Source of the DNA: Chloroflexota bacterium
Lineage (GTDB): Bacteria > Chloroflexota > Dehalococcoidia > Tepidiformales > Tepidiformaceae
NCBI GenBank assembly: GCA_026705605.1
Contig: JAPPAK010000006.1
Span: 186,001-250,000 of the forward strand
Direction: 5' to 3'
Length of the DNA: 64,000 bases
Under the pieces are notes generated by a model. That model was given only the letters and a program-made list of their open reading frames with translations, was not told the DNA's origin and ran no database searches. The position numbers and the translations under genes are program-made. Positions 1 to 64,000 of the stretch are shown here, piece by piece. Within the stretch, counting starts at the first letter, position 1; every line of letters begins with the position of its first letter.

Positions 1-10
1 CGTACGAGTA

Positions 11-916
11 GTGAGCGCCGCCGAGACCACCCCGCAGGCCGTCACCCTCCAGGCCGAAGGAAGCGTCGCCAGGCGCCAGGCCTGGTCCCGCACCTCACGC
101 TGGCTTCTCCTCGCCGCCACCCTCCTCGGCCTCGTCGTCCTCCTCATCCTCGGTATCGACAACGCCATCGTCGGCATCCCTTCGCTCGACTGGGACTTCC
201 TCTCCAACTACCCCTCGCGCTTCGCCGAGCGGGCCGGCATCCGCTCCAGCATCCTCGGCTCCGTCTGGGTGCTCGTCTTCACCGTCATCTTCGCCATCCC
301 CGTGGCCGTGGGCGCCGCCGTCTGGATGGAGGAGTTCGCCCCCCAGAACGCGATTCTCACCACCGTCCGTCTCAATATCGCCAACCTCGCGGGCGTGCCC
401 AGCATCATCTACGGCATCCTCGGCCTGGCCGTGTTCGTGCGGCTCATGGAGCTGGGCCCCAGCATCCTCGCCGGCGCGCTCACCCTCGCCCTCATGATCC
501 TGCCGATGACGGTCATCACCTCCGTCGAGGCGATCAACCAGGTCGCCCCGAGCATCCGCGAGGGCTCCCTCGCCCTCGGCGCCACGCGCTGGCAGACCGT
601 CTGGAACCACGTGCTCCCCGGCGCCATGCCCGGCATCCTGACCGGGACCATCCTCGCCGTCGCCCGCGCCGCCGGCGAGACCGCCGCCCTCATCATGATC
701 GGCGCCTTCACCTTCATCGCCTTCGACCCCTCCCTCAGCTTCGGTGGCCTGCTCGATTCGTTCACCACGCTGCCGATCCAGGTCTACAACTGGACGATTC
801 GCCCCCAGCCCGAGTTCCGCGCGAACGCCGCTGCCGGAATCATCGTCCTCATGGTCGCCGTCATCGGGCTCAACGCCCTCGCGCTCGTGGTTCGCGACCG
901 TCTCCGCCGCAACTGA
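11..916 (+). CDS. pstA: Phosphate ABC transporter permease PstA
   Basis: Inner-membrane permease of the high-affinity phosphate importer PstSCAB, 301 aa. The first ~25 residues are cytoplasmic, followed by six hydrophobic segments. The EAA-type loop that contacts the ATPase is visible ([11 protein letters not shown], then [11 protein letters not shown] and ARAAGETA), which is characteristic of PstA. The GTG start at 11 sits on a TAGTGA sequence, so the upstream gene (probably pstC, outside the window) likely ends right at or overlapping this start. pstB follows after 23 bases and phoU after that, so this is the tail of a pst operon. In other bacteria pst genes are PhoB-regulated; no pho box can be judged because the operon start is off the window. 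Confidence 0.96.
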
Positions 917-939
917 CAGTAGTAGGATGTGAAAGCCAT

Positions 940-1815
940 ATGTCGATCCGTGTTCGCTCAACCGCCCCTACCGACGAAGGCGCCCGCGAGGCCCTGCGCG
1001 GCAAGCCCGCCGTCGAGCACAGGCCCTCCGAGAACGTCGCGAAGCCGGAGGGCGAGCTCGCCTTCTCCATCTCGGATCTGAGCCTCTGGTACAGCGGCAA
1101 ACAGGCCCTGACGCGGGTCGGCCTCGACATTCCCCTTACGAAGGTCACCGCCCTCATCGGGCCCTCCGGCTGTGGTAAGAGCACCCTGATCCGCTGCCTC
1201 AACCGCATGAACGACCTTATTCCCGGCGTCACCATCGAGGGCAACGTCACCTACCGCAACGCCGACATCTACGGCTCGGACGTCGACCCCGTCGAGGTCC
1301 GCCGCCGCATCGGCATGGTCTTCCAGAAGCCCAACCCGTTCCCCAAGTCCATCTACGACAACGTCGCCTTCGGCGCCCGCGTGAACGGCTTCCGCGGCAA
1401 CCTCGACGACCTCGTGGAAAGCTCCCTGAAGCGCGCCGCCCTCTGGGACGAGGTGAAGGACGACCTGAAGAAGTCCGGCCTCGCCCTCTCCGGCGGTCAG
1501 CAGCAGCGCCTCTGCATCGCTCGTGCCCTCGCCAACAACCCCGATGTCATCCTCATGGACGAGCCCTGCTCCGCCCTCGACCCCATCGCCACCCTCAAGA
1601 TCGAGGACCTGATGCGGGAGCTGGCGACCGACTACACGATCGTCGTCGTCACCCACAACATGCAGCAGGCCGCGCGCGTCTCCGACTACACCGCCTTCAT
1701 GCTCACCGACGAGGAAATCACGGGGCAGCTTATCGAGTATGCTCCGACCGAAACGATGTTCACGCAGCCGGCGGATCAGCGCACGGAGGACTACATAAGC
1801 GGGCGTTTCGGCTAG
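940..1815 (+). CDS. pstB: Phosphate ABC transporter ATP-binding protein PstB
   Basis: Cytoplasmic ATPase that powers the PstCA channel, 291 aa. It shows Walker A (GPSGCGKST), the family Q-loop context ([16 protein letters not shown]), the ABC signature LSGGQQQR, Walker B VILMDEP and D-loop SALDP, and the switch His in VVTHNMQQA. The N terminus is about 40 residues longer than usual PstB proteins; an internal start is possible but the ATG at 940 is the first after pstA and follows it closely. It lies between pstA and phoU in the classical order, so all three are probably cotranscribed. Confidence 0.97.
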
Positions 1816-1829
1816 AAGGGCGGTGCCCC

Positions 1830-2498
1830 ATGGCCCGAGAGCTCTTCCACAAGGAGCTCACCGACCTCCAGGACGATGTCCTCATCCTCGGCTCCATGGC
1901 CGAGAAGGCAGTCGTCGATAGCGTCGAGTCGCTCCGCACCGCGGACTTTGAGTGGTCCCAGCGCATCATCGACGAGGACGCCGCCATCAATAAGAAGCGC
2001 TTCGACATCGAGGAGCGCGCCATCTTCGTCATTGCCTCCCAGCAGCCTATGGCTACCGACCTGCGCGCCGTCATGAGCGCTTTCATGATCACCACCGATA
2101 TCGAGCGCATCGGGGACCACGCCGAGGGCATCGCCCGCATCAACCTGCTCCTCGGCGAAGCCGAGGAGGTGCCCCGCCGCATGGGCTACATCCCCGCCAT
2201 GGCCGACCGCTCCATCGCCATGCTCCGCGACAGCCTCAAGGCCTACGTCGAGCGCAACGTCGACGAAGCCCGCCGCGTCTGCGACGCCGATGACGAAGTC
2301 GACCGCCTCCAGGATGCCGTCTACGAGGAGGCCTTCAGGGGCATGATCGAGAACCCCGACATGATCGAGCGCAACACCTACTACCTCTGGACCGCCCACA
2401 ACCTCGAGCGCATCGCCGACCGCTGCACCAACATCTGCGAGCGCGTCATCTACCTGGTCACCGGGCGCATGGAAGAGATCAACATCTCGAAGTACTAG
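1830..2498 (+). CDS. phoU: Phosphate transport system regulator PhoU
   Basis: PhoU, 222 aa, the usual length. It is an all-helical protein made of two repeated three-helix bundles that dampens PstB activity and PhoR signalling when phosphate is sufficient. The E/DxxxD metal-binding type motifs appear in both halves (for example DIERIGDHAEGIAR at about residues 90-103 and NLERIADRCTNICERV near the C terminus). It starts 14 bases after pstB. It is the last gene of the operon, as the next gene starts 98 bases later with its own probable start region. Confidence 0.96.
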   Translation: MARELFHKELTDLQDDVLILGSMAEKAVVDSVESLRTADFEWSQRIIDEDAAINKKRFDIEERAIFVIASQQPMATDLRAVMSAFMITTDIERIGDHAEGIARINLLLGEAEEVPRRMGYIPAMADRSIAMLRDSLKAYVERNVDEARRVCDADDEVDRLQDAVYEEAFRGMIENPDMIERNTYYLWTAHNLERIADRCTNICERVIYLVTGRMEEINISKY

Positions 2499-2596
2499 CC
2501 CAGGCCCCGTTCAGGCCCCCGCTCCTGCCGGAATGGAGGGCGCTCAGGCTCCCGCTGTCTGAGCGGTCGGCGTAGGGTTCGTGGCGCGAGGCTCGA

Positions 2597-3919
2597 GTGA
2601 ACAGAACGCCGGCACTGCTGACACGCATCACCGATCGGCACCCCTCCCTGCTGTACGCCGACTTCCGGCGCGTCTTCTGGAATGCCTTCTTCGCGTCGGC
2701 GGCGTTCTGGACCTTGCTGCTCGCCCGCGGCTGGCTCGTGCATGAGCTCACCGGGAAGGGCTTCTGGGTCGGGGCGGTCACATTCGCCGGCATGATCCCG
2801 CTGGCTCTCTCCGGGCCGATCGGCGGCGCCCTCGCCGACCGGGTCGACCGGAGGCTGATGGCTATCGCGGCCGACGCGGTCGGCATCCTCGCGGCCGGCG
2901 GCCTGGCCGCACTCACCCTCGCCGGGGTCATCGAGGCATGGCACGTGCTGCTCTTCGCGAGTATCGACGGGGTAGGGCGATCCTTTGGCATGCCCGCCGA
3001 GCAGGCGATCGTCCCGAATGTCGTCCGCGAGGAGCACCTGCTCAACGCCGTCGCGCTCTCCGGCATCACCCGCCACGGTTCTCGCATCGCCGGGCCGCTC
3101 CTCGGGGGCGCGCTGCTCACCACGCTCGGCGCGGGCTCGGTCTTCGTGTTGTCGGGAGTATTCCTCGCGCTCGCGCTCCAGCAGCTCGTGCTGCTCGAAT
3201 ACCGCAGCGCGCCGTTCCCGGGCGGCATCCGGAACGCCATGGCCATTGGCCCCGTGTTGCGCGATGTACGTGAGGGCTTCTTCTACGTTGCGAGCGAGCC
3301 GCGGCTGATCGTCGTGCTCGTGCTCGTCGGCCTCCACTGCGGGGCGACGATGGCGTTCGACTCGATGATGCCTTCGCTCGCGACGTCCGTTGGTGGGGGC
3401 GACGTCACCTACAGCAGCATCATCGTGGGCATCGGAGCAGGCGCGATCGTCGGGACGCTCATCATCTCGATGATCCGGAGCGAACCGGCGCTGGGACGGG
3501 TGTTCTTCCTTGTTGGCATCGGCAGCGGTGTCTCGCTGTTCGTGATCGGTATCGCCGCCACGCCGCACATCGCCGTCACCGGCGGTGTGCTCGCCGGGGC
3601 GACCCAGGCGAGCTTCATGGCCGTATCGGTGGTATTCGTGCAGCGCGTCACGCCCGACGAATTCCGTGCTCGGGTGATGTCCCTGTACATCATGCTCGCC
3701 GCCGGACTGATGGCTTCCGTGAACTATGGATTCGGGTGGCTCTCGGACGAAACCGGCGTACGCCCCCTGCTGATCGTGGCTGGCGCGCTCTGGTGCGTCG
3801 GCTTCGCCGCCGCCGCCATGCTGCTGCCCGAGGTCCGCTCGCTTGTCCGCAGGGGGAACTTCCGCGAGACCCTGGCGGTGGACGCAACCGATGCCGGCTT
3901 GCGTGCCACGTCGAAGTAG
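2597..3919 (+). CDS. MFS transporter, DHA3 / EntS-like exporter family
   Basis: Major facilitator superfamily membrane protein of 440 aa with about twelve hydrophobic segments. After a short cytoplasmic N terminus it carries the loop 2-3 motif GGALADRVDRR (MFS motif A, G-x-L-a-D-r-x-x-R-r type) near residue 76. The overall layout resembles the drug/siderophore efflux DHA3 (MFS_3, EntS-like) group. The substrate cannot be told from sequence. It starts at a GTG codon; no strong Shine-Dalgarno sequence is seen. It is unlinked in function to phoU before it or rplK after it. A short hairpin between it and rplK may end its transcript. Confidence 0.85.
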   Translation: MNRTPALLTRITDRHPSLLYADFRRVFWNAFFASAAFWTLLLARGWLVHELTGKGFWVGAVTFAGMIPLALSGPIGGALADRVDRRLMAIAADAVGILAAGGLAALTLAGVIEAWHVLLFASIDGVGRSFGMPAEQAIVPNVVREEHLLNAVALSGITRHGSRIAGPLLGGALLTTLGAGSVFVLSGVFLALALQQLVLLEYRSAPFPGGIRNAMAIGPVLRDVREGFFYVASEPRLIVVLVLVGLHCGATMAFDSMMPSLATSVGGGDVTYSSIIVGIGAGAIVGTLIISMIRSEPALGRVFFLVGIGSGVSLFVIGIAATPHIAVTGGVLAGATQASFMAVSVVFVQRVTPDEFRARVMSLYIMLAAGLMASVNYGFGWLSDETGVRPLLIVAGALWCVGFAAAAMLLPEVRSLVRRGNFRETLAVDATDAGLRATSK

Positions 3920-3969
3920 GAGCGAGCAGGCCGCGTTGCCCGTGCGGGCGCGCTGGCTGATACTGAACG

Positions 3970-3989
3970 AGCCCGCCGTATGGCGGGCT
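3970..3989 (+). other. Hairpin upstream of rplK
   Basis: Perfect 8-base-pair inverted repeat (AGCCCGCC, loop GTAT, GGCGGGCT) between the MFS gene and rplK. It lacks a T tract. It could be part of the rplK-rplA leader, where L1 or L11 autoregulation usually acts, or a factor-dependent end for the MFS transcript. An ATG inside its loop region is in frame with rplK but would add 22 unusual residues, so it is not taken as the start. Confidence 0.4.
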
Positions 3990-4045
3990 ATCCGTCTGCG
4001 AGCCGCGGCGCGACCGCGGGCAGCGACCAGAGAGAACCGACAGGC

Positions 4046-4471
4046 ATGGCGAAGAAAGTCCGCGCAGTCCTCACGCTCCAGATCGAGGCCGGGAAGGCGA
4101 ATCCCGCGCCCCCCATTGGCCCCGCGCTCGGCCAGCACGGCGCCAACATCATGGAGTTCTGCAAGGAGTACAACTCCCGCACGCAATCCCAGGCCGGGAA
4201 CATCATCCCCGCCCAGCTCACCATCTTCGAGGACCGTTCCTTCAGCTTCGTCCTCAAGACGCCTCCCGCCGCCGACCTCCTGCGCAAGGCTGCAGGCGTC
4301 GAGAAGGGCGCCGGCGCCTCCAAGATCGAGAAGGCCGGCGCCGTCACCTCAGCCGACATCCGCCGCATCGCCGAGACGAAAATGCCCGACCTCAACGCCA
4401 ACGACATCGAAGGCGCGATGAACATCATCGCCGGGACCGCCCGCAGCATGGGCATCGACGTCGAAGACTAG
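4046..4471 (+). CDS. rplK: 50S ribosomal protein L11
   Basis: Ribosomal protein L11, 141 aa, the standard length, part of the GTPase-associated centre of the large subunit. The typical start [12 protein letters not shown], the N-terminal domain with [17 protein letters not shown], and the RNA-binding C-terminal domain ending in [11 protein letters not shown] are all present. The ATG at 4046 gives the canonical N terminus; a longer reading frame starting at 3980 is rejected. rplA follows after 20 bases. The usual upstream partners secE-nusG are absent; an MFS exporter is there instead. Confidence 0.98.
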
Positions 4472-4491
4472 CCCGGAGACCGGAGAACCCC

Positions 4492-5199
4492 ATGAAGCGT
4501 GGCAAGCGGTTCACCACCGCCACCGAGAAGATCAAGAGCGACGAGAAGTACTCCCCCGAGGAGGCCATCGGCCTCGTCCGGGAGACCGCGACCGCGAAGT
4601 TCGACGAGACCATCGAGATGCACATCCTCACGGGCCTCGACCCGCGCCATGCCGAACAGCAGATCCGCGGCAGCACCGTCCTCCCCCACGGCCTCGGCAA
4701 GGAAGTGCGCATCGCCGTCTTCACCGAGGGCGAGCCCGCCCGCGAGGCCCAGGAAGCCGGAGCCGACATCGTCGGCGGCGACGACCTCATCGAGCAGGTC
4801 CAGGACGGCTTCACGGACTTCGATACCGCCATCGCCACCCGCGAGATGATGGGCAAGGTCGGCCGCCTCGGCCGCATCCTCGGTCCCCGCGGCCTCATGC
4901 CCAACCCCCGCGCCGGCACCGTCGTCGCCCCTGAGGACATCGCCCGCACCGTCACCGAGGCGAAGCGCGGACGCGTCGAGTTTCGCCTCGACCGGCTTGC
5001 CAACATCCACGTGCCCCTCGGCAAGGCCTCATTCGAGGCCGACAAGCTGCAGGACAACATGGCCACCTTCATCGAGGCCATCAACGAGGCCCGCCCCGAC
5101 GTGAAGGGCGCCTTCATCCGCTCGGTCACCATCACCAGCACCATGGGCCCCGCCATCCCCGTCGATGTGAACCAGGCGATGGCCCTCAAGCCCGCCTGA
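4492..5199 (+). CDS. rplA: 50S ribosomal protein L1
   Basis: Ribosomal protein L1, 235 aa, normal length; it binds 23S rRNA at the L1 stalk and in many bacteria represses its own mRNA. The signature GPRGLMPNPRAGTV is present around residues 128-141, and the C-terminal region with TITSTMGPAIPVD is complete. Preceded by a good ribosome-binding sequence (GGAGACCGGAGAA). The two-gene rplK-rplA transcript is not followed by rplJ-rplL as in most bacteria; that pair lies at 10710-11681 on the other strand. Confidence 0.98.
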   Translation: MKRGKRFTTATEKIKSDEKYSPEEAIGLVRETATAKFDETIEMHILTGLDPRHAEQQIRGSTVLPHGLGKEVRIAVFTEGEPAREAQEAGADIVGGDDLIEQVQDGFTDFDTAIATREMMGKVGRLGRILGPRGLMPNPRAGTVVAPEDIARTVTEAKRGRVEFRLDRLANIHVPLGKASFEADKLQDNMATFIEAINEARPDVKGAFIRSVTITSTMGPAIPVDVNQAMALKPA

Positions 5200-5225
5200 G
5201 CGACACGCGCCTCCCGACCCCCTCG

Positions 5226-5247
5226 TCCGGCTCCCCAGGGAGCCGGA
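5226..5247 (+). terminator. Hairpin after rplA, probable transcript end
   Basis: Perfect 9-base-pair stem (TCCGGCTCC, loop CCAG, GGAGCCGGA) 27 bases after the rplA stop. It has no U tract, so it may be a processing or factor-dependent end rather than a classical intrinsic terminator. Confidence 0.5.
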
Positions 5248-5306
5248 TGCGAGTTAACGGCCGTTCCCCAAGCCGCTACCATTCCCCCGACAGCAGGAGG
5301 TCCGCC

Positions 5307-5870
5307 ATGCCTCGACTCGACGACTCCGGCGCCGGCTTTGCCGGCGTCTACAGCCAGCACCGCGAGCTCTGGGAAGCCTTCCAGGTGCAGTGGGGCACCC
5401 TCTGGGAGTACGGCTCCCTCGAGCCCCGCATCCGCGACCTCATTCGCATCAAGTCCGCCACCCTCCACGATTGCGACTTCTGAGCGCCCGCTCGCACTGC
5501 TGCGGCGCAGCAGGACGGCATGGACGAAGGCATGATCGCGGCCATCCACGATCCTGAAACCTCCGACCTCGAACCCCGCGTGAAGCTCGCCATGACGTTC
5601 GTCGAGCGCTGGGTGCGCGACGACGCCCGCTCCATCGACGACGGCTTCTTCGCCGAACTCCGCGAGCACTTCAGCGAGCGCGAGCTGCTCGAACTGGCCA
5701 TCACCACCGGCACCGTCGAGCTCTCCCACAAGTTCAACACCGCCTTCGGCGTCATCCCCCGCCACGAGGGCGACACCTACGAGGTCGGCACGCCCAGCGC
5801 CCCGCAGTACATGCGCGACCACCTCGCCTCGCTTGGCATCGAGCCACCCCCCGCGACGGCGGATCGCTGA
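5307..5870 (+). CDS. AhpD-like (carboxymuconolactone decarboxylase family) selenoprotein, TGA codon 59 read as Sec
   Basis: AhpD/CMD-family protein of 187 aa if TGA 5481-5483 is decoded as selenocysteine. The part before the TGA ends ...IRDLIRIKSATLHDCDF, the exact sequence before the second Cys of the family CxxC redox motif. The same frame continues after the TGA as APARTAAAQQDGMDEGMI and runs 129 codons to TGA 5868 with typical CMD helices (LELAITTGTVELSHKFNTAF). The motif is therefore C56-D-F-U59. The ATG at 5307 has a strong CAGGAGG site six bases upstream. A SECIS-like hairpin follows the TGA directly. The acyl-CoA synthetase gene begins one base after the stop. The likely role is thiol/selenol peroxide or disulfide chemistry; the substrate is unknown. 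Alternative: a pseudogene with a nonsense mutation, made unlikely by a second gene of the same design at 40716-41225. Confidence 0.85.
5481..5513 (+). promoter_or_regulatory. Bacterial SECIS-like element after in-frame TGA
   Basis: Starts with the TGA codon (5481-5483). A perfect 7-base-pair stem CTGCTGC/GCAGCAG (5497-5503 and 5507-5513) closes a GGC loop. The first loop G is 21 bases after the TGA, within the range known for bacterial SelB-binding SECIS hairpins, which need G-U or G-G in the apical loop. The second TGA-containing gene in this window has the same loop distance. Confidence 0.75.
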
Positions 5871-5871
5871 C

Positions 5872-7374
5872 GTGCCAGCGGCGGCGACGGTCCCCGAGCT
5901 GCTCGCCGCCGGCGCCGCCGATGCGGTCGCCGTGCAGGGCGCCGGCGGTCGCGACGCCACCTACGCCGACCTGCGCGCCACCGTCGATGCCCTCGCCGGT
6001 CAGCTGCGCGGCGCCGGCATCTCCGCCAACGAACGCGTCGCCCTCGTGCTCCCCAACGGTCCCGGCATGGCCGCCGCCTTCCTCGCCGCCGCCACCGCCG
6101 GGACCGCCGCCCCCCTCAACCCCCGCTACCGCGAGGAGGAGCTGAGCCTCTCCTTCCAGGAGCTCGGCGTCCGCGTCGTCGTAGCCGCCGCCGACGCGGA
6201 CGAGATCCCCGCCGTCCCCGGCGTCCGCCGCCTCGACCTGCAGGGCGACGGCCTCGACCTCACCCTCACCGAGAACGGCGAGCCCGTCCCCGCCACCACC
6301 GGCCCGCCCCCCTCCCCCGACGATGTTGCCCTTGTCCTCCAGACCTCCGGAACCACCTCCCGCCCCAAGACGGTGCCGCTCACCCACGCGAACCTCGCCG
6401 TCTCCGCCGCCAACATCGCCGAGTCCCTCGCCCTCACCGCCGCCGACCGCTGCCTGATGGTGATGCCCCTCTTCCACATCCACGGACTCATCGCCGGGCT
6501 GCTTGCGCCCTTCTCAGCCGGCGGCGCCATCGCCTGCCCCGGCGACTTCAACGCCTTCCGCTTCTTCGAGTGGCTCGATGCGTTCGAGCCCAGCTGGTAC
6601 ACGGCCGTCCCCACGATGCACCAGCTCATCCTCTCCCGCGCCTCGCGCCACGCCGAGACGCTCGTGCGTACAAACCTGCGCTTCGTCCGCTCCTCCTCCG
6701 CCCCCCTCCCGCCGGTTGTCCTCGAACGCATCGAGGAGACGTTCGGCGCGCCCATGATCGAGGCCTACGGCATGACCGAGGCGACCCACCAGATGGCCGC
6801 CCAGCCCCTCCCGCCCGGACTGCGCAAGCCCGGCTCCGTGGGCCGCGCCACCGGTGTCGACCTCGCCATCCTCGACCCCGCCGGCGACCTCCTGCCCCTT
6901 GGCGAGCGCGGCGAGGTCTCCATTCGCGGCGCCAGCGTCACCGCCGGCTACGAGGCCAAACCCGAGGCCAACGCGGACGCCTTCACAGACGCCGGCTGGT
7001 TCCGCACCGGCGACGAGGGGTACCTCGACGCCGACGGCTACCTCTTCCTTACCGGCCGCCTCAAGGAGCTCATCAACCGCGGCGGCGAGAAGGTCGCCCC
7101 CCGCGAGGTCGAGGAGGTCATCCTCCGCCACCCCGCCGTGCGCCAGGCCGTCTGCTTCGCCCTTCCCCACGCTACTCTCGGCGAGGACGTGGCCGCCGCC
7201 GTCATCCGCAACGACGGCGCCGAGCTCGCCGAGGCCGCCGTCCGCGACCTCTGCGGCGAGCACCTCGCTCCCTTCAAGGTCCCCCGCACGGTCATCTTCG
7301 TCGACGAGATCCCGGTCGGCCCCACGGGCAAGCTCCAGCGCATCGGTCTCGCCGAGCGCCTCGGCCTCGCCTGA
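5872..7374 (+). CDS. Acyl-CoA synthetase (AMP-binding, ANL superfamily)
   Basis: Adenylate-forming acid:CoA ligase, 500 aa, cytoplasmic. The P-loop-like motif LQTSGTTSRPKTVPLTH is near residue 158, the A5 motif YGMTEATH near 300, A7 GWFRTGDEGYLDADGY near 378, the hinge GRLKELINRGGEKV near 398, and the C-terminal lysine motif PTGKLQR near 484. The arrangement resembles the AAE3/Pcs60 oxalate- or short-chain-acid CoA ligase group, but the substrate is not certain. The chosen start is GTG 5872, one base after the AhpD-like gene; an ATG at 5833 lies inside that gene. It is probably cotranscribed with the selenoprotein gene. Confidence 0.88.
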   Translation: MPAAATVPELLAAGAADAVAVQGAGGRDATYADLRATVDALAGQLRGAGISANERVALVLPNGPGMAAAFLAAATAGTAAPLNPRYREEELSLSFQELGVRVVVAAADADEIPAVPGVRRLDLQGDGLDLTLTENGEPVPATTGPPPSPDDVALVLQTSGTTSRPKTVPLTHANLAVSAANIAESLALTAADRCLMVMPLFHIHGLIAGLLAPFSAGGAIACPGDFNAFRFFEWLDAFEPSWYTAVPTMHQLILSRASRHAETLVRTNLRFVRSSSAPLPPVVLERIEETFGAPMIEAYGMTEATHQMAAQPLPPGLRKPGSVGRATGVDLAILDPAGDLLPLGERGEVSIRGASVTAGYEAKPEANADAFTDAGWFRTGDEGYLDADGYLFLTGRLKELINRGGEKVAPREVEEVILRHPAVRQAVCFALPHATLGEDVAAAVIRNDGAELAEAAVRDLCGEHLAPFKVPRTVIFVDEIPVGPTGKLQRIGLAERLGLA

Positions 7375-7423
7375 ATCCCGGCGAGAGATGGGAATCCGCC
7401 TCCGTTTCTGCTAAAGTCCTCAT

Positions 7424-7690
7424 GTGGCAAGCGTGGCCCGAAGCAAGGAAGTAATAGTCATCGCCCCCGACCTGCGGGAGAAGTTCGGCTGGGGCGAAGA
7501 AGGCGACATCATCGAAGTCGAATGCGATGGCGAGATGGTGTCCTTCCTCCTGCCCCCGGTGCACAACGAGTCGCTTGCCGGAAGCCTTGCGCCTTACACC
7601 AACGTGACGCTTTCAGAGGACGAGTGGGACGAGGCGCGCGGGCGCGCATGGAGTGAAGCGACGGCCAACGAGGTCCCACCGCCCAAGTGA
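7424..7690 (+). CDS. Antitoxin of a VapBC-type pair (AbrB-like)
   Basis: Small acidic protein of 88 aa with a short beta-rich N-terminal half (KEVIVIAPDLREKFGWGEEGDIIEV) that looks like a swapped-hairpin AbrB/MazE DNA-binding fold, and a C-terminal segment that would bind the toxin. It overlaps the PIN-domain gene by four bases (GTGA), the usual antitoxin-first order. A TAAAGT sequence at 7412-7417 sits about seven bases before the GTG, so the message may be leaderless; no Shine-Dalgarno site is seen. Assignment rests mostly on context. Confidence 0.65.
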   Translation: MASVARSKEVIVIAPDLREKFGWGEEGDIIEVECDGEMVSFLLPPVHNESLAGSLAPYTNVTLSEDEWDEARGRAWSEATANEVPPPK

Positions 7691-8085
7691 ACGCCCTGCT
7701 GGACACGTCGGTCGTCGTCCGCTACTTCATGCAAGACCAGCCCCACCTGGGTGCGGCCAGTACGCGAGTCGTCGAGAGCGAAGACCACCTCCTCGTCAGC
7801 GAGGTGGCGATTGCCGAGGTAGCCCACGTCCTCATGTCCACCTACCGGGTGCCGCGTGAGTTGGTAGTCGATCAGCTCGTCGCGTTCCTCCGCCGGGACA
7901 ACGTCGGCACGCTCAACATCCCGAAGGATCTTGTCCTCGGGGCTCTGGCAAAGTGCCGGCCCTCGGGACGCGTATCGATTCCCGATGCGCTGATCTGGGC
8001 CGCTGCCCGTGGAGAGCGTGTTCCGGTCTACACCTTCGACCGCCGCTTCCCCACCGAGGGCGTTACGGTCCTGTCGCCTCAATAG
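7687..8085 (+). CDS. PIN-domain toxin (VapC-like ribonuclease)
   Basis: PIN-fold nuclease of 132 aa, likely an RNase that cleaves tRNA or rRNA when the antitoxin is lost. The acidic active-site residues are in the expected places: LLDTSVVVRYF at the N terminus, the EVAIAEVAHVL glutamate near residue 42, IPDALIWAAA near residue 98, and YTFDRRF near residue 115. It starts with GTG inside the stop of the upstream antitoxin gene, so the two are translationally coupled. Confidence 0.85.
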   Translation: MNALLDTSVVVRYFMQDQPHLGAASTRVVESEDHLLVSEVAIAEVAHVLMSTYRVPRELVVDQLVAFLRRDNVGTLNIPKDLVLGALAKCRPSGRVSIPDALIWAAARGERVPVYTFDRRFPTEGVTVLSPQ

Positions 8086-8147
8086 CTGCCACCCTCCCGA
8101 CGGCCCCCTCCTATAATCCCTGCCACCTCAACCCCCGGAGTGCACCC

Positions 8148-9044
8148 ATGCCCGAGTACGAAAACCTCCTCCTCGACCGCGCCGGTACCGACGGACGCGT
8201 CGGACGCATCACCCTGAACCGCCCCGAGAAGATGAACGCCCTTTCCCAGGAGCTTCTCTTCGAGTTCAACGAGGCCCTCCACGACTACGAGGCCGACGAC
8301 AGCATCCGCGTCATCATCATCAAGGGCGCCGGACGCTGCTTCAGCGCCGGCTACGACCTCACCCCGCCCCAGGGACGCGGCGCCGACGCCGTCGTCCGCC
8401 GCCACCGCGCCGTCGACGACGAGGGCCGCCGCCTGCTCTGGAACATGCGCACCGGCATGCAGCAGATTACCGACATCCAGATGTACTACTGGAACATGGC
8501 CAAGGTCACCATCGCCCAGCTCCACGGCTACGCCCTCGCCGGCGGCTGCGAGATGGCGATGATGTCCGACATGGTCACGGCGGCCGAGGACGTCCGCATC
8601 GGCCATCCCGGCGTGCGCGGCCTCGGCGTCGCGCGAAACGGCGCCATCTTCCCGCTTGTCCTCGGCATGCGAAAGGCGAAGGAGCTCTACTACACGGGCG
8701 ACAACGTCACCGGTAAGGAAGCCGAGGAGATCGGCATGGTCAACTACGCCTGGCCCGCCGACGAGCTCGAGGAGCGCACGATCGCCTTCGCCGACCGCAT
8801 CGCCAACCTCAGCGCCGACCACCTCGCCATCGCCAAGACGAGCATGAACCGCTTCTACGAGAACATGGGCATCTACTCGTCCATCCGCAGCTCCACCGAC
8901 CTCGACGCCGCCGGCCAGTTCACCGCCCAGGCGTACGAGTGGCAGGACCGCACCCGCCAGGCCATGGAGAGCGGCGGCGGCCTCAAGGAAGCCCTCGACT
9001 GGCGCGACGGCCCCTACCGCGACTACCGCGCCAGCGGGCGCTAG
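8148..9044 (+). CDS. Enoyl-CoA hydratase/isomerase family protein (crotonase fold)
   Basis: Crotonase-superfamily enzyme of 298 aa acting on acyl-CoA substrates in the cytoplasm. The oxyanion-hole segments are visible: GRCFSAGYDL near residue 62 and LHGYALAGGCEMAMMSDMV near residue 125. The two catalytic glutamates of classical hydratases are not clearly conserved (HPGVRGLGVARNGAIFPL replaces the usual PE(I/L)xxG(I/L)xPG), so the reaction may differ from simple hydration. The ATG at 8148 is chosen over a longer frame that would overlap the toxin gene. A TATAAT sequence at 8112-8117 could be its -10 box, but no -35 partner is seen. Confidence 0.85.
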   Translation: MPEYENLLLDRAGTDGRVGRITLNRPEKMNALSQELLFEFNEALHDYEADDSIRVIIIKGAGRCFSAGYDLTPPQGRGADAVVRRHRAVDDEGRRLLWNMRTGMQQITDIQMYYWNMAKVTIAQLHGYALAGGCEMAMMSDMVTAAEDVRIGHPGVRGLGVARNGAIFPLVLGMRKAKELYYTGDNVTGKEAEEIGMVNYAWPADELEERTIAFADRIANLSADHLAIAKTSMNRFYENMGIYSSIRSSTDLDAAGQFTAQAYEWQDRTRQAMESGGGLKEALDWRDGPYRDYRASGR

Positions 9045-9141
9045 TGACTGGTGAATAGTGAATGGTGGCTGGTGGTTAGTGCCGTTGCAGACGCTTCCAC
9101 CGACCGACACCAATCACTAGTCACTAACCACTAACCACTAG
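9043..9141. repeat. Inverted array of ACCACTA-type heptamer repeats
   Basis: Between the convergent hydratase and DinB genes. The left arm (about 9043-9082) is built of TAGTGACTGG/TAGTGAATGG/TGGCTGGTGGTTAG units; the right arm (about 9109-9141) is the reverse orientation, with CACTAGTCACTAACCACTAACCA. The arms are partly complementary and could form a long imperfect hairpin serving both genes as a terminator. Related arrays occur at 24237-24332, 35492-35520 and 49003-49035, and a short one at 27163-27183. Confidence 0.7.
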
Positions 9142-9698
9142 TACGGCAGGCCCGGCTTCCCCAGCAGGGCGCGCGCGTAGGTCGCGCGGCCCAGGTGACC
9201 GTTCGCGTGCCCGATGAGACCGTGCCCGATCGCCTCCATGCGCGAGATCTCGCCCCACGGCCGGAACAGCTGGAACGTCTGGATGTATTCGTCGCTCATG
9301 CCCGCGATGCGCGGCACGACCGTCTCCCGCAGCGCCTCGATGTAGCGGCCGAACTCCTCCGGCGCGGGAAAGACGAGGTCGTAGGCCTCGTCCGCCGTCA
9401 GGTTCGTGCCCTGCTCGACCCGCGGCAGGTCCCACGCCTTGTCGAACTCCTGCGCCAGCCACACCGGCTGCTCGCGGTCGAAGGCGAAGTGGATGATGTT
9501 GTCGACCGTACGGAGCACATGCCACACGTCGAACCCGATTGAGCTCGTCCGCCGACCCTGCGTGTCACACAGCTCCTCGACCGTCAGGTCCGCGACGGCC
9601 AGCCTGCAGTAGTCCAGCACCCGCTCGACCAGGCGCGAGTACTGCGCCTGCACCGTCGCATCGACCCCCATACCCGGCAGGTTTCCCGGGTTGGTCAC
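9138..9698 (-). CDS. DinB-like four-helix bundle protein
   Basis: Protein of 186 aa in the DinB/YfiT metal-binding four-helix-bundle superfamily. The three expected histidines are suggested by FDVWHVLRTVDN (near residue 60) and IGHGLIGHANGHLGR (near residue 160). Members are thiol transferases or hydrolases of mostly unknown function. GTG 9698 is taken as the start because it overlaps the stop of the upstream hydrolase gene (GTGA), giving translational coupling; longer frames would lie inside that gene. The stop sits in the repeat array that separates it from the hydratase gene. Confidence 0.75.
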   Translation of the reverse strand: MTNPGNLPGMGVDATVQAQYSRLVERVLDYCRLAVADLTVEELCDTQGRRTSSIGFDVWHVLRTVDNIIHFAFDREQPVWLAQEFDKAWDLPRVEQGTNLTADEAYDLVFPAPEEFGRYIEALRETVVPRIAGMSDEYIQTFQLFRPWGEISRMEAIGHGLIGHANGHLGRATYARALLGKPGLPY

Positions 9699-10549
9699 GG
9701 CGTGTGCTCCTTCAGGAAGCTGCGAACCGTCTCGATCGTGTCCGGCAGCTTCGCCTCGCTGCGGCAATCGACATCGAGGCAGTGGGCGTTGGGCGCGTCG
9801 CGGCAGATCTGCTCGGCGATGCTCGTCGGGTGGAACACGTCACTCCCCGGCAGGATCAGCAGCGGCGTCTCGCACGAGCGCACGAACGCCTCATCGACGC
9901 TGAAGTAGGGCGGCCGGTCCGGCCATATCGCGTCCGCGTACCGCTCGATCAGGTCTACGTACGCATCTGCGCTCATCGAACCGATCTCCGCCCGGAAGCC
10001 GTCGTCGTCGTGGATGCGTCGCGCGAACGGACCCGCCGCGTTGTTCGCCATGAAGACCCGGTTCGCCATCGCCGATTCGACGACCGCCCCCACGCCCTCC
10101 TCCCGCGCCAGCGCGAGTGTCGGCTTGAACATGTCCATGAACGTGTCGACCGAATTCGTGTGGTTCAGCCCCACCGGGTCCTGCCCCACCCCCGAGGCAA
10201 TCCGGTCCGGGACCTCCTCCGCGATTCGGAGGATGAAGGCAACGCCGATGCAGCCCCCGAACGTGTGCGCCCGCTCGATGCCGAGGTCATCGAGCACGGC
10301 GATCTGGTCTGCGACCATCACGTCGTAGGGCGCGGGCGCTGCGGGCGCGGGGCTCTGGCCCGCGTTCCGCTGGTCCATCCCGATGACCATGAAGTCGGAG
10401 GCGAACTCCGTAAGGGGGTTGATCGCGCTCACCGACCAGAAGTCGATCTCGCTGTTCACGCCGCCCGGCGCGAAGCACAGGAGCGGGAACCCCTCCCCAA
10501 ACGTCTCGTAGTGAATGACCGCCCCATCGGGCCGCTCGATATCCGGCAT
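9695..10549 (-). CDS. Alpha/beta hydrolase with Cys in the nucleophile elbow
   Basis: Alpha/beta-fold hydrolase of 284 aa. The oxyanion region FAPGGVNSEID and the strand motif VIGMDQRNAGQSPAP are typical. The nucleophile elbow reads FGGCIGVAF near residue 98, with Cys where most family members have Ser, as in dienelactone hydrolases. An Asp in LPGSDVFHP near residue 240 could be the acid; the usual C-terminal catalytic His is not obvious (only DCRSEAKLPDT is at that place). The substrate is unknown. It overlaps the downstream DinB gene by four bases. Confidence 0.8.
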   Translation of the reverse strand: MPDIERPDGAVIHYETFGEGFPLLCFAPGGVNSEIDFWSVSAINPLTEFASDFMVIGMDQRNAGQSPAPAAPAPYDVMVADQIAVLDDLGIERAHTFGGCIGVAFILRIAEEVPDRIASGVGQDPVGLNHTNSVDTFMDMFKPTLALAREEGVGAVVESAMANRVFMANNAAGPFARRIHDDDGFRAEIGSMSADAYVDLIERYADAIWPDRPPYFSVDEAFVRSCETPLLILPGSDVFHPTSIAEQICRDAPNAHCLDVDCRSEAKLPDTIETVRSFLKEHTP

Positions 10550-10589
10550 GCGCCACCTCCAGCGCGCCGGATTCTAGCGGCTCCCGCCC

Positions 10590-10709
10590 ATCCCCACTCA
10601 GCGAGCGCAGCGAGCGCTCTCCTCAGGCGGCGAAGCCGCCGCTAATCAGCGATGCGCCGCAGGCGCGAGCGCTCTTCTCAGCCGCGCGGCAGCGCGGCGC
10701 TCTCCTCGG
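10590..10709. repeat. Cluster of short palindromes spaced by GCTCTCCTC-type linkers
   Basis: Downstream of rplL. Successive hairpin units GGCGGC-gaa-GCCGCC, GCGCC-gca-GGCGC and GCCGCGC-ggca-GCGCGGC, plus a preceding GCGAGCGCAGCGAGCGC unit, are each followed by a variant of GCGCT(C/T)(T)CTC. The stretch contains no gene. It may end the rplJL transcript or be a dispersed repeat family; only one cluster is present here. Confidence 0.65.
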
Positions 10710-11102
10710 CTACTCGACGTCGACCGTCGCGCCCGCCTCTTCGAGCTTCGCCTTGATCTCGTCCGCCTCGTCCTTCGCGATGCCTTCCTTGACCTTCGCG
10801 GGCGCGCCCTCGACGAGCTCCTTGGCCTCCTTGAGGCCCAGACCGCTTACGACCTCGCGCACGGCCTTGATGACGTTGATCTTCTTCTCGCCGAAGTCCT
10901 TGAGGACGACGTCGAACTCTGTCTTCTCCTCGACGGCGGCGGCAGCGCCGTCTCCGGCGGCCGGGGCGCCCGCGGCGGCCATCATCATCGGCGCGGCGGC
11001 CGTGATGTCGAACTCCTCTTCGATCGCCTTGTTCAGGTCGCGGAGCTCGAGCAGCGTCATGCCCTTGATGATGTCCAGGGCTTCTTCGATCTTGGTGGCC
11101 AT
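10710..11102 (-). CDS. rplL: 50S ribosomal protein L7/L12
   Basis: L7/L12 stalk protein, 130 aa. It has the N-terminal dimerisation helices ([22 protein letters not shown]), an Ala/Gly-rich hinge ([22 protein letters not shown]) and the factor-binding C-terminal domain ([28 protein letters not shown]). It lies 45 bases after rplJ and is certainly cotranscribed with it. In most bacteria rpoB-rpoC follow; here the strand carries a palindrome cluster and unrelated genes. Confidence 0.98.
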
Positions 11103-11147
11103 TGCAGTTCCCCTTTGGTGTTCTGTGACGTTTCTGGCGGGCGGCCG

Positions 11148-11681
11148 CTAGGCGGCTTCGCCCTCTTCGAGCTGGTTGGCGCGCGCCTCAACAAGACCGT
11201 TGAAGTCGCGCAGCGTGGCCTGCAGGAGGCCGGCAAGGTTCTGGACGGGCGAGCGCAGCTTGCCCGCGATCTGGGCGATGAGCTCTTCGCGCGAAGGTGT
11301 CTTCGCGAGCTCCTCGACCTCGGCGGCGCTGAGGACGCGCCCTTCGAGCCAACCCCCGTAGATCGGCAGGTCGACTCGCTCCGCGCGCAGGTACTCCATG
11401 AGCAACCGCGCCGGCGCGACCGGGTCCCCGTAGCCGAGAGTGAGGGTCGTCGGACCCTGCAGAAGGTCCGCCATCTCGGGGCGGCCTGCCTCTTCGGCGG
11501 CCAGCTTGGTGAGCGAATTCTTGACGACCCGCACGCGCACGTTGGCCGGGCTCAGGGCCCGGCGCAGCGCCTGGAAGGCCTGCACGTCGAGCCCGCTGTG
11601 GTCGCTGCCAATGGCGACCTCCGCGCGCTCCAGGTCCTGCTTGATATCGGCGACGAGCGCCACCTTCTTCGCGGCAGGCAC
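11148..11681 (-). CDS. rplJ: 50S ribosomal protein L10
   Basis: Ribosomal protein L10, 177 aa, the base of the L7/L12 stalk. The start MPAAKKVALVADIKQDLERA, the RNA-binding N-terminal domain (VRVVKNSLTKLAAEEAG) and the C-terminal helix that carries L7/L12 dimers are visible. An L10 leader RNA precedes it, so synthesis of L10 and L7/L12 is probably feedback-controlled by the L10(L12)4 complex. It is on the opposite strand from rplKA, unlike the usual order. Confidence 0.97.
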   Translation of the reverse strand: MPAAKKVALVADIKQDLERAEVAIGSDHSGLDVQAFQALRRALSPANVRVRVVKNSLTKLAAEEAGRPEMADLLQGPTTLTLGYGDPVAPARLLMEYLRAERVDLPIYGGWLEGRVLSAAEVEELAKTPSREELIAQIAGKLRSPVQNLAGLLQATLRDFNGLVEARANQLEEGEAA

Positions 11682-11752
11682 GAACGAAACTCCAGTCCAG
11701 CGTTGGGGAGAGAGGAGTGCGAGTGGCGCGCAGGAAAGGCGCTCGCCTCGCG

Positions 11753-11813
11753 CATTACCTCGGCAGGCGCCGCTTGCGGCTTATCCCCGCTGGGGGGACC
11801 TGCGGTCTCCGGC
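11753..11813 (-). ncRNA. Ribosomal protein L10 leader (rplJ-rplL mRNA autoregulatory element)
   Basis: On the minus strand, 70-130 bases upstream of rplJ, the RNA contains GGAGACCGCAGG, then GCGGGGATAAGCC, a GCAAGC-type loop and GCCTGCCGAGGTAATG. These conserved blocks (ACCGCAGG pairing with CCTGCCGAGGT, and TAAGCC in between) match the L10 leader that binds the L10-L12 complex. It probably represses rplJL when L10 is in excess. Confidence 0.8.
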
Positions 11814-11866
11814 AATCGCTTGCGCATCGAAGCGTACGACGCGCTGCGGGTACGGGGAAGCGCCTG

Positions 11867-12457
11867 CTACGGACCGCCCGGCAGCGCCGTCGCCACGCCC
11901 GTGACCTGCTCCTCCGAGAGGTGCTCAGTCGAGCCCGCGCCCACCAGCATCATCTTCTCGCCGACGACGTCGATGCTCGTGATGGACGTGTTCCCGAGCT
12001 TCACCGGCACGACCCGGTCGTTCCGGGTCGCTTCGCCGATCGCGACGCAGATGGCGATGTAGTGGCTCACCACGATCACATCTCCGACGCCGTCGCCAAT
12101 GTCCACCAGTGTCTCGACGACGCGCCGTCGCCACGCCTGCAGGGTCTCGTTCTGCTCGCTCCAGACACCGTCCATGAACGGTCCGATGATGGCCTTGCGC
12201 TCCTCCGGCGGAAGCGACGGGTCGAAAACCTCGGCGACCTCCTCGCGGATCTCCGGCTCGAGGCCGAAGGCCGCCGCGATGGGGTCCGCCGTCTCCCGCG
12301 TGCGGCGCAGAGGCGAGACGACGAGGCGGGAAGGCGTCAGCTTGCGCAGGGCCCGCGCCGTGATCGCCGCCTGCTCGTGGCCGAGCGGCGCCAGCCCGGG
12401 GTCGAGGTCGTCGAGCCCGGCCGCGGCCAGTCCGTGACGGATCAGGTAGAGCGTCAT
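11867..12457 (-). CDS. Histidine phosphatase family protein (phosphoglycerate mutase-like)
   Basis: Branch-1 histidine phosphatase of 196 aa. It has the catalytic motif LIRHG at residues 5-9, the SPLRRTRETA motif near residue 48, a glutamate in EEVAEVFDP, and the second catalytic His in VVSHYIAICVAIGE near residue 130. The short length and SixA/CobC-like layout point to a phosphatase rather than a glycolytic mutase. The substrate cannot be predicted. It follows the CitE-like gene by only seven bases on the same strand, so the two are probably one operon. Confidence 0.88.
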   Translation of the reverse strand: MTLYLIRHGLAAAGLDDLDPGLAPLGHEQAAITARALRKLTPSRLVVSPLRRTRETADPIAAAFGLEPEIREEVAEVFDPSLPPEERKAIIGPFMDGVWSEQNETLQAWRRRVVETLVDIGDGVGDVIVVSHYIAICVAIGEATRNDRVVPVKLGNTSITSIDVVGEKMMLVGAGSTEHLSEEQVTGVATALPGGP

Positions 12458-12464
12458 GGCGCGC

Positions 12465-13460
12465 TCAGGACCCGTCGCTGAAGAACAGCTTCTCGACCTC
12501 GTCGGAAAGCGGTACGTTCATCAGCCGGGCGCGCTGCAGCGCCTCCCAGTAGTAGCGGTAGGTCGCGCGGTCGTGGAGGTCGCCCTCGTGCTGGATCGGA
12601 CCCCAGTCCGCCTCGTAGGCCTTCAGCATGATCGCCTCGCCCAGCGCGACCTCGGGCGCTTCGGGCGCCATCGCGCGCGTGATCGGCTCGATCTGGGCCG
12701 GGTAGATGGACCACTGTCGCATGAACCCGAACTCCTCGCGGGCGCGACGCGCGTCGCCGTAGATGACGTCCTGGTCGCGCAGCTCGAGCGTCACGTTGTG
12801 CGCGGGCACGACCCCGTGCGCGAGCGCCGCCGCCACGACGTTGCCCTTCGCCCGCCGGATGAGCTGGTGGTCGAACTGTCCCGGAGAGCGCATCGCCGAC
12901 GCCGGAATCGTGCCGTGGTGCGCCGAGACGAAGTCCATCAGCCCGAAGTCGAGCACCTGCACGTTCGGCAGCGCCGCCAGCTCCCAGGCGTCGTGCAGGG
13001 CCCCGTGCGTCTCGACGAGGATGTGGATGGGAATCTCCCGGTCCACGCCCGCTTGCTGCGTGCGCTCCCGGATGTACTCGATCATCTCCGCGCCCTGGCT
13101 CGCCTCGGTGCACTTGGGGATCGTCAGGTAGGCCACGCGCTCGGCCGCCTCGCCCACGACGATGTCGGCATCCGCCTTCCAGTGCTCGTGCGTGTAGTCG
13201 TGGATGCGAACGCCGGCCATGTGGTGGTGGTTGGACTCACTGTTCTGCATCCGCGCCGCCATCTGCGCGTGCCCCGTCTCCTCGCCCGTGGGCGCCCCGT
13301 CCTCGAGGTCCATGGTGATGTCGAAGACGCCGCCCATCTCGTTCTGCAGCTCGAACGCCTTCTGGATGCGCTGCTCCGTCCCCGCGAAGTGCTCGCAGGA
13401 CGGAATCACGGGCATCGGCGGCTCGCCCTCGAAGAGCGCCTCGTTCGGATGTCGGGGCAT
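12465..13460 (-). CDS. HpcH/HpaI aldolase / CitE-like acyl-CoA lyase family protein
   Basis: TIM-barrel lyase of 331 aa related to citrate lyase beta subunit and malyl-CoA lyases, which cleave or form C-C bonds in 3-hydroxy-acyl-CoA substrates. The metal/substrate motif DITMDLEDGAP lies near residue 47, and HILVETHGAL (catalytic Glu region) near 142. The ATG at 13460 follows a GGGAGG ribosome-binding sequence; a much longer frame upstream would run antisense through sodC and is rejected. The histidine phosphatase gene follows after seven bases. Exact substrate unknown. Confidence 0.85.
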   Translation of the reverse strand: MPRHPNEALFEGEPPMPVIPSCEHFAGTEQRIQKAFELQNEMGGVFDITMDLEDGAPTGEETGHAQMAARMQNSESNHHHMAGVRIHDYTHEHWKADADIVVGEAAERVAYLTIPKCTEASQGAEMIEYIRERTQQAGVDREIPIHILVETHGALHDAWELAALPNVQVLDFGLMDFVSAHHGTIPASAMRSPGQFDHQLIRRAKGNVVAAALAHGVVPAHNVTLELRDQDVIYGDARRAREEFGFMRQWSIYPAQIEPITRAMAPEAPEVALGEAIMLKAYEADWGPIQHEGDLHDRATYRYYWEALQRARLMNVPLSDEVEKLFFSDGS

Positions 13461-13583
13461 GAAACGCCTCCCTGACGTATCTGGTGTTTGGGTTATCGCA
13501 AGAGTGCGCGAGCCAGTATCGGCCCTCGCCGCCCCACGGTCACGCTTACACATGGGATCCCCCGTCTTCCCTAGGATGGGGGC

Positions 13584-14141
13584 ATGACCTACCTGTGGAA
13601 GCTCGTCCTGATTCCTGGGGCCCTCTCCCTCTCCCTTCTCCTGTCGCTCGCCTGTGGGGGCGACGGCGAGAAGGAACCGGAAGTAGGAGTGGGCATCACC
13701 GCCGTCGCGGTGATCATGGACGCTGCCGGCGAGACGCTGGGGACGGTCACCCTGACCCAGGGTCCGCAGGGCGTGCTTGTGAGCGCCGAACTCCGCGGCC
13801 TGCCCCCGGGCGGCCACGGCTTCCATATCCACGAAACCGGCGCCTGTGCGCCCGACTTCTCCGCCGCCGGCAGCCACTTCAACCCCACCGATCAAACCCA
13901 CGGCTTCCTCTTCTCCACCGGCCAGCACGCCGGCGATCTGCCCAACCTCTACGCCGCTGCCGACGGGACCGTCCGCGCCGACGTGTTCACGAATGACATC
14001 TCCCTTGCCGGCGACGACGACCGCTCGCTCTTCGACGACGATGGCTCCGCTGTCATCATCCACGAGAAGGCCGACGCTTACGGCGAGGACTCCGGGACGG
14101 CGGGCGGGCGCATCGCCTGCGGCGTCATCGAGCGAAGCTGA
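13584..14141 (+). CDS. sodC: Cu/Zn superoxide dismutase lipoprotein
   Basis: Extracytoplasmic Cu/Zn SOD of 185 aa that dismutates superoxide. The signal peptide ends in a lipobox, LLSLACGG (Cys near residue 24), so it should be membrane-anchored. Copper and zinc ligands are visible: GFHIHETGAC, GSHFNPTDQTHG and the C-terminal VIIHEKADAYGED. The disulfide Cys pair (GAC... and ...IACGVI) is present, and the invariant GGRIACGVI ends the protein. It stands alone between convergent neighbours. Confidence 0.93.
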   Translation: MTYLWKLVLIPGALSLSLLLSLACGGDGEKEPEVGVGITAVAVIMDAAGETLGTVTLTQGPQGVLVSAELRGLPPGGHGFHIHETGACAPDFSAAGSHFNPTDQTHGFLFSTGQHAGDLPNLYAAADGTVRADVFTNDISLAGDDDRSLFDDDGSAVIIHEKADAYGEDSGTAGGRIACGVIERS

Positions 14142-14162
14142 CGGCGGCGGCGCTCGCGTCTG

Positions 14163-14438
14163 CTACGCCCACCCCGCCAGTGCCTCCTCCACCGCCCCGT
14201 TGACCGCCTCCACCGCCGCCACCGGAACCGCCTCCCCCAGCGCATCGAGCCGCGCCTCGATGTAAGCCCGCGCCGACTCCATGCTCGACACGTCGTCGCT
14301 CGCCGCCGCCTCCGCCACGAGCGCCTGCGCCAGGCCCCACGGGTCGGCGGCAATGGCCGCACTCGCCTCGCCGAGATCGGCGAACGGCTCCTGGAGCATC
14401 CTCCGGAGCTGGGTCAGGCGTATCTCGTCGGTGGGCAC
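14163..14438 (-). CDS. Hypothetical helical protein
   Basis: Predicted protein of 91 aa, acidic and alanine-rich, probably all helical, with no membrane segment or known motif. It lies 24 bases after the zinc ribbon gene on the same strand and may be cotranscribed with it. Codon third positions are GC-rich like its neighbours, which supports coding. Function not recognised. Confidence 0.5.
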   Translation of the reverse strand: MPTDEIRLTQLRRMLQEPFADLGEASAAIAADPWGLAQALVAEAAASDDVSSMESARAYIEARLDALGEAVPVAAVEAVNGAVEEALAGWA

Positions 14439-14462
14439 GGGGCGCCTCCGCCGCGATGGCGG

Positions 14463-14825
14463 CTAGCGCGGGGGTTGCGCTTCCTGTCGGGGCGGCCGGA
14501 TCTTGTTGTAGCAGGTGCTGCAGTAAACGGGACGGTCGCCCCGCGGCTGGAACGGCACCTCCGTCATCTGGCCACATTCGGCGCAGGCGGCGGGGTGCAT
14601 CTGGCGCGGTGTCTTGCCGCCGAAGCTGGCGAAGTTCCCGTAGCGCACGTAGCCGTCCATCTCCTCCAGGGAGCTGCGGTTCGAGCGCCGTGCCTGGCGG
14701 CACGCGGGACAGCGCGAGGGCTCGTTCATCAGCCCCTTGTTCGCGTAGAACTCCTGCTCGCCGGCCGTGAAGGTGAAGCTGTTGTTGCAGTCGCGGCAGA
14801 TAATCTGCTTGTCGGCGTAGGCCAA
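14463..14825 (-). CDS. Zinc ribbon domain protein
   Basis: Protein of 120 aa with two zinc-binding segments. The first is IICRDCNNSF...RCPACRQARR (CxxC then CxxC, residues ~10-43) and the second is CAECGQMTEVPF...VYCSTCYNKIRP (CxxC then CxxC, residues ~81-108). The C-terminal ribbon resembles the CxxC...CxxC proteins often found as single small genes in Chloroflexota. The middle part contains a basic SNRSSLEEMDGYVRYG linker. A nucleic-acid-binding role is plausible but unproven. Confidence 0.75.
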   Translation of the reverse strand: MAYADKQIICRDCNNSFTFTAGEQEFYANKGLMNEPSRCPACRQARRSNRSSLEEMDGYVRYGNFASFGGKTPRQMHPAACAECGQMTEVPFQPRGDRPVYCSTCYNKIRPPRQEAQPPR

Positions 14826-14893
14826 GGAATCAGGGCTCCTTCCCTGCGGGTCTGCGACCCAGTGTACCAGCCGCCCCGCTAGCCGCTGTGGTA

Positions 14894-14919
14894 TCCTTAC
14901 TTGCCTGGAAGAGTAAGGA
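14894..14919 (+). promoter_or_regulatory. Palindromic operator of the vapBC pair at 14927-15567
   Basis: Perfect inverted repeat TCCTTACT (14894-14901) and AGTAAGGA (14912-14919) with a 10-base spacer. It ends in the ribosome-binding site of the antitoxin gene, so binding by the antitoxin or its complex would block both transcription and translation initiation. This is the position expected for TA autoregulation. Confidence 0.65.
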
Positions 14920-14926
14920 GTTCGGC

Positions 14927-15175
14927 ATGGAAGTCGCTGCGCGAGTCAGTTCGAAGGGTCAGATCACCATCCCCCGTGCTGTGCGGGAGGCGCTCGGCAT
15001 CGAAGAGGGCGATGAAGTCCTGTTCCGGCTCGAGGGGCAGCGCGCAGTCATGGCTCGCACTCCCAACTTCCTGGAGCTCGCGGGCTCCGTCGACGTGCCC
15101 CTGGAGAAGCGTGGCACGCCGTGGGACCAGATTCTCCGTGAGACACGAGAGGCTCGGGCCGCCGCTCGCCGATGA
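14927..15175 (+). CDS. AbrB/MazE-family antitoxin
   Basis: Antitoxin of 82 aa with a clear AbrB-type DNA-binding hairpin at the N terminus (RVSSKGQITIPRAVREALGIEEGDEVLFRL). The C-terminal tail would wrap the toxin. ATG 14927 is preceded by AAGGAG seven bases upstream; an in-frame GTG at 14888 lies before the operator and is rejected. The next gene overlaps by four bases (ATGA). Confidence 0.9.
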   Translation: MEVAARVSSKGQITIPRAVREALGIEEGDEVLFRLEGQRAVMARTPNFLELAGSVDVPLEKRGTPWDQILRETREARAAARR

Positions 15176-15567
15176 CGGCCTTCCTCGATACCAACATCAT
15201 CGTCCGGCACTTCACGGGAGACCCGCCGGACCAGGCCCGTCTCGCAGCCCGCTATCTGGATGAGGCCGACCAACTCCTCCTCCCCGACCTCATCCTCGCC
15301 GAGGTCGCGTACGTGCTGCAGTCGTACTACCGCATGTCCCGCGACCAGGTAGCAGCCGCCTTGCGCTCGACCCTTGCCATTCCGGCCGTGCAGGTGGCTG
15401 ATCGAGGCCTTCTTCAGCGCACCGTCGAGCTCTACGACTTCCAACGCCTCGACTTTGCCGATGCCTACCTCGTTGCGAGCGCTGAGAGTACAGGTGTCAA
15501 CGCCGTCGCCTCGTTCGACCGCGACCTCGACCGGGTCGGAACGGTCCGGCGGGAAGAGCCTGCTTAG
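15172..15567 (+). CDS. PIN-domain toxin (VapC-like ribonuclease)
   Basis: PIN nuclease of 131 aa. Active-site acids are seen in AFLDTNIIVRHFTG (residues 2-15), the EVAYVLQSYY glutamate near residue 43, FADAYLVASAE near 96 and SFDRDLDR near 114. It overlaps the AbrB antitoxin by four bases. It is closely similar in design to the PIN toxin at 7687-8085 (both have LDTS/N-hydrophobic-VR(Y/H)F starts), so the two pairs may be related paralogs. Confidence 0.9.
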   Translation: MTAFLDTNIIVRHFTGDPPDQARLAARYLDEADQLLLPDLILAEVAYVLQSYYRMSRDQVAAALRSTLAIPAVQVADRGLLQRTVELYDFQRLDFADAYLVASAESTGVNAVASFDRDLDRVGTVRREEPA

Positions 15568-15569
15568 CC

Positions 15570-16505
15570 CTACCCCACCAGCGCCGCCACCTCCTCGACC
15601 TCCTCCGCCGTCAGGACCCAGTCAACTGCTGCCGCGTTCGCATCGAGCTGCTCGGGCTTCGTCGCTCCCGAGATGACGCTCGACACGTGCGACTGCGACG
15701 ACAGCCAGCCGATCGCCAGATCGAGCACGGTGTGGCCGCGCTCCTCCGCCCACGCCTCAAGCTTCTCCAGCGTCTCGAAGTTGGTGTCGGTCAGGACGCC
15801 CTGGGCGCGGTCCCCCCACGCCGCCAGCCGCGTCCCCTCCGCCGCCCGCTGTCCGGGACGGTACTTGCCCGTCAGGAACCCGCTCGCCAGCGGGAAGTAG
15901 GGCAGCATGCCCAGCCCGTAGTGGTTGCAGGCCGGCACCACCTCCGCCTCCACCGCCCGCTCCATCAGGTTGTAGTGGTTCTGCGCCGAGACCATCTTCG
16001 TCAGGTGATGCGTCTCCGCCGTCCAGTGCGCCTCCGCGATCTGCCAGCCCCTGTAGTTCGAGTTGCCGAGGTAGCGCACCTTCCCCGACCGCACCAGGTC
16101 GTCGAGCGCGCGCAGCGTCTCCTCGATCGGCGTGTCGGGGTCGGGCATGTGCATCTGGTAGAGGTCGATGTAGTCCGTGCCCAGACGACGCAGGCTTGCC
16201 TCGCACGCCTCCACGATGCGGTGGCGCGACCCGCCCCGGTGCATCGGCCCCTCGCCCATGGGCGCCGCGAACTTCGTCGCGATGATGACCTCGTGCCGGC
16301 GCGCTCCCAGCGCCCGGCCCAGCATCTCCTCCGAGGCGCCCCGCCCGTACACGTCCGCCGTATCGAAGAGCGTAATGCCCGCATCGAGCGCCGCGTTCGT
16401 GACCTTCTCGGCTGCTTCGTAGTCGATGCGCATGCCGAAGTTGTTGCAGCCCAGTCCCGCCAACGAGACATGCAGGCCCGACCGTCCAAGCCGCCGGTAC
16501 TCCAT
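15570..16505 (-). CDS. Aldo/keto reductase
   Basis: NADPH-dependent oxidoreductase of the AKR (TIM-barrel) family, 311 aa. The catalytic Asp and Tyr are in ITLFDTADVYGRG (near residue 47), the Lys in IIATKFAAP (near 76), and the His in YQMHMPDPDTP (near 118). It resembles the YghZ/Kv-beta type group. ATG 16505 is preceded by AGGGGG; an upstream frame extension is rejected. It is convergent with the PIN toxin gene and divergent from the LuxR-type regulator. Substrate unknown. Confidence 0.9.
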   Translation of the reverse strand: MEYRRLGRSGLHVSLAGLGCNNFGMRIDYEAAEKVTNAALDAGITLFDTADVYGRGASEEMLGRALGARRHEVIIATKFAAPMGEGPMHRGGSRHRIVEACEASLRRLGTDYIDLYQMHMPDPDTPIEETLRALDDLVRSGKVRYLGNSNYRGWQIAEAHWTAETHHLTKMVSAQNHYNLMERAVEAEVVPACNHYGLGMLPYFPLASGFLTGKYRPGQRAAEGTRLAAWGDRAQGVLTDTNFETLEKLEAWAEERGHTVLDLAIGWLSSQSHVSSVISGATKPEQLDANAAAVDWVLTAEEVEEVAALVG

Positions 16506-16621
16506 CGTTCCCCCTGTCGCCGGACTCCCCCGGCGCGCGCCCGAGTATAGGCCGCGCATCCCGCATCCGCCCCGCGGGTCGGGGGAGGTAAATCGCCGTC
16601 CCCGGCTGCTACCGTTCTCGC

Positions 16622-18160
16622 ATGCCCGAGCGCCGCCGCGGACGCCCCCCGCACCCCGACCTCCTGACGCCCGCCGAGCGCCGCGTCCTCGAGGAGCTGC
16701 GCAAGGGGGGCACCAACGCCGAGATCGCCGTCCGCATCGGCATCGGCCCCGAGACCGTCAAGACCCACATTTCGAGCATGCTCGCCAAGCTCGAGCTGAA
16801 GGACCGCCAGCAGCTCGCCGCCTGGCGCGAAGAGGATGCGCCCCGCCGCCGCTGGCTCCTCGCCCCCTTCCTGGTGCGGCCGCTGGTGGCCGCGGGAGTC
16901 GTGGCTGGCGTGGCGGTCGTGATCGCGGTGATCCTGATCCTGCTCGCACTGGTCCGAGGCGAGCGGGAAGGCCTGTACGTCGAAGGCGTCGGGGAGATCG
17001 AGGGACCGGTGGGCATCTTCGTTGTTGCAGAGCCGGTGGAGCGCTCTCAGGGTTCGTCGAACTGCATCGATGTTCGCCACTACGCTGCCGCCCTTGACTT
17101 GGGGACGGGTGAGGACTGGATCGTCAGGGATCTAGAAACGAGGGAGTGCTGGGACACCCGGATGGCCGGCGACCCCGTGGCGCTGGTGGGAGATCGGCTC
17201 CTCGTCTCGACAAGCGAAGCCATCCACTTGGTCGCCCTTGATGGCCAGCTTGAGGCCGTTCTCTTTCGATCTGACGACCAATCCAGCGAAGGACTCTCCG
17301 ATCCAATCGTGTCCCCCGATGGCTCGATGATCGCTTTCGTCATCGATCGCCCCTATCCCCGAGGAGACGACAGCCTTGTCGTCCTCGACCTTCAGACCGG
17401 GGATGAGGCGCTCCGCATTGAGGCAGGCGATTCTCGCATCGGCCCCCCCGCCCCGCAGTCCAAGACTCTTGGGGAACTGCAGCTAGTGCGTTGGAGTGTG
17501 GACGGGACGGCGCTCTGGGCCATGTCTCACGCGAGAGGGGCCAACCAGGGCATCGACAGGCTTCATCTCATCATCACGCTTGATGGCGATGTCTACGTGG
17601 TCCACCAGGGATACGAAAACCGGCTCAGGTTCTCACCCGACCTCCGTTATGCGATCTCCGTACGCTGGGACGGCGCCCCGAGATTCGACTCCCTTACTGT
17701 GACCGAACTCTCCACCGGGCGCTCTCTGCTGAGGCTGACAGGCGAGGACGGGGGCAATCTGGCGCATGTGGTGGGACCCGTCGACGGTCAGTACGCCTAT
17801 GCAGTACTCCCGCTCGGCGTCTCTGAACACTTCACTAGGTGGGAGCCGGTTCGTGGTCTCGTGCTGAACTCCATTCCCCTAGAGCATGCACTCGCTGTCC
17901 ACCTCGTCGATCTCGCTACGGGCGAGACGACTGTCGTAGACCCAGACGATGGGAAAATGCTGGATGAGATCGAGCTGGCAATACTGCACGAGCAGAACCT
18001 CGACTTTCTGCCGAACTTGGGCCGCTGCTTCGAGGACTATCCGGCTCTGGTGGCCTGCCGGGCGACCGACGAGGTGTTCAGCAGGGCGGTACCCCGGACC
18101 CGGGGTAATGCGTCTGTCGGCAATACGCTAGTCGGCTACATCTGGGCCAACCAGGAGTAG
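16622..18160 (+). CDS. LuxR-type HTH, membrane-anchored regulator with extracytoplasmic propeller-like domain
   Basis: Protein of 512 aa. Residues ~15-65 form a GerE/LuxR helix-turn-helix (LLTPAERRVLEELRKGGTNAEI, then GPETVKTHISSMLAKLEL). One strong membrane helix (about residues 85-115) follows. About 390 residues beyond it would be outside the cytoplasm. That part has repeated strands such as IVSPDGSMIAFV and VVLDLQTGDEA, typical of WD40/TolB-like beta-propellers. There is no receiver domain. The design is like ToxR/CadC one-component receptors but with a LuxR-type head. The N-terminal 70 residues closely resemble those of the protein at 58689-60941. Ligand and targets unknown. Confidence 0.75.
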   Translation: MPERRRGRPPHPDLLTPAERRVLEELRKGGTNAEIAVRIGIGPETVKTHISSMLAKLELKDRQQLAAWREEDAPRRRWLLAPFLVRPLVAAGVVAGVAVVIAVILILLALVRGEREGLYVEGVGEIEGPVGIFVVAEPVERSQGSSNCIDVRHYAAALDLGTGEDWIVRDLETRECWDTRMAGDPVALVGDRLLVSTSEAIHLVALDGQLEAVLFRSDDQSSEGLSDPIVSPDGSMIAFVIDRPYPRGDDSLVVLDLQTGDEALRIEAGDSRIGPPAPQSKTLGELQLVRWSVDGTALWAMSHARGANQGIDRLHLIITLDGDVYVVHQGYENRLRFSPDLRYAISVRWDGAPRFDSLTVTELSTGRSLLRLTGEDGGNLAHVVGPVDGQYAYAVLPLGVSEHFTRWEPVRGLVLNSIPLEHALAVHLVDLATGETTVVDPDDGKMLDEIELAILHEQNLDFLPNLGRCFEDYPALVACRATDEVFSRAVPRTRGNASVGNTLVGYIWANQE

Positions 18161-18222
18161 CTAACGGCCTGGGGTGCGAGCGTGTTGCCGTCTCTCTCGC
18201 CAGACTGTCCGCCTCCCCGCCC

Positions 18223-18621
18223 CTATCCCGTGAACCGCACCACCGGCGTCGTCCGCCCCCAGAGCTCCTCCAGCCGGTAGTACTCCCGCTTCTCCGGCGA
18301 AAATACGTGCACGATCACGTCGCCGAAGTCGATGAGCACCCAGCCGCTTTCCTTCCGGCCCTCCTGGTGGCGTGGCGGCACCCCTGCCTCCTTGAGTTCA
18401 TGCCCCAGCCGTTCCACGATGGCGCCGAACTGCAGCGGCGAGTGCGCCGTCGCCAGCACGAAATAGTCGGCGAAGCTCGACGCCTTGCCGATGTCCAGCA
18501 GCGCGATGTCCTCAGCCTGCAGCTCGGAGAGTAGGTCGATGACGCGGTGGGCGAGTGGCTCGGGTTCCAGAGCGCGCGCTCCATTCCGCCTGACGCGGTC
18601 TCTGGGAGAATAGCACAGCAA
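18223..18621 (-). CDS. rsfS: Ribosomal silencing factor RsfS
   Basis: RsfS/YbeB/Iojap-family protein of about 132 aa that binds L14 and keeps the ribosomal subunits apart during starvation. Family features are clear: AEDIALLDIGKASSFADYFVLATA (residues ~35-58), HSPLQFGAIVERLGHELKEAG and GWVLIDFGDVIVHVFSPEKREYY with the final LEELW. The start is uncertain: the frame opens at a TTG at 18621, the same base where mnmA starts on the other strand, and no ATG or GTG lies between it and the conserved domain. Confidence 0.92.
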   Translation of the reverse strand: MLCYSPRDRVRRNGARALEPEPLAHRVIDLLSELQAEDIALLDIGKASSFADYFVLATAHSPLQFGAIVERLGHELKEAGVPPRHQEGRKESGWVLIDFGDVIVHVFSPEKREYYRLEELWGRTTPVVRFTG

Positions 18622-19712
18622 TGAGCGCCCCCCGCGTCGTCTGCGCCATGTCTGGCGGTGTCGATTCCTCCGTCGCCGCCGCCCTCCTCGTCGAGCAGGG
18701 CTACGACGTCGTGGGCGTCACCATGCGCCTCTGGACCGAGGAGCGCCCCGACCAGCTCCGCGGCCACCAGCAGTGCTGCAGCGTCGAGGACATCGGCGAC
18801 GCGCGCCGCGTCGCCGGCCAGCTCGGCATCCGCCACTACGTCCTCAATTTCGAGGATGCCTTCCGCGAGCACGTCGTCGACCCCTTCGTCGACGAGTACG
18901 CCGCCGGCCGCACCCCCAACCCCTGCGCCCGCTGCAACGAGCACATCAAGTACCGCGCCCTCCTCGACCGCCTCCCCGCCTTCGACGGCGACTACCTCGC
19001 GACCGGCCACTACGCCCGCGTCGCCCACGGCGAGGAAGGCGCCCCCCACCGCCTCCTCAAGGGCGTCGATGACTCCAAGGACCAGTCGTATGTGCTCTAC
19101 ATGCTCGGGCAGGATCAGCTCGCGAAGCTCCTGCTCCCCGTCGGCGGACTGCGTAAGGACGACGTCCGCGAGGTCGCCCGGCGGGCTGGCCTCGATGTCG
19201 CGGAGAAGCCCGATAGCGTCGAGATCTGCTTCGTGCCCGGCAACGACTACCGCGCCTTCGTCACCGAGCGCGTCGAGCCCCGCCCCGGCGAGCTGCGCGA
19301 CGCCGACGGCGCCGTGCTCGCCACGCACGAGGGCGTAACCGGCTTCACCGTCGGCCAGCGCAAGGGACTCGGTGTCGCCCTGGGCGAGCCCCGCTACGTC
19401 ACCGCCATCGACGCCGCCACCAACGTCGTCACTATCGGCGAGGAGGACGACCTGTACGCCGATCACGCCGCCGTTGACTCGATCTACTGGGTGGCGGGAG
19501 CCCCTCCTGCCCTTGGCGAGCCCATCGAGGCCAAGGCCCGCTACAAGGCCGAGGCCGCCCCCGCCACGCTCACCGAGGCCGCCGCCGGGAACACCGCCAC
19601 GGTGCGCTTCGACCGCCGCCAGCGCGCCCTCACCCCCGGCCAGGCCATCGCCTTCTACCGCGGCGATGAGGTGCTGGGCGGGGGCACCATCGCCCGGGCG
19701 TGGCGTGACTGA
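18621..19712 (+). CDS. mnmA: tRNA-specific 2-thiouridylase MnmA
   Basis: Makes the 2-thio group of s2U34 in tRNA-Lys, -Glu and -Gln, with sulfur relayed by a persulfide chain; 363 aa. The PP-loop SGGVDSS is at residues 11-17, the first catalytic Cys in TPNPCARCNEHIKY (C102), and the second in SVEICFVPGNDY (C203). The C-terminal beta-barrel domains are complete. It is divergent from rsfS, with the two start codons abutting. Confidence 0.97.
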   Translation: MSAPRVVCAMSGGVDSSVAAALLVEQGYDVVGVTMRLWTEERPDQLRGHQQCCSVEDIGDARRVAGQLGIRHYVLNFEDAFREHVVDPFVDEYAAGRTPNPCARCNEHIKYRALLDRLPAFDGDYLATGHYARVAHGEEGAPHRLLKGVDDSKDQSYVLYMLGQDQLAKLLLPVGGLRKDDVREVARRAGLDVAEKPDSVEICFVPGNDYRAFVTERVEPRPGELRDADGAVLATHEGVTGFTVGQRKGLGVALGEPRYVTAIDAATNVVTIGEEDDLYADHAAVDSIYWVAGAPPALGEPIEAKARYKAEAAPATLTEAAAGNTATVRFDRRQRALTPGQAIAFYRGDEVLGGGTIARAWRD

Positions 19713-19724
19713 GGCAGCGCAGCG

Positions 19725-21710
19725 GTGAAGCGATGGCTGCTGGCCGTGCTCGTGGCAGCCGTCGCGCTCCCACTCGTGGCGCAGCAGTCCACCGGCGCGC
19801 AGCTGAACGGCGCCTCCTCCCTCCAGATCGTGCTCTGGCAAGACATCGACTCACCCACCGAACTCGCCCTGAGCGTCCGGCCCGAGGACGGACGCTGGGA
19901 TGACCTCGGGACGGTCCCCGTCGAGCTCGCTCGCGTCAACTCCTCGCGAAGCTACCGCTACGGCGACCTTGGTGTGGGCGGCGTCGAGCTTCGCGTCTGG
20001 CAGCCGGCCTCCGGTCTCGGACAGCACTTCATCAGCGCCCGTCGCGAAGGTGGCGACTGGTACGACGTCGGCACCGTCCCGATCGTGCTGACCTTCCGGA
20101 CCGACGACGGTCGCTACCGCTATGGCAATCTCACCCTCTCCCTGCCCACGCCGGAACCCGACCGCGCCCTGCTCGTCGCCGTGGGAGCCGAGCACTCCTG
20201 CGCCCTCCGGGCGTCTGGCGAGATCGTCTGCTGGGGTGACAATGCCCGCGGCCAGACCGATGTCCCGCCCGGCCGCTACCGCTCCCTGAGCGCCGGCGAG
20301 TGGCACACCTGCGGCCTGACCTACGCCTCCCGCGTGGTGTGCTGGGGCGATAACTTCAGCGGCCAGACCGACGCCCCGCGCGGCCGCTTCCGCTCCCTGA
20401 GCTCGGGGCTGGCCCACACCTGTGCCGTCGCCAGTCAGGGCGGGGTCGTCTGCTGGGGGGCCAACGGCAACGGCCAGGGCGACCCGCCTTCCGGGACCTT
20501 CCGCTCCCTGAGCGCCGGCGCCGCGCACACCTGCGGGCTGCGGAACTCGGGACGCGTCGAGTGCTGGGGCGACGACGCCCGGGGCCAGTCCGACCCGCCC
20601 TCCCGCCGCTACCTTTCGATCGCCGCCGGCGCCGACCACACCTGCGCCCTGCGCGAGTCGGGCCGGCTCGACTGCTGGGGCGAGGGCCACTGGCGCAACG
20701 CCTCTCCCGGTCCCTACCGCTCCCTGTCGGCGAGCGGCGCCGCCACCTGCGCGCTCGATCAGGCCGGCGAGGTCCTGTGCCGGGGCAGCGTCGCCGACCC
20801 GCCACCCGGCGCCTACCGCTCGCTGAGCGTCGGGCCCGCCCACGCCTGCGCCGTCGACGAGTCCCATGCCGTCGTCTGCTGGGGGAACGGCCTTGACTCC
20901 GGCGCCGCGGAGGCGCCCGCCGGGACGTACACCTCAGTCGCCGCCGGCAACCTTCACTCCTGTGCCCGAACGGCGTCGGGGGAACTGGTCTGTTGGGGGA
21001 GCGACGCGAACGGACGCACCAGCGCGCCTTCGGGGCGCTACCGCTCACTGAGCGCGGGCGCCTGGCACAGCTGCGCGGTGGACGATGAAGGGGAGGTGGC
21101 GTGCTGGGGGGCGAACATCGACGGAAGCACCGACGCGCCTCCTCGAACCTACCGCGCGGTCAGCGTCGGGTTTGCCCACAGCTGCGGCCTGCGCGACTCG
21201 CGCACGATCGGCTGCTGGGGCCTGAACCAGTTTGGCCAGGCGGATGCGCCGTCCGGACGCTACCGCTTCGTCAGCGCCGGCCACGCCCACACTTGCGCCG
21301 TCAGAACCTCGGGCGCGCTCGTCTGCTGGGGAGGCGCCTGGCACGGCCAGCTCGACGTCCCCTCCGGCAACTACCGCGCCGTGAGCGCCGGCGGGGACTT
21401 CGCCTGCGCCCTGGGCAGCGACCGGCAACTCGCCTGCTGGGGCGCCAATGACTATGGCAAGGCGGAACCGCCCGAGGGGCGCTTCCTCTGGGTCGGGACC
21501 GGCCAGCACCACGCCTGCGCCGTCAGCGAAGAGGGCGAGATGCTCTGCTGGGGCCAGAACAACCACGGCCAGACCGATGCCCCCGAGGGTCGCTTCCGTT
21601 CCGTGAACGCGGGCGCCATCCACACGTGCGCCATCCGCGACACGGGCGAGGCCGTCTGCTGGGGTCACGAGCTCCACGCCCGCGCTCGGCCCCCTGTCGA
21701 TCTCCAGTAG
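19725..21710 (+). CDS. Secreted RCC1-repeat (beta-propeller) protein
   Basis: Exported protein of 661 aa. A signal peptide (MKRWLLAVLVAAVALPLVAQQ) is followed by an N-terminal region of ~130 aa with a duplicated motif (WDDLGTVPVEL...YRYGDL and WYDVGTVPIVL...YRYGNL). Then come 14 RCC1-type units of ~37 residues with the pattern YRSLSAG-x-x-HTCAL-R-x-SG-x-x-x-CWG-x-N-x-x-GQ. Fourteen units would make two seven-bladed propellers. Nearly each unit has two Cys about ten residues apart, which suits disulfides outside the cytoplasm. GTG start 19725 lies 12 bases after mnmA. Function unknown; binding or adhesion is likely rather than catalysis. Confidence 0.8.
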   Translation: MKRWLLAVLVAAVALPLVAQQSTGAQLNGASSLQIVLWQDIDSPTELALSVRPEDGRWDDLGTVPVELARVNSSRSYRYGDLGVGGVELRVWQPASGLGQHFISARREGGDWYDVGTVPIVLTFRTDDGRYRYGNLTLSLPTPEPDRALLVAVGAEHSCALRASGEIVCWGDNARGQTDVPPGRYRSLSAGEWHTCGLTYASRVVCWGDNFSGQTDAPRGRFRSLSSGLAHTCAVASQGGVVCWGANGNGQGDPPSGTFRSLSAGAAHTCGLRNSGRVECWGDDARGQSDPPSRRYLSIAAGADHTCALRESGRLDCWGEGHWRNASPGPYRSLSASGAATCALDQAGEVLCRGSVADPPPGAYRSLSVGPAHACAVDESHAVVCWGNGLDSGAAEAPAGTYTSVAAGNLHSCARTASGELVCWGSDANGRTSAPSGRYRSLSAGAWHSCAVDDEGEVACWGANIDGSTDAPPRTYRAVSVGFAHSCGLRDSRTIGCWGLNQFGQADAPSGRYRFVSAGHAHTCAVRTSGALVCWGGAWHGQLDVPSGNYRAVSAGGDFACALGSDRQLACWGANDYGKAEPPEGRFLWVGTGQHHACAVSEEGEMLCWGQNNHGQTDAPEGRFRSVNAGAIHTCAIRDTGEAVCWGHELHARARPPVDLQ

Positions 21711-21718
21711 ACCCGCTC

Positions 21719-22144
21719 CTAGAGGGGGTTGCGCCAGCGAAGCCCGGGAAAACGGGAAAAGTCCGCGTCGTTCGAATGCACCTCGGCTTGGTACTCCATC
21801 GCCAGCGCGGCAACGTGGGCGTCGTTCACGAGGTTCCCGCCAACGCCGGCGGCCGCTAGCGCCCGCCGCAGAAGCGTTAGGTGTTCCGGTCCCGGATTCA
21901 ATTGTGAGACGTGGGGAAGGCGGAACCACTCTTCGACCGTCTCGAGGGCCAGTTCGGGTGGTGCCGGTTCCCGCATAACGTGGGTGCCCGCTGTCAGCCG
22001 GATGAAGCCGGTGGTAACCGACCAGGGCAGTCCGACCTGCTCCCTGCCGTTGAGCAGGTTGTTCCACCAGCGGCGGGCGGCCCTGTAATTTGGGGAAGAG
22101 TCGTTGTAGGCGTATAGGAGCAGGTTTAGGTCCGGGACGATCAC
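21719..22144 (-). CDS. PIN-domain toxin (VapC-like)
   Basis: PIN nuclease of 141 aa. The acidic residues appear in IVPDLNLLLYAYN (Asp5), ETVEEWF and GNLVNDAHVAALA (near residue 107) and VHSNDADFSRFPGLRWRNPL at the C terminus. This C-terminal FSRFPGLRWxNP form is typical of a large VapC subgroup first known from mycobacteria. It overlaps the RHH antitoxin gene upstream by four bases. It is convergent with the RCC1 gene. Confidence 0.9.
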   Translation of the reverse strand: MIVPDLNLLLYAYNDSSPNYRAARRWWNNLLNGREQVGLPWSVTTGFIRLTAGTHVMREPAPPELALETVEEWFRLPHVSQLNPGPEHLTLLRRALAAAGVGGNLVNDAHVAALAMEYQAEVHSNDADFSRFPGLRWRNPL

Positions 22145-22425
22145 TCCCGCATCTTCTGCAGAAGCTCTTGGAGTTCAAGGTCTGCATCGAGTTCTTTCAG
22201 CTTCAGGGGGTCCACTCCCGGGGCGAACCCGCTGCAGATTGGCTTCACCCGGAAGGTTGGGCGCTCATCCTCGGGGACGACCGGCAAGTCGTGCTTCTTC
22301 GGGGGGTCGGACAGCCCCCGTCGCAGGGCGTCGTTCACGACCTGCCTGAACGGCCTCCCAAGCCGGCGAGCCCGCGCCTTGAGGACCGCGGCAAGATCAT
22401 CGTCCAGCGTCAAGGTTGTTCTCAT
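22141..22425 (-). CDS. Ribbon-helix-helix antitoxin (VapB-like)
   Basis: Antitoxin of 94 aa. The N-terminal RTTLTLDDDLAAVLKARARRLGRPFRQVVNDALRRGL is a ribbon-helix-helix DNA-binding domain; the rest is a flexible toxin-binding tail. It lies upstream of and overlaps the PIN toxin. A short palindrome covers its start codon, as expected for an autorepressor. Confidence 0.88.
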   Translation of the reverse strand: MRTTLTLDDDLAAVLKARARRLGRPFRQVVNDALRRGLSDPPKKHDLPVVPEDERPTFRVKPICSGFAPGVDPLKLKELDADLELQELLQKMRE

Positions 22426-22437
22426 GAAACTATCATG
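22423..22437 (-). promoter_or_regulatory. Candidate operator over the start of the vapBC pair
   Basis: Inverted repeat CATGA-aacta-TCATG whose left arm contains the start codon of the antitoxin. Arms are only five bases, so chance is possible, but the placement matches the stronger palindrome at the MazF-type module (27754-27773). The close promoter-like ATGATAGT suggests a leaderless or nearly leaderless message. Confidence 0.4.
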
Positions 22438-22529
22438 CTGCCTCTGTTCGACGATGTCCAGAGACGCTGTGTGAAATTCCGTGCTGCAGCCGTCGACGCC
22501 CCCGCCGCCGCCCTGCTATCCTCAATCTA

Positions 22530-22604
22530 CTCGGGTGACTGGCGAATACGCGGAGTACCGCGGGGGAGCCCGAGCAAACACAAGCATGGCCGCTCGCCTG
22601 GGCC
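22530..22604 (+). ncRNA. ZTP (pfl) riboswitch
   Basis: Upstream of purH. P1 pairs CTCGGG (22530-22535) with CCCGAG (22569-22574). Inside are the conserved ACTGGCGAA, the P2 hairpin CGCGG-AGTA-CCGCG (22549-22562) and GGGGAGCC. A linker leads to the conserved GCCGCTCGCCTGGGCC that forms the pseudoknot. It senses ZTP/ZMP, the signal of 10-formyl-THF shortage, and fits purH, whose substrate is ZMP (AICAR). Confidence 0.93.
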
Positions 22605-22630
22605 GGTCCGTTCATTCGGACGGGCCTTTT
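22601..22630 (+). terminator. Intrinsic terminator of the ZTP riboswitch
   Basis: Stem GGCCGGTCCG (22601-22610) / CGGACGGGCC (22617-22626) with one mismatch, loop TTCATT, then TTTT. Its left arm shares bases with the conserved CCTGGGCC of the aptamer, so ligand binding should prevent it and let purH be transcribed. Confidence 0.85.
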
Positions 22631-22663
22631 GCTTCTCTGGCAGAGGAGCAACGGAGGTGAGCC

Positions 22664-24229
22664 GTGCGTGCTCTTCTAGGCGTCTACGACAAGACCGGGA
22701 TCGAGGATTTCGCCAGGGGGCTCCACGCCCTCGGCTGGGAGCTCGTCTCGACCGGCGGCACGAAGCGGGCGATTGAGGCGGCCGGTGTCCCCGTCACCGG
22801 CATCGAGCAGGTCACGGGCTTTCCCGAGATGCTCGATGGCCGCGTCAAGACGCTCCACCCCGCCGTCCACGCGGGTATCCTCGCCCGCCGCGACCTGCCC
22901 GAGCACAACGCCGCCCTCGGTGAGCACGGCTTCGGGACCATCGACCTCGTCGCCTGCAACCTCTACCCGTTCCGGGCGGTGGTCACGCAGGAGGGCGGCG
23001 CCTCCCTCGCCGAGGGCATCGAGAACATCGACATCGGCGGCCCCACGATGCTGCGCGCCGCCGCCAAGAACCACGCGGACGTCGTCGTCCTTGCCGACCC
23101 CGCCGACTACGCGGCAACGCTCGAAGCGCTGGCCGCGGGTGGGCTTGATGCGGACGCCCGCCGCCGCCTCGCCTGGAAGGCGTTCCAGCACGTCGCCAGC
23201 TACGACAGCGCCGTCGCCGAGTGGCTCTGGGACGGTGACGAGTCCCCGCCCGAGCTGAGCGTTCCCCTCGAGCGCGTCGCGGGGCTGCGCTACGGCGAGA
23301 ATCCGCACCAGGGCGCTGCGTTTTACCGCGATGGCTCGCTCGGCGAGGACGCCCTCGGCGGCATCGCCACCGCCGCACAGCACCACGGCAAGGAGCTCTC
23401 CTACAACAACTACCTCGACGCCGACGCCGCCTGGAACGCCGTCAACGACTTTCCCGAGCCCGCCTGCGTCATCGTGAAGCACACGAACCCCTGCGGCGCC
23501 GCCACTCGCGACGACCTGCGCGAGGCCTACCGCCTCGCCGTCGTCACCGACCCGGTGAGCGCCTTCGGCGGCATCGTCGCCTTCAACCGCCCCCTCGACG
23601 AAGAGCTCGCGCGCGAGCTGCGGGAGTACCGCAACCCCACCGACGGCTCAACGCGCATGTTCTACGAGATCGTGATCGCACCCGAGTACACGGAGGAGGG
23701 CCTGCGCGTGCTCAAGGGCAAGTCGAAGGACCTGCGCATCCTTGAGTCTCGGCCCCGCTCGCGCGGGGGCCGCTCGCTGCGGCAGGTGGGCGGCGGCTGG
23801 CTCCTCCAGGACGCCGACGAGATCGCTCCCGAGGAGATCGACTACCAGGTCGTCTCGAAAACGCAGCCCACCGAACAGCAACTCGCCGACCTGCGCTTCG
23901 CCTGGCGCTGCGTGAAGCACGTCAAGAGCAACGCCATCACGCTGGCCAAGGATGGCCGCCTTCTCGGCATGGGCAGCGGCCAGCCCAACCGCGTCAAGAG
24001 CGTCGAGATCGCGATGGAGAAGGCCGGCGATGAGCTGCGGGGCGCAGCCCTCGCCAGCGACGCCTTCTTCCCGTTCTCGTGGAATGATGCCGTCGAGCGC
24101 GCCTGCCAGGCGGGCGTCGCCGCCATCGCCCACCCCGGCGGCAGCCTGCGCGACCAGGACTGCATCGACTGCTGCGACAAGTACGGCGTAGCGCTCGTCT
24201 TCACCGGCACGCGCCACTTCCGGCACTAG
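22664..24229 (+). CDS. purH: Bifunctional AICAR transformylase / IMP cyclohydrolase PurH
   Basis: Last two steps of purine synthesis: formylation of AICAR and ring closure to IMP; 521 aa, full length. The N-terminal MGS-like cyclohydrolase domain (YDKTGIEDFARGL, STGGT, GRVKTLHP) covers about residues 1-150. The transformylase domain follows, with RYGENPHQ, catalytic KHTNPCG near residue 270 and DPVSAFGGIVAFN. The GTG start has a strong GGAGGTGAG site. The gene is under the ZTP riboswitch. Confidence 0.98.
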   Translation: MRALLGVYDKTGIEDFARGLHALGWELVSTGGTKRAIEAAGVPVTGIEQVTGFPEMLDGRVKTLHPAVHAGILARRDLPEHNAALGEHGFGTIDLVACNLYPFRAVVTQEGGASLAEGIENIDIGGPTMLRAAAKNHADVVVLADPADYAATLEALAAGGLDADARRRLAWKAFQHVASYDSAVAEWLWDGDESPPELSVPLERVAGLRYGENPHQGAAFYRDGSLGEDALGGIATAAQHHGKELSYNNYLDADAAWNAVNDFPEPACVIVKHTNPCGAATRDDLREAYRLAVVTDPVSAFGGIVAFNRPLDEELARELREYRNPTDGSTRMFYEIVIAPEYTEEGLRVLKGKSKDLRILESRPRSRGGRSLRQVGGGWLLQDADEIAPEEIDYQVVSKTQPTEQQLADLRFAWRCVKHVKSNAITLAKDGRLLGMGSGQPNRVKSVEIAMEKAGDELRGAALASDAFFPFSWNDAVERACQAGVAAIAHPGGSLRDQDCIDCCDKYGVALVFTGTRHFRH

Positions 24230-24236
24230 GGGACGC

Positions 24237-24332
24237 TAGTGAGTAGTGGCTGGTGGTTGGTGGCTCGCCCCCGCCCTTCCCCTCGGGGAGTCGGGAGGGG
24301 ACCAGTCACTAATCACTAACCACTAGCCACTC
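24237..24332. repeat. Inverted array of ACCACTA-type repeats with GC-rich centre
   Basis: Between purH and the tRNA-Ser gene. The left arm is TAGTGAGTAGTGGCTGGTGGTTGGTGGCT (split over 24237-24267); the right arm ends ACTAATCACTAACCACTAGC. The centre contains a CCCGCCCTTCCCC...GGGAGTCGGGAGGGG region that can pair. Same family and same inverted layout as the array at 9043-9141; both sit between convergent transcripts. Confidence 0.65.
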
Positions 24333-24338
24333 GTTAAC

Positions 24339-24428
24339 TGGCGGAGAGGGTGGGATTCGAACCCACGAGGGGCTTGCACCCCTACACGATTTCCAGTCGT
24401 GCCTGTTCAGCCACTCCAGCACCTCTCC
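24339..24428 (-). tRNA. tRNA-Ser (anticodon GGA)
   Basis: On the minus strand. Acceptor stem GGAGAGG/CCTCTCC, a long variable arm (GTAGGGGTGCAAGCCCCTC region) as in class II tRNAs, anticodon stem CACGA/TCGTG with loop CTGGAAA, and T loop GGTTCGAATCC. The discriminator is G and the CCA end is encoded (24341-24339). It reads UCC and UCU. Confidence 0.97.
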
Positions 24429-24479
24429 GCGAGGCGTCGGGCTAGCGTAGCAAGGGCGCGGGACTCGGGCTTGCGGGGG

Positions 24480-24677
24480 CTAGCGCTTGCGGCGCTCGCG
24501 ACGCCCCTTCGTCAGCTCGCGGTAGCGCGCCCACAGTTCCTCTTCCTTCTGCTGGGCGCCTTCGCGGGCGATGGCGATCGCTTCCTCCGCCGCCTGCCGG
24601 AGCTCCTCCACCATCTCCTCGGGGGTGCCTCCGCCCTCCCCGATGACCGGGTCGTCCGGCGACCCGCCCGAGCTCAC
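24480..24677 (-). CDS. Hypothetical coiled-coil protein
   Basis: Small charged protein of 65 aa; after a Gly/Pro-rich start it is one long helix (PEEMVEELRQAAEEAIAIAR) ending in a basic tail GRRERRKR. Its GTG start overlaps the stop of the upstream membrane protein gene (GTGA), so translation is coupled. Partner of that membrane protein is a fair guess; no family recognised. Confidence 0.6.
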   Translation of the reverse strand: MSSGGSPDDPVIGEGGGTPEEMVEELRQAAEEAIAIAREGAQQKEEELWARYRELTKGRRERRKR

Positions 24678-25147
24678 GACCCGCCCCGGAAGCGTCCGCC
24701 CAGCGAGCCGAGCGAGTCCAGACCCTTCCGGATCCCGCTCACAACCGAGTAGACCCGAATGATGGGCGTCACCGCGGACTCGCCCACGAACTCCGCCGTG
24801 CCCCGCACCTCGTCCACGAGGTCGCGGGTCGAGTCGAGCAGGGGAACGACCTTCTGGTTCACCGCCCGTCGCACGGAGAGGGCCACGCCGATGAGCACCG
24901 CCAGCAGGATGCAGGCGAGAACCCCGGCGATCGCCACGAGGATTCCGAGCGCCACCACGGCGATGTCACGCCACTCGCTCCAGCTGTCGGGGGCCGACCA
25001 GGTGCCCGGCTCGGCCTCGTTCGGGTAGATGTTCCCCCCGAAGTACCCGTCCACCAGCACGGCCACCACGAGGTAGATGACGACGATCAGCACCGCCGCC
25101 AGCACGACGGTCAGGAAGAAGCGCAGGACGCTGTTCATGGAAGTCAT
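24674..25147 (-). CDS. Small membrane protein with two TM helices
   Basis: Protein of 157 aa. TM1 is residues ~8-32, followed by a ~30-residue acidic outside loop, then TM2 at ~62-92 and a cytoplasmic tail with VVPLLDSTRDLVDEVRGTAEFVGESAV. The tail pattern resembles small DUF948-like/YtxH-like envelope proteins. It is coupled to the 65-aa coiled-coil gene downstream. Function not known. Confidence 0.7.
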   Translation of the reverse strand: MTSMNSVLRFFLTVVLAAVLIVVIYLVVAVLVDGYFGGNIYPNEAEPGTWSAPDSWSEWRDIAVVALGILVAIAGVLACILLAVLIGVALSVRRAVNQKVVPLLDSTRDLVDEVRGTAEFVGESAVTPIIRVYSVVSGIRKGLDSLGSLGGRFRGGS

Positions 25148-25195
25148 GATAGAGGCATCCCTGCCATGGCGCGCCTGTGCCCCTCGGCGCGCGGA

Positions 25196-26548
25196 CTAGC
25201 CGGGGGCCAGATCGAACAGGTCCAGCAGGTTCGAGATCGCCTCGAAGGTCGTCGCCCGACCTATCAACAGGTCCACGTAATTCAGGTCGATCGCGCTCCC
25301 GAGCGGCGCCCCCACCGCCTGCGCGAGCGCGTCCAGGTACTGCTGCGCCACCGGCTCCACCGGCGCCGTTGCGTCCACGTCGTCCTCGTAGGCGGCGGCG
25401 ATGGCGTCGACGAACGATCCGTACGCGACCCCCGAATCGGGCAGCACCTCACGGCCGTGCGGACTCGGCAGGATGCCGAGCGACTCCGGGATCGCGCGGC
25501 CGCTGTTCAGCATCGCCAGCGCCTCAATGTTGAAGTTCCGCGCCAGGGGCGACGTGTCTCGCGCCAGCTCCGGCTGCGAGATGAGCAGGTGGATGTACAG
25601 GAAGACGTCGATGGCGCTCGCTACGATCTCTTCTGTCAGGCTGTCCTGCTGGTCGCAGTGGATTGCCTCGTGCGCGAGCAGCGGCATGAGCAGCTCGAAG
25701 GGCGCGGCCTCAAGGTCGGGCCGGATGGAGACGATGCGCCGGCCATCGTCGTCGTAGGTCACCCGCGCCACGAGGTCGAGATCACCCGGCGGCTCTTGGA
25801 ACCCGATGAAGGCCGCCGCTGCGCCCGTGCAGTTGTCCGGCCCGAGCAGGGAGCGCACGGCCGCGTCGGCGAAGGTGCCCGCCAGCGCCGCCAGGGCCGC
25901 GCGCAGCTTCGGCGCCGCCACCACCTCGGGGTCCATGCCGTCGTACAGGAACAGGGCCGTCTCCCGCACCGCCGCCGACGCTTCGCGTTCGTCCAGGTGC
26001 TCCACCAGCGCGTCGCGCACCGCGAACGGGTCACGATCGGCTGCGGTTGGCGCCTCGGGAGGCCGTTGCTCCACCAGCGAGAAATCGCCGAAAGCGAACA
26101 CGCCTCCGGCCAGTACGACCCCCAGCTCCGTGAACTCGCTCGTGACCACGACCGAGACCTCGTCGTCCGGGCCCGAGAGCGCCTCCGTCGAGACGTGCAG
26201 GGTCGAACCCGACACGATCAGCGCCCCCACCGTCAGCTCCACGACGCGCGAGCTGATCAGCTCGACGCCCTCCACGGGCATCTCCGTCAGCGGGTGGCCG
26301 GTGAGCGGCGAGCCGTCCGGCGCAGTCAGCCGGAAGGCCGCGTTGAGCGCCCGCAGCTTGGTCGGCTCGACGGCGCGGTTGAAGCGAACCCGCACGACCG
26401 AGCTGGCCTGCGGCAGGTCGTCCAGGTAGGCCCGCTCCGCGGTCGCCTCGAGCGCGCGGATCGGCGCGGGAGGCGGCTCGCCGCCTCCGCACGACGCCAC
26501 CAGCGCGAGCACGAGCGCCGCCAGGACCCCGGCTAGGACGCGATGCAT
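25196..26548 (-). CDS. Lipoprotein with HExxH metallopeptidase-like motif
   Basis: Exported lipoprotein of 450 aa with lipobox LALVASCGGG (Cys ~20). Residues ~40-150 look like a bacterial Ig-like domain (VVRVRFNRAVEPTKLRALNA...FRLTAPDG). The C-terminal half has LLAHEAIHCDQQ, an HExxH zinc motif, with SLTEEIVASAIDVF after it, where a third ligand could lie. It is not an obvious paralog of the three HExxH lipoproteins at 53.8-58.2 kb (their core HE(M/I)xHA(I/L)QDYHFDL is absent). Proteolytic activity is inferred only. Confidence 0.7.
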   Translation of the reverse strand: MHRVLAGVLAALVLALVASCGGGEPPPAPIRALEATAERAYLDDLPQASSVVRVRFNRAVEPTKLRALNAAFRLTAPDGSPLTGHPLTEMPVEGVELISSRVVELTVGALIVSGSTLHVSTEALSGPDDEVSVVVTSEFTELGVVLAGGVFAFGDFSLVEQRPPEAPTAADRDPFAVRDALVEHLDEREASAAVRETALFLYDGMDPEVVAAPKLRAALAALAGTFADAAVRSLLGPDNCTGAAAAFIGFQEPPGDLDLVARVTYDDDGRRIVSIRPDLEAAPFELLMPLLAHEAIHCDQQDSLTEEIVASAIDVFLYIHLLISQPELARDTSPLARNFNIEALAMLNSGRAIPESLGILPSPHGREVLPDSGVAYGSFVDAIAAAYEDDVDATAPVEPVAQQYLDALAQAVGAPLGSAIDLNYVDLLIGRATTFEAISNLLDLFDLAPG

Positions 26549-26633
26549 GCCGTGAGCCTACCGTGCCCCGCGCTCCGGCGACGCCAGTGTTAACAACTCG
26601 CGCGACGAGCGCCTTCTCCGCGATGATGGGCGC

Positions 26634-27164
26634 GTGACCCGCGACGCGCCCCCCTCCACAGCTCCGCGCGGGACCCCCTGGGTCGAGCGTAAGCGCAAGC
26701 CCGACGGCAGCGAGCGCCGCTACACCTGCGCCCTCGAACACGCCTCGGCCTCGCTCGTCGTGGTCAGCTACGTCATGCGCCAGGGCGGGGCCGTCTTCGG
26801 CACCCCCATCGACATCCCGCCCGGGTCCGTCTCCTACGGCTACTTCTGGCGCGCCCGTCCCTACACCGTCTACCGCATGCGCGATGGCGACCGCATCATC
26901 GCGCACCGCTTCGACGCCGTCGCGGGCGTCCGCATCCGCGAAGGCGAGGTCGCCTACCGCGACCTCGCGCTGGACTGGTGGCTCACCGCGGAGAACGTCC
27001 TCATCGAGGAGGACCGCGACGAGTTCCTCGAACTCCGGGCGGACGGCGCCTTCAGCCCCGCCGACCTCGCCGCCGCCGCCCGCGCCGAGCGCGTCATCGC
27101 CCGCGCCGCCGGCCGCCTCCTGCCCGAGCTCGCCGCCATGGAACGCCGCCTCGGCATTGGCTAG
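26634..27164 (+). CDS. DUF402 domain protein (FomD-like)
   Basis: Protein of 176 aa in the DUF402 family, whose characterised members are nucleotide or phosphonate-CMP hydrolases. The conserved pattern PPGSVSYGYFWRARPYTVYR, then DVY-like AVAGVRIREGEVAYRDLALDWWL and the acidic VLIEEDRDEFLEL is present. GTG at 26634 is used. It stands alone; a short TAGTGGCTGG...GGTGGCTGG repeat relic follows at 27163-27183. Confidence 0.8.
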   Translation: MTRDAPPSTAPRGTPWVERKRKPDGSERRYTCALEHASASLVVVSYVMRQGGAVFGTPIDIPPGSVSYGYFWRARPYTVYRMRDGDRIIAHRFDAVAGVRIREGEVAYRDLALDWWLTAENVLIEEDRDEFLELRADGAFSPADLAAAARAERVIARAAGRLLPELAAMERRLGIG

Positions 27165-27195
27165 TGGCTGGCGACGGTGGCTGGATGAGGTTCCC

Positions 27196-27516
27196 CTAGT
27201 CGCAGCCCGTGGCGACTGCGAGCGCGCGGCAGACATCGTTCATCTTCGCGTCGCTAAGCGTTCCGATGTACTGGCGAAGCCGCCGCCGTTCGATGTTCTG
27301 CAAGTTGTCAAGGCTGACCGCGGAGATGTGCCTCAGACCGTCTTCTGGCCCCACAACGACTTCGGTGGGGATGCCCCGGATAGTAGACGTTACCGGCGCG
27401 ACGATCGCAGTTCCCAGGACTGAAAGTGACCTGGGGCGCGAGAGGACGACGACCGGCCTCCGCTTGTCGGGGGCCCGGAACTCGTACTGCCAGATTTCCC
27501 CTCGTCGTGGCGCCAT
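27196..27516 (-). CDS. MazF/PemK-family endoribonuclease toxin
   Basis: Toxin of 106 aa. RRGEIWQYEF...RRPVVVLSRPRSL...AIVAPVTSTIRGIPTEV is the MazF barrel start with the catalytic Arg; GLRHISAVSLDNLQNIE carries the usual Ser/Thr position. ATG 27516 is two bases after the antitoxin stop; a frame extension into the antitoxin gene is rejected. It cleaves single-stranded RNA in characterised members. Confidence 0.9.
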   Translation of the reverse strand: MAPRRGEIWQYEFRAPDKRRPVVVLSRPRSLSVLGTAIVAPVTSTIRGIPTEVVVGPEDGLRHISAVSLDNLQNIERRRLRQYIGTLSDAKMNDVCRALAVATGCD

Positions 27517-27518
27517 CG

Positions 27519-27755
27519 CTAGTCCTCGAACCAGACGCCTTCGTCGGTCCACCCGGCCAGGTCGGGATCCTCGTGAGCGGGGAACCTGCGATAGCCCTCC
27601 TCGAGCTGCCGGTCGATCTCCTCGGCGGCCCTTCGGGCAAGGTAGTCCGCTGCTGCCTGCCGCAAGACTGCGGATCGGCCTCGCTCGCGGACCTCGGAGA
27701 GCTCATCGAGCTTCGTCAGCAAGTCCTCGTCGAAGGTCACCTGTATAGCCTTCAT
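27519..27755 (-). CDS. Ribbon-helix-helix antitoxin of the MazF-type toxin
   Basis: Antitoxin of 78 aa with MKAIQVTFDEDLLTKLDELSEVRERGRSAVLRQAAADYL, a ribbon-helix-helix fold, and an acidic/aromatic tail DLAGWTDEGVWFED for toxin binding. ATG 27755 is the first codon after the palindromic operator and gives a standard RHH start; a 21-codon extension upstream lacks support. The next gene is the MazF toxin. Confidence 0.9.
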   Translation of the reverse strand: MKAIQVTFDEDLLTKLDELSEVRERGRSAVLRQAAADYLARRAAEEIDRQLEEGYRRFPAHEDPDLAGWTDEGVWFED

Positions 27756-27773
27756 GTGGATAGAATACCACAT
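27754..27773 (-). promoter_or_regulatory. Palindromic operator over the antitoxin start codon
   Basis: Perfect palindrome ATGTGG-atagaata-CCACAT. Its inner arm includes the antitoxin ATG (27755). On the minus strand the centre reads TATTCT, a plausible -10 box only seven bases before the ATG, so the message is probably leaderless. RHH antitoxin binding here would block the promoter. Confidence 0.65.
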
Positions 27774-27829
27774 AGAGGCCAACATACTTAGCCATAGCCG
27801 TGGGAATTGGCATCTCACCCCGTCCTACC

Positions 27830-28528
27830 ATGGTCGCTGTGCAACACCCGGTCCGACAGCCCTCCGTGCCCGACGTCGTCACCGTCCTCGAGCGCATGCA
27901 CGGCGCCGAGCGCTGGCACTGGACGGCCGAGACCGACCCTTTCGAGGTAGCCGTCGGGGCGATCCTCGTCCAGCACACGAACTGGACCAACGCCGAACGC
28001 GCCGTCGACCGCCTCCGCGAAGCCGCCGTCCTCGACCCCGTCCGGCTGGCGGAGCTTCCCCACGAGGCCATCGAGGAGCTGGTCCGGCCCAGCGGCCAGT
28101 ACCGCACGAAGGCGCGCAAGCTGCGAGCCTTCCTCGACCTGATCGCCCGGCACGGCGCCCTGGAGGCGCTGTTTGCGCTCCCGCCCCAGGCCCTCCGCAC
28201 GGAACTGCTCGCGACCTGGGGCATCGGCGAGGAGACAGCGGACGCCATCGCGCTCTACGCCGTGGGGTTGGCGGCCGTCGTCGTCGACGCGTACACGCGC
28301 CGCCTCTTCTCGCGCCTCGGCCTGGGGCCGCCGCCCGACGACTCCTACGCCGCCTGGCAGGCGTACCTCGCCGCCGCGCTTCCCGGCGATGCTCCGGCGC
28401 TGGCGCGTTTCCACGCGCTCGTCGTGCTGCACGCGAAGCGACTCTGCCTCGCGCGCCGCCCCCGCTGCGGCGACTGCGACCTAGCTCCCCGCTGCGCCTT
28501 CGCGTCAGCCGCGCCCCTACCCCCTTGA
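27830..28528 (+). CDS. HhH-GPD DNA glycosylase, endonuclease III-like with [4Fe-4S] cluster
   Basis: Base-excision repair glycosylase of 232 aa. The helix-hairpin-helix reads LLATWGIGEETADAIALYA (near residue 125) and the catalytic Asp is in VVVDAYTRRLFSRLG (near 144). The cysteine cluster CLARRPRCGDCDLAPRC at the C terminus has the C-x6-C-x2-C-x5-C spacing. The lysine of endonuclease III (GIGxKTA) is replaced by Glu, so it may be a monofunctional glycosylase without lyase activity. ATG 27830 is preferred to an upstream GTG at 27800. Confidence 0.88.
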   Translation: MVAVQHPVRQPSVPDVVTVLERMHGAERWHWTAETDPFEVAVGAILVQHTNWTNAERAVDRLREAAVLDPVRLAELPHEAIEELVRPSGQYRTKARKLRAFLDLIARHGALEALFALPPQALRTELLATWGIGEETADAIALYAVGLAAVVVDAYTRRLFSRLGLGPPPDDSYAAWQAYLAAALPGDAPALARFHALVVLHAKRLCLARRPRCGDCDLAPRCAFASAAPLPP

Positions 28529-28552
28529 GCCCGGCGCGGGTACGTTCCCCCG

Positions 28553-29650
28553 ATGCAGGTCGGCATCATCGGGCTACCGCGGGCGGGCAAGACGACCGTC
28601 TTCAACGCCGTCTCGCGCGGACTCGCCCCCGTCGGGGGCTTCGGCGGCGCGAGCAAGCCCAACATCCGCTCCGTGGCCGTTCCCGACCCGCGCGTTGACC
28701 GCCTCTCCGAGATCTACGAGCCGAAGAAGACCACCCACGCCACCATCGAGTACGTCGACTTCCCCGCCGCCGGCGAGCACTTCGGCCAGGGAGAGGGCCT
28801 CGGCGGGCGCTTCCTTAACGAGCTGGCCGCCGTCGATGCGCTCATCCATGTCGTGCGCGCCTTCGAAGACGAGTCCGTCCCCCACCCGGAAGGCTCCGTC
28901 GACCCCGGCCGCGACATCGGCATCATGGACCTGGAGCTCGCCTTCGCCGACCTCGCCCTCATCGAGCGCCGCATCGAGCGCATCGACCCCGAGCTGCGCA
29001 CCCTCAAGGCCGGCGAACGCGGCCAGCTCCAGGCCCTGCGCGACCTCCTCGACCGCATGCGGGGCGAGCTTGAAGCGGAGACGCCCATCCGCGCGATGGC
29101 GCTCTCCGCCGACGAACGCCGCCTCCTCGGCGGGAGCCAGTTCCTCACCGACAAGCCCCTGCTCGACCTCGTGAACGTAGGCGAAGAGGACCTCCTCCGG
29201 CGGCTCACCATCGAGGAGGAGCTGCGCGCCGCCCACGGCGCTTCCGGCCGAGACCTCGCCGTCATGGGCGGACGCTTCGAGATGGAGCTGAACGAGCTGA
29301 GCGAAGAGGAAGCCGCCGAGTTCCGCGACGAAGCCGGCGTCGAGCACAGCGGCATGGCCGAGGCCGTGCAGCGCAGCTACGCCCTGCTCGGGCTCATCAG
29401 CTTCCTCACGGTCGGCCCCGACGAGTGCCGCGCCTGGACCGTCACCGAAGGCGCCACCGCCCCCGAGGCCGCCGGCAAGATACACACCGACCTGCAGCGC
29501 GGCTTCATCCGCGCCGAGGTCATCCGCTACGAGGACCTGGTCGAGTGCGGCAGCGAGGCCGAGGCCAAGCGGCGCGGCCTGCAGCGCACCGAGGGCAAGG
29601 AGTACCACGTGCAGGACGGGGACGTCGTTCACGTCCTCTTTAACGTCTGA
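28553..29650 (+). CDS. ychF: Redox-regulated ATPase YchF (Obg family)
   Basis: Universal Obg-family P-loop protein that prefers ATP, 365 aa. P-loop GLPRAGKTT at residues 7-15, switch regions VEYVDFPAAGEH-like EYVDFPAAGE near 66, central coiled-coil insert, and the C-terminal TGS domain (GLISFLTVGPDECRAWTV...AAGKIHTDLQRGFIRAEV). It binds ribosomes and affects translation. It begins 24 bases after the glycosylase gene and is convergent with the transglutaminase-like gene. Confidence 0.95.
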   Translation: MQVGIIGLPRAGKTTVFNAVSRGLAPVGGFGGASKPNIRSVAVPDPRVDRLSEIYEPKKTTHATIEYVDFPAAGEHFGQGEGLGGRFLNELAAVDALIHVVRAFEDESVPHPEGSVDPGRDIGIMDLELAFADLALIERRIERIDPELRTLKAGERGQLQALRDLLDRMRGELEAETPIRAMALSADERRLLGGSQFLTDKPLLDLVNVGEEDLLRRLTIEEELRAAHGASGRDLAVMGGRFEMELNELSEEEAAEFRDEAGVEHSGMAEAVQRSYALLGLISFLTVGPDECRAWTVTEGATAPEAAGKIHTDLQRGFIRAEVIRYEDLVECGSEAEAKRRGLQRTEGKEYHVQDGDVVHVLFNV

Positions 29651-32020
29651 TCAGGCCTCGTCCTCGTCGACGATCTCCTCGGTTCCGTCCTCGAAGTCGT
29701 CCTCCGACACCGCAGCCTTCTCCTCCTCTTCTTCCTCGTCCTGACGCGCCGACCGGCGACCGAAGATGCGCGCCGCCAGCGCGTTCCGCAGGATGCGGTA
29801 GGCCTCGCCCGCTTCCTCGGGGTCCGTGCGCTCCAGATCGGGTGGGCCGTAACGGGCCTCCTCGAATGCGGTGCTGAGCGTGGCCGCCTCGACCGGGCGT
29901 TCGAGAGCGTCGCCGAGGCGCACTCCCCACTGCCGTACCGTTTCCGATTCTGCCGCCTGCAGCCCGGCCCAGCCCGCGAGCCGCTCGATACCGCCCCACT
30001 GCCGCGGCATCCCGTTCAGGCCCCGCAGACCCCACACCCAGAAGACGCGCGCCCCCATCGACACCACCACCAGTGCCACCAGCGCCCCCCCGACGCTCCA
30101 GATGATGGTCCAGGGCGGCCCCTCCTCCCGTTCCAGCTCGATGGGCGTTAGCAGGTCGGCCAGGAGATCGATGGAGTCCTCATCGATGGTCTCCAGCGGC
30201 AGGGGTATTTCGGGCACCTCGTCGAACGGCAGGTTCGTCACCTCTCCAATGAGGGTTCCGAGGTCCCCACCCACGAGCGTCAACTCGTCCGAGGGGTTGA
30301 AGTCGACCCAGCCGTACGTCGGGAAGTACACCTCCACCCACGAGTAGGCGTCGTTCTTGCGCACGGAGAACACGCCTGTGCTGGTGTTCAGGTCCTCCGG
30401 GTCCAGCACGTACCCCACCGCCACCCGCGCGGGCACGCCCTGCGTCCGCAGCATCACCGTCATCGCCGTCGAGAAGTAATCGAAGTAGCCGCGCTGCAGG
30501 TCGAACAGGAAGAAGTCGACCACGTCGCGGCGCGAGGGCGCGGAACGCACGCTCATGTCCAGCTCGAACTCCAGGATGTAGGCCTCGATCGCCTTCGCCA
30601 GGTCGTACGGGTTCGTCACACCCTCGGTGACCCGCGCCGCCTCGTCGCCGACGCGTTCAGGAAGGTCGTCGGGAAGCTGGAGGTAGCGCTCGCGCACCCA
30701 GTCCGGGTAGTTGACCCCGTCCGCGCGCAGCTGGTCGGGCGTGGCGATGCTGAGCGTGCCCGCCACCCGGTAGCGGTCGCCTTCCTGCAGGTCCTCCTGG
30801 CTGCGGATGCGCTCGATGTCCCCGGGGAACGACTCCGGCAGGTCCGCGACCGAATCGATGTTGGTCCCCAGCGGTGTCCCCACCGAGAACAGGGTCTCCT
30901 CGTCGTCGAACACCTCGATGTCGAGCGTCGTGATGATGCGCTCCCGGTAGGCGCGCGCCTGGATCTCGGCCGAGGTCGGGTCACCCGCGTTGACCTCCTC
31001 CTCCTCGCGGCCGGAGGAGCGCCAGCCCGAGCCCGTGTACTCGTCGTAGCTCGTGCCCCGTACCAGCCCGAGGCTCTCGCCCCGCACCTCGAAGAGCACC
31101 TTGCTGCCGAGGCTCACGTCGCCCCGGATGGGCAGGGTGCGGCCAAACTTGTGGAAGTTGCCGCCGCTGCCGGCGAGGTCGTTGAACAGCCGGCTGACCG
31201 GTTCGAGGGCGGCCTCGATCGGGTCGGTCACGTAGTCGATGGTCGTATCGATGGCGTCGGCCTGCTTGCCCAGGGGCACCTGCCAGGCGATCACGACCAT
31301 CACCACCGTGAGCACCAGCGTGAGCTGCGCAGACTGCAGGCTGAGCCACTCGGGGTACTCGACCCGCGCCCGGTCCCACTGCACGAAGGCGCGTTGCAGG
31401 TGCAGCCGCGAGATCAGCAGCAGCGCCCCGAAGGAGAACATGAGGAACGCCCCGCTGGGCCGTCCGCTGGTGGTGGCGATGATGACGAGCAGTCCCGCGC
31501 ACGCCGGCGCCACCGCGATCCACGCGTTCCGCCAGCGGAACACCGCCCAGGCCGCCAGGTAGGAGACGAACACCCCGAGCGTGTGCACCAGCAGCACGAA
31601 CGGCAGGTTGTCGTTGCTGACGTCGTCCTCGCGCACGACCAGCACCCACTCGTTCATGCGCGCCACCACGTCCTCGACGCGCGCGGCGATCGAGCCGCCG
31701 TCGCCGTAGGGCGTGGCCGTCAGCGTGATCACCATGAGGCCGAGCAGCAGCGCCACCGGATGCACGAGGAAGTGGCTGGCGCGCGTGCGCGCCGCCAGCA
31801 GGCCGATGATGAGCCCGCCGATCACCGCGGGAACGAGCGAGGGGAAGTCCCGCACCCATTCCGCCTGCTGGATCGCAACGGCGATGGCGATGTAGACCAC
31901 GAGGGCAGGCGCGAACGTGAGCCAGTCTTCCCAGCTCATCAGCAGGCGCGGCGTCTCGATGAAGAAGCGGCGCAGCCGCCCGCTCATCGTCGCCTCCCGG
32001 ACCGCCTCTAGGTTTGCCAT
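29651..32020 (-). CDS. Transglutaminase-like membrane protein (TgpA type) with substituted catalytic triad
   Basis: Membrane protein of 789 aa: several TM helices in residues ~25-210, an extracytoplasmic transglutaminase-like domain (~260-580), one TM near 650 and a cytoplasmic DUF4129-like tail ending in acidic residues. It is third in the MoxR-DUF58-transglutaminase operon. The usual catalytic Cys (RGxC-x-x-x-A-T/S-A-M) is Phe513 in RGYFDYFSTAM. The usual His is Tyr559 in KNDAYSWVEVYF. The usual Asp of GWVxFDP is Asn575 in GWVDFNPSD. It therefore looks catalytically dead and may serve as a binding module. It overlaps the DUF58 gene by 13 bases. Confidence 0.88.
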   Translation of the reverse strand: MANLEAVREATMSGRLRRFFIETPRLLMSWEDWLTFAPALVVYIAIAVAIQQAEWVRDFPSLVPAVIGGLIIGLLAARTRASHFLVHPVALLLGLMVITLTATPYGDGGSIAARVEDVVARMNEWVLVVREDDVSNDNLPFVLLVHTLGVFVSYLAAWAVFRWRNAWIAVAPACAGLLVIIATTSGRPSGAFLMFSFGALLLISRLHLQRAFVQWDRARVEYPEWLSLQSAQLTLVLTVVMVVIAWQVPLGKQADAIDTTIDYVTDPIEAALEPVSRLFNDLAGSGGNFHKFGRTLPIRGDVSLGSKVLFEVRGESLGLVRGTSYDEYTGSGWRSSGREEEEVNAGDPTSAEIQARAYRERIITTLDIEVFDDEETLFSVGTPLGTNIDSVADLPESFPGDIERIRSQEDLQEGDRYRVAGTLSIATPDQLRADGVNYPDWVRERYLQLPDDLPERVGDEAARVTEGVTNPYDLAKAIEAYILEFELDMSVRSAPSRRDVVDFFLFDLQRGYFDYFSTAMTVMLRTQGVPARVAVGYVLDPEDLNTSTGVFSVRKNDAYSWVEVYFPTYGWVDFNPSDELTLVGGDLGTLIGEVTNLPFDEVPEIPLPLETIDEDSIDLLADLLTPIELEREEGPPWTIIWSVGGALVALVVVSMGARVFWVWGLRGLNGMPRQWGGIERLAGWAGLQAAESETVRQWGVRLGDALERPVEAATLSTAFEEARYGPPDLERTDPEEAGEAYRILRNALAARIFGRRSARQDEEEEEEKAAVSEDDFEDGTEEIVDEDEA

Positions 32021-33261
32021 GCTTCCGCCCCCACGGCGGTGCTGCTCAGGGCGTACGAGAGGTCATCCCCCTGCGCCACCACGTAGGTCAGGATGTCGCT
32101 CGCCGTCAGCTCCCCGTACAGCACCAGCGGCGAACCCTCGCCCCCGAACGTGCTCGGGTCGATGAGCACCACGGACGCGCGAACGCCGCGCTGGACGAGC
32201 GACTGCAGCGGCGAGAGCCAGCTGCTGTCCGTCGAGGCGGTCACCAGCACGAGCGTGGTGTGGCGTCCGAAGCGGCGCTGCTCCTCGATGAGCAGGTTCC
32301 CCAGCGGCGCCTCCCCCGACGCCTTCGCCACCGCCAGCGACTCGAGGATGCGCGAGAGCTGCTGCTGTCCCCGCTCCGCCTCCACCACCGTGTAGTCCTC
32401 GCCGAAGGAGATAAGCCCCACGGAACGATTCGCCGCGATGTAGCGCTGGGCCACGCTCGCCGCCACCGTGACGGTGTACTCCTCCGTGCTCTCGTCGCCC
32501 TCCCCCGCCTGGATAGCGCCCTCCATGTCGGCGATCACCCAGATGTCACTGGTGGGGTCGAGCTCGAACGTCTTCACCATCAACTCGCCCGTGTGGGCGG
32601 TGGAGCGCCAGTGGATGCGGCTCAGGGGGTCGCCCGGAGCCCAGTCGCGGATGCCGCTCGCGTTCGGCGTGATGTAGTGCGTCCGGCGGCGGAAGCGGCC
32701 CTCGCCCGGCAGGCTCGCGGGGGGCGTCTGGAATCGGGGCAGGTCCACCACCCGCGGGTACACCAGGATCTGCTGGCGCACGCCGTAGTCCCGCTCCGTA
32801 TAGAAGATGCCGAAGGGGTCGCCGCCGCGCACGCGCAGCGGCCCCCAGTCGAACAGGCCGCGGCGTTGCAGGGTGGTGCTCACCACCCAGCTCCGCAGCC
32901 CCCGGCTCGGGATGACGACCGCCCGTCGCGACTGGTGGCCGGGAAGGTCGCTCGGGTCCTCGAGCTCCACCCACATCTTGGGGATGTAGCTCAGGTTGCG
33001 GACCTCGATCAGCTCCTCCGCCTCCTGTCCCACCTGCCCCCGCAGCGTCCGCCGCTCCACCTGCACCTCAAGGGCGCGCGTGTTCAGCCACGCCAGGATG
33101 AGCGCGACAGGGATGCCCATCGCCACGATGTAGGCGATGCGGTAGAGCAGCCAGAAGCCCGTGCCCGTGGCGATGAACACCGCCGCCACGAGGATGATGA
33201 GCAGCACCGTGAGCGTGCGCCGCTGCGGCGCAAAGGGCCACGCCAGCACTCGCCGCAGCAC
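32008..33261 (-). CDS. DUF58 domain membrane protein
   Basis: Protein of 417 aa: two N-terminal TM helices (residues ~12-50), then a beta-rich part and a DUF58 core with the signature RDWAPGDPLSRIHWRSTAHTGELMV (near residue 205), followed by a vWA-like domain (IWVIADMEGA, LISFGED, LVTASTDSSWL). In other bacteria such proteins work with MoxR AAA ATPases as chaperone-like modules for membrane or envelope complexes. It lies seven bases after moxR and overlaps the transglutaminase-like gene. Confidence 0.9.
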   Translation of the reverse strand: MLRRVLAWPFAPQRRTLTVLLIILVAAVFIATGTGFWLLYRIAYIVAMGIPVALILAWLNTRALEVQVERRTLRGQVGQEAEELIEVRNLSYIPKMWVELEDPSDLPGHQSRRAVVIPSRGLRSWVVSTTLQRRGLFDWGPLRVRGGDPFGIFYTERDYGVRQQILVYPRVVDLPRFQTPPASLPGEGRFRRRTHYITPNASGIRDWAPGDPLSRIHWRSTAHTGELMVKTFELDPTSDIWVIADMEGAIQAGEGDESTEEYTVTVAASVAQRYIAANRSVGLISFGEDYTVVEAERGQQQLSRILESLAVAKASGEAPLGNLLIEEQRRFGRHTTLVLVTASTDSSWLSPLQSLVQRGVRASVVLIDPSTFGGEGSPLVLYGELTASDILTYVVAQGDDLSYALSSTAVGAEAWQT

Positions 33262-33268
33262 CGGAACC

Positions 33269-34219
33269 TCAGGCGCGGGCGCGGGCGCCCGGCACGGGCA
33301 CGCGCGCCAGGCAGTCGGCCACCACGTCGGCGGCCGTCGCCCCCTTCACGCGAGCCCCCGGGCTCACGATCACGCGGTGCCCCAGCGTCACGAACGCCAG
33401 CTCCTTTACGTCGTCCGGCGTCACGTAGTCGCGGCCCTCCAGCAGGGCCCGCGCCTGCGATGTGCGGAACAGCGCGATCGATCCGCGCGGGCTGGCCCCC
33501 AGGTACACGTTCTCGTGCGTCCGCGTCGCTCCCGCCAGGCCCACGATGTACTGCTTGATCAGCGGGTCGATGTAGACCTCGCGCACGGCGCGCTGCAGCT
33601 GCCGGATCTCGGTGGCGTCCGTCACCGCCTCCAGCGCGTCGATGGGGTGGGCCACCTGCTGCTCGTCGAGCACCGTCACCTCGTCCTGCGCGCTCGGGTA
33701 GCCCAGGTTCACGCGGATGAGGAAGCGGTCAAGCTGCGCCTCCGGCAGTGGGAACGTGCCCTCGTACTCGATGGGGTTCTGCGTCGCCATCACCATGAAG
33801 GGCGACGGCATCACGTGCGTCACGCCGTCCACCGACATCTGCCGCTCCTCCATCGCTTCGAGGAGCGAGGACTGCGTCTTCGGCGTGGCCCGGTTGATCT
33901 CGTCGGCGAGCACGATCTGGGCCATGATGGGCCCCGCGCGGAACTCGAAGTCCATGGACTTCTGGTTGTAGATGGAGACGCCCGTCACGTCGCTGGGCAG
34001 CAGGTCCGGCGTGAACTGGATGCGCTTGAAGCTGCACCCGGTCGAAAGGGCCAGCGCCCGCGCGAGCATGGTCTTGCCCACGCCGGGGACGTCCTCCACG
34101 AGCATGTGGCCACCACAGAGCAGGGCCGTGATCGCGAGTCGCAGCTCACGGTCCTTGCCGATGATGACCTTCTCGACGTTCTCGATGATTCGTTGGGAAA
34201 CGAGCTTCGGCTCTTCCAA
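33269..34219 (-). CDS. MoxR-family AAA+ ATPase
   Basis: Cytoplasmic AAA ATPase of 316 aa. Walker [19 protein letters not shown] (near residue 36), [12 protein letters not shown], Walker [21 protein letters not shown], sensor 1 [25 protein letters not shown] and the C-terminal lid [17 protein letters not shown] are in order. It is first in the operon with DUF58 and the transglutaminase-like gene. It probably remodels a partner through the vWA/DUF58 protein. Confidence 0.95.
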
Positions 34220-34308
34220 GTCTTCGCTCCGTGCCAGGTCAGGCGGCGAAAGGTGAGTATAGCAACGGATCGCTCGCCTCCGCCGGGCGAGCCGCTAGAC
34301 TGCGGGCC

Positions 34309-35463
34309 ATGTCCGAGCCCGACTGGGTCGCCCTCGCCGCCTCCCTGGCCGAGCGCTTCGCCGAGCGCGCCGCCCACCACGACCGCGAGGGCTCCTTCCC
34401 GCACGAGAACTTCGCGGAGCTGCGCGAAGCCGGCTTCATGAGGCTCACCGTGCCGCGCTCCCACGGCGGCTTCGAGCTGCCCCTCTCCGGGTTCGTGCGT
34501 GTGCAGGAAGCGCTTGCCGCGGGCGACGGCTCAACCGCGCTCTCCCTCAACATGCACCTCATCCGCTTCGGCGCCGAACGCGAGTCCAACCTCTACCCCC
34601 CCGAGTGGTTCGACGAGCTCTGCCGGGGCGCTGTCGAAGAGGGCAGGCTCGTCAACACCGCCGCCACCGAGGAGGGGCTGGGCAGCCCCGCCGGTGGCGG
34701 CATCCCCGAGACCACCGCTACGCCCGTCGAGGGCGGCTGGGTGCTGGAGGGCCGCAAGACGTTCGTCACCCTCGCCCCCGAGCTCTGGTACATGCCCGTC
34801 CTCGCCCGCCTCGACTCCCCCGACGGCGGCGCCCCCGACATCGCCGACTTCATGGTCCTGCGCGACGACCCCGGCATCCGCATCGACGAGACGTGGGACG
34901 CCCTCGGCATGCGCGCCAGCGGCAGCCACGACCTCGTGCTGGAGGGCGTGCGCCTCGGCGAGGACCGCTTCCTCGGCTCCCGGAACCGCGCGAAGCCCAG
35001 CCCCCGCGGACGCGCGAGCGGCGTCTGGTTCGCCCTCGGTGTGGCCGCGACCACCACCGGCGTCGCGAAGGCCGCCCGCGACTACGCCGTGGGGTTCGCC
35101 CGCGAGCGCACCCCTACCGGCCTCCGCACCATCTCCGAGTTCCCCGGCGTCCGCCGCCGCGTCGCCCGCATCGACCTGCTCCTGCAGCGCAATCGCGCCC
35201 TCATCGCCGACGCCGCCACCGCCTGGGAGTCCGGCGACGACACCGGCATGCCCGCCGCCGACCGGGTCGCCGTCGCCAAGGTCGACGCGCTCAACAACGC
35301 CATCGAGGCTGTCGACGAGGCCATGCGTGTGGTCGGCGGCGTGGGCCTGCAGAAGAGCCGCCCCATCGAGCGCTACTACCGCGACGTTCGCGCCGGCCTC
35401 CACAACCCCCCGCTCGAGGACCGCGCCCTTGAGCAGCTCGCCCGCCGCGCCCTCGACGATTAG
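34309..35463 (+). CDS. Acyl-CoA dehydrogenase family flavoprotein
   Basis: FAD enzyme of 384 aa with the acyl-CoA dehydrogenase fold: N-terminal helical domain, middle beta domain (TAATEEGLGSPAGGG, EGRKTFVTLAPE, WDALGMRASGSHDLVLEGVRL) and C-terminal helical domain ending VVGGVGLQKSRPIERYYRDVRAGLHNPP. The last motif with the GGxG and RDxRAG is typical. The catalytic Glu seen in classical enzymes is not obvious, so it may be of the DszC/hydroxylase-like subgroup. ATG 34309 is preferred over a longer frame that would run into the moxR promoter region. Confidence 0.88.
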   Translation: MSEPDWVALAASLAERFAERAAHHDREGSFPHENFAELREAGFMRLTVPRSHGGFELPLSGFVRVQEALAAGDGSTALSLNMHLIRFGAERESNLYPPEWFDELCRGAVEEGRLVNTAATEEGLGSPAGGGIPETTATPVEGGWVLEGRKTFVTLAPELWYMPVLARLDSPDGGAPDIADFMVLRDDPGIRIDETWDALGMRASGSHDLVLEGVRLGEDRFLGSRNRAKPSPRGRASGVWFALGVAATTTGVAKAARDYAVGFARERTPTGLRTISEFPGVRRRVARIDLLLQRNRALIADAATAWESGDDTGMPAADRVAVAKVDALNNAIEAVDEAMRVVGGVGLQKSRPIERYYRDVRAGLHNPPLEDRALEQLARRALDD

Positions 35464-35491
35464 CGGCCCGCGGCCGGAGTTCGGCCCCACC

Positions 35492-35520
35492 AGCCACTAA
35501 CCACCAACCACTGGCCACTA
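35492..35520. repeat. ACCACTA-type repeat remnant
   Basis: Short array CAGCCACTAACCACCAACCA followed by CTGGCCACTA, in the gap between the convergent acyl-CoA dehydrogenase and metallopeptidase genes. Same heptamer-based family as at 9043, 24237 and 49003, here with only one orientation. Confidence 0.55.
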
Positions 35521-35522
35521 CG

Positions 35523-35891
35523 TCACCCCATTCCCAGCTCGTGAAGGCGGTCGTCGTCGATCCCGAAGTAGTGCCCGATCTCGTGCAGCACGGTCGTCCG
35601 CACCTGCTCCCGCACCTCGTCGTCCGTGCGGCAGATGGACTCGATCGGCCCCTGGTAGATGCTGATCTTGTCAGGCAGGACGAGGTTGTAGTTCTCGCCG
35701 CGATCCGGCAGCGGCACGCCGTGGTAGAGCCCCAGCAGCGTGCTCCCCGGTCCGATTCCCGCCGCGTGCCGGTCCTGCGCCGTCGGTCGCCACTCGATCA
35801 CGATGTCGACGTTCTGGACGCGCATCAGCAGCTCCCGCGGCAGGGACTCGACGGCCTCGTGCACCAGTTCGCGGAAGTGCTCGCGTTCCAT
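35523..35891 (-). CDS. Minimal zincin metallopeptidase family protein (HExGH)
   Basis: Protein of 122 aa belonging to the small zincin-like family (PF06262-type) found in many bacteria. The core TVLHEIGHYFGIDDDRLHELG near the C terminus gives HExxH plus a possible third ligand (Asp or Glu in the DDDRLHE part). N-terminal FRELVHEAVESLPRELL and IYQGPIESICRTDDEV are also family-typical. The protein is cytoplasmic. It is divergent from the SAM-I riboswitch operon; a role in processing the MoaD-like protein there is possible only as speculation. Confidence 0.85.
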   Translation of the reverse strand: MEREHFRELVHEAVESLPRELLMRVQNVDIVIEWRPTAQDRHAAGIGPGSTLLGLYHGVPLPDRGENYNLVLPDKISIYQGPIESICRTDDEVREQVRTTVLHEIGHYFGIDDDRLHELGMG

Positions 35892-36002
35892 CCCCGCGAG
35901 TCTACGGACTTCGATCCGGTGCGACCGGTGGCGCGTGGGAGGCCCTTCCCTTCCCTCACAACCCGATCGGATGTACTGTTTCCGTCAAGTAGTGCCTGCG
36001 TG

Positions 36003-36116
36003 CCGCCCTTATCCAGACGGGTGGAGGGAACCGGCCCCGTGAAGCCCGGGCAACCTGTCTCCCAGGAGACAAGGTGCCAAAGCCGGAATCCCCGAAGGGG
36101 AGAACGATGAGAGCGT
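36003..36116 (+). ncRNA. SAM-I (S-box) riboswitch
   Basis: The core is nearly consensus: TTATCCAGACGGGTGGAGGG, then ACCGGCCCCGTGAAGCCCGGGCAACC, a TGTCTCCCAGGAGACA hairpin, AGGTGCCAAAGCCGG, CCCCGAAGGGG and GAACGATGAGAG closing P1. It binds S-adenosylmethionine and normally turns methionine/cysteine genes off. About 175 bases lie between it and the first gene, including GC-rich hairpins GGTCC-tctagg-GGACC and GCGCCCCTTCGGGCGC that may be the expression platform. Confidence 0.95.
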
Positions 36117-36290
36117 CAGTGCTCAAGGACCCGGCCCGCGCACGAGGAGAGAAGATGTCAGCACCTCTGGGCCGAATGTTCATGTCCCTGGTCCTCTAGG
36201 GGACCACCCTCGCGACCACACCGCCTCGCGCTGGCGTGCGCCCCTTCGGGCGCTCCGCCCACCGCGACACCCGATGCACGAGAGAAAGGC

Positions 36291-37532
36291 ATGACTTACG
36301 CACAAAACCTGCGCTGCCGCGAATGCAGCCGCGACTACCCCCTCGCAGCGCTCCACGTCTGCGACTTCTGTTTCGGACCTTTGGAGGTCCTGTACGACGA
36401 CGACGGCATCAAGGCCTCTGTGTCCCGCAAGACCATCGCCTCGCGCCCGGCCAACCTCTGGCGCTACCGCGAGTTTCTGCCCTGCGATGCAGACACCGCG
36501 ATCAACATCGGGGCGGGCTTCACCCCGCTCATTCACGCGAAGAACCTCGGCAAGGCGCTGGGGCTCCCCAACCTCTACATCAAGAACGACACCGCCAATC
36601 CCACCTGGTCCTTCAAGGACCGCGTGGTGGCCATCGCCAGCTCCCGCGCCCGCGAGCTCGGCTACGAGAAGCTCGCCTGCGCCAGCACGGGCAACCTCGC
36701 CAACAGCGTCAGCGCCCACGCCGCGGCCGCCGGCATGGAGGCCGTCGTCGTCATCCCCAACGACCTGGAGGCGGGCAAGGTGCTCGGTTCGAGCATCTAC
36801 AGCCCCACCCTCGTGAAGGTCGCCGGGAATTACGACGCCGTGAACCGCCTCTGCGCCGAGCTCGCCGGCACGCGCAACTGGGCCTTCGTCAATGTCAACG
36901 TGCGCCCCTACTACGCCGAAGGCTCGAAGACCCTCGGCTACGAGGTCGCCGAACAGCTCGGCTGGCGCGCGCCCGACCACTGCGTCGTGCCCATCGCCAG
37001 CGGCTCCCTCTTCGTCAAGATCCGCAAGGGACTGAACGAGTTCGCGAAGGCCGGGCTCATCGACGAGCCGCACACGCGCATGAGCGGCGCGCAGGCGACC
37101 GGCTGCTCGCCCGTCGCCACCGCCTGGGCCGAGGGCAGCATGAACTTCCGCCCGCAGCGGCCCGACACCATCGCCAAGTCGCTCGCCATCGGCAACCCCG
37201 CCGACGGCTACTACAGCCTCGTCCAGCTGAAGGAAACGAACGGCGCCTGCGCCTCCGTCAGCGACGACGAGATCGTCGCCGGCATGAAGCTGCTCGCCGA
37301 GACCGAGGGCATCTTCGCCGAGACCGCCGGCGGCGTGACCATCGCCAGCGTCAAGCAGCTTGCCGCCGCCGGTAGAATCGACCCCGACGAGCTTGTGGTG
37401 GCCTTCATCACGGGCGCGGGCTTCAAGACCGCCGAGGCCGTCGCCGATAGCCTCGGCCCTGCCCTCGAAATCGACGCGACCGTGGAGAGCTTCGAGGCCG
37501 CCTACGAGGACCGCGAGGGGGTACCCGCCTGA
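36291..37532 (+). CDS. Threonine synthase-like PLP enzyme (possible sulfhydrylase) under SAM control
   Basis: Fold-type II PLP enzyme of 413 aa. It begins with a zinc ribbon (LRCRECSRDYP and HVCDFCFG, CxxC twice). Then come the threonine-synthase-like core with the PLP lysine in PTWSFKDRVV (near residue 107), ASTGNLANSVSAHAAAAG, and the phosphate-binding VPIASGSLFVKI. By similarity it would be called ThrC, making threonine from O-phosphohomoserine. However, it is controlled by a SAM-I riboswitch and is translationally linked to NIL and MoaD-like genes. This suggests instead that it uses a protein thiocarboxylate to make homocysteine or cysteine, as CysM/CysO or MetY/HcyS do elsewhere. Which reaction is correct is open. 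Confidence 0.85.
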   Translation: MTYAQNLRCRECSRDYPLAALHVCDFCFGPLEVLYDDDGIKASVSRKTIASRPANLWRYREFLPCDADTAINIGAGFTPLIHAKNLGKALGLPNLYIKNDTANPTWSFKDRVVAIASSRARELGYEKLACASTGNLANSVSAHAAAAGMEAVVVIPNDLEAGKVLGSSIYSPTLVKVAGNYDAVNRLCAELAGTRNWAFVNVNVRPYYAEGSKTLGYEVAEQLGWRAPDHCVVPIASGSLFVKIRKGLNEFAKAGLIDEPHTRMSGAQATGCSPVATAWAEGSMNFRPQRPDTIAKSLAIGNPADGYYSLVQLKETNGACASVSDDEIVAGMKLLAETEGIFAETAGGVTIASVKQLAAAGRIDPDELVVAFITGAGFKTAEAVADSLGPALEIDATVESFEAAYEDREGVPA

Positions 37533-37774
37533 TGGCTGTTCAGCGCCTGCGCTTCACCTTCCCGACCGACCTGATCAAGGAGCCCGTGATCTACCTCATC
37601 GGGCAGCAGTTCGAGGTCATCACCAACATCCGCATGGCCGATGTCGACGAAAGCACCGGCTGGGTCATCCTCGAGCTCGAAGGCGATGCCGACGAGATCG
37701 CACGCAGCGTCGCCTGGGCCGAGAGCCGGGGCGTCCGCGTGGACCCCATCACCGGCGACGTCATCGAAGGCTAA
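37532..37774 (+). CDS. NIL domain protein
   Basis: Protein of 80 aa, a single ACT-like NIL domain (RLRFTFPTDLIKEPVIYLIG, then EVITNIRMADVDESTGWVILELEGDADEI). NIL domains are seen in MetN methionine transporters and in homocysteine-forming proteins. Its ATG overlaps the stop of the upstream gene (TGATGG context), so translation is coupled. It probably binds a sulfur amino acid or serves as a small partner of the synthase. Confidence 0.9.
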   Translation: MAVQRLRFTFPTDLIKEPVIYLIGQQFEVITNIRMADVDESTGWVILELEGDADEIARSVAWAESRGVRVDPITGDVIEG

Positions 37775-37799
37775 CCACACAACGAACGGAGACCATCAC

Positions 37800-38081
37800 G
37801 TGGCAGCAACGGTTCTCATCCCCCAGCCCCTCCGCCCCCTCACCGGCGACCAGCCCACCGTCGACGGTGTCACCGGCTCGCTCTCGGACTGCATCGCCGA
37901 CCTCGAGGCGCGCTTTCCGGGCGTGGCCGAGCGGATGCTCGACGAGGAAGGGGAGCTGCGCCGCTTCGTGAACGTCTACATCAACGGCGAGGATGTCCGC
38001 TTCGAGGACGGCCTCGCCACCACCATCAACGACGGCGACGAGGTCAGTATCGTCCCAGCCGTCGCCGGCGGCTCTTCCTGA
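37800..38081 (+). CDS. MoaD/ThiS-like sulfur carrier protein with GG-SS tail
   Basis: Ubiquitin-like protein of 93 aa. The beta-grasp pattern is seen in TVLIPQPLRPLTG, LSDCIADLEARFPGV, RRFVNVYINGEDVRFEDGL and NDGDEVSIVPAVAGGSS. The C terminus is GG followed by two Ser. Known carriers such as HcyS and QbsE also have one or two residues after GG that a JAMM-type peptidase removes before thiocarboxylation. GTG 37800 has a GGAGA site seven bases upstream. It is the last gene of the SAM-I operon, ended by a strong hairpin. Confidence 0.9.
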   Translation: MAATVLIPQPLRPLTGDQPTVDGVTGSLSDCIADLEARFPGVAERMLDEEGELRRFVNVYINGEDVRFEDGLATTINDGDEVSIVPAVAGGSS

Positions 38082-38172
38082 GGCCGGCTCCGGGCGTTGC
38101 CTCCGCGCGGTTCTCGCCGCGAGGGGGCTAGTCGGGCGCTCGCCACGCCTCAGTAGCAACGGCAGAAAGCAC

Positions 38173-38196
38173 GAAGCCCCCGGAAACGGGGGCTTC
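38173..38196. terminator. Bidirectional terminator between moaD-like and tatA genes
   Basis: Perfect 10-base-pair stem GAAGCCCCCG / CGGGGGCTTC with a GAAA tetraloop. Weak A-rich (left) and T-rich (GGTGTTGTT, right) flanks suit both converging transcripts. Confidence 0.85.
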
Positions 38197-38221
38197 GGTG
38201 TTGTTCGCGTGTTGCGGAGCG

Positions 38222-38563
38222 CTAGAAAACGTTCCGGGTGGTGCCGTCGCCCTGGGGGGCGGAGTCGGCCGGCGGAGCGGCTGCCGGCGGCGCGGCCTGC
38301 TGGGCGGGCGGGGCCGCCTGCTGAACGGGCTGCTGTGGCGCCGGCTGCTCCGGCTGGACTTGCGCCTGAACCTGTGTCTCTTCGGTGGCGCCTTCCTCCT
38401 CCTCGTCGTCCTCCCGCACGGCGCGCCGGAACTCCTTGATCGAGGAGCCCAGATCGCCGCCGATCCTGCTGATGCGCCCGACGCCAAAGAGCAACACAAT
38501 GACGCCGACGATGATGGCGAGCTCCAGCGGCCCAAGCGGACCGATAAGCAGCGGACCAGGCAT
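38222..38563 (-). CDS. tatA: Twin-arginine translocase subunit TatA
   Basis: Sec-independent protein export pore component of 113 aa. A short N terminus and TM helix (GPLELAIIVGVIVLLFGVGRI) are followed by the amphipathic helix with the family FG-x-x-R-x(S/P) hinge (ISRIGGDLGSSIKEFRRAVRED). The C-terminal tail is unusually long and rich in Pro, Gln and Ala. ATG 38563 gives the standard N terminus; a 16-codon extension is rejected. tatC is not in the window. Confidence 0.93.
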   Translation of the reverse strand: MPGPLLIGPLGPLELAIIVGVIVLLFGVGRISRIGGDLGSSIKEFRRAVREDDEEEEGATEETQVQAQVQPEQPAPQQPVQQAAPPAQQAAPPAAAPPADSAPQGDGTTRNVF

Positions 38564-38716
38564 AACGCCCTCCTCGTCCCCCCGCTCACGCCGGGGAATC
38601 AGTCCAATCATGGTACATGATGCTGCAATGGGGGAAAGCGCAATCCCGGTAAGGGTTGCCGCCAGCCTTCACCCCTCGCGGCGCTAGTCGATCAGGAGCG
38701 ACCCGTGGAGCCGGCC

Positions 38717-39028
38717 TCAGGTAAGCCGTTCCACGAAGACGTCCATGACGCCCCCGCAGATCTTGTCCTCGCCGTCCGTCGGTTCCGTCAGGTCGACCGT
38801 GACGATGCGTGGGGAGCCATCCTCCAGCACGTCCATCGCCTCCTGCCACACCTCAGCCTCCCCGCAGCCCCCGCCGATGGTGCCGAAGAACGAGCCATCG
38901 CTGCGAACCACCATCTTCGCGCCCGTCTTGCGCGGCGTGGACCCGCGTGTCCGCGCGACCGTCGCCAGCACGACTGGCTCCTCGCGTTCGAGCGCTGTCT
39001 GGATCTCGCGGAAAATCTCTTCGTTCAT
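38717..39028 (-). CDS. XdhC/CoxI family protein, N-terminal domain only
   Basis: Protein of 103 aa matching the N-terminal XdhC/CoxI domain: EEPVVLATVARTRGSTPRKTGAKMVV, then GGGCGEAEVWQEAM and the acidic C-terminal DKICGGVMDVFVERL. Full XdhC proteins (~300 aa) bind molybdenum cofactor and mature xanthine or CO dehydrogenases. Many Chloroflexota have this single-domain form. No Moco hydroxylase gene is in the window. Confidence 0.88.
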   Translation of the reverse strand: MNEEIFREIQTALEREEPVVLATVARTRGSTPRKTGAKMVVRSDGSFFGTIGGGCGEAEVWQEAMDVLEDGSPRIVTVDLTEPTDGEDKICGGVMDVFVERLT

Positions 39029-39105
39029 ACCCCGATCCTGCCGTCCCCGGCCCGCCCCCGCAAGCCACCGCCCCGGACGCGCCCGAATTCTCTACCATCG
39101 CACGC

Positions 39106-39744
39106 ATGACGGCCCTCGCCATCGACCACGTCATCCTCGCCACCGCCGACATCCATGCCACCGCGACGCACCTCGAACGCGACCACGGACTCGTGTCTCT
39201 CCCGGGCGGAAGGCACGCCGGGCACGGCACCGGGAACCGCATCGTGCCGCTTGGCGAGGCCTACATTGAGATCATGGGCATCGTCGACGAGGAAGAGGCC
39301 GCCGCCAGCCCCATGGGCGCCTGGCTCCGCGACCAGACCGCCGGCGGCGACCGCGTCGCCGCCCTTTGCCTCCGCACCGACGCATCCGGCCTCGATGCCA
39401 CCGCCCAGCGGCTCGGCCTCCGACCCCTCCCCATGTCGCGCGACGCCCCCGGTGGTGTGACGCTCACCTGGCGGCTCGCCGGCCTCGCCGAGGCCATGGC
39501 CGACCCTTCCCGCACGTTCTTCATCGACTGGCAGGTTCCCCCCGACCTGCACCCCGCCCGCGGAGACGCCCGCCACCGCGTTCGACCGACCGGGTTCGCC
39601 CGCGTCGAGCTCTCCGGCGACGCCGACGCGATCAATGCCTGGCTGGGCGGTGATGTCCCCGGCGTGAGCGTTGCCTCCGCGAACGCGGCGTCCGTCCGCG
39701 CCGCTGTCGCGCTCGTGGGTGGTGGGGAGGTCCTGTTGGGCTAA
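39106..39744 (+). CDS. VOC/glyoxalase-like domain protein
   Basis: Protein of 212 aa with glyoxalase-like (Glyoxalase_3 type) pattern: IDHVILATADIHATATHLERDHGL, HAGHGTGNRIVPLGEAYIEIMGIVD and a second betaalpha module in the C-terminal half. Members bind a metal and small ligands; the reaction is unknown here. ATG 39106 follows CCATCGCACGC; longer frames overlap the XdhC gene. It is convergent with the esterase gene. Confidence 0.8.
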   Translation: MTALAIDHVILATADIHATATHLERDHGLVSLPGGRHAGHGTGNRIVPLGEAYIEIMGIVDEEEAAASPMGAWLRDQTAGGDRVAALCLRTDASGLDATAQRLGLRPLPMSRDAPGGVTLTWRLAGLAEAMADPSRTFFIDWQVPPDLHPARGDARHRVRPTGFARVELSGDADAINAWLGGDVPGVSVASANAASVRAAVALVGGGEVLLG

Positions 39745-39747
39745 GCC

Positions 39748-40704
39748 TTACTGACCCAGCCTCGCCCCGATGAACGCCTGGATGCGGTCTCGCGCCTGCT
39801 GCCCGATGGGGATCGGCGCCGCGTCGAAGCCGTGCGGGCCGCCGGGGTAGACCGCCAGCTCGGACTCGTTGCCCGCCGCCAGCCAGCGCGCGTGCATGAA
39901 CAGCGAATCGTCCAGCAGCGGGTCGTACGACCCCACCGTGAAGAGCGCCGCCGGCATGTTCTGCAGGTGTGCGTTCAGCGGCGACACGTCCGGGTCGGTC
40001 GTATCCACGCTGGGGATGAACATCTCGTAGAACCGGTCAATCGCAGCCCGGTCGAGGCCCCCCTCCGGTCCCACCCCCAGCCGCTGGCTCGGCGTCATCG
40101 AGAGGTCGTACGGACCGTAGACGAGGTTCGCCCCGATGAAGCCCGTGTAGCCGTGCCGGTCCCGCATTCGCAGCAGCGTGACCGCCGCTAGGTGCGCGCC
40201 CGCCGAACCGCCACCGATCAGGAGCCGCTCCGTGCCGAACTCCGCCGCCGCGTTCTCCACGAGCCACACCGCAGCCGCCTCGCAGTCGTCCGGACCTGCG
40301 GGATAGGGGTGCTCAGGCGCCAGCCGGTAGTCGACGCTCACCGTCGCGAGGCCGAACCCCTCGACAAGAGCCAGGTTGGCCTGGTCGCTCATTCGCGCCC
40401 GCCCGATCACCCAGCCGCCCCCGTGGATGTCGAGGTAAACGCCCGTGGGCTCGCGCCCCTCCGGCCGGATGATGCGGATCGAGGCGCCCTCGCCCATGCC
40501 CGGCACCGTGCGCTCCTCCGCCCGGTCGACCGGCGGGGGCACGGGGAATGCCCCGCCACCCTCGTCCATCAGCCGCCGCAACTCGACGAGGTCGGTATTT
40601 TCCATCGAGGGCATCTGCTCGCGCATCGCCACCGAAGCCGCCACGAACTCGCGCGTCTCCTGGCTGATGGCGTCCTCGCCGAAGACGCTCGAATCGAAGC
40701 TCAT
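39748..40704 (-). CDS. Alpha/beta hydrolase, hormone-sensitive-lipase-type esterase
   Basis: Carboxylesterase of 318 aa. The HGGG oxyanion motif is in YLDIHGGGWVIG (near residue 97), the nucleophile elbow is LIGGGSAGAHLA (near 165), the acid is in TVGSYDPLLDDS, and the catalytic His in YPGGPHGFDA (near 295). These define the bHSL family. ATG 40704 lies 11 bases after the selenoprotein gene, with an AGGAG site overlapping its stop, so the two are cotranscribed. Confidence 0.93.
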   Translation of the reverse strand: MSFDSSVFGEDAISQETREFVAASVAMREQMPSMENTDLVELRRLMDEGGGAFPVPPPVDRAEERTVPGMGEGASIRIIRPEGREPTGVYLDIHGGGWVIGRARMSDQANLALVEGFGLATVSVDYRLAPEHPYPAGPDDCEAAAVWLVENAAAEFGTERLLIGGGSAGAHLAAVTLLRMRDRHGYTGFIGANLVYGPYDLSMTPSQRLGVGPEGGLDRAAIDRFYEMFIPSVDTTDPDVSPLNAHLQNMPAALFTVGSYDPLLDDSLFMHARWLAAGNESELAVYPGGPHGFDAAPIPIGQQARDRIQAFIGARLGQ

Positions 40705-40715
40705 CGTGGTTCTCC

Positions 40716-41225
40716 TCAGGAGGGTTTCAGGCCGAACGAGTGGATGAGGCGCCCGTAGCCCATGTAGCTCACGACCGCCCAGCCAATCTCGAGGATCTGT
40801 TCCTCGGTGTAGTGTTCCGCCAGCTCGTCGAACAGCTCGCCGTCGATGTTGGCGTGGTCCACGAACAGCCGCTCGGCGTAGTGGAATGCGGCCTTCTCGG
40901 CCTCGCTGAAGTCCTGGTCGCCCCACGTCGCAATCTTGCCGACGGTGCTCTCCTCGAGGGTCTCACCTTCCCCTGACAGGGGAAGCCGGGCGGCCTGTCA
41001 GAAGTCGCACGCGTTCAGCTGCGCGACCCGCAGCCGCACCATCTCCTTCAGCCGCGCCGAAACAGCGCCGTCCCGAATAAGCGGGCGGTACCACTCGTTC
41101 CAGCGCTCGAACAGCGTCGAGTTGTGCCCAAACACCCGCGTGAAGTCGTCGCCACGCCCACGCAACCCCTCAGGGAGCTCGTCGTCGGTCGCCAGTCGGA
41201 TGTGTGGGGCAGGTTGGTCGGTCAT
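40716..41225 (-). CDS. AhpD-like (carboxymuconolactone decarboxylase family) selenoprotein, TGA codon 76 read as Sec
   Basis: AhpD/CMD-family protein of 169 aa if TGA at 41000-40998 is decoded as selenocysteine. The first part ends KEMVRLRVAQLNACDF, the hallmark preceding the second Cys of CxxC. After TGA the same frame reads QAARLPLSGEGETLEES and continues 93 codons with normal CMD helices (DFSEAEKAAFHYAERLFVDH and ILEIGWAVVSYMGYGRLIHSF) to TGA 40718-40716. The redox motif is C73-D-F-U76. A perfect hairpin with a GTC loop follows the TGA at the same distance as in the gene at 5307. It lies 15 bases after the TPP-lyase gene and 11 before the esterase gene, so it is in a three-gene operon. Confidence 0.88.
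40967..41000 (-). promoter_or_regulatory. Bacterial SECIS-like element after in-frame TGA
   Basis: Minus strand. From the TGA (41000-40998), 12 bases lead to a perfect 8-base-pair stem CTTCCCCT/AGGGGAAG (40985-40978 and 40974-40967) closing loop GTC. The loop G is 21 bases after the TGA. A G-U at the start of the apical loop is the feature SelB recognises in known bacterial SECIS RNAs. Confidence 0.82.
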
Positions 41226-41240
41226 GGCGGAAGTGTACCC

Positions 41241-42914
41241 CTACCCCAGGTACGCCGACCCCGACCGACGGCCCTTCGGGTCCGTCAGCACGTTGACCAG
41301 CGCGACGGTGTTCGCTGCCAGCGCCTCCTGGACGGCGGGCGCGATGTCCGCCGGGTCCTCCACGCGACGCGACCAGCCCCCCACCATCTCCACCGTCTTC
41401 TCGTAGGCGACGGGGAGGAGGGCGGCGATGGGGGGCGCGTCGGGCGCGAACGTCCGGTCCTGGATCGAGTGACCCGCGATGCCCCCGTTGTTCGACACGA
41501 CGATGACGACGTTGCAGCCGATGCGCGCCGCCGTCTCCACCTCCATAGCCGCCGCCCCGAAGGCGTAGTCGCCGAGCACCGCCACCACCTGCTGGTCCGG
41601 ACGCGCCAGCTTCGCGCCGATGGCGTAGGGCAGACCCGTGCCCATGCAGCCCGTCGTGCCCGAGTTCAGCCGCAGGCGCGACCCGAAGCTGGGCATGACC
41701 GCCCGCGCCACGCCCATCGTCAGCTCCGCGTCGACCGTCACGGTCGCGTCGCGGTCGAGGCAGTCGCGCACGTCGCGCAGCAGCCGGAAGTGGTTGATGG
41801 GCACCTCGTCCGAGGCCATCGCCTCCGCCGAGCTCGCCTCGTTGCGCGAGCGCGACTCCTGCAGCGTCCCCACCCAGTCGCTGTTCGCGACGCGCAGGCT
41901 GCGGCCGTCGAGCAGCCCGTTGAGCTGCTCGACGGCGATCGCGCAGTCGGCCACGATGCCCGTCTCGACGTCCGCCCCGCTGTAGAACTCCTCCGCCACG
42001 ATGTCGATGTGGGCGAGGCGCGCGCCCTCGGCGAAGCGCGGCGGTTTACCGAACTGGAACACCCAGTTGAAGCGTCCACCCACCATCAGCACGGCGTCCG
42101 CCCCACCCAGCGCCGCCGAGCGCGCCGCGTTCATGAACATCGGGTGGTCGTCGGGAATCGAGCCCCGCCCCATTGGCGACGACACGAAGGGGATGCCCCG
42201 GTCCACGAGCCGCTGGAGCGGCAGCCCCGCCTCCGCCCAGCCCGCGCCCTTCCCCATGATGACGAGCGGCCGGTCCGCCTCCGCCAGCATGTCCGCGACC
42301 GCTTCGAGGGCGGCGGGGTCCGGGTGGGGCCGCGAGATTTCCGGCTCGCTCGTGCGCCACTCGACGTCCGCTTCCTCGAACGGCGTCCGGATCAGTTCGG
42401 CGGGGAAGTCGAGGTAGACGGCGCCGGGGCGTCCGTTCAGCGCGCGCCCCAGCGCGAGATGTACGTACTCCGCGATGCGCGCCTGGCTGTCGACCTGTGT
42501 CGCCCACTTGCAGCCGGGCGCGGCGAACGCGACCTGGTCCGCCTCTTGGAAGGCCCCCAGCCCCCGCTGATTCCCCGCCGACGAGCCCCCCAGCACCACC
42601 AGCGGCATCGCGCTCTCCGTCGCGACGTACATCGGCGTGACGGCGTTCGTGAGCGCCGGTCCCGACCCCACCACCAGCACCCCCGGCTTCCCCCGCGCCC
42701 AGCCCCAGGCCGAGGCGGCGAAGCCCGCCGAGACCTCGTGGCGGCAGTTCACCACCGTGATGCCCTCGCGCTCCATCGCCGCCATGACCTCGATCATGGG
42801 TCCCGCCACCACCCCGAAAGCCGTGTCGATGCCGGCCGCCTTCAGCTGCCGCGCGATGATCTGTCCGCCGTTCAGTTCTGCCACGCCGTGCCCTCCGCTT
42901 GAGGTGGCCGCCAT
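41241..42914 (-). CDS. Thiamine pyrophosphate-dependent lyase/decarboxylase (oxalyl-CoA decarboxylase/HACL-like)
   Basis: TPP enzyme of 557 aa with the three standard domains. The N-terminal Pyr domain has the catalytic Glu in VVNCRHEVSAGFAAS (near residue 60). The central domain has LVIMGKGAGWAEA. The C-terminal PP domain has the GD-x23-26-NN motif (VLGDYAFGAAAMEVETAAR...VSNNGG). This last part resembles oxalyl-CoA decarboxylase and 2-hydroxyacyl-CoA lyase more than acetolactate synthase. Substrate uncertain. It heads an operon with the AhpD-like selenoprotein and an esterase. Confidence 0.88.
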   Translation of the reverse strand: MAATSSGGHGVAELNGGQIIARQLKAAGIDTAFGVVAGPMIEVMAAMEREGITVVNCRHEVSAGFAASAWGWARGKPGVLVVGSGPALTNAVTPMYVATESAMPLVVLGGSSAGNQRGLGAFQEADQVAFAAPGCKWATQVDSQARIAEYVHLALGRALNGRPGAVYLDFPAELIRTPFEEADVEWRTSEPEISRPHPDPAALEAVADMLAEADRPLVIMGKGAGWAEAGLPLQRLVDRGIPFVSSPMGRGSIPDDHPMFMNAARSAALGGADAVLMVGGRFNWVFQFGKPPRFAEGARLAHIDIVAEEFYSGADVETGIVADCAIAVEQLNGLLDGRSLRVANSDWVGTLQESRSRNEASSAEAMASDEVPINHFRLLRDVRDCLDRDATVTVDAELTMGVARAVMPSFGSRLRLNSGTTGCMGTGLPYAIGAKLARPDQQVVAVLGDYAFGAAAMEVETAARIGCNVVIVVSNNGGIAGHSIQDRTFAPDAPPIAALLPVAYEKTVEMVGGWSRRVEDPADIAPAVQEALAANTVALVNVLTDPKGRRSGSAYLG

Positions 42915-42986
42915 CGTACGCCCCGCGCGGGGCCGCCCGCCGGGAGCCTACAATCGGGCGCCGCCACCGCGGCCAGGGGGACGCTC

Positions 42987-43748
42987 ATGGACCGGCTCGA
43001 AGGAAAGGTCGCCCTCGTCACGGGCGCGGGCTCCGGCATCGGCAGGGCGACGTCGCTGCGCTTCGCCGCCGAAGGCGCCGCCGTCATGTGCGTCGACCTC
43101 GACGAGGCCTCCGCGCAGGCGACCGCCGCCACCATCGCCGAAGGAGGCGGCTCCAGCGCCGCCCTCCAGGTCAACGTCACCGAGGAGGAGGCGGTCAAGG
43201 CCGCCTGCGAGGAGACGGCCCGCGAGCTCGGCGGCCTCGACGTGCTCTACAACAACGCCGGCGTCGGCCGCGCCGACTGGGATCTCACCATCGCCGTCAA
43301 CCTCAGCGGCGTCTACTACGGCCTGCGCCACGGCGGCGCCCTCATGGCCGAACGCGGCGGCGGCGCCATCATCAGCACCGCCTCGATCGCGGGCCTCGTC
43401 GGTCTCGTCAGCAGCCGAGTGACCGAGTTCCCGCCCGTCGACGGCTCCGGCGCCTACATCGCCGCCAAGCACGGGGTCGTCGGCCTGACGCGCCAGTTCG
43501 CCCTCATCTATGCGGACCACGGCGTCCGCGTGAACGCCATCGCCCCCGGCTACATCCGCACGCCCATGATCGAGGACGCCCTGCAGGAAGACGAAGGCGC
43601 CGCCGGCTTCCTCGAGTCGCTGCACCCGCTGGGTCGCCTGGGCGAACCCGAGGAGATCGCCGCCGCTGCCGCCTTCCTCGCCAGCGACGACGCATCCTTC
43701 ATCACAGGCATCACCCTCCCCGTCGACGGCGGCTACACGGCGCGCTAG
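42987..43748 (+). CDS. Short-chain dehydrogenase/reductase
   Basis: Classical SDR of 253 aa. NAD(P)-binding TGAGSGIGRA (residues ~12-21), Asp after beta2 (CVDLDEA, favouring NAD), NNAGVG near residue 90, catalytic Ser in IISTASIAG, and YxxxK in GAYIAAKHGVVGL (near residue 152). C-terminal PVDGGYTAR is complete. It lies upstream of a thiolase-like gene by 62 bases, so they may share a pathway. Confidence 0.93.
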   Translation: MDRLEGKVALVTGAGSGIGRATSLRFAAEGAAVMCVDLDEASAQATAATIAEGGGSSAALQVNVTEEEAVKAACEETARELGGLDVLYNNAGVGRADWDLTIAVNLSGVYYGLRHGGALMAERGGGAIISTASIAGLVGLVSSRVTEFPPVDGSGAYIAAKHGVVGLTRQFALIYADHGVRVNAIAPGYIRTPMIEDALQEDEGAAGFLESLHPLGRLGEPEEIAAAAAFLASDDASFITGITLPVDGGYTAR

Positions 43749-43810
43749 AGGCGAGCACCGCCCACCCCGCCCCGCTAGACTGCGCCCGAATCGGCGAGGG
43801 AGTGTGCTCC

Positions 43811-45064
43811 ATGACCTCTGATGTCGACGCAACCGCCCCCAAGTACCTGCGTGACAAGTACGCCATCATCGGCGTCGGCGAGACCACCTACACCCGTGGC
43901 TCGAACCTCACCACCCGCGCCCTCGGCACTTGGGCCGTGAAGAACGCGATGGAGGACGCGGGCATCCCCGCCTCCGAAGTCGACGGCATGATGTCGTACT
44001 CCAACAACGACTCCACCCCCTCCCCCATGATCGCCGGCGACCTCGGCATCCGCCTCAACTTCTACATGGACGTCTACGGCGGCGGCTCCAGCAGCGAGGC
44101 TCTGATCGGCCTCGCCATCGGCGCCATCGAGGCGGGCATGTGCAAGACCGTCGTCGTCTTCCGCTCCATGAACGGCTACTCCCAGGTCCGCATCGGCGGC
44201 ACGGGCGTGCGGGCGGCGGCGCCGATCGGAGGGGACGCCGTCCACACCGCCCCCTACGGCTGGCTCAGCGCTGGCCAGAACTTCAGCCCCAGCTTCATGC
44301 GCCACATGTACGACTACGGCACCACCCCCGAGCAGGTCGCCATGGTCAAGGTCATCCACAGCGAGCACGCCTCCAACAACCCCAAGGCCTACTACAAGCA
44401 GCGCCTCACCGTGGACGACGTGCTCAACAGCCGCATGATCGTCAAGCCCCTCCACCTCCTCGACTGCTGCGTCGAGACCGACAACGCCACCGCCATCATC
44501 GTCACCCGTGCCGAGCGCGCCTACGACTACCGCAACACCCCCGCCCGCATCCTTGCCGTCGCCGGACGCGTCTGCAAGCCGCGCATCGACATGCACTTCC
44601 AGCACGGCCCTATCTCCACCGTTGCCGGCTACTACATCAAGGACATCATCTGGCCGAACGCGGGCGTCGGCCCCGAGGACATCGACCTTACGGGCGCCTA
44701 CGACGCCTTCACCTTCACCACCATGCTCCAGCTCGAGGACTACGGCTTCTGCAAGAAGGGCGAGGGTGGCGACTACGTCTCCAGCGGCATCATGCGGCTC
44801 GGCGGCGAGCGCCCCAACAACACCTCCGGCGGCCACCTCTGCGAGGGCTACACCCACGGCATGAACATGATCATCGAGAACGTGCGCCAGCTCCGCGGCG
44901 AGGTCGACTGCTACTGCCCGACCGACAACCGGGGCCGCCGCCAGCACACCTACGACTACTCCGAAGAGGGTGGGTGTCGGCAGGTGCGCGACGCCAACAT
45001 CTCCATGAACCTCGGCTGGGCGATGCCGGGCACCGGCTCCTCGCTCGTCATGCGGAAGGGATAG
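43811..45064 (+). CDS. Thiolase-like (SCP2/Ltp2-type) protein lacking the nucleophilic Cys
   Basis: Thiolase-superfamily protein of 417 aa. The usual acyl-accepting Cys loop (N-x-x-CASG) is replaced by DVYGGGSSSEALIG near residue 93. The C-terminal TSGGHLCEGYTHGMNMI loop corresponds to the GGxxxGHPxG thiolase loop. Such Cys-less thiolases with a DUF35 partner, as Ltp2-ChsH2 in actinobacterial steroid degradation, act as aldolases that split side-chain CoA thioesters. The DUF35 gene follows after four bases. A similar pair is at 49030-50597. Substrate unknown. Confidence 0.88.
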   Translation: MTSDVDATAPKYLRDKYAIIGVGETTYTRGSNLTTRALGTWAVKNAMEDAGIPASEVDGMMSYSNNDSTPSPMIAGDLGIRLNFYMDVYGGGSSSEALIGLAIGAIEAGMCKTVVVFRSMNGYSQVRIGGTGVRAAAPIGGDAVHTAPYGWLSAGQNFSPSFMRHMYDYGTTPEQVAMVKVIHSEHASNNPKAYYKQRLTVDDVLNSRMIVKPLHLLDCCVETDNATAIIVTRAERAYDYRNTPARILAVAGRVCKPRIDMHFQHGPISTVAGYYIKDIIWPNAGVGPEDIDLTGAYDAFTFTTMLQLEDYGFCKKGEGGDYVSSGIMRLGGERPNNTSGGHLCEGYTHGMNMIIENVRQLRGEVDCYCPTDNRGRRQHTYDYSEEGGCRQVRDANISMNLGWAMPGTGSSLVMRKG

Positions 45065-45068
45065 GGCC

Positions 45069-45599
45069 ATGCCTCAAGGCGAGTACCGCGGGATGAACCT
45101 CAGCATCCTCGATATCGACCACGAGAACGTGGCCTACTTCGGCCACTGCGCCGAGCACGACTTCCACCTGCAGGCGTGCACCGACTGCGGCCTCCTGCGC
45201 TACCCGCCCGGAACCGCCTGCCCCTGGTGCCAGAACCGGGAGTTCGAGTGGACGCCCGTCGAGGGCAAGGGCGCCGTGCATTCCTACGGCGAGGTTCACC
45301 AGGCTATCCAGACCCAGTTCCGCGAGCACGCCCCCTACATGATCCTCATCGTCGACCTCGACACGCAGAAGGGTGAGCCGAGCGAGCACGAGGCCCTGCG
45401 CGTCGCCGGCAACCTCGTCACCCCCGACGGCGAGCTCGCCCCACCCGAGCTCGTGAAGCAGGTCGGGATCGGGAGCCGCATGCGCATGGTCTTCGCCGAC
45501 GTGTCCGACGGCCTCGCCCTGCCCATGTGGACCCTTGACGAGGATGCCGAGCAGCCCGAGAAACCCTGGCGCTATCCCCAGGAGTACAACGGGGTCTGA
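45069..45599 (+). CDS. DUF35 OB-fold / zinc ribbon partner protein
   Basis: Protein of 176 aa. The rubredoxin-like zinc ribbon is LQACTDCGLLRYPPGTACPWCQ (CxxC...CxxC) and the OB-fold follows with GKGAVHSYGEVHQAI, YMILIVDLDTQ and LVKQVGIGSRMRMVFADV. It sits four bases after the thiolase-like gene and probably forms a complex with that protein. A GC-rich hairpin follows the TGA stop, but the protein is complete and no read-through is assumed. Confidence 0.9.
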   Translation: MPQGEYRGMNLSILDIDHENVAYFGHCAEHDFHLQACTDCGLLRYPPGTACPWCQNREFEWTPVEGKGAVHSYGEVHQAIQTQFREHAPYMILIVDLDTQKGEPSEHEALRVAGNLVTPDGELAPPELVKQVGIGSRMRMVFADVSDGLALPMWTLDEDAEQPEKPWRYPQEYNGV

Positions 45600-45675
45600 C
45601 CTGCTCCGGGCGGCACTGCCGCCGGGAGAAGCGCACAATGAACACGACAACACCAACCGGGCAGGCCCAGAGAAC

Positions 45676-46947
45676 ATGCTGAGCGCGAACGACAATGAGT
45701 TCCTGACCCGCACCGGCCCGGGGACGCCCATGGGCGACCTCTTCCGGAGATTCTGGGTTCCCGTCCTCATCGCTGCGGAGCTACCCGAACCCGACTGCCC
45801 GCCGGTGCGCGTCGGCGTCCTCGGCGAGGAGCTCGTCGCCTTCCGCGACACGAACGGGACCGTTGGCCTGATCGAAGGACGTTGCCCCCACCGTCGCGCC
45901 GAGCTCTTCTGGGGGCGCAACGAGGAGTGCGGCCTGCGCTGCGTCTACCACGGCTGGAAGTTCGACGTGAACGGCAACTGCGTCGACATGCCCTCCGAGC
46001 CCCCCGAGTCACAGTTCAGGGACAAGGTCGGGATCGCCGCCTACCCCACGCGCGAGTGGGGCGGCTACATCTGGGCCTACCTGGGTCCCCCCGACCTGCC
46101 CCTCCCCGAGCTGCCCGAGTTCGAGTGGGCGCACGTCCCCGAGAGCCATCGCTACGTTTCCAAGAAGCTCCAGCAGTGCAACTGGGCGCAGTCCGTCGAG
46201 GGCGCCATCGACACCGCCCACTTCTCCTTCCTGCACATGCTCGTCGGCGAGCTCCCCCCGGACGCACCCGCCGCCCTCCGCTACATGAAGGCCGACGGTT
46301 CACCCAAGTTCACGTTGCAGCCTACCGACGCCGGTTTCGTCATCGGGGGCGCTCGCTTCGCCGAGGAAGACAGCTTCTACTGGCGCATCACCCAGTTCCT
46401 CGTCCCCAACCACAGCCTCGCCCCCGGCGCCGAGCGAGGCCAGAACATCAACGGCCAGACCTGGGTCCCCATCGACGACCACAGCTGCTGGATCTACACC
46501 TACACCTGGAACCCCGACCGCCCCATCACCGAGGAGGAGCTGGCCATCATCAAGGGCGGCAAGGCCAGCATTCACTCCATCGTCGACGAGCACTACCACC
46601 CCATCCGCAACCGCGACAACGACTACCTCATCGACCGCGAGGCCCAGCGCACGGCCAGCTTCACGGGCGTGCAGGGCATCTCCGAGCAGGACGCCTGCAT
46701 CCAGGACAGCCAGGGGCTCATCTACGACCGCACGCAGGAGCACCTCGGCACGACCGACGTCGCCATCATCGAGTTCCGCCGCATGATGCTGCGCATGGCT
46801 CGCAACCTGCTCGAGGGCCAGGAGCCCGCCGAGGCCCGCAACGGGCGCGCCTACTGGGTTCGTTCCGGAGCCGAGGTCGCCCCGCGCACGACCTCCTTCG
46901 AGGAAGTCGCCGCCGATCGCACGGCGGCAGGAGAAGCCGGCCCCTAG
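45676..46947 (+). CDS. Rieske non-heme iron oxygenase, large subunit
   Basis: Aromatic-ring or alkyl hydroxylating oxygenase alpha subunit of 423 aa. The Rieske centre is CPHRRAELFWG and CGLRCVYHGWKFD (CxH...CxxH, residues ~73-96). The mononuclear iron site is NWAQSVEGAIDTAHFSFLH (E/D-x2-H-x4-H, residues ~172-190). It resembles the phthalate 4,5-dioxygenase type, which uses a separate reductase; none is in the window. The stop codon overlaps that of the next gene in a shared CTAG. Confidence 0.93.
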   Translation: MLSANDNEFLTRTGPGTPMGDLFRRFWVPVLIAAELPEPDCPPVRVGVLGEELVAFRDTNGTVGLIEGRCPHRRAELFWGRNEECGLRCVYHGWKFDVNGNCVDMPSEPPESQFRDKVGIAAYPTREWGGYIWAYLGPPDLPLPELPEFEWAHVPESHRYVSKKLQQCNWAQSVEGAIDTAHFSFLHMLVGELPPDAPAALRYMKADGSPKFTLQPTDAGFVIGGARFAEEDSFYWRITQFLVPNHSLAPGAERGQNINGQTWVPIDDHSCWIYTYTWNPDRPITEEELAIIKGGKASIHSIVDEHYHPIRNRDNDYLIDREAQRTASFTGVQGISEQDACIQDSQGLIYDRTQEHLGTTDVAIIEFRRMMLRMARNLLEGQEPAEARNGRAYWVRSGAEVAPRTTSFEEVAADRTAAGEAGP

Positions 46948-47369
46948 GGCATCGCGAGCGGCGGCGTCACCGACACCTCGATGTCCGATGCCGACCGTTC
47001 GAGCTCGATGTCGCTGGCCGTGGTGTAGAGCAGCTCGCCCTCGTGCCGAACGGCTACCCAGAGCTCGTGCGCGGCTCCCGGAGTCAGTCGGTCCGACCGG
47101 TAGGTCACGTTGAATTCGACCGGCAGGGTATTCGCGCCCTCGATCACCTGCCGCCCCAGCGCAATCGCCAGGGAGTCCTCATCGGACACGTCCACCAGCA
47201 CGACCTCGACACAGGCGCCTACGGGGAGATCGACATCCCCGTCCAGGTAGCGCACGGTGCCGGTGATCGAGTCGACATCGCTATCGGCGAAGACGACCGT
47301 AAGGAGCAGGGCCGGGACCGTCATCACGACCAGGGCGCTCATCGAGAGCAGCAGAGCGGGCTTCCACAT
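46944..47369 (-). CDS. YbaY/YscW-like secreted protein
   Basis: Exported protein of 141 aa. A hydrophobic N-terminal segment (residues 3-28, signal peptide or anchor) is followed by the YscW/YbaY domain: ITGTVRYLDGDVDLPVGACVEVVLVDVS, LPVEFNVTYRSDRLTPG and YTTASDIEL. It is convergent with the Rieske gene, with overlapping stop codons. Function of the family is largely unknown; envelope chaperone or quality control is suggested. Confidence 0.75.
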   Translation of the reverse strand: MWKPALLLSMSALVVMTVPALLLTVVFADSDVDSITGTVRYLDGDVDLPVGACVEVVLVDVSDEDSLAIALGRQVIEGANTLPVEFNVTYRSDRLTPGAAHELWVAVRHEGELLYTTASDIELERSASDIEVSVTPPLAMP

Positions 47370-47553
47370 AGCACTCCCCCCGATCCACCGTACAAGGTCT
47401 CGGGAGCTACTGTGGCGGTCGTGAACGCACCGGGGTAGGCCCGCTCACGCGCCCACTAACCGGGGCTTTACCGGCGTGGCAGGAGGGGGCCGTTGGGGTG
47501 GGTTTGCCTGGTGTGAGAAGGGCCAGGCCGGGTTGCGTCGCCGAAGGACTGTA
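47370..47553. other. Gene-free stretch upstream of brnTA
   Basis: About 180 bases between the divergent YbaY-like and brnTA genes. No convincing open reading frame, repeat or RNA motif is seen; it must hold the promoters for both directions. Confidence 0.5.
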
Positions 47554-47569
47554 ACTACACTTCTGTAGT
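47554..47569 (+). promoter_or_regulatory. Palindromic operator of brnTA
   Basis: Perfect inverted repeat ACTACA-cttc-TGTAGT, 20 bases upstream of the proposed brnT start and just ahead of the AGGGGAG ribosome-binding site. BrnA autorepresses its operon in characterised systems, so this is the likely site. Confidence 0.65.
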
Positions 47570-47588
47570 GGCCAGGGGAGCCTGACGA

Positions 47589-47879
47589 CTGCGTTGGACT
47601 TGGGATCCAGTCAAGAACAGGGCCAACCTTCGAAGGCACCGCCTTGGCTTCGAGGCTGCCGCCCTTGTGTTTGACGACCCCATGTCTGCGACCCGCGAAG
47701 ACCCGTCATCAAGTGAGCAGCGGTGGCGAACCGTCGGGATGGTGGGCGGTCAAGTCATCATGGTCGTCCACACCTGGCCAGACATCGACCCGACTACCGG
47801 AGAAGAGACCGGGCGCATTATCTCGGCACGTAAGGCAACCAGATATGAGAGGACGGCGTATGAAGAAGGATATGACTGA
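47589..47879 (+). CDS. brnT: BrnT-family ribonuclease toxin, proposed CTG start
   Basis: RelE-fold toxin of 96 aa. From the proposed CTG the protein begins (M)RWTWDPVKNRANLRRHRLG, then FEAAALVFDDP and the C-terminal GRIISARKATRYERTAYEEG, which is the BrnT pattern from first to last residue. The frame has no ATG, GTG or TTG between the stop at 47583 and the WDP motif. The CTG is eight bases after a strong AGGGGAG site, so it is probably used as the start. A GTG at 47667 would remove the first third of the fold. brnA overlaps its end by 20 bases. Confidence 0.82.
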   Translation: MRWTWDPVKNRANLRRHRLGFEAAALVFDDPMSATREDPSSSEQRWRTVGMVGGQVIMVVHTWPDIDPTTGEETGRIISARKATRYERTAYEEGYD

Positions 47880-48150
47880 GCTGCCGCCCGATGTGCAGGC
47901 ACAGGTGCGGGCTCTGGAGGCTCTGCCCGACGACCAGATCGACACCACAGATGTTCCGGAGGTACTCGACTGGTCCGACGCCAGGCGTGGAGTCTTCTAC
48001 CGGCCTGTCAAGAAGCAGATCACGATCAGGCTCGACGCGGACATTGTCGCGTGGTTTAAGGCCAATGCTCCTGGTGGTCGCGGCTACCAGACGGACATAA
48101 ATGGGGCGCTCCGAGAGCACGTCCACCGGGCAAGTCGTTCCCCGGAATAA
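47860..48150 (+). CDS. brnA: BrnA-family antitoxin
   Basis: Antitoxin of 96 aa. The N-terminal part (DIPELTDE-like TTDVPEVLDWSDARRGVFYRP) is followed by a ribbon-helix-helix domain (KKQITIRLDADIVAWFKANAP...GYQTDINGALREHV), the characteristic BrnA layout. ATG 47860 has GAGAGGA six bases upstream and overlaps the end of brnT; a longer frame from 47644 is rejected. Toxin-first order is normal for brnTA. Confidence 0.9.
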   Translation: MKKDMTELPPDVQAQVRALEALPDDQIDTTDVPEVLDWSDARRGVFYRPVKKQITIRLDADIVAWFKANAPGGRGYQTDINGALREHVHRASRSPE

Positions 48151-48151
48151 C

Positions 48152-48202
48152 GCGATGTGCGCATCGCATCCCGGTCGAACGCATGAGGTCTGGCCTCATG
48201 CG
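48152..48202 (+). terminator. Two hairpins after brnA
   Basis: GCGATG-tgcg-CATCGC (48152-48167) and a perfect 9-base-pair stem CGCATGAGG/CCTCATGCG (48180-48188 and 48194-48202, loop TCTGG). No T tract. Placed between the convergent brnA and aldolase genes, they probably end both transcripts. Confidence 0.5.
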
Positions 48203-48231
48203 CTCATGCAGCCACCCTCAGGGCGCTTCCG

Positions 48232-48987
48232 CTAGCCGCCCCGCGCGACCTCCAGATCGGCGCGCGCGGCGACGCGCATGCCGCCCTGGTCGCTGCTGAT
48301 CGTCACGAGCTGGAAGCCCGCCGCCGAGTGCTTCGCCGCGAGCTGCGCGTTCGCGTGAATGCCCGCGACCACGCCGTGCGCCTTGCACGCCTCCGCGATG
48401 CGCACGCGCTCCTGCTCGAAGCGGCCGCCGTTGTCCATCCCCGGCGGCAGCCCCAGCGTGATGCTCAGGTCTGCGGGGCCGACGTAGACCGCGTCGATGC
48501 CCGGAACCGAGAGGATGTCGTCGAGGCTGTCGAGCGCCTGCTCCGTCTCGATCATCGGAATGCAGGCGACCTCCGCGTTCGCGTGGGCGAAGTAGTCGCC
48601 GCCCGCGTACATCGTCGCCCGCAGGGGGCCGAAGCTACGGTTCCCTTCCGGGTGGTAGCGGCAGGCCGCGACTGCCGCCTGCGCCTCCTCCACGCTGTTC
48701 ACCATGGGGATGATCACCCCCATCGCGCCCGCGTCGAGCATCTTCATGATGATGCCGGGCTCGTTCCAGGGAACGCGCACGAACGGCATCGTCTCGCGCG
48801 TGCTGATCGCCTGCAGCATCGTCAGCGCCGTCTGGTAGTCGATACCCCCGTGCTGCATGTCGATGCAGACGTAGTCGAAGTCCTCGCCCGCCATGATCTC
48901 GGCGCTGAGGGAGCTGGGCAGGGAGAGCCACCCCCCGAGGGCCACCTCTCCCGCCCGCCAGCGCGCCTTCACACTGTTCTCACGCAC
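48232..48987 (-). CDS. HpcH/HpaI-family class II pyruvate aldolase
   Basis: TIM-barrel aldolase of 251 aa like 4-hydroxy-2-oxovalerate/2,4-dihydroxyhept-2-enedioate aldolases. Catalytic and metal residues are visible: YVCIDMQHGGID (base His), VPWNEPGIIMKMLDAGAMGVIIPMVNS, PMIETEQALDSL (metal Glu) and AVYVGPADLSITLG (metal Asp). GTG 48987 follows AAGGAG and is chosen over a GTG six codons earlier. It may feed C3/C4 products of catabolism to central metabolism. Confidence 0.9.
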   Translation of the reverse strand: MRENSVKARWRAGEVALGGWLSLPSSLSAEIMAGEDFDYVCIDMQHGGIDYQTALTMLQAISTRETMPFVRVPWNEPGIIMKMLDAGAMGVIIPMVNSVEEAQAAVAACRYHPEGNRSFGPLRATMYAGGDYFAHANAEVACIPMIETEQALDSLDDILSVPGIDAVYVGPADLSITLGLPPGMDNGGRFEQERVRIAEACKAHGVVAGIHANAQLAAKHSAAGFQLVTISSDQGGMRVAARADLEVARGG

Positions 48988-49002
48988 TGTCCCGCTCCTT
49001 CT

Positions 49003-49035
49003 CACCAGCCACTAGTCACTAGCCACCAGTCACTC
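49003..49035. repeat. ACCACTA-type repeat remnant
   Basis: CACCAGCCACTAGTCACTAG and CCACCAGTCACTC between the aldolase gene and the thiolase-like gene on the minus strand; it overlaps the last codons of the thiolase-like gene. Same family as at 9043, 24237 and 35492. Confidence 0.5.
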
Positions 49036-50169
49036 TTGGTTCGTCATGATGATCGTGCCCGAGGCCATGAACATGCCGCCCACGCCGTGGCAGACGCTGA
49101 TCTTCGCATCGGGCACCTGCGCCGGAGCCGTTCCCCGCATCTGGCGGACGCTCTCCTGCAGGGCGTACATCCCGTACATGCCCGAGTGCATGTAGCTCAG
49201 GCCGCCGCCGTTCGTGTTGACCGGCAGGGGGCCGCCCGGGGCCGTGTTGCGCGCCTCGATGAAGGCGCCCGCCTCGCCCCGCCCCACGAACCCGAGGTCT
49301 TCGAGCCCGTAGATCGGCAGGTGCGCGAAGGCGTCGTAGATCATCACGTGGTCCACGTCGTCGTGCGTGATGCCCGCCTCCGCGAACGCGGTGCTTCCGG
49401 CGACGCGGAAGGCGCGTGAGGTCGTCATGTCTTCCATCTGGCTGATCATCGGCGTCTCGACGCTCTCGCCCGTGCCCAGGAGGTAGACCGGCTTCGTCGG
49501 GAAGTCCCGTGCCCGCTCCTTCGAGACGAGGATCAGGGCGCCGCCGCCGTCCGTCACCAGGCAGCACTGCAGCAGCCGGAACGGGTAGGCGATCATCCGC
49601 GAGTTGAGCACGTCGTCGACCGTGATCGGGTCCTTGAACGTCGAGCGCGGGTTGAGCGCCGCCCACTCGCGCTGCACCACCGAGACGGAGGCGAGCTGCT
49701 CGTGCGTCATGCCCGTCTCCTTCATGTAGCGCAGCACGCCCAGGGTGAACATCGAGGGCGGCCCGCTCAGGCCGTAGGGCGCCTCGTACTGGCCCGCGAG
49801 CGAGGCCGGCGACCCGCCGAAACGGTCCATGCCCACGCGCGAACGCCCGCTCTCGCCGTGCGTGACGAGTGCGACCTCGCAGAGGCCCGCGTTGATCGCC
49901 GCCGCCGCATGCCGCACGTGCAGCATGAACGAGCAGCCGCCCACGGCCGTGCCGTCGACCCACGTGGGCGTGATGCCGAGGTAGTGCGCGATACCGGCGG
50001 GCGCCTCGCCCGCGGTCGCGACGCCGTCGACGTCGCTCGGCTTCAGGCCGCAGTCCTCCAGCGCGTTGAGCGCGGCGTCGGCGTGCAGCTGGATCTTGGA
50101 GAGGCCGGGAACGCGGCCGAGCTCGGTCGTCTCGGCGGCTCCGACAATGGCTACGGAACGGGATTCCAT
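49030..50169 (-). CDS. Thiolase-like (SCP2/lipid-transfer type) protein
   Basis: Thiolase-superfamily protein of 379 aa. The acyl loop is TAVGGCSFMLHVRHA near residue 80, which keeps a Cys where the paralog at 43811 has Gly. The C-terminal loop is NTNGGGLSYMHSGMYGM. VSKERARDFPTKPVYLLG and IYDAFAHLPIYGLEDLGFVGRGE are typical of the group. It follows its DUF35 partner by two bases, in reversed order compared with the other pair. It may be an acyltransferase or an aldolase component. Confidence 0.88.
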   Translation of the reverse strand: MESRSVAIVGAAETTELGRVPGLSKIQLHADAALNALEDCGLKPSDVDGVATAGEAPAGIAHYLGITPTWVDGTAVGGCSFMLHVRHAAAAINAGLCEVALVTHGESGRSRVGMDRFGGSPASLAGQYEAPYGLSGPPSMFTLGVLRYMKETGMTHEQLASVSVVQREWAALNPRSTFKDPITVDDVLNSRMIAYPFRLLQCCLVTDGGGALILVSKERARDFPTKPVYLLGTGESVETPMISQMEDMTTSRAFRVAGSTAFAEAGITHDDVDHVMIYDAFAHLPIYGLEDLGFVGRGEAGAFIEARNTAPGGPLPVNTNGGGLSYMHSGMYGMYALQESVRQMRGTAPAQVPDAKISVCHGVGGMFMASGTIIMTNQE

Positions 50170-50171
50170 GG

Positions 50172-50597
50172 CTAGCCTCCCGCCGGCCGGAACTTCGGCA
50201 GTGAAATCTCGTCGGTTATCGGCGTGAACGCCACCTCGACGGGCATGTCGAGCACGAGCGCCTCAGGCGTCTGCTCGCAGTCGATGATGTTCGTCATCAT
50301 CCGCGGCCCCTCGTCGAGCTCGACGATGGCGATCGCGTGGGGTTCCGGCCCGAACCCGGGCGGAGGCCGGTGGTTGATCACGTAGCTGTAGAGCTTGCCC
50401 TTCCCGCTCGCCGTGAAGTTCGTGACCGAGCGCGAGCCGCAGCCCGGACAGAATGAGCGCGCCGGGAAGATCACGTCGTCGCAGTCATCTTCGCCGCAGC
50501 GCTGCAGGCGAAGCTCGCCTCGCTTCGCCCCATCCCAGAAGTCCTGGGTTTCGGGTGTGGGTACGGGAACCGGGCCCTTGTAGTCGTCGTCGGCCAT
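50172..50597 (-). CDS. DUF35 OB-fold / zinc ribbon partner protein
   Basis: Protein of 141 aa: N-terminal helix (PVPTPETQDFWDGAKRGEL), zinc ribbon with Cys in LQRCGEDDCDDVIFPARSFCPGCGS (four Cys), then an OB-fold (ASGKGKLYSYVINHRPPPGF, IAIVELDEGPRMMTNIIDC). ATG 50597 is used; ten more codons upstream are possible. It is cotranscribed with the thiolase-like gene. Confidence 0.9.
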   Translation of the reverse strand: MADDDYKGPVPVPTPETQDFWDGAKRGELRLQRCGEDDCDDVIFPARSFCPGCGSRSVTNFTASGKGKLYSYVINHRPPPGFGPEPHAIAIVELDEGPRMMTNIIDCEQTPEALVLDMPVEVAFTPITDEISLPKFRPAGG

Positions 50598-50708
50598 ACG
50601 AACTGCCTTTCGAGTGGTTTGGCGCACGCTGGCGCACGCGTCAGCGCATCCTACGAGCTTCGCCGTAAACGTGGGAGCGGAACGGCCGGAGAGGGTGCGG
50701 AGTGCAGC

Positions 50709-51395
50709 TCAGGCGGGAGCGGAGGCGGCTCTGCCGTCACGCACCCAGACGCGGCTCGCGACCTGCGTACCCATCACGATCTCGTGGCCGTCGATCGCGA
50801 TCGTCACGGTGCCGCGGTACGGCTCCGAGGACTGCAGCATCGCCACCTGACCCGGACGGATGCCCTCGGCGTCGAAGAACTGCAGCAGCAGCTCGTCCTC
50901 CTCGAACACCCGCTCGATCTCGACCGTCTCGCCCTCCGGCACGTCCGCAAGGGTCGTCATCGAGAGGTCGCCGGCGTTCGCGAGCCCCGGAATGGGATAG
51001 CCGAAGGGACTCCGCTTGGGGTTCCCCAGCGTCTCGACCAGGTGCGGCTCCGTCACATCGGAGATGCCGTGCTCCAGCAGGTGCGCCTCTTCGTAGGCGC
51101 GCCACCAGGGCACGTTCAGCACGGTCGTCAGCAGGCACTCCGCCAGGCGATGGCGCCTCACCATCTCCTCGGCCCGGCGCATACCCTCCGGCGTCAGCTC
51201 GATCATCTTGCGCCGGTTGATCGAGACGAGGCTGTCGCGCTGCAGACGCTTCAGCATCCCCGCGACCGACGGCGGCGTCACCCCCAGGCGATCCGCCAGC
51301 CGCACCGCGATCACGCTCTCGCCTTCGTCGTGGTTGAGGCGGTAGATCGCGCTCAGGTAATCGTCGCTGGCGACGTTGACGACTTGCTTCGGCAT
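50709..51395 (-). CDS. DtxR/MntR-family metal-dependent regulator
   Basis: Winged-helix repressor of 228 aa. The DNA-binding domain is DDYLSAIYRLNHDEGESVIAVRLADRLGVTPPSVAGMLKRL (residues ~12-52). The dimerisation/metal domain has LAECLLTTVLNVPWWRAYEEAHLLEHGISD (metal-ligand Glu/His positions) and the C-terminal part is an SH3-like FeoA domain (LADVPEGETVEIERVFEEDELLL). It likely responds to Fe2+ or Mn2+. It is divergent from the di-iron gene pair (109 bases between starts), whose expression it may control. Confidence 0.93.
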   Translation of the reverse strand: MPKQVVNVASDDYLSAIYRLNHDEGESVIAVRLADRLGVTPPSVAGMLKRLQRDSLVSINRRKMIELTPEGMRRAEEMVRRHRLAECLLTTVLNVPWWRAYEEAHLLEHGISDVTEPHLVETLGNPKRSPFGYPIPGLANAGDLSMTTLADVPEGETVEIERVFEEDELLLQFFDAEGIRPGQVAMLQSSEPYRGTVTIAIDGHEIVMGTQVASRVWVRDGRAASAPA

Positions 51396-51506
51396 CACCG
51401 TGATCGTGCCACGCCGTGCGCCTTTTGTCTTGACCCGATGCCTCTTCTATTCAGGCACGGCCAGCCGTACACTCGACGTGCATCTCTCGTCGCGAGGCAG
51501 CGGACC

Positions 51507-52541
51507 ATGAGCGCAGCACCCACCACGCCCGAACTCGACCTTTCCTGGCTCGATCTCTACGACGATCCCACGTCGGCCGAGCCCACGAAGAAGGGCCTCA
51601 CGCTCGATGCCATCGACATCGGCGACTACGCCTCGCAAGAGGATCTGCCCCGCGACATGACCCCCCGCCTCCGCGGTGCCACCGCCCGCAAGGACGCCCA
51701 CCGCATGGGCCTCACCTACAACACCAAGCACGACGTCTGGGCCGACCAGTGCCGCTCCCTCTACGAAGAGGCCGTCCAGCGCCAGTGGTCCTCCGCGCGC
51801 GACATCCCCTGGGACACCCTCAAGGAGCTCCCCGACGAGAAGGAGCGCGCGATCTGCCAGGTCGCGACGATGCTCGCCGAGGTCGAGTTCATCGCCGGCG
51901 ATGTCCCGGGCCAGTGGCTCCCCCATATCAGCGGCGACGAGTTCGAGGTCGGCCTCTTCCTCATGAGTCAGATCATGGATGAGGCCCGCCACACCGACGT
52001 CTTCCGCAAGCGCGCCCTCGCCAACGGCGGCGGCCTCCTCCAGCAGGGCGCCGGCCTCGGCCTGCGCAACCTCATCGAGGCCCAGGACTTCACCGAGATG
52101 TCCGTGCTCATGCACGTCCAGGCCGAGGGCTTCGTGCAGTCCATGTTCCGCATGGGCGAGCTCATCGGGCCGACCCAGGCTGACAAGCGCATCTTCCGCA
52201 TGGCCGCCCAGGACGAGTCCCGCCACCTCGCCTTCGGCGTCATGCACCTCAAGCACGTCCTCGCCGAGACGCCCGAGCGCCGCGAGGAGATCCACCATTA
52301 CCTCGACAAGGCCGAGGAGCGCTCCGCCGGGGGCGGCAGCGGCGATGTCACCTTCCCGCCCGTCTTCGAGTCGCTATGCATCCTCCTCGGAGGCGGGAAG
52401 GACCGCTTCGACGAGGGCGTCGCCAAGTTCCTGCTCCTCCGCAGGCGCCAGGTGAAGGAGTACCTGCACCGCCTCGATGTCGCCGGCCTCGGCGACCGCC
52501 GCGAGCGGCTCGGATCCGCCCTCGCGCAGTACGCCAACTAG
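51507..52541 (+). CDS. Ferritin-like/R2-like di-iron protein, catalytic-type subunit
   Basis: Four-helix-bundle di-iron protein of 344 aa, cytoplasmic. Metal ligands fit the E / ExxH / E / ExxH set: E125 in TMLAEVEF, E159 and H162 in IMDEARHTDVF, E207 in HVQAEGFVQ, E237 and H240 in AQDESRHLAFG. This is the pattern of ribonucleotide-reductase R2-like and related oxidases and N-oxygenases. A paralog that lacks most ligands follows after four bases. The gene is divergent from a DtxR-type regulator. The substrate is unknown. Confidence 0.85.
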   Translation: MSAAPTTPELDLSWLDLYDDPTSAEPTKKGLTLDAIDIGDYASQEDLPRDMTPRLRGATARKDAHRMGLTYNTKHDVWADQCRSLYEEAVQRQWSSARDIPWDTLKELPDEKERAICQVATMLAEVEFIAGDVPGQWLPHISGDEFEVGLFLMSQIMDEARHTDVFRKRALANGGGLLQQGAGLGLRNLIEAQDFTEMSVLMHVQAEGFVQSMFRMGELIGPTQADKRIFRMAAQDESRHLAFGVMHLKHVLAETPERREEIHHYLDKAEERSAGGGSGDVTFPPVFESLCILLGGGKDRFDEGVAKFLLLRRRQVKEYLHRLDVAGLGDRRERLGSALAQYAN

Positions 52542-52545
52542 CGTC

Positions 52546-53757
52546 ATGGCCGAAAGCGAGCCCACCGAAGGGCCCATCACCGCGGAGATGCGCGCCGCCG
52601 CGCAGGCCCTCGGCTGGGAAGAGGACCTCCTCGACCGGGCCATTGACTGGGGCTACAGCCCCCGCACCGTCGTCAGCGCACTCGGGACGAAGCTCGCCCC
52701 CGCCCAGGCCAAGAGCTTCCTCGACCGCGAGCCCCTCAAGCCCGACCTCACCTGGATGGACGCCCCCACCGAGTGGGGCGTCCGCGCCGAGCAGGCCGAT
52801 GCCGATATGGGCCTCACCGTGGGCGACATCATGGTCGGCTCGTACGGCGAGATCCCCGACCTCTGGACCGATCGCACGGAGATCGCGCGCGGCTCGAACC
52901 CGCAGGTCGGCCAGGAAGACATGGGCTATACCATCTTCGAGAAGGCCGTCGTCTGGACCGACTCCGTCGCCGACCTCTACGAGCGCGCCATCCGCGACCG
53001 CTGGGCCCCCGCCACCGACCTCGGCTGGCGCAGCCTCGAAGCCCTCCCCGACGAGGTCGAGAAGGCCATCTGCCAGGTGATGACCGAGCACAGCGAGCGC
53101 GCCTACGCCGAGGCCGCCGTGCTCGGCCGCTGGCTCCCCGAGATCAGCTACGGCTTCGTCGAGATGAAGCTCTTCATGAGCAGCGTCATCTACGACCTTG
53201 CCCGCCATGCCGAGGCCTTCCGCAAGCGCGCCCTCTCGAACGGCGGCGGACTCGGCCTGCAGGCCCCCACCGACCTCATCCGCGGCGCGACCGAGGCGCG
53301 CACCTACCCCGAGCTCATGGCCTACCTCTTTGTCCAGGACAGCGCCTTCCTCACCTTCTTCCGCCACGCCGGCGACATCGCCCAGAACCAGCTTGAGCGT
53401 GACCTCTACGCCCTCGTCGCCAGCGACCGCGAGCGACTGATGGAGTACCAGGTCGAACGCTTCGAGGCGTTCCTCTTGGCCATGCCCGACCGTCGCGAAG
53501 AGCAGCAGCGCTACCTGGCCAAGGCCGAGGTTCGCCTCGCCCGCGAATGGAACGACCCCGCCGTACGCGAACCGCTCATCTTGCTGCTTGGCGGCAGCCG
53601 CGAGAACGCCGCCGCCGGAGAGGCAGCCCTCACCGCCCTGCGCCGCCGCCAGGTCGAGGAGTACCTCGGCCATCTCGACCAGGCCGGCTTCATCCGCAGC
53701 CGCCTCCACTCCGGCCTCGCCGTCTACCTCGAGGAACCCGAGACCGCCCCCGCCTAG
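52546..53757 (+). CDS. Paralogous di-iron-like protein with lost metal ligands (pseudo-subunit)
   Basis: Protein of 403 aa that aligns with its upstream neighbour over the bundle (QVMTEHSERAYAEA, SSVIYDLARHAEAFRKRALSNGGGL). Of the six ligands only E184 and H221 remain. E159 is replaced by L218, E207 by S266, E237 by R295 and H240 by L298. A ~65-residue N-terminal extension with a UBA-like helical pattern (AEMRAAAQALGWEEDLLDRA) is added. It probably forms a heteromer with the catalytic-type subunit, as structural subunits do in other di-iron oxygenases. Its stop overlaps that of the convergent lipoprotein gene. Confidence 0.82.
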   Translation: MAESEPTEGPITAEMRAAAQALGWEEDLLDRAIDWGYSPRTVVSALGTKLAPAQAKSFLDREPLKPDLTWMDAPTEWGVRAEQADADMGLTVGDIMVGSYGEIPDLWTDRTEIARGSNPQVGQEDMGYTIFEKAVVWTDSVADLYERAIRDRWAPATDLGWRSLEALPDEVEKAICQVMTEHSERAYAEAAVLGRWLPEISYGFVEMKLFMSSVIYDLARHAEAFRKRALSNGGGLGLQAPTDLIRGATEARTYPELMAYLFVQDSAFLTFFRHAGDIAQNQLERDLYALVASDRERLMEYQVERFEAFLLAMPDRREEQQRYLAKAEVRLAREWNDPAVREPLILLLGGSRENAAAGEAALTALRRRQVEEYLGHLDQAGFIRSRLHSGLAVYLEEPETAPA

Positions 53758-55124
53758 CCCTCCACGATCGGCGCCAGCGTCCTCCGCACCACCTCCGCGC
53801 TCGTGCCGACCGCGAAGACCACATCGCGCCCCGTCGGTTCGAGGAGTCCAACCACGCGACCGTCGTCCTGCGTTGCAAGCGTCAGATCCCCTTCCGTCGC
53901 CACGTTCGCGTTCCGCGTCGCGATGGCGCGATGCGTCTCCGCGAACTCGCGCGCCTCGCCCTCGTCCGCGAAGCGCACGTACGCGACAAGCGCTGCCTCC
54001 CCCTCGGGGTGCGCCAACAGGTAGTAGTGATCCCCCGTCCAGCCCGCGACGGCGTCGAGCACCGCCCGGTTCTCGTCGCGCTTGAACCAGTCGGGATCGA
54101 AGGGCGCATCACCGAGCAGGTAGTTGGCAAGCTGGAATTCACCCAGCGAGCCGAACTGCCGTTGGCTCCACAAGAGCCCGAGGCTCACGCGCATTTGGCG
54201 CAGTGGCAGGGTCGTGTGGGAGTAGAGGTATTCTGGCTCCCAGTCGGAGGCGAGCAGCTCCGGGTTGAGGATCTGGGAGGTCGTCGTAGGCGGATCCTGC
54301 AGCAGCAAGTTGAGCGCATCGCGACCGTGTGCCTCGATGAACCACGCCACAGCATCGGCGCCCGCCGTGTAGGGGAAGTAGAACTCTCGCTGCAGGCCCG
54401 CTGAGACGTCGTCCCACGCCCCAATCGTCAGAACCTCGTCTGCGGGGAGGCCGAGGGCGGCTTCCGCCCACCGGCCTTCGTGATAGATGGCGTCGCCTTC
54501 GACGATTGCCGACCAGGCAAGCGAGGCGTCGAGGTTGTAGCTGGCTGCCCGGCCCGTTCTGGCGAGGTCGAAGTGATAGTCCTGGATGGCGTGCACCATC
54601 TCGTGCACGAGGGTCAGCAGTTCGTGCTGGCTGAGCTCATCGAGTTCGATCCGGTCCTTGTCGGTCACGACCCAGAGTGTCTTGTCGTACGAGTAAAAGC
54701 CCCCGATGAAGCCCAGCTGGAGTTCCAGCAGATACTGGGGCTCATCGCGGTCGAGGTGGCCCATGACCCGGAGGAAGATTGTTCTGGCTTTCAGCCAGTA
54801 CTGCATTTCCAGCTCCGTTCCACCCGCCCAGTAGGCGTCCCCCACATCCTCCGGCGCGACGGCTCGGGCCTGCAGGTCCGGCGGCGCCTCCAGCCCCCGT
54901 ACCTCCGCCACCTCCTCCAGCAGTTCGCGCAGCTCGTCGGTGAGCGGCGCCGCCTCCACCGGGGTGGCGGTAGCTGTGACCGCTTCGCGCGCGGGTGGCC
55001 GGGTCGCATCGCGTGAGGGGGTCGGCGCCGGACGCTGCGTTTCCGGTTCGCCGCCCCCACAGGCGCCGAGCGCCAGCGCCGCCAAGAGCAGCAGGGGGAG
55101 CAGCGTGCGGACCGTGAGCGCCAC
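53754..55124 (-). CDS. HExxH lipoprotein, tandem paralog 3 of 3
   Basis: Exported lipoprotein of 456 aa: signal peptide with lipobox LALGACGGG, a Thr/Pro/Ala linker, a helix LTDELRELLEEVAEVRGLEAPP, and a zincin-like domain with LVHEMVHAIQDYHFDL (H174, E175, H178). Downstream AWSAIVEGDAIYH supplies a likely third zinc ligand Glu. The C-terminal ~120 residues form another conserved domain ending GTSAEVVRRTLAPIVEG. The start is GTG 55124, ten bases after the stop of the upstream paralog. Role as an envelope metallopeptidase is inferred from the motif. Confidence 0.78.
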   Translation of the reverse strand: MALTVRTLLPLLLLAALALGACGGGEPETQRPAPTPSRDATRPPAREAVTATATPVEAAPLTDELRELLEEVAEVRGLEAPPDLQARAVAPEDVGDAYWAGGTELEMQYWLKARTIFLRVMGHLDRDEPQYLLELQLGFIGGFYSYDKTLWVVTDKDRIELDELSQHELLTLVHEMVHAIQDYHFDLARTGRAASYNLDASLAWSAIVEGDAIYHEGRWAEAALGLPADEVLTIGAWDDVSAGLQREFYFPYTAGADAVAWFIEAHGRDALNLLLQDPPTTTSQILNPELLASDWEPEYLYSHTTLPLRQMRVSLGLLWSQRQFGSLGEFQLANYLLGDAPFDPDWFKRDENRAVLDAVAGWTGDHYYLLAHPEGEAALVAYVRFADEGEAREFAETHRAIATRNANVATEGDLTLATQDDGRVVGLLEPTGRDVVFAVGTSAEVVRRTLAPIVEG

Positions 55125-55134
55125 GGCTGGCAGT

Positions 55135-56778
55135 CTAGCTTCCCACCAGCGGCTCAAGCGCCGCGCGGGCCACCTCCGCGCTCGTGCCGATCGCGAAGAA
55201 CACCGTGCGCCCCACCGGCTCAAGGCGGGCGACGACGAACCCGTCCTCCCTCGTGGCGAATGTATAGGGAGCCTCTACCGAGCTCCGGGTCCGGGCGAGG
55301 AGGAGGCTGTGCGCCTCCTCGAACTGGCTTGAGTCGAGCATCGTGTCGAATCGCACCGCCACAACAAGCACACGCTCCTCACCGTTCTCGAAGATGCGGT
55401 AGGAGTCGCCCTGCCACCCCTCCCCGGCACGCTGGACGAGGACCTCCGTCGCCCGGAACCCCCGGCCCTCGTAGCCATGGGCCGGCCAGGGGTAAGCCTG
55501 CCGGTCCCCGAGCAGGTAGTTCATCAGGTGGAACTCCCCCAGCACGCCCCACTCGCTCTCCGTCCAGCCTTCACCCAGGCTCCCGGCGATGGCATCCGCC
55601 GGCAGCAGCAGGTCGACATCCGCCTCGGGAACCCAGTCGGTGTCGAGCAGGTTCGTGTGGATGATCGCCGCCGTGGCGTCCGGCGGGTCGCCGAAGAGCG
55701 CGTTGAGCCCCTCCAGCCCGTGCCGTTCCACCACGGCTTCCACCGCCACCGGCCCTGTCACGTAGGGGAACGTGAAGACCCGCAGGACCTGGGGTGGAAT
55801 GTCGACTACCTGGTGAAGGTTCGCGAGAAACAGCAGGTCCCTGCCCGGCCCCAACCCGCCCGGGACCAGTGTCGACGACTCGCTCCATTTCGACGTGTGC
55901 AGGACGGCATCGCCCTCCACGACCGATGTCCATGCGAGCCCTGCATCCAGGGTCGTCGCCACGCTGCCGCTCGCGCGCAGATCGAAGTGGTAGTCCTGGA
56001 TGGCGTGCAGCATCTCGTGCGCGAGAATCTCCCGTTCCTCCGCGCTCAGCGCGCCGAGGTCGAACTGCTCCCGCTCGTTCGGGATCCAGAGCGTCTTGTT
56101 GCCGTACGAGTAGAACCCCGCGACAAGCTGGGCCGTCGAGACCGTCACGTCCCAGAGTGACTCGCCCGGCTCCACGTACCCCAGCAGCTGGTACAGCGCC
56201 CCACCCTGCCGGAGCGCCTCCCGCTGGTCCTCGTTGTACAGCCCGGTGTACGCCCCGGCCATCTCGTCCGGGGCGAGCGTGCGGACACGCAACTCCGGAG
56301 GCGCCTCCAGTCCTCGCGCTGCCGCCACCGCGTCGAGCATCTCGAGCAGGGCGCCGGAGAGCGGCACCTCTTCCCCGATGGGCGCAGCCGCAGGCGACTC
56401 CGTCGCCTCGCCGGCAGCGGTCGGGGCGGAAGTTGGCGTGGGTGAGGCAGTGGTGATGGGAGTGGCCGTCGTGGTCGCCGTCGCCGTCGGCGCGGTAGTA
56501 GGAGTGGCAGTGGCCGGAGTGGTGGGCGTGGCAGTAGGCGCTGCCTCGACGACTGCGGGTGTGGTCGTTGGGGTGGGCGTGGTCGTAGGCGGGACCGCGG
56601 TAGGCGTTTCGCGACCCGGCTCGCCTGCCTGGTCCTCCGCCGGGCTCGTGGTGGGGTCCGGTCGCGGGGACGCCTCCGGGTCGCCGCATGCGGCCAGCGG
56701 CACGACCAACGCAATCGCCGCTAGGACGGGGAGCAAGAGGCGGAGAGCTGGAATCGCCATCGGGTCCATTCTTGCCAC
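55135..56778 (-). CDS. HExxH lipoprotein, tandem paralog 2 of 3
   Basis: Exported lipoprotein of 547 aa, the longest of the three because of a ~100-residue low-complexity Thr/Pro/Ala linker (residues ~40-135) after lipobox VVPLAACGD. The shared domain starts at ALLEMLDAVAAARGLEAPP; the zinc motif is ILAHEMLHAIQDYHFDL (H254, E255, H258), with AWTSVVEGDAVLH after it. An alternative ATG is six codons in. It lies 48 bases after paralog 1. Confidence 0.78.
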   Translation of the reverse strand: MARMDPMAIPALRLLLPVLAAIALVVPLAACGDPEASPRPDPTTSPAEDQAGEPGRETPTAVPPTTTPTPTTTPAVVEAAPTATPTTPATATPTTAPTATATTTATPITTASPTPTSAPTAAGEATESPAAAPIGEEVPLSGALLEMLDAVAAARGLEAPPELRVRTLAPDEMAGAYTGLYNEDQREALRQGGALYQLLGYVEPGESLWDVTVSTAQLVAGFYSYGNKTLWIPNEREQFDLGALSAEEREILAHEMLHAIQDYHFDLRASGSVATTLDAGLAWTSVVEGDAVLHTSKWSESSTLVPGGLGPGRDLLFLANLHQVVDIPPQVLRVFTFPYVTGPVAVEAVVERHGLEGLNALFGDPPDATAAIIHTNLLDTDWVPEADVDLLLPADAIAGSLGEGWTESEWGVLGEFHLMNYLLGDRQAYPWPAHGYEGRGFRATEVLVQRAGEGWQGDSYRIFENGEERVLVVAVRFDTMLDSSQFEEAHSLLLARTRSSVEAPYTFATREDGFVVARLEPVGRTVFFAIGTSAEVARAALEPLVGS

Positions 56779-56826
56779 GCGCGTCGAGCTCCGCCAGCGG
56801 AACCACCCCGCCTCGACCCTGCTTCC

Positions 56827-58224
56827 CTAACCCTTGATGAGCGGCTCCAGAGCCGCGCGCGTCACGTCCGCGCTCGTCCCGATGGCGAAGATCACGTCGC
56901 GTCCCACCGGCTCCGGGAACCCGACGACCTTGCCGTCCCGCCGCGTCGCGAGGGTAAGGTCACCTTCCTCAATGACCCCTGCTCCCTCGGTCGCGAAGTT
57001 GCGGTGGGCCGCGGCGAATTCGTCCGCCTCCTCCGCGCTCGTGAAGCGCACACGCGCCACCAGCACGCGTCCGCCGTCGTCGTGCTCGAACACGGTGTAG
57101 CGGTCCCCCGCCCACCCCTTCGCCGCCTCCATCGCGCTCGTGGGAAAATAGAGCCACCCCTGAATGTACGGCTCGTCTCCCATCAGATAGTTGATGAGGT
57201 GGAACTCGCCCAGGGAACCCGCCACCCGCACACGCCAGCCCGCTCCCAGGCTTTCCTGGATCTGGTCCGCCGACAGCGAGGACTCGCCCAGCTCCTCGGG
57301 TTCCCAACCCGCGGCGAGCAAGTCGCGATGGAGGATGAGCGTCGTCGCCGTCGGCGGCTCCGCGAGCATGGCGTTCAGCGCTTCCGTTCCCTCATTCACC
57401 AGCACGAAGCCGGCCCAGCTCGCGCCCGTCCTGTAGGGGAAGTAGAGGGTCCGCAGGACCGGCGCGGGAATCCTGGCCGGCTGGTTCCCCGCGGCCAGGA
57501 AGAACACGCCGCCGGCAGCCGGGAGGGCCAGGGAACGCATACTGTGCCGGTTCGTATGCACGACTGCGTCCCCCTCGACGACGGACGTGAAGGCGAGCTC
57601 GGCGTCGAGATTGCCCGTGAGGCTGTCGAACGTCGCATCAAGGTCGAAGTGGTAGTCCTGCAGGGCGTGGATGATCTCGTGGACCAGCGTCTGTCGCTGT
57701 CTCGGCGCCAACTCCTCCAGCCCCACACCCTCCTTCTCCGTCACCACCCACAGCGTCTTGTGGTCGGTTGAGTAGAACCCCAGCACGAGGTTGAGGAACG
57801 ACGTCTGGATGTCCCAGAGGTGCTCGTCGTCGTCGAGATAGCCCAGCAGGCGGTAGACCTCCGTCAGCGTGTCGGCCTCGGCCCGGTCCTCTTCCGTGAC
57901 CAGGGTGAGGTAGGTGTCCGGCAGGTCGGCGCGCGCCACCGTCAGGGCGACCAGTGACTCCGGCGCCTCCAGCCCCCGAACCTCCGCCACCTCCTCCACC
58001 AGCTCCCGGATCGAGTCCGGGAGCGGCGGCGCTTCTCCGGGTGTGGCCTCTCGCGGCGCTGACTGCTGAGGCGTTGCGGTTGTGGAGGGAGTTGGCGCGG
58101 GTGTAGCTGGAGTGGCCGTCGGGGTGTCGGTTGGCGGCGCCGGGGCGGTGTCGTCGACGCCACACGCCGCGAGCACCAGAGCGAGCAGGAGCGTGGCAAG
58201 CAGCGTTACGACCGTGCGGTTCAT
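56827..58224 (-). CDS. HExxH lipoprotein, tandem paralog 1 of 3
   Basis: Exported lipoprotein of 465 aa, first gene of the tandem. Lipobox LALVLAACGV, short Thr/Pro linker, helix SIRELVEEVAEVRGLEAPE, then TLVHEIIHALQDYHFDL (H182, E183, H186) and AFTSVVEGDAVVH. The end GTSADVTRAALEPLIKG matches the other two. ATG 58224 follows GGAG at seven bases; longer frames upstream are rejected. The tRNA-Glu gene lies divergently upstream. Confidence 0.8.
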   Translation of the reverse strand: MNRTVVTLLATLLLALVLAACGVDDTAPAPPTDTPTATPATPAPTPSTTATPQQSAPREATPGEAPPLPDSIRELVEEVAEVRGLEAPESLVALTVARADLPDTYLTLVTEEDRAEADTLTEVYRLLGYLDDDEHLWDIQTSFLNLVLGFYSTDHKTLWVVTEKEGVGLEELAPRQRQTLVHEIIHALQDYHFDLDATFDSLTGNLDAELAFTSVVEGDAVVHTNRHSMRSLALPAAGGVFFLAAGNQPARIPAPVLRTLYFPYRTGASWAGFVLVNEGTEALNAMLAEPPTATTLILHRDLLAAGWEPEELGESSLSADQIQESLGAGWRVRVAGSLGEFHLINYLMGDEPYIQGWLYFPTSAMEAAKGWAGDRYTVFEHDDGGRVLVARVRFTSAEEADEFAAAHRNFATEGAGVIEEGDLTLATRRDGKVVGFPEPVGRDVIFAIGTSADVTRAALEPLIKG

Positions 58225-58393
58225 GGGTGGCTCCATTCTTGCCCGCTGCACGACCACCCCGCCACACCGGATGCGCTCTCCCGCCGCCCGCTTCCTTACC
58301 CTTGACCGGCGTCCCAGGCGTCGCCCCCGACCCCGCATCCCACCCCGGCGATTCTTGCCCGGTCCGCGCCCCCTGCGCTAGATTGAAGGCGGC

Positions 58394-58470
58394 GGCGCAT
58401 TCGTCTAGCGGCCTAGGACACCGCCCTCTCAAGGCGGAGATCAGGGGTTCGAATCCCCTATGCGCTACCA
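58394..58470 (+). tRNA. tRNA-Glu (anticodon CTC)
   Basis: Acceptor GGCGCAT/ATGCGCT (first pair G-T), D arm TCGTCTAGCGGCCTAGGACA, anticodon stem CCGCC/GGCGG with loop CTCTCAA, T arm AGGGGTTCGAATCCCCT, and encoded CCA (58468-58470). It reads GAG. A weak copy of its 3' end lies about 100 bases downstream. Confidence 0.97.
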
Positions 58471-58688
58471 CTAAGTCTGGTACTCATAACTCCACCCGCC
58501 AGCGCCACCTCGGCAGCGTCCGCGCCCCCGATGGGGCTGTCCTCGAGGCGACGGGCGTTCCTTATGCGCTCCACTGGCGTGGCCACGCAGCGAAGCTGAT
58601 CGCCCTCGCCGAGAGTATGTTCGAGTAGCGCCCCCCGCGACTGAGTCGGGTGATGTAATTCGGAGGGTGCAGATGCTAGCGTGACCCG

Positions 58689-60941
58689 ATGGCAAAGAGA
58701 GGCCGCCCCCGCCACCCGAGCCTGCTGACGCCCGGCGAGCAGCGCGTCCTCAAGGAGCTGCGTCAGGGCGGCACGAATGCTGAGATCGCGGTGAGGCTTG
58801 GTCTCAGCCCGGAGACGGTAAAGACCCACATCGCGAGCATGCTTTCGAAGCTGGACCTCAGGGACCGTGGGGAGCTCGCAGCGGTACAGCTGCAGGAAGC
58901 GGTCGGCCGGTGGCGCATCCTCGGGGTGATGGGGGTTCCTTTCGGGTTTCCTCTCCACATGCGCCCCCTGGTCTGGGCGGGTGCAGGACTGGCAGGAGCA
59001 GCGGGCGCCGCCGGGATAGCCGTCCTCATCGCGGCGGTGCTAGCCAACGGCGGTCAACCTTCCACGGTCCCGCCGGTCTCGGCTCCCACGGCCGAGGCGA
59101 CTTCCTCACCCTCAACTGCACCCCCACCGACGACCACGCCTGAGGCCTCGACCACCGCTACGGCGACGCCAGCGTCCACCGCCACAGCAGTGACCGCGAC
59201 CCCGACCGCCACAGCGCCGGTGGCGACCTCCACGCCAACGCCAATTCCGCCTGCGTCGGCAGACCCCGTGGTCGAAGTGAGCGCGAGCGTGCACACCTGT
59301 GCGTTGCGCGAGTCGGGACAGGTCGTCTGTTGGGGGGAGAACTGGTGGACCGACCCGTGGCCCGCGCCGTTGAACGTCGTCAGAAGGGACGATACACGCC
59401 AACCCGATCCGCTCCCCGGAGAGTATCGCTCGGTAGCTGCCGGCTATGGCTTCACGTGCGCCGTGCGGAAGTCGGGCGAACTGATCTGCTGGGGTCTGGA
59501 CTGGGACAACTTCGATGATCGCAGTCCACCCTCCGGAGAGTATCGCGCAGTCAGCGCGGGCTCCGGTGGGTTGTGTGCGGTGCGGGAATCGGGCGAGTTG
59601 GCCTGCTGGGGAAGCGACTTCTCCGATGTGGCCGGCGAGCCGCCGGGAGAGTACCGGTCCGTGAGCGTGGGTAACGGGCATGCGTGTGCAGTGCGAGAGT
59701 CGGGCGAACTGGTCTGCTGGGGCGAGAACTACGCTGGACAGGCAAGTGCGCCACCGGGAGAGTTCCGTTCGGTGAGTGCGGGCCGAAACCATACGTGTGC
59801 GGTGCGGGCATCAGGAGAACTGGTCTGCTGGGGAGATAACCAGTTGGGTAAGGCAGAAGCCCCGCCAGGAGCTTACCGCTCCGTGAGCGCCGGTTGGTCA
59901 CACACCTGCGCCGTGCGTGTGTCGGGCGAGTCGACCTGCTGGGGGGATCTCTTCGGGGGGCTGGATGCGTTGCCGGGAAAGTACATCTCGGTAAGCACGG
60001 GCCCCATGCATGCATGCGCCGTGCGCGAATCGGGAGGAGTAGCCTGCTGGGTCCCCAACAGTTATCGGGCTCTCTACGGCTCACTGGAGGCCTCTCCATC
60101 AGGAAAGTTTCTCTCGGTAAGCGTGGGCGATGTCCACGCCTGTGCGGTGCGAGAGTTGGGCGGGATAGTGTGCTGGGGACACAACAACTACAAGCAGACC
60201 GATGCTCCGCCGGGAACCTACCGCTCGGTGACCGCCGGTGGGGGCCACACCTGCGCGCTGCGCGACACAGGCGAGGTGATCTGCTGGGGTGGAGAGGGGG
60301 ACGACTATGAAAGCGTGCGCGCGCCGTTGGGTGTCTTCCGCTCGGTGAATGCTGGTGGGCGGCGTACATGTGCAGTGAGGGAAGAGGGTGATGCGGTGTG
60401 CTGGGGGCGTGAAGCTAGCCAGTTTGATAGCCACGAGACCTTCTACGAGTGGGATGGCTCTGCCCGGTCGGTTGGCACGAGTGGCTGGGACGCATGCGTG
60501 CTGAGAGACGGAGGGATCAATTGCAGGTCGTGGCTCAACAGGGCGTACTGGGAAGGGGGAGGCCCTCCGGCACTGCCGGATGCGCCTCCGGGACAGTACC
60601 GCTCGGTGACCGTCGGGGCGTCGTTCGCCTGTGCGGTGCAGGACACGGGCGAGGCCGTCTGCTGGGGAGACAACTCCTATGGGCAGGCGGATACGCCTCG
60701 GGGCGCGTACCGCTTGATTAGCGCGAGCGACGGCTATGCTTGTGCGGTGACGGAGTCGAGCGAGGTTGTCTGCTGGGGAGGCCACGGAGACGAGTTCATT
60801 GCCCTGGATGCGCCTCCGGGGACGTACCGCTCGGTCAGTGCGGGACATGGATACGCCTGCGCGGTGCGAGAATCGGGTGATGTGGTGTGCTGGAAGGTGA
60901 GAGTGTTCGCAGGGGCCAATGTGCCGCCGGAGCTTCAGTAG
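58689..60941 (+). CDS. LuxR-type HTH fused through a membrane helix to RCC1 propellers
   Basis: Protein of 750 aa. Residues ~10-60: GerE/LuxR HTH (LLTPGEQRVLKELRQGGTNAEI, then SPETVKTHIASMLSKLDL). Residues ~98-120: one membrane helix. Residues ~125-190: Thr/Pro/Ala linker. The rest is 14 RCC1-like units (HTCALRESGQVVCWG type), enough for two seven-bladed propellers with paired Cys, like the secreted protein at 19725. There is no receiver domain. It appears to be a one-component membrane receptor that binds DNA inside and a ligand outside. Base composition is somewhat less GC-rich at third positions in the RCC1 part than in its neighbours. Confidence 0.8.
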   Translation: MAKRGRPRHPSLLTPGEQRVLKELRQGGTNAEIAVRLGLSPETVKTHIASMLSKLDLRDRGELAAVQLQEAVGRWRILGVMGVPFGFPLHMRPLVWAGAGLAGAAGAAGIAVLIAAVLANGGQPSTVPPVSAPTAEATSSPSTAPPPTTTPEASTTATATPASTATAVTATPTATAPVATSTPTPIPPASADPVVEVSASVHTCALRESGQVVCWGENWWTDPWPAPLNVVRRDDTRQPDPLPGEYRSVAAGYGFTCAVRKSGELICWGLDWDNFDDRSPPSGEYRAVSAGSGGLCAVRESGELACWGSDFSDVAGEPPGEYRSVSVGNGHACAVRESGELVCWGENYAGQASAPPGEFRSVSAGRNHTCAVRASGELVCWGDNQLGKAEAPPGAYRSVSAGWSHTCAVRVSGESTCWGDLFGGLDALPGKYISVSTGPMHACAVRESGGVACWVPNSYRALYGSLEASPSGKFLSVSVGDVHACAVRELGGIVCWGHNNYKQTDAPPGTYRSVTAGGGHTCALRDTGEVICWGGEGDDYESVRAPLGVFRSVNAGGRRTCAVREEGDAVCWGREASQFDSHETFYEWDGSARSVGTSGWDACVLRDGGINCRSWLNRAYWEGGGPPALPDAPPGQYRSVTVGASFACAVQDTGEAVCWGDNSYGQADTPRGAYRLISASDGYACAVTESSEVVCWGGHGDEFIALDAPPGTYRSVSAGHGYACAVRESGDVVCWKVRVFAGANVPPELQ

Positions 60942-61393
60942 CCCCCCTACCTCGTCGCCAAACTGCCGCAGCAGCCACTCTGCCCGCTCCAGGCGCTCCA
61001 GGACGCAGCAGTGGAGAGCGGCGACGGAGCCGGAGCGCGCCTACGGGTGGCGTGAATAGGGGGAACTTGATGCGATCCCCGGGATCGAGTTAAGTGAGTG
61101 AGTCACTGTACGAGGTGTTGTTCGGAGAGGTGGGACTGGCGTCGGCTCACGTGTCCACCCGCCGAACGGGCGAGAACCTGAACGCTGCGAGGGGCCGCCT
61201 AGGCAGGTGGGGTCGATGGCCGTCTTATAGCGAGACCGCCCAGTGAAAGGTTCGCAGTACGGTACGTGTTGGCCTACCACCCTTCTTCACCACCCCGGAG
61301 TTCCGCCACGCCCCTACCGCCCCCCCGTGCGGTAACGCGCCTACACGAGCCGGCCTGCGCGTCGTGTAGAACAGATTCGAAAGTGAGGTCGTC
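60942..61393. other. Gene-free stretch with structured-RNA character
   Basis: About 450 bases without a convincing coding frame. From about 61050 to 61265 the sequence shows a palindrome CGATCCC-c-GGGATCG (61073-61087) and blocks such as GAACCTGAACGCTGCGAGG, CTTATAGCGAGACCGCC and CCAGTGAAAGGTTCGCAG that recall group II intron domain I or another large ribozyme. No reverse transcriptase gene and no recognisable domain V are present. It may be an intron relic, a noncoding RNA, or chance. Confidence 0.35.
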
Positions 61394-61690
61394 ATGAAGG
61401 GCTACGTCATCGTGGACACCGAGGTCATCGACCAGGAGGCGTACTCCCAGTTCCTGGAGCGGATCCCCGGAGTCGTTGAACGACAGGGCGGACGGTTCAT
61501 CGTCCGCACCAGCGACGCCGAGCCGGTCGAAGGCGGCTGGGCGCCGAAACGCATCGTCATCATGGAGTTCGACAGCCTCGAAGCTGCAAGGAATTTCGTC
61601 ACTTCCGACGAATACACCTCCCAGGACGATCTGCGCCACCGCGCGGCCAAAGCCAGGATCGTGGTCGTGGAGGGCGTCCCCGAGGCGTAG
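61394..61690 (+). CDS. DUF1330 domain protein
   Basis: Small cytoplasmic dimeric ferredoxin-like fold (DABB superfamily) protein of 98 aa. GYVIVDTEVIDQEAYSQFLER, GGRFIVRTSDAEPVEGGW and RIVIMEFDSLEAARNFVTSDEY are the DUF1330 pattern. Function of the family is not known. The amidohydrolase gene follows 92 bases later on the same strand. Confidence 0.9.
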   Translation: MKGYVIVDTEVIDQEAYSQFLERIPGVVERQGGRFIVRTSDAEPVEGGWAPKRIVIMEFDSLEAARNFVTSDEYTSQDDLRHRAAKARIVVVEGVPEA

Positions 61691-61782
61691 CCCCGCCCTT
61701 CCCGCCCCCACGACCCGCTTATGGCCAGTTACAATCCGCATTGCCTTGAGCACAGCCGGGGATAGGCCGGCGGGGGAGAGCC

Positions 61783-62883
61783 ATGACAGCCCGAGTCGTT
61801 ATTTCGGCCGACAGTCACACCGAGAGGTTCCTCGACCTCTCCGAGTACATCGATCCCAAGCACCGTCCCAAGATGGATGAGCTGAACAAGCGCGACGAGG
61901 AGCGGCTCCTCAAGATCCTCGAGAACATGCGCAACCGCGGCCAGGAAACCTCCTACTCCGGGCGGAAGAACACGATGGAGGAGTTCCGCATCACCGTCGA
62001 TCTCGACGACCGGATGAGCGCCATCACCAGCGATGGCGTCTGCGCCGAGGTCGTGATCGAGCGGGGTGGTTCGCGCGACCCCGATGTCGACTTCCTGCGC
62101 GCCTGCAACAGCGCCTACTACCGCTGGTTCAACGAGCACTTCGCCGGCGAGGCCTACCGCTTCATCGGCGTCGCCGCCATCACCATCGGCGACATCGACA
62201 AGGGCATCGAGGAGCTGAAGGAGGCCCACGGTCTCGGCTTCCGCGCCCTCATCCTTCCCGGTTCCCACTACTGGTTCCCGGGCGCCCTGCCGTTCCACGA
62301 CCGCGCCTACGACCCCCTCTGGGCCACCGTGCAGGAGATGGGCATCCCCATCCTCTTCCACCCCGGATTCGGTCGCGAGAACCCCATCCTCCCGGCCGAT
62401 CCCGATGGGCAGGTCTTCAAGTACGGCCCGCTCACCACGCTCGAGCTCCGGGGCGCCCTCAAGCACTTCCTGCTGGGCGGCATCGCCGAGCGCTTCCCCA
62501 CCCTCAACTTCGGCTGGGTCGAGTCCGGCAGCCTCTGGGTCCCGCCCCTGCTCGACGAGTACGACGCCCTCGTGAAGCGCCGACCCGGCGGCCAGAGCCA
62601 GGAGCTGCTTCCCAGCGAGCTCTTCGCCCGCCAGGGCTTCTGCGCCGGCCCCCTCACCAAGAGTGAGGTCGACGCCCGCCACCGCCTCGGTGTCGACAAC
62701 CTCATGTTCGGCACCGACTACCCCCACCCCGAGGGCACCTATCCGCACACCCAGTCGATGATCGACGAGATGTTCGAGGGCGTGAGCGCTGAGGAAACCG
62801 ACAAGATCCTCGCCACCAACGCCGCCCGCGTGTTCAACCTCGACATCGGACGGCTGACAAGCTCGACCGTCGCCGTCGGCTAG
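61783..62883 (+). CDS. Amidohydrolase family (amidohydrolase_2, ACMSD-like)
   Basis: Metal-dependent TIM-barrel hydrolase or decarboxylase of 366 aa. It begins VVISADSHTERF (the DxH-like metal site at residues ~9-11) and has ILFHPGFG (metal His) near 190, LNFGWVESG, and the catalytic Asp in MFGTDYPHPEGTYPH near 308. Members decarboxylate or hydrolyse ring-cleavage products. It ends with a strong intrinsic terminator 26 bases later. Confidence 0.9.
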   Translation: MTARVVISADSHTERFLDLSEYIDPKHRPKMDELNKRDEERLLKILENMRNRGQETSYSGRKNTMEEFRITVDLDDRMSAITSDGVCAEVVIERGGSRDPDVDFLRACNSAYYRWFNEHFAGEAYRFIGVAAITIGDIDKGIEELKEAHGLGFRALILPGSHYWFPGALPFHDRAYDPLWATVQEMGIPILFHPGFGRENPILPADPDGQVFKYGPLTTLELRGALKHFLLGGIAERFPTLNFGWVESGSLWVPPLLDEYDALVKRRPGGQSQELLPSELFARQGFCAGPLTKSEVDARHRLGVDNLMFGTDYPHPEGTYPHTQSMIDEMFEGVSAEETDKILATNAARVFNLDIGRLTSSTVAVG

Positions 62884-62908
62884 ACCGCTCCCGGCACACC
62901 CAGGCAGG

Positions 62909-62944
62909 CCCCGGGCGGTGCGAACTGCCCGGGGTTTTCTGTTT
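62909..62944 (+). terminator. Rho-independent terminator after amidohydrolase
   Basis: Eleven-pair stem CCCCGGGCGGT/ACTGCCCGGGG with loop GCGA, followed by TTTTCTGTTT. The strongest intrinsic terminator in the window. Confidence 0.93.
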
Positions 62945-62955
62945 GCGGGAGTCGG

Positions 62956-63858
62956 TCAGGAGCGTCCGCGCGCGTACGGGCTGATGGCCTCGTTGATCGC
63001 GTCCGCCAGGAGGTTGAGACAGAGGAGCAGGAAGGCGAGCGTGGCGCCCGGGAAGACGGGATACCACCAGGCACGCTGCAAATAGGGCCTGCTGTCGTTC
63101 ACCAGGCCGCCCAGTGAGGGCGTGTCCGCCTCAATCCCGAGTCCGAAATACCCCAGGGCGGCCACGATCAGCACACCGCTCGCGATCGCCAGCGCCACCT
63201 GCACGAGCAGGGGCGGAAGGGCGTTGAGCACGATGTGGCGGAAGATGATCCGGGGCGTGCTGGCGCCGAGTACCTGCGCCGCGAGCACGTAGTCCTTGTT
63301 CCGCTCTCCCAGCATCTGGGCGCGCGCAAGGCGGGTGAAGCCGGGGATGGCGAAGACCGCGATCGCGATGCCGATGTTCTCCAGCCCCTCGCCGAGGATG
63401 GTGAGGATGGCGAATGCGATCAGCAGGCCGGGGAACGCCAGCAGGGCATCCACCAGGCGCATCACCGCTGCGTCCGCCCACCCCCTGATGTATCCCACGG
63501 TGAATCCCGCCATGGTGCCGATGACCGCGCCACTCAGCACCGACAGGAAGCTCAGCACGAGCGCGGCCTGAAGCCCGTGGAGATTGCGGGAGAAGAGATC
63601 GCGCCGCAGCTCGTCGGTGCCAAAGGGGTGATTCCAGGACGGGGACAGCAGCCGCGCGGATGCGTCCTGCGCGATCGGGTCGTGCCAGGCGATGAGCGGG
63701 GCCCCGACGGCCGCCACGGCGATGATGAGCAGCCCTCCAACCGCGATTGCGCCCTGCGGGTTGCGGAGCAGGCGGCGCACGGTGTCGACCCACATCGACC
63801 GGGCCGCGCGCGCCCTGAACGTGGTGTCACCTTCCCGGCCGGTCGCGGCGATACTCAT
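62956..63858 (-). CDS. Oligopeptide/dipeptide ABC transporter permease (DppC/OppC type)
   Basis: Inner-membrane permease of 300 aa with an N-terminal cytoplasmic part, TM1 (residues ~38-60), the typical HPFGTDELRRDLFSR motif near 77, five further TM segments and the EAA-type loop DYVLAAQVLGASTPRIIFRHIVLNALPPLL near 190. It overlaps the upstream permease gene by four bases (ATGA). Substrates of the family are peptides, nickel or sugars; not predictable here. Confidence 0.93.
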   Translation of the reverse strand: MSIAATGREGDTTFRARAARSMWVDTVRRLLRNPQGAIAVGGLLIIAVAAVGAPLIAWHDPIAQDASARLLSPSWNHPFGTDELRRDLFSRNLHGLQAALVLSFLSVLSGAVIGTMAGFTVGYIRGWADAAVMRLVDALLAFPGLLIAFAILTILGEGLENIGIAIAVFAIPGFTRLARAQMLGERNKDYVLAAQVLGASTPRIIFRHIVLNALPPLLVQVALAIASGVLIVAALGYFGLGIEADTPSLGGLVNDSRPYLQRAWWYPVFPGATLAFLLLCLNLLADAINEAISPYARGRS

Positions 63859-64000
63859 CGGACTCTCACCCTCGGGTCGACGAGCCCGTAGATGATGTCC
63901 GCCACCAGGTTCACCGTCACGAAGATGACGACGAGCACGACCAGCATGGTCTGCACGACGAGGTAGTCCAGGCGCTGGATCGCTTCAACCAGGATGCGAC
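63855..64000 (-). CDS. ABC transporter permease (DppB/OppB type), C-terminal part only
   Basis: The last 48 codons of a permease that continues beyond the window end. The visible part (ILVEAIQRLDYLVVQTMLVV, then FVTVNLVADIIYGLVDPRVRV) has the final TM helix and the DPR-x-x end of DppB-type proteins. It is translationally coupled to the DppC-type gene. Confidence 0.9.
   Translation of the reverse strand, partial: RILVEAIQRLDYLVVQTMLVVLVVIFVTVNLVADIIYGLVDPRVRVR

Follow-up and report, generated by a model that had tools for sequence, protein, structure and literature searches.

Does the TGA codon inside the AhpD-like gene at 40716..41225 stop translation, or is it read as selenocysteine (Sec)? 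The gene lies in the window, by which we mean the whole 64,000-nucleotide stretch of Chloroflexota (class Dehalococcoidia) DNA that was analysed. We propose that it encodes a CMD/AhpD-like redox selenoprotein in which UGA 76 is read as Sec. Taken as a whole this is the best explanation of the sequence evidence, and we regard it as very probably correct.

RESULTS

A CMD frame runs across an in-frame TGA

On the minus strand the frame 41225-40716 opens with ATG, meets TGA 41000-40998 after N-A-C-D-F, runs on for 93 codons (residues 77-169) and closes with a second TGA at 40718-40716, 11 bases before the start of the next gene at 40704 (Table 1). The crossing of the TGA in NACDF-U, the 93 codons behind it and the short gap to the next gene had all been claimed in a preliminary description of this DNA and are borne out by the ORF reading. 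When read through, the protein matches the Pfam CMD family (PF02627) at 32.4 bits, over the gathering score of 23, and its CxxU aligns with the CxxC of the homolog L052. An AlphaFold model is all-helical; as its pLDDT is only 72.9, and below 50 at residues 80-97, no structural claim is drawn from it.

Table 1. Coordinates of the genes, TGA codons and hairpins of the window discussed in the text
Feature	Position	Strand	Remarks
CMD/AhpD-like gene, predicted selenoprotein	40716..41225	-	169 aa, predicted Sec at residue 76, C-D-F-U; TGA kept in 17 orthologs from other genomes
In-frame TGA, predicted to be read as selenocysteine	40998..41000	-	aligned with Cys of a CxxC homolog
Bacterial SECIS hairpin	40967..40985	-	8 pairs, loop GUC (40977-40975)
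Alpha/beta hydrolase, hormone-sensitive-lipase type (esterase)	39748..40704	-	downstream; adjacent in all nine genus genomes
TPP-dependent enzyme	41241..42914	-	upstream; closest to the NCBIfam models for oxalyl-CoA decarboxylase / acetolactate synthase, under their cut-offs
Paralogous AhpD-like gene, predicted selenoprotein	5307..5870 (about)	+	start codon inferred
In-frame TGA of paralog	5481..5483	+	C-D-F-U
SECIS hairpin of paralog	5497..5513	+	7 pairs, loop GGC; same UGA-to-loop distance as gene at 40716..41225

The TGA and the half behind it are conserved

A search of 119 relatives returned 16 matches at E 1e-78 or better, our own included, each with one TGA. The 17th match, in genome G029, is weaker, with 34% identity and Cys, and this genome has tRNA-Sec. 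Across 393 genomes of the class, in many of which only the best 9 candidates were scored, 18 matches of 225-320 bits (again including our own) carry exactly one TGA; G029 reaches 221 bits there, a score raised because it is a row of the query alignment. The 17 orthologs besides our own are 60-97% identical and keep the TGA in all cases, including two from other families at 60 and 62% identity. In the codon alignment the TGA occupies the same column in 18 of 18 sequences. When the region downstream of the TGA was compared with that of the window gene, dN/dS was 0.03-0.44 in 16 of 17 comparisons, dS being saturated in the 17th. Judged by these alignments, the downstream half is under purifying selection. 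The preliminary description had named a missing or frameshifted downstream half in relatives as the observation that would speak against it; the half is intact in all 17 orthologs compared.

These data bear on the simplest alternative, a pseudogene or nonsense mutation in which translation really does end at the TGA and the downstream half is either non-functional or has a start of its own. The interruption of the frame by an in-frame stop is what such a reading has to offer. Against it stand the invariant TGA with purifying selection behind it, the conserved hairpin described below and the lack of any CMD hit with an in-frame TGA in the nine SelA-free family genomes. We have rejected it and give it practically no credence.

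A hairpin behind the TGA is kept by changes on both sides

The hairpin behind the TGA, CTTCCCCT-GTC-AGGGGAAG, starts 12 nt and has its loop 20 nt behind the codon, counting the nucleotides in between; the distance becomes 21 if the first loop base is included. Both the 8-pair stem with loop GTC, at 40985-40967, and the C-D-F-U motif and TGA-to-loop distance common to the two AhpD-like genes of the window are as first described. Published rules for bacterial SECIS elements ask for a loop of 3-9 nt, an upper stem of 4-16 bp, a G in the first two loop positions and a UGA-to-loop distance of 16-37 nt (PMC13188914), and the window gene, with loop GUC, 8 bp, G first and 20 nt, lies within all of them. 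Is such a stem expected by chance? Among 20,000 synonymous recodings of the same peptide, 66 gave a stem of at least 8 pairs with a G-first loop, in line with the earlier argument that a chance origin is unlikely. For four orthologs with a 7-pair stem, 1168-1282 of 20,000 recodings equal it, so that single genes with such a stem are not striking alone. Against dinucleotide shuffles the folding energy does not stand out (z -0.24 for the window gene, -1.02 for the paralog at 5307-5870), the region being GC-rich.

All 18 orthologs, own included, have a 7- or 8-pair stem with loop GTC behind the TGA (row L105 was not used in the hairpin comparison). The stem of G018 is rebuilt with other letters, CCCCTGTC-GTC-GACAGGGG, and its loop lies three bases further on; one C-G pair has become U-G in G008, and a U-A pair has become C-G, with both sides changed, in G248 and G276. 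The Cys homologs L052 and L098 have no hairpin at that place (3 and 2 pairs). In a sample from the phylum, 41 Sec genes have a longest stem of 5-9 pairs (at least 6 in 39 of them); of 36 Cys genes, 31 reach 2-5 pairs and the remaining five 6 (three genes), 7 and 8. Covariation, which the preliminary description had proposed to look for, was examined in 37 of 45 TGA genes (27 distinct hairpins) from several paralog families; the eight genes left out, three C-G-Y-U genes among them, have their loop elsewhere or lack a clear stem. For the loop position +20, 206 of 216 cells are paired, as opposed to 88-131 when the frame of pairing is slid by 1-3; two-sided changes occur in 7 of the 8 pairs, and permuting the right arms reached the observed pairing in 0 of 1000 trials. 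Pairing in relatives is kept by changes on both sides, and these changes are not all independent events, since the set mixes several related paralog families.

The hairpin also holds synonymous codons fixed. Synonymous codon identity amounts to 772 of 934 pairs in codons U+5 to U+11, compared with 9033 of 15,856 in the part before U together with the part from U+13 onward. The Ser codon at U+8 is TCA in 17 of 18 orthologs, a codon that makes up 4 of the 243 Ser codons in 11 window genes.

The genome carries the selenocysteine machinery

The selenocysteine-machinery search suggested at the outset found all four components in the genome (2.79 Mb, given as 94% complete). The tRNA-Sec scores 71.1 bits against a gathering score of 47 and is read by ARAGORN as tRNA-SeC with anticodon TCA; SelB (302 bits), SelA (518 bits) and SelD (347 bits) are all over their cut-offs. 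In control genomes the searches for tRNA-Sec, SelB and SelD give hits in 14 of 14 cases, over cut-off in 5, 2 and 2, respectively; as all the controls hit too, weak machinery hits are not taken as evidence. The SelD gene (L035, G000:C4:368824-369756) is itself interrupted by a TGA, in G-C-G-G-U, and is by its sequence a selenoprotein.

Could TGA instead be read as Trp or another residue throughout the organism? Such general recoding would account for the open frame and for nothing else. It conflicts with the use of TGA as the terminator of the very same gene, with the presence of tRNA-Sec, SelA and SelB, and with the position of the internal TGA, which falls at the CxxU site in 18 of 18 TGA-bearing CMD hits read in the family sample. 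It was discarded as exceedingly improbable.

Family genomes with and without SelA form a natural control

Across 17 family genomes, an in-frame TGA occurs in 20 of 59 CMD hits from the eight genomes with SelA and in 0 of 43 from the nine without. Thirteen of these genomes were hand-picked: ten of 37 other family genomes lack a strong tRNA-Sec hit, and six of the ten were included. Their 83 CMD hits carry one TGA in 18 of 54 cases (seven genomes with a strong tRNA-Sec hit) versus 0 of 29 (six without); motifs were read in 80 of the 83 rows, the three under the cut-off being dropped. The TGA forms number 5 of 8 hits in our own genome, 4 of 6 in G004, 4 of 7 in G008, 1 of 8 in G009, 1 of 12 in G014, 2 of 8 in G017 and 1 of 5 in G025. 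The remaining four genomes without a strong tRNA-Sec hit were added later and the sorting was redone by SelA, which is over cut-off in G004, G008, G009, G010, G014, G017 and G025, as in our own genome; no SelA hit was obtained in G020, G021, G022, G023, G028, G032, G034, G036 and G037. Of the four added genomes, only G010 has SelA, together with two TGA forms; the remaining three lack both. G010 (L106) is a 78%-complete bin of 290 contigs with SelA, two TGA-form AhpD-like genes and no strong tRNA-Sec hit, the absence of which is probably a gap in the bin. Six SelA-free genomes give tRNA-Sec hits of 47-50 bits, over the gathering score; these were dismissed, as ARAGORN reads them as tRNA-Ser. 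A sister gene that has C-G-Y-U in the genus has C-G-F-C in four SelA-free genomes (G020, G028, G032 and G034).

This control also weighs on the possibility that the UGA is read through without selenium, or acts as a partial stop, yielding short and long forms with different roles. A short form would end right behind C73-D-F, and some termination is compatible with the data. Nevertheless the fixed SECIS geometry, the Sec machinery and the Cys that replaces U in the sister gene of genomes without SelA argue against reading without selenium. This possibility, too, was rejected, and we consider it very unlikely. Reading of UGA 76 as Sec is the explanation that we retain, in keeping with the substance of the preliminary description.

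Five paralogs and an Arg in place of the relay His

The genome holds five TGA genes of the AhpD-like family, all with the TGA at CxxU: the two in the window and those at C7:307675, C4:599792 and C3:257631. The two window genes had been presented as unrelated loci, which is not quite accurate; they are distant paralogs with 27% identity that fall in the same clade. In a tree of 127 rows, built without 29 rows of the phylum sample, all five TGA genes group together in a clade supported at 98/96, which comprises 44 rows (36 Sec, with five of the genes counted twice, and 8 Cys). The place of C3:257631 is unsure owing to its long branch, and the tree comes with warnings about its small number of columns and about long branches meeting. 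The C-G-Y-U gene (C4:599792-600265; L004/L179; relatives L170 and L185) has no clean hairpin, with at most 4 uninterrupted pairs; the folds of the C-G-Y-U genes show interrupted helices only, and their relatives in SelA-free genomes carry Cys. C4:599792 and C3:257631 each adjoin a CMD-like paralog without a CxxC/U pair, L005 (C4:600336-600752) and L007 (C3:258092-258376; Pfam score under the cut-off), respectively, an arrangement reminiscent of an active subunit paired with an inactive one.

Four residues behind U or C, where the AhpD proton relay has His, 43 of the 44 clade rows have Arg. In the family sample this residue is Arg in 16 and Asn in 2 of 18 Sec forms, and His in 13, Arg in 4, Thr in 2 and Gly in 1 of 20 Cys forms. 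A wider view came from a diverse alignment (A3), which finds a match at E 1e-10 in 173 of 400 phylum genomes, Sec and Cys forms together; among the 150 matches listed, every stop inside a match is TGA. Of 144 rows listed from other genomes, 109 (29 + 80) were read as the phylum sample, picked with and without TGA; three of the 80 have no CxxC/U motif, and the Sec:Cys ratio is meaningless, as the rows were hand-picked. The family and phylum samples overlap in a few genes. Here the Sec forms have His in 31, Arg in 19, Asn in 9 and Gln in 2 of 61, and the Cys forms His in 39, Arg in 2, Thr in 2, Gly in 1 and Ser in 1 of 45. The relay His is absent more often from Sec forms (30 of 61) than from Cys forms (6 of 45) in these hand-picked rows, uncorrected for kinship. 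The idea that Sec always goes with Arg at +4, suggested by the family sample, failed in the phylum sample: since 31 of 61 Sec forms have His, Sec does not require Arg. As these sequences group, the Arg type is a clade and not a general partner of Sec. A further Sec group has Asn at +4 (e.g. C-P-F-U-M-D-T-N) and a UGA-to-loop distance of 17-18 nt (L152, L158, L258, L262-L264 and L266-L270). Another CMD gene, L311 (G715:C1:529611-530030), has two in-frame TGAs in one match.

Neighbouring genes

The preliminary description placed the gene in an operon with an esterase and a TPP enzyme. The esterase part holds within the genus: this gene, which is below the cut-offs of the hormone-sensitive-lipase type models, lies directly 3' of the AhpD-like gene in the window and in the eight other genus genomes (L109-L115, L044). 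The TPP part holds less well. The TPP-enzyme gene is upstream in all eight other genus genomes, directly so (13-43 bases) in L112, L113, L115 and L044, which with the window makes five of nine; it is 476-1664 bases off, with other frames between, in L109, L110, L111 and L114. The intervening frames include one of 523 codons without a Pfam match in L110 (3390-4961) and an aspartyl-protease-like frame on the other strand in L111 (4538-5044). Outside the genus, the TPP enzyme is upstream in G016 (L116) and the esterase was not found there; neither gene stands beside nine distant relatives (L117-L121, L096, L097, L045 and L050) in the stretches examined, short for some. The neighbours of distant relatives vary, with citrate synthase (L117), a RibD-type protein (L116) and alcohol dehydrogenase (L121). 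Next to the locus, the segment 42987-50169 of the window carries genes for an SDR, thiolase-like proteins, a Rieske-type protein and an HpaI-type aldolase, which suggests a catabolic island. A catabolic role for the AhpD-like gene itself, also put forward at the outset, is a guess.

DISCUSSION

What would such a protein do? We picture a CMD/AhpD-like redox protein that is small and probably all-helical, with C73-D-F-U76 as its active site. Sec would be inserted at UGA 76 by the cell's SelB and tRNA-Sec, guided by the hairpin directly behind it. By analogy with the AhpD family, the selenol/thiol pair would most likely be a reductant that alternates between an Se-S bond and its reduced state; it may attack a peroxide or a disulfide-like substrate and be re-reduced by a thiol donor. 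A peroxidase role for the window protein is suggested by family resemblance. Arg replaces the relay His that lies four residues after the second Cys: an acidic selenol may not need His as a base, and the Arg may hold the selenolate. As the gene sits tightly before the esterase and near the TPP enzyme, the substrate might conceivably come from the step that these enzymes carry out.

How might the Arg branch have arisen? One scenario is that a distinct AhpD-like branch, widespread in Chloroflexota, became Sec-dependent early and changed its relay His to Arg, the general base being dispensable with Sec, and that duplications gave rise to at least five selenoproteins in one genus. We offer this tentatively and consider it somewhat unlikely; if it were true, Cys could not simply replace Sec without other changes. 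A practical consequence concerns annotation: when a gene finder takes the TGA as a stop the window gene is cut short, so a set of redox enzymes is likely missed in these genomes. The clade moreover provides a natural set of comparisons (Sec paired with His, Sec paired with Arg and, where the Sec machinery has been lost, Cys paired with Arg) for studying what an AhpD-like active site gains from selenium and for what reason certain lineages retain several selenoproteins from a single family.

How does the window protein compare with known systems? A 2005 study of the Sargasso Sea reported CxxU AhpD-like and CMD-domain selenoproteins (PMC1088965), counts published in 2008 give 299 for AhpD-like 1 (COG2128) and 70 for AhpD-like 2 (pfam02627) (PMC2398784), and two reviews tabulate AhpD-like and CMD-domain selenoproteins (PMC9312934, PMC13188914). 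For Chloroflexi, a 2006 set contains 3 selenoproteins (PMC1794560). The CxxU selenoproteins of marine metagenomes share with the window gene PF02627, CxxU and a hairpin behind the UGA whose small loop opens with G (PMC1088965, PMC2398784); as far as their descriptions go, they are set apart from it by the Arg at +4 and the five paralogs in one genome seen here. In the titles and abstract openings of the open-licence literature on Chloroflexota and Dehalococcoidia selenoproteins, we saw no five-paralog set with Arg for the relay His, and a report elsewhere is possible.

Among family models, no NCBIfam model is reached at its cut-off by the window protein. The best is NF053654, GroundWater_YciW (seleno)protein, at 49 bits against 310, which is also the best-scoring NCBIfam model for six other CMD-like genes scanned. 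TIGR01926 gives 26.7 against a cut-off of 81.8, NF041047 and NF041238 are not listed up to E 1, and the AhpD core model TIGR00778 gives 26.1 bits, just under its cut-off of 27.8. Profile searches match PA0269 of P. aeruginosa (PDB 2o4d/2ijc) at 44 bits and, more distantly, the debrominase Bmp8 (PDB 6ohi; identity from the record name only) at 39 bits. The AhpD proton relay consists of Glu118, Cys130, His132, Cys133 and His137, the last His being invariant in the structures compared (PMC3141380). This five-residue relay is incomplete in the window protein, where the spacing of E61, C73 and U76 is kept and the His132 and His137 positions are F75 and R80. The Glu 12 residues before the first Cys and the C-x-x-(C/U) spacing are thus shared with AhpD of M. 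tuberculosis and PA0269, whereas Sec stands for the second Cys and Arg80 for the relay His (His137/His55); at the His132 position PA0269 has Tyr (PMC3141380). By its sequence, the window protein is a selenoprotein of a known kind, belonging to a subfamily that lies below all NCBIfam cut-offs and is marked by unusually many paralogs and an altered active site.
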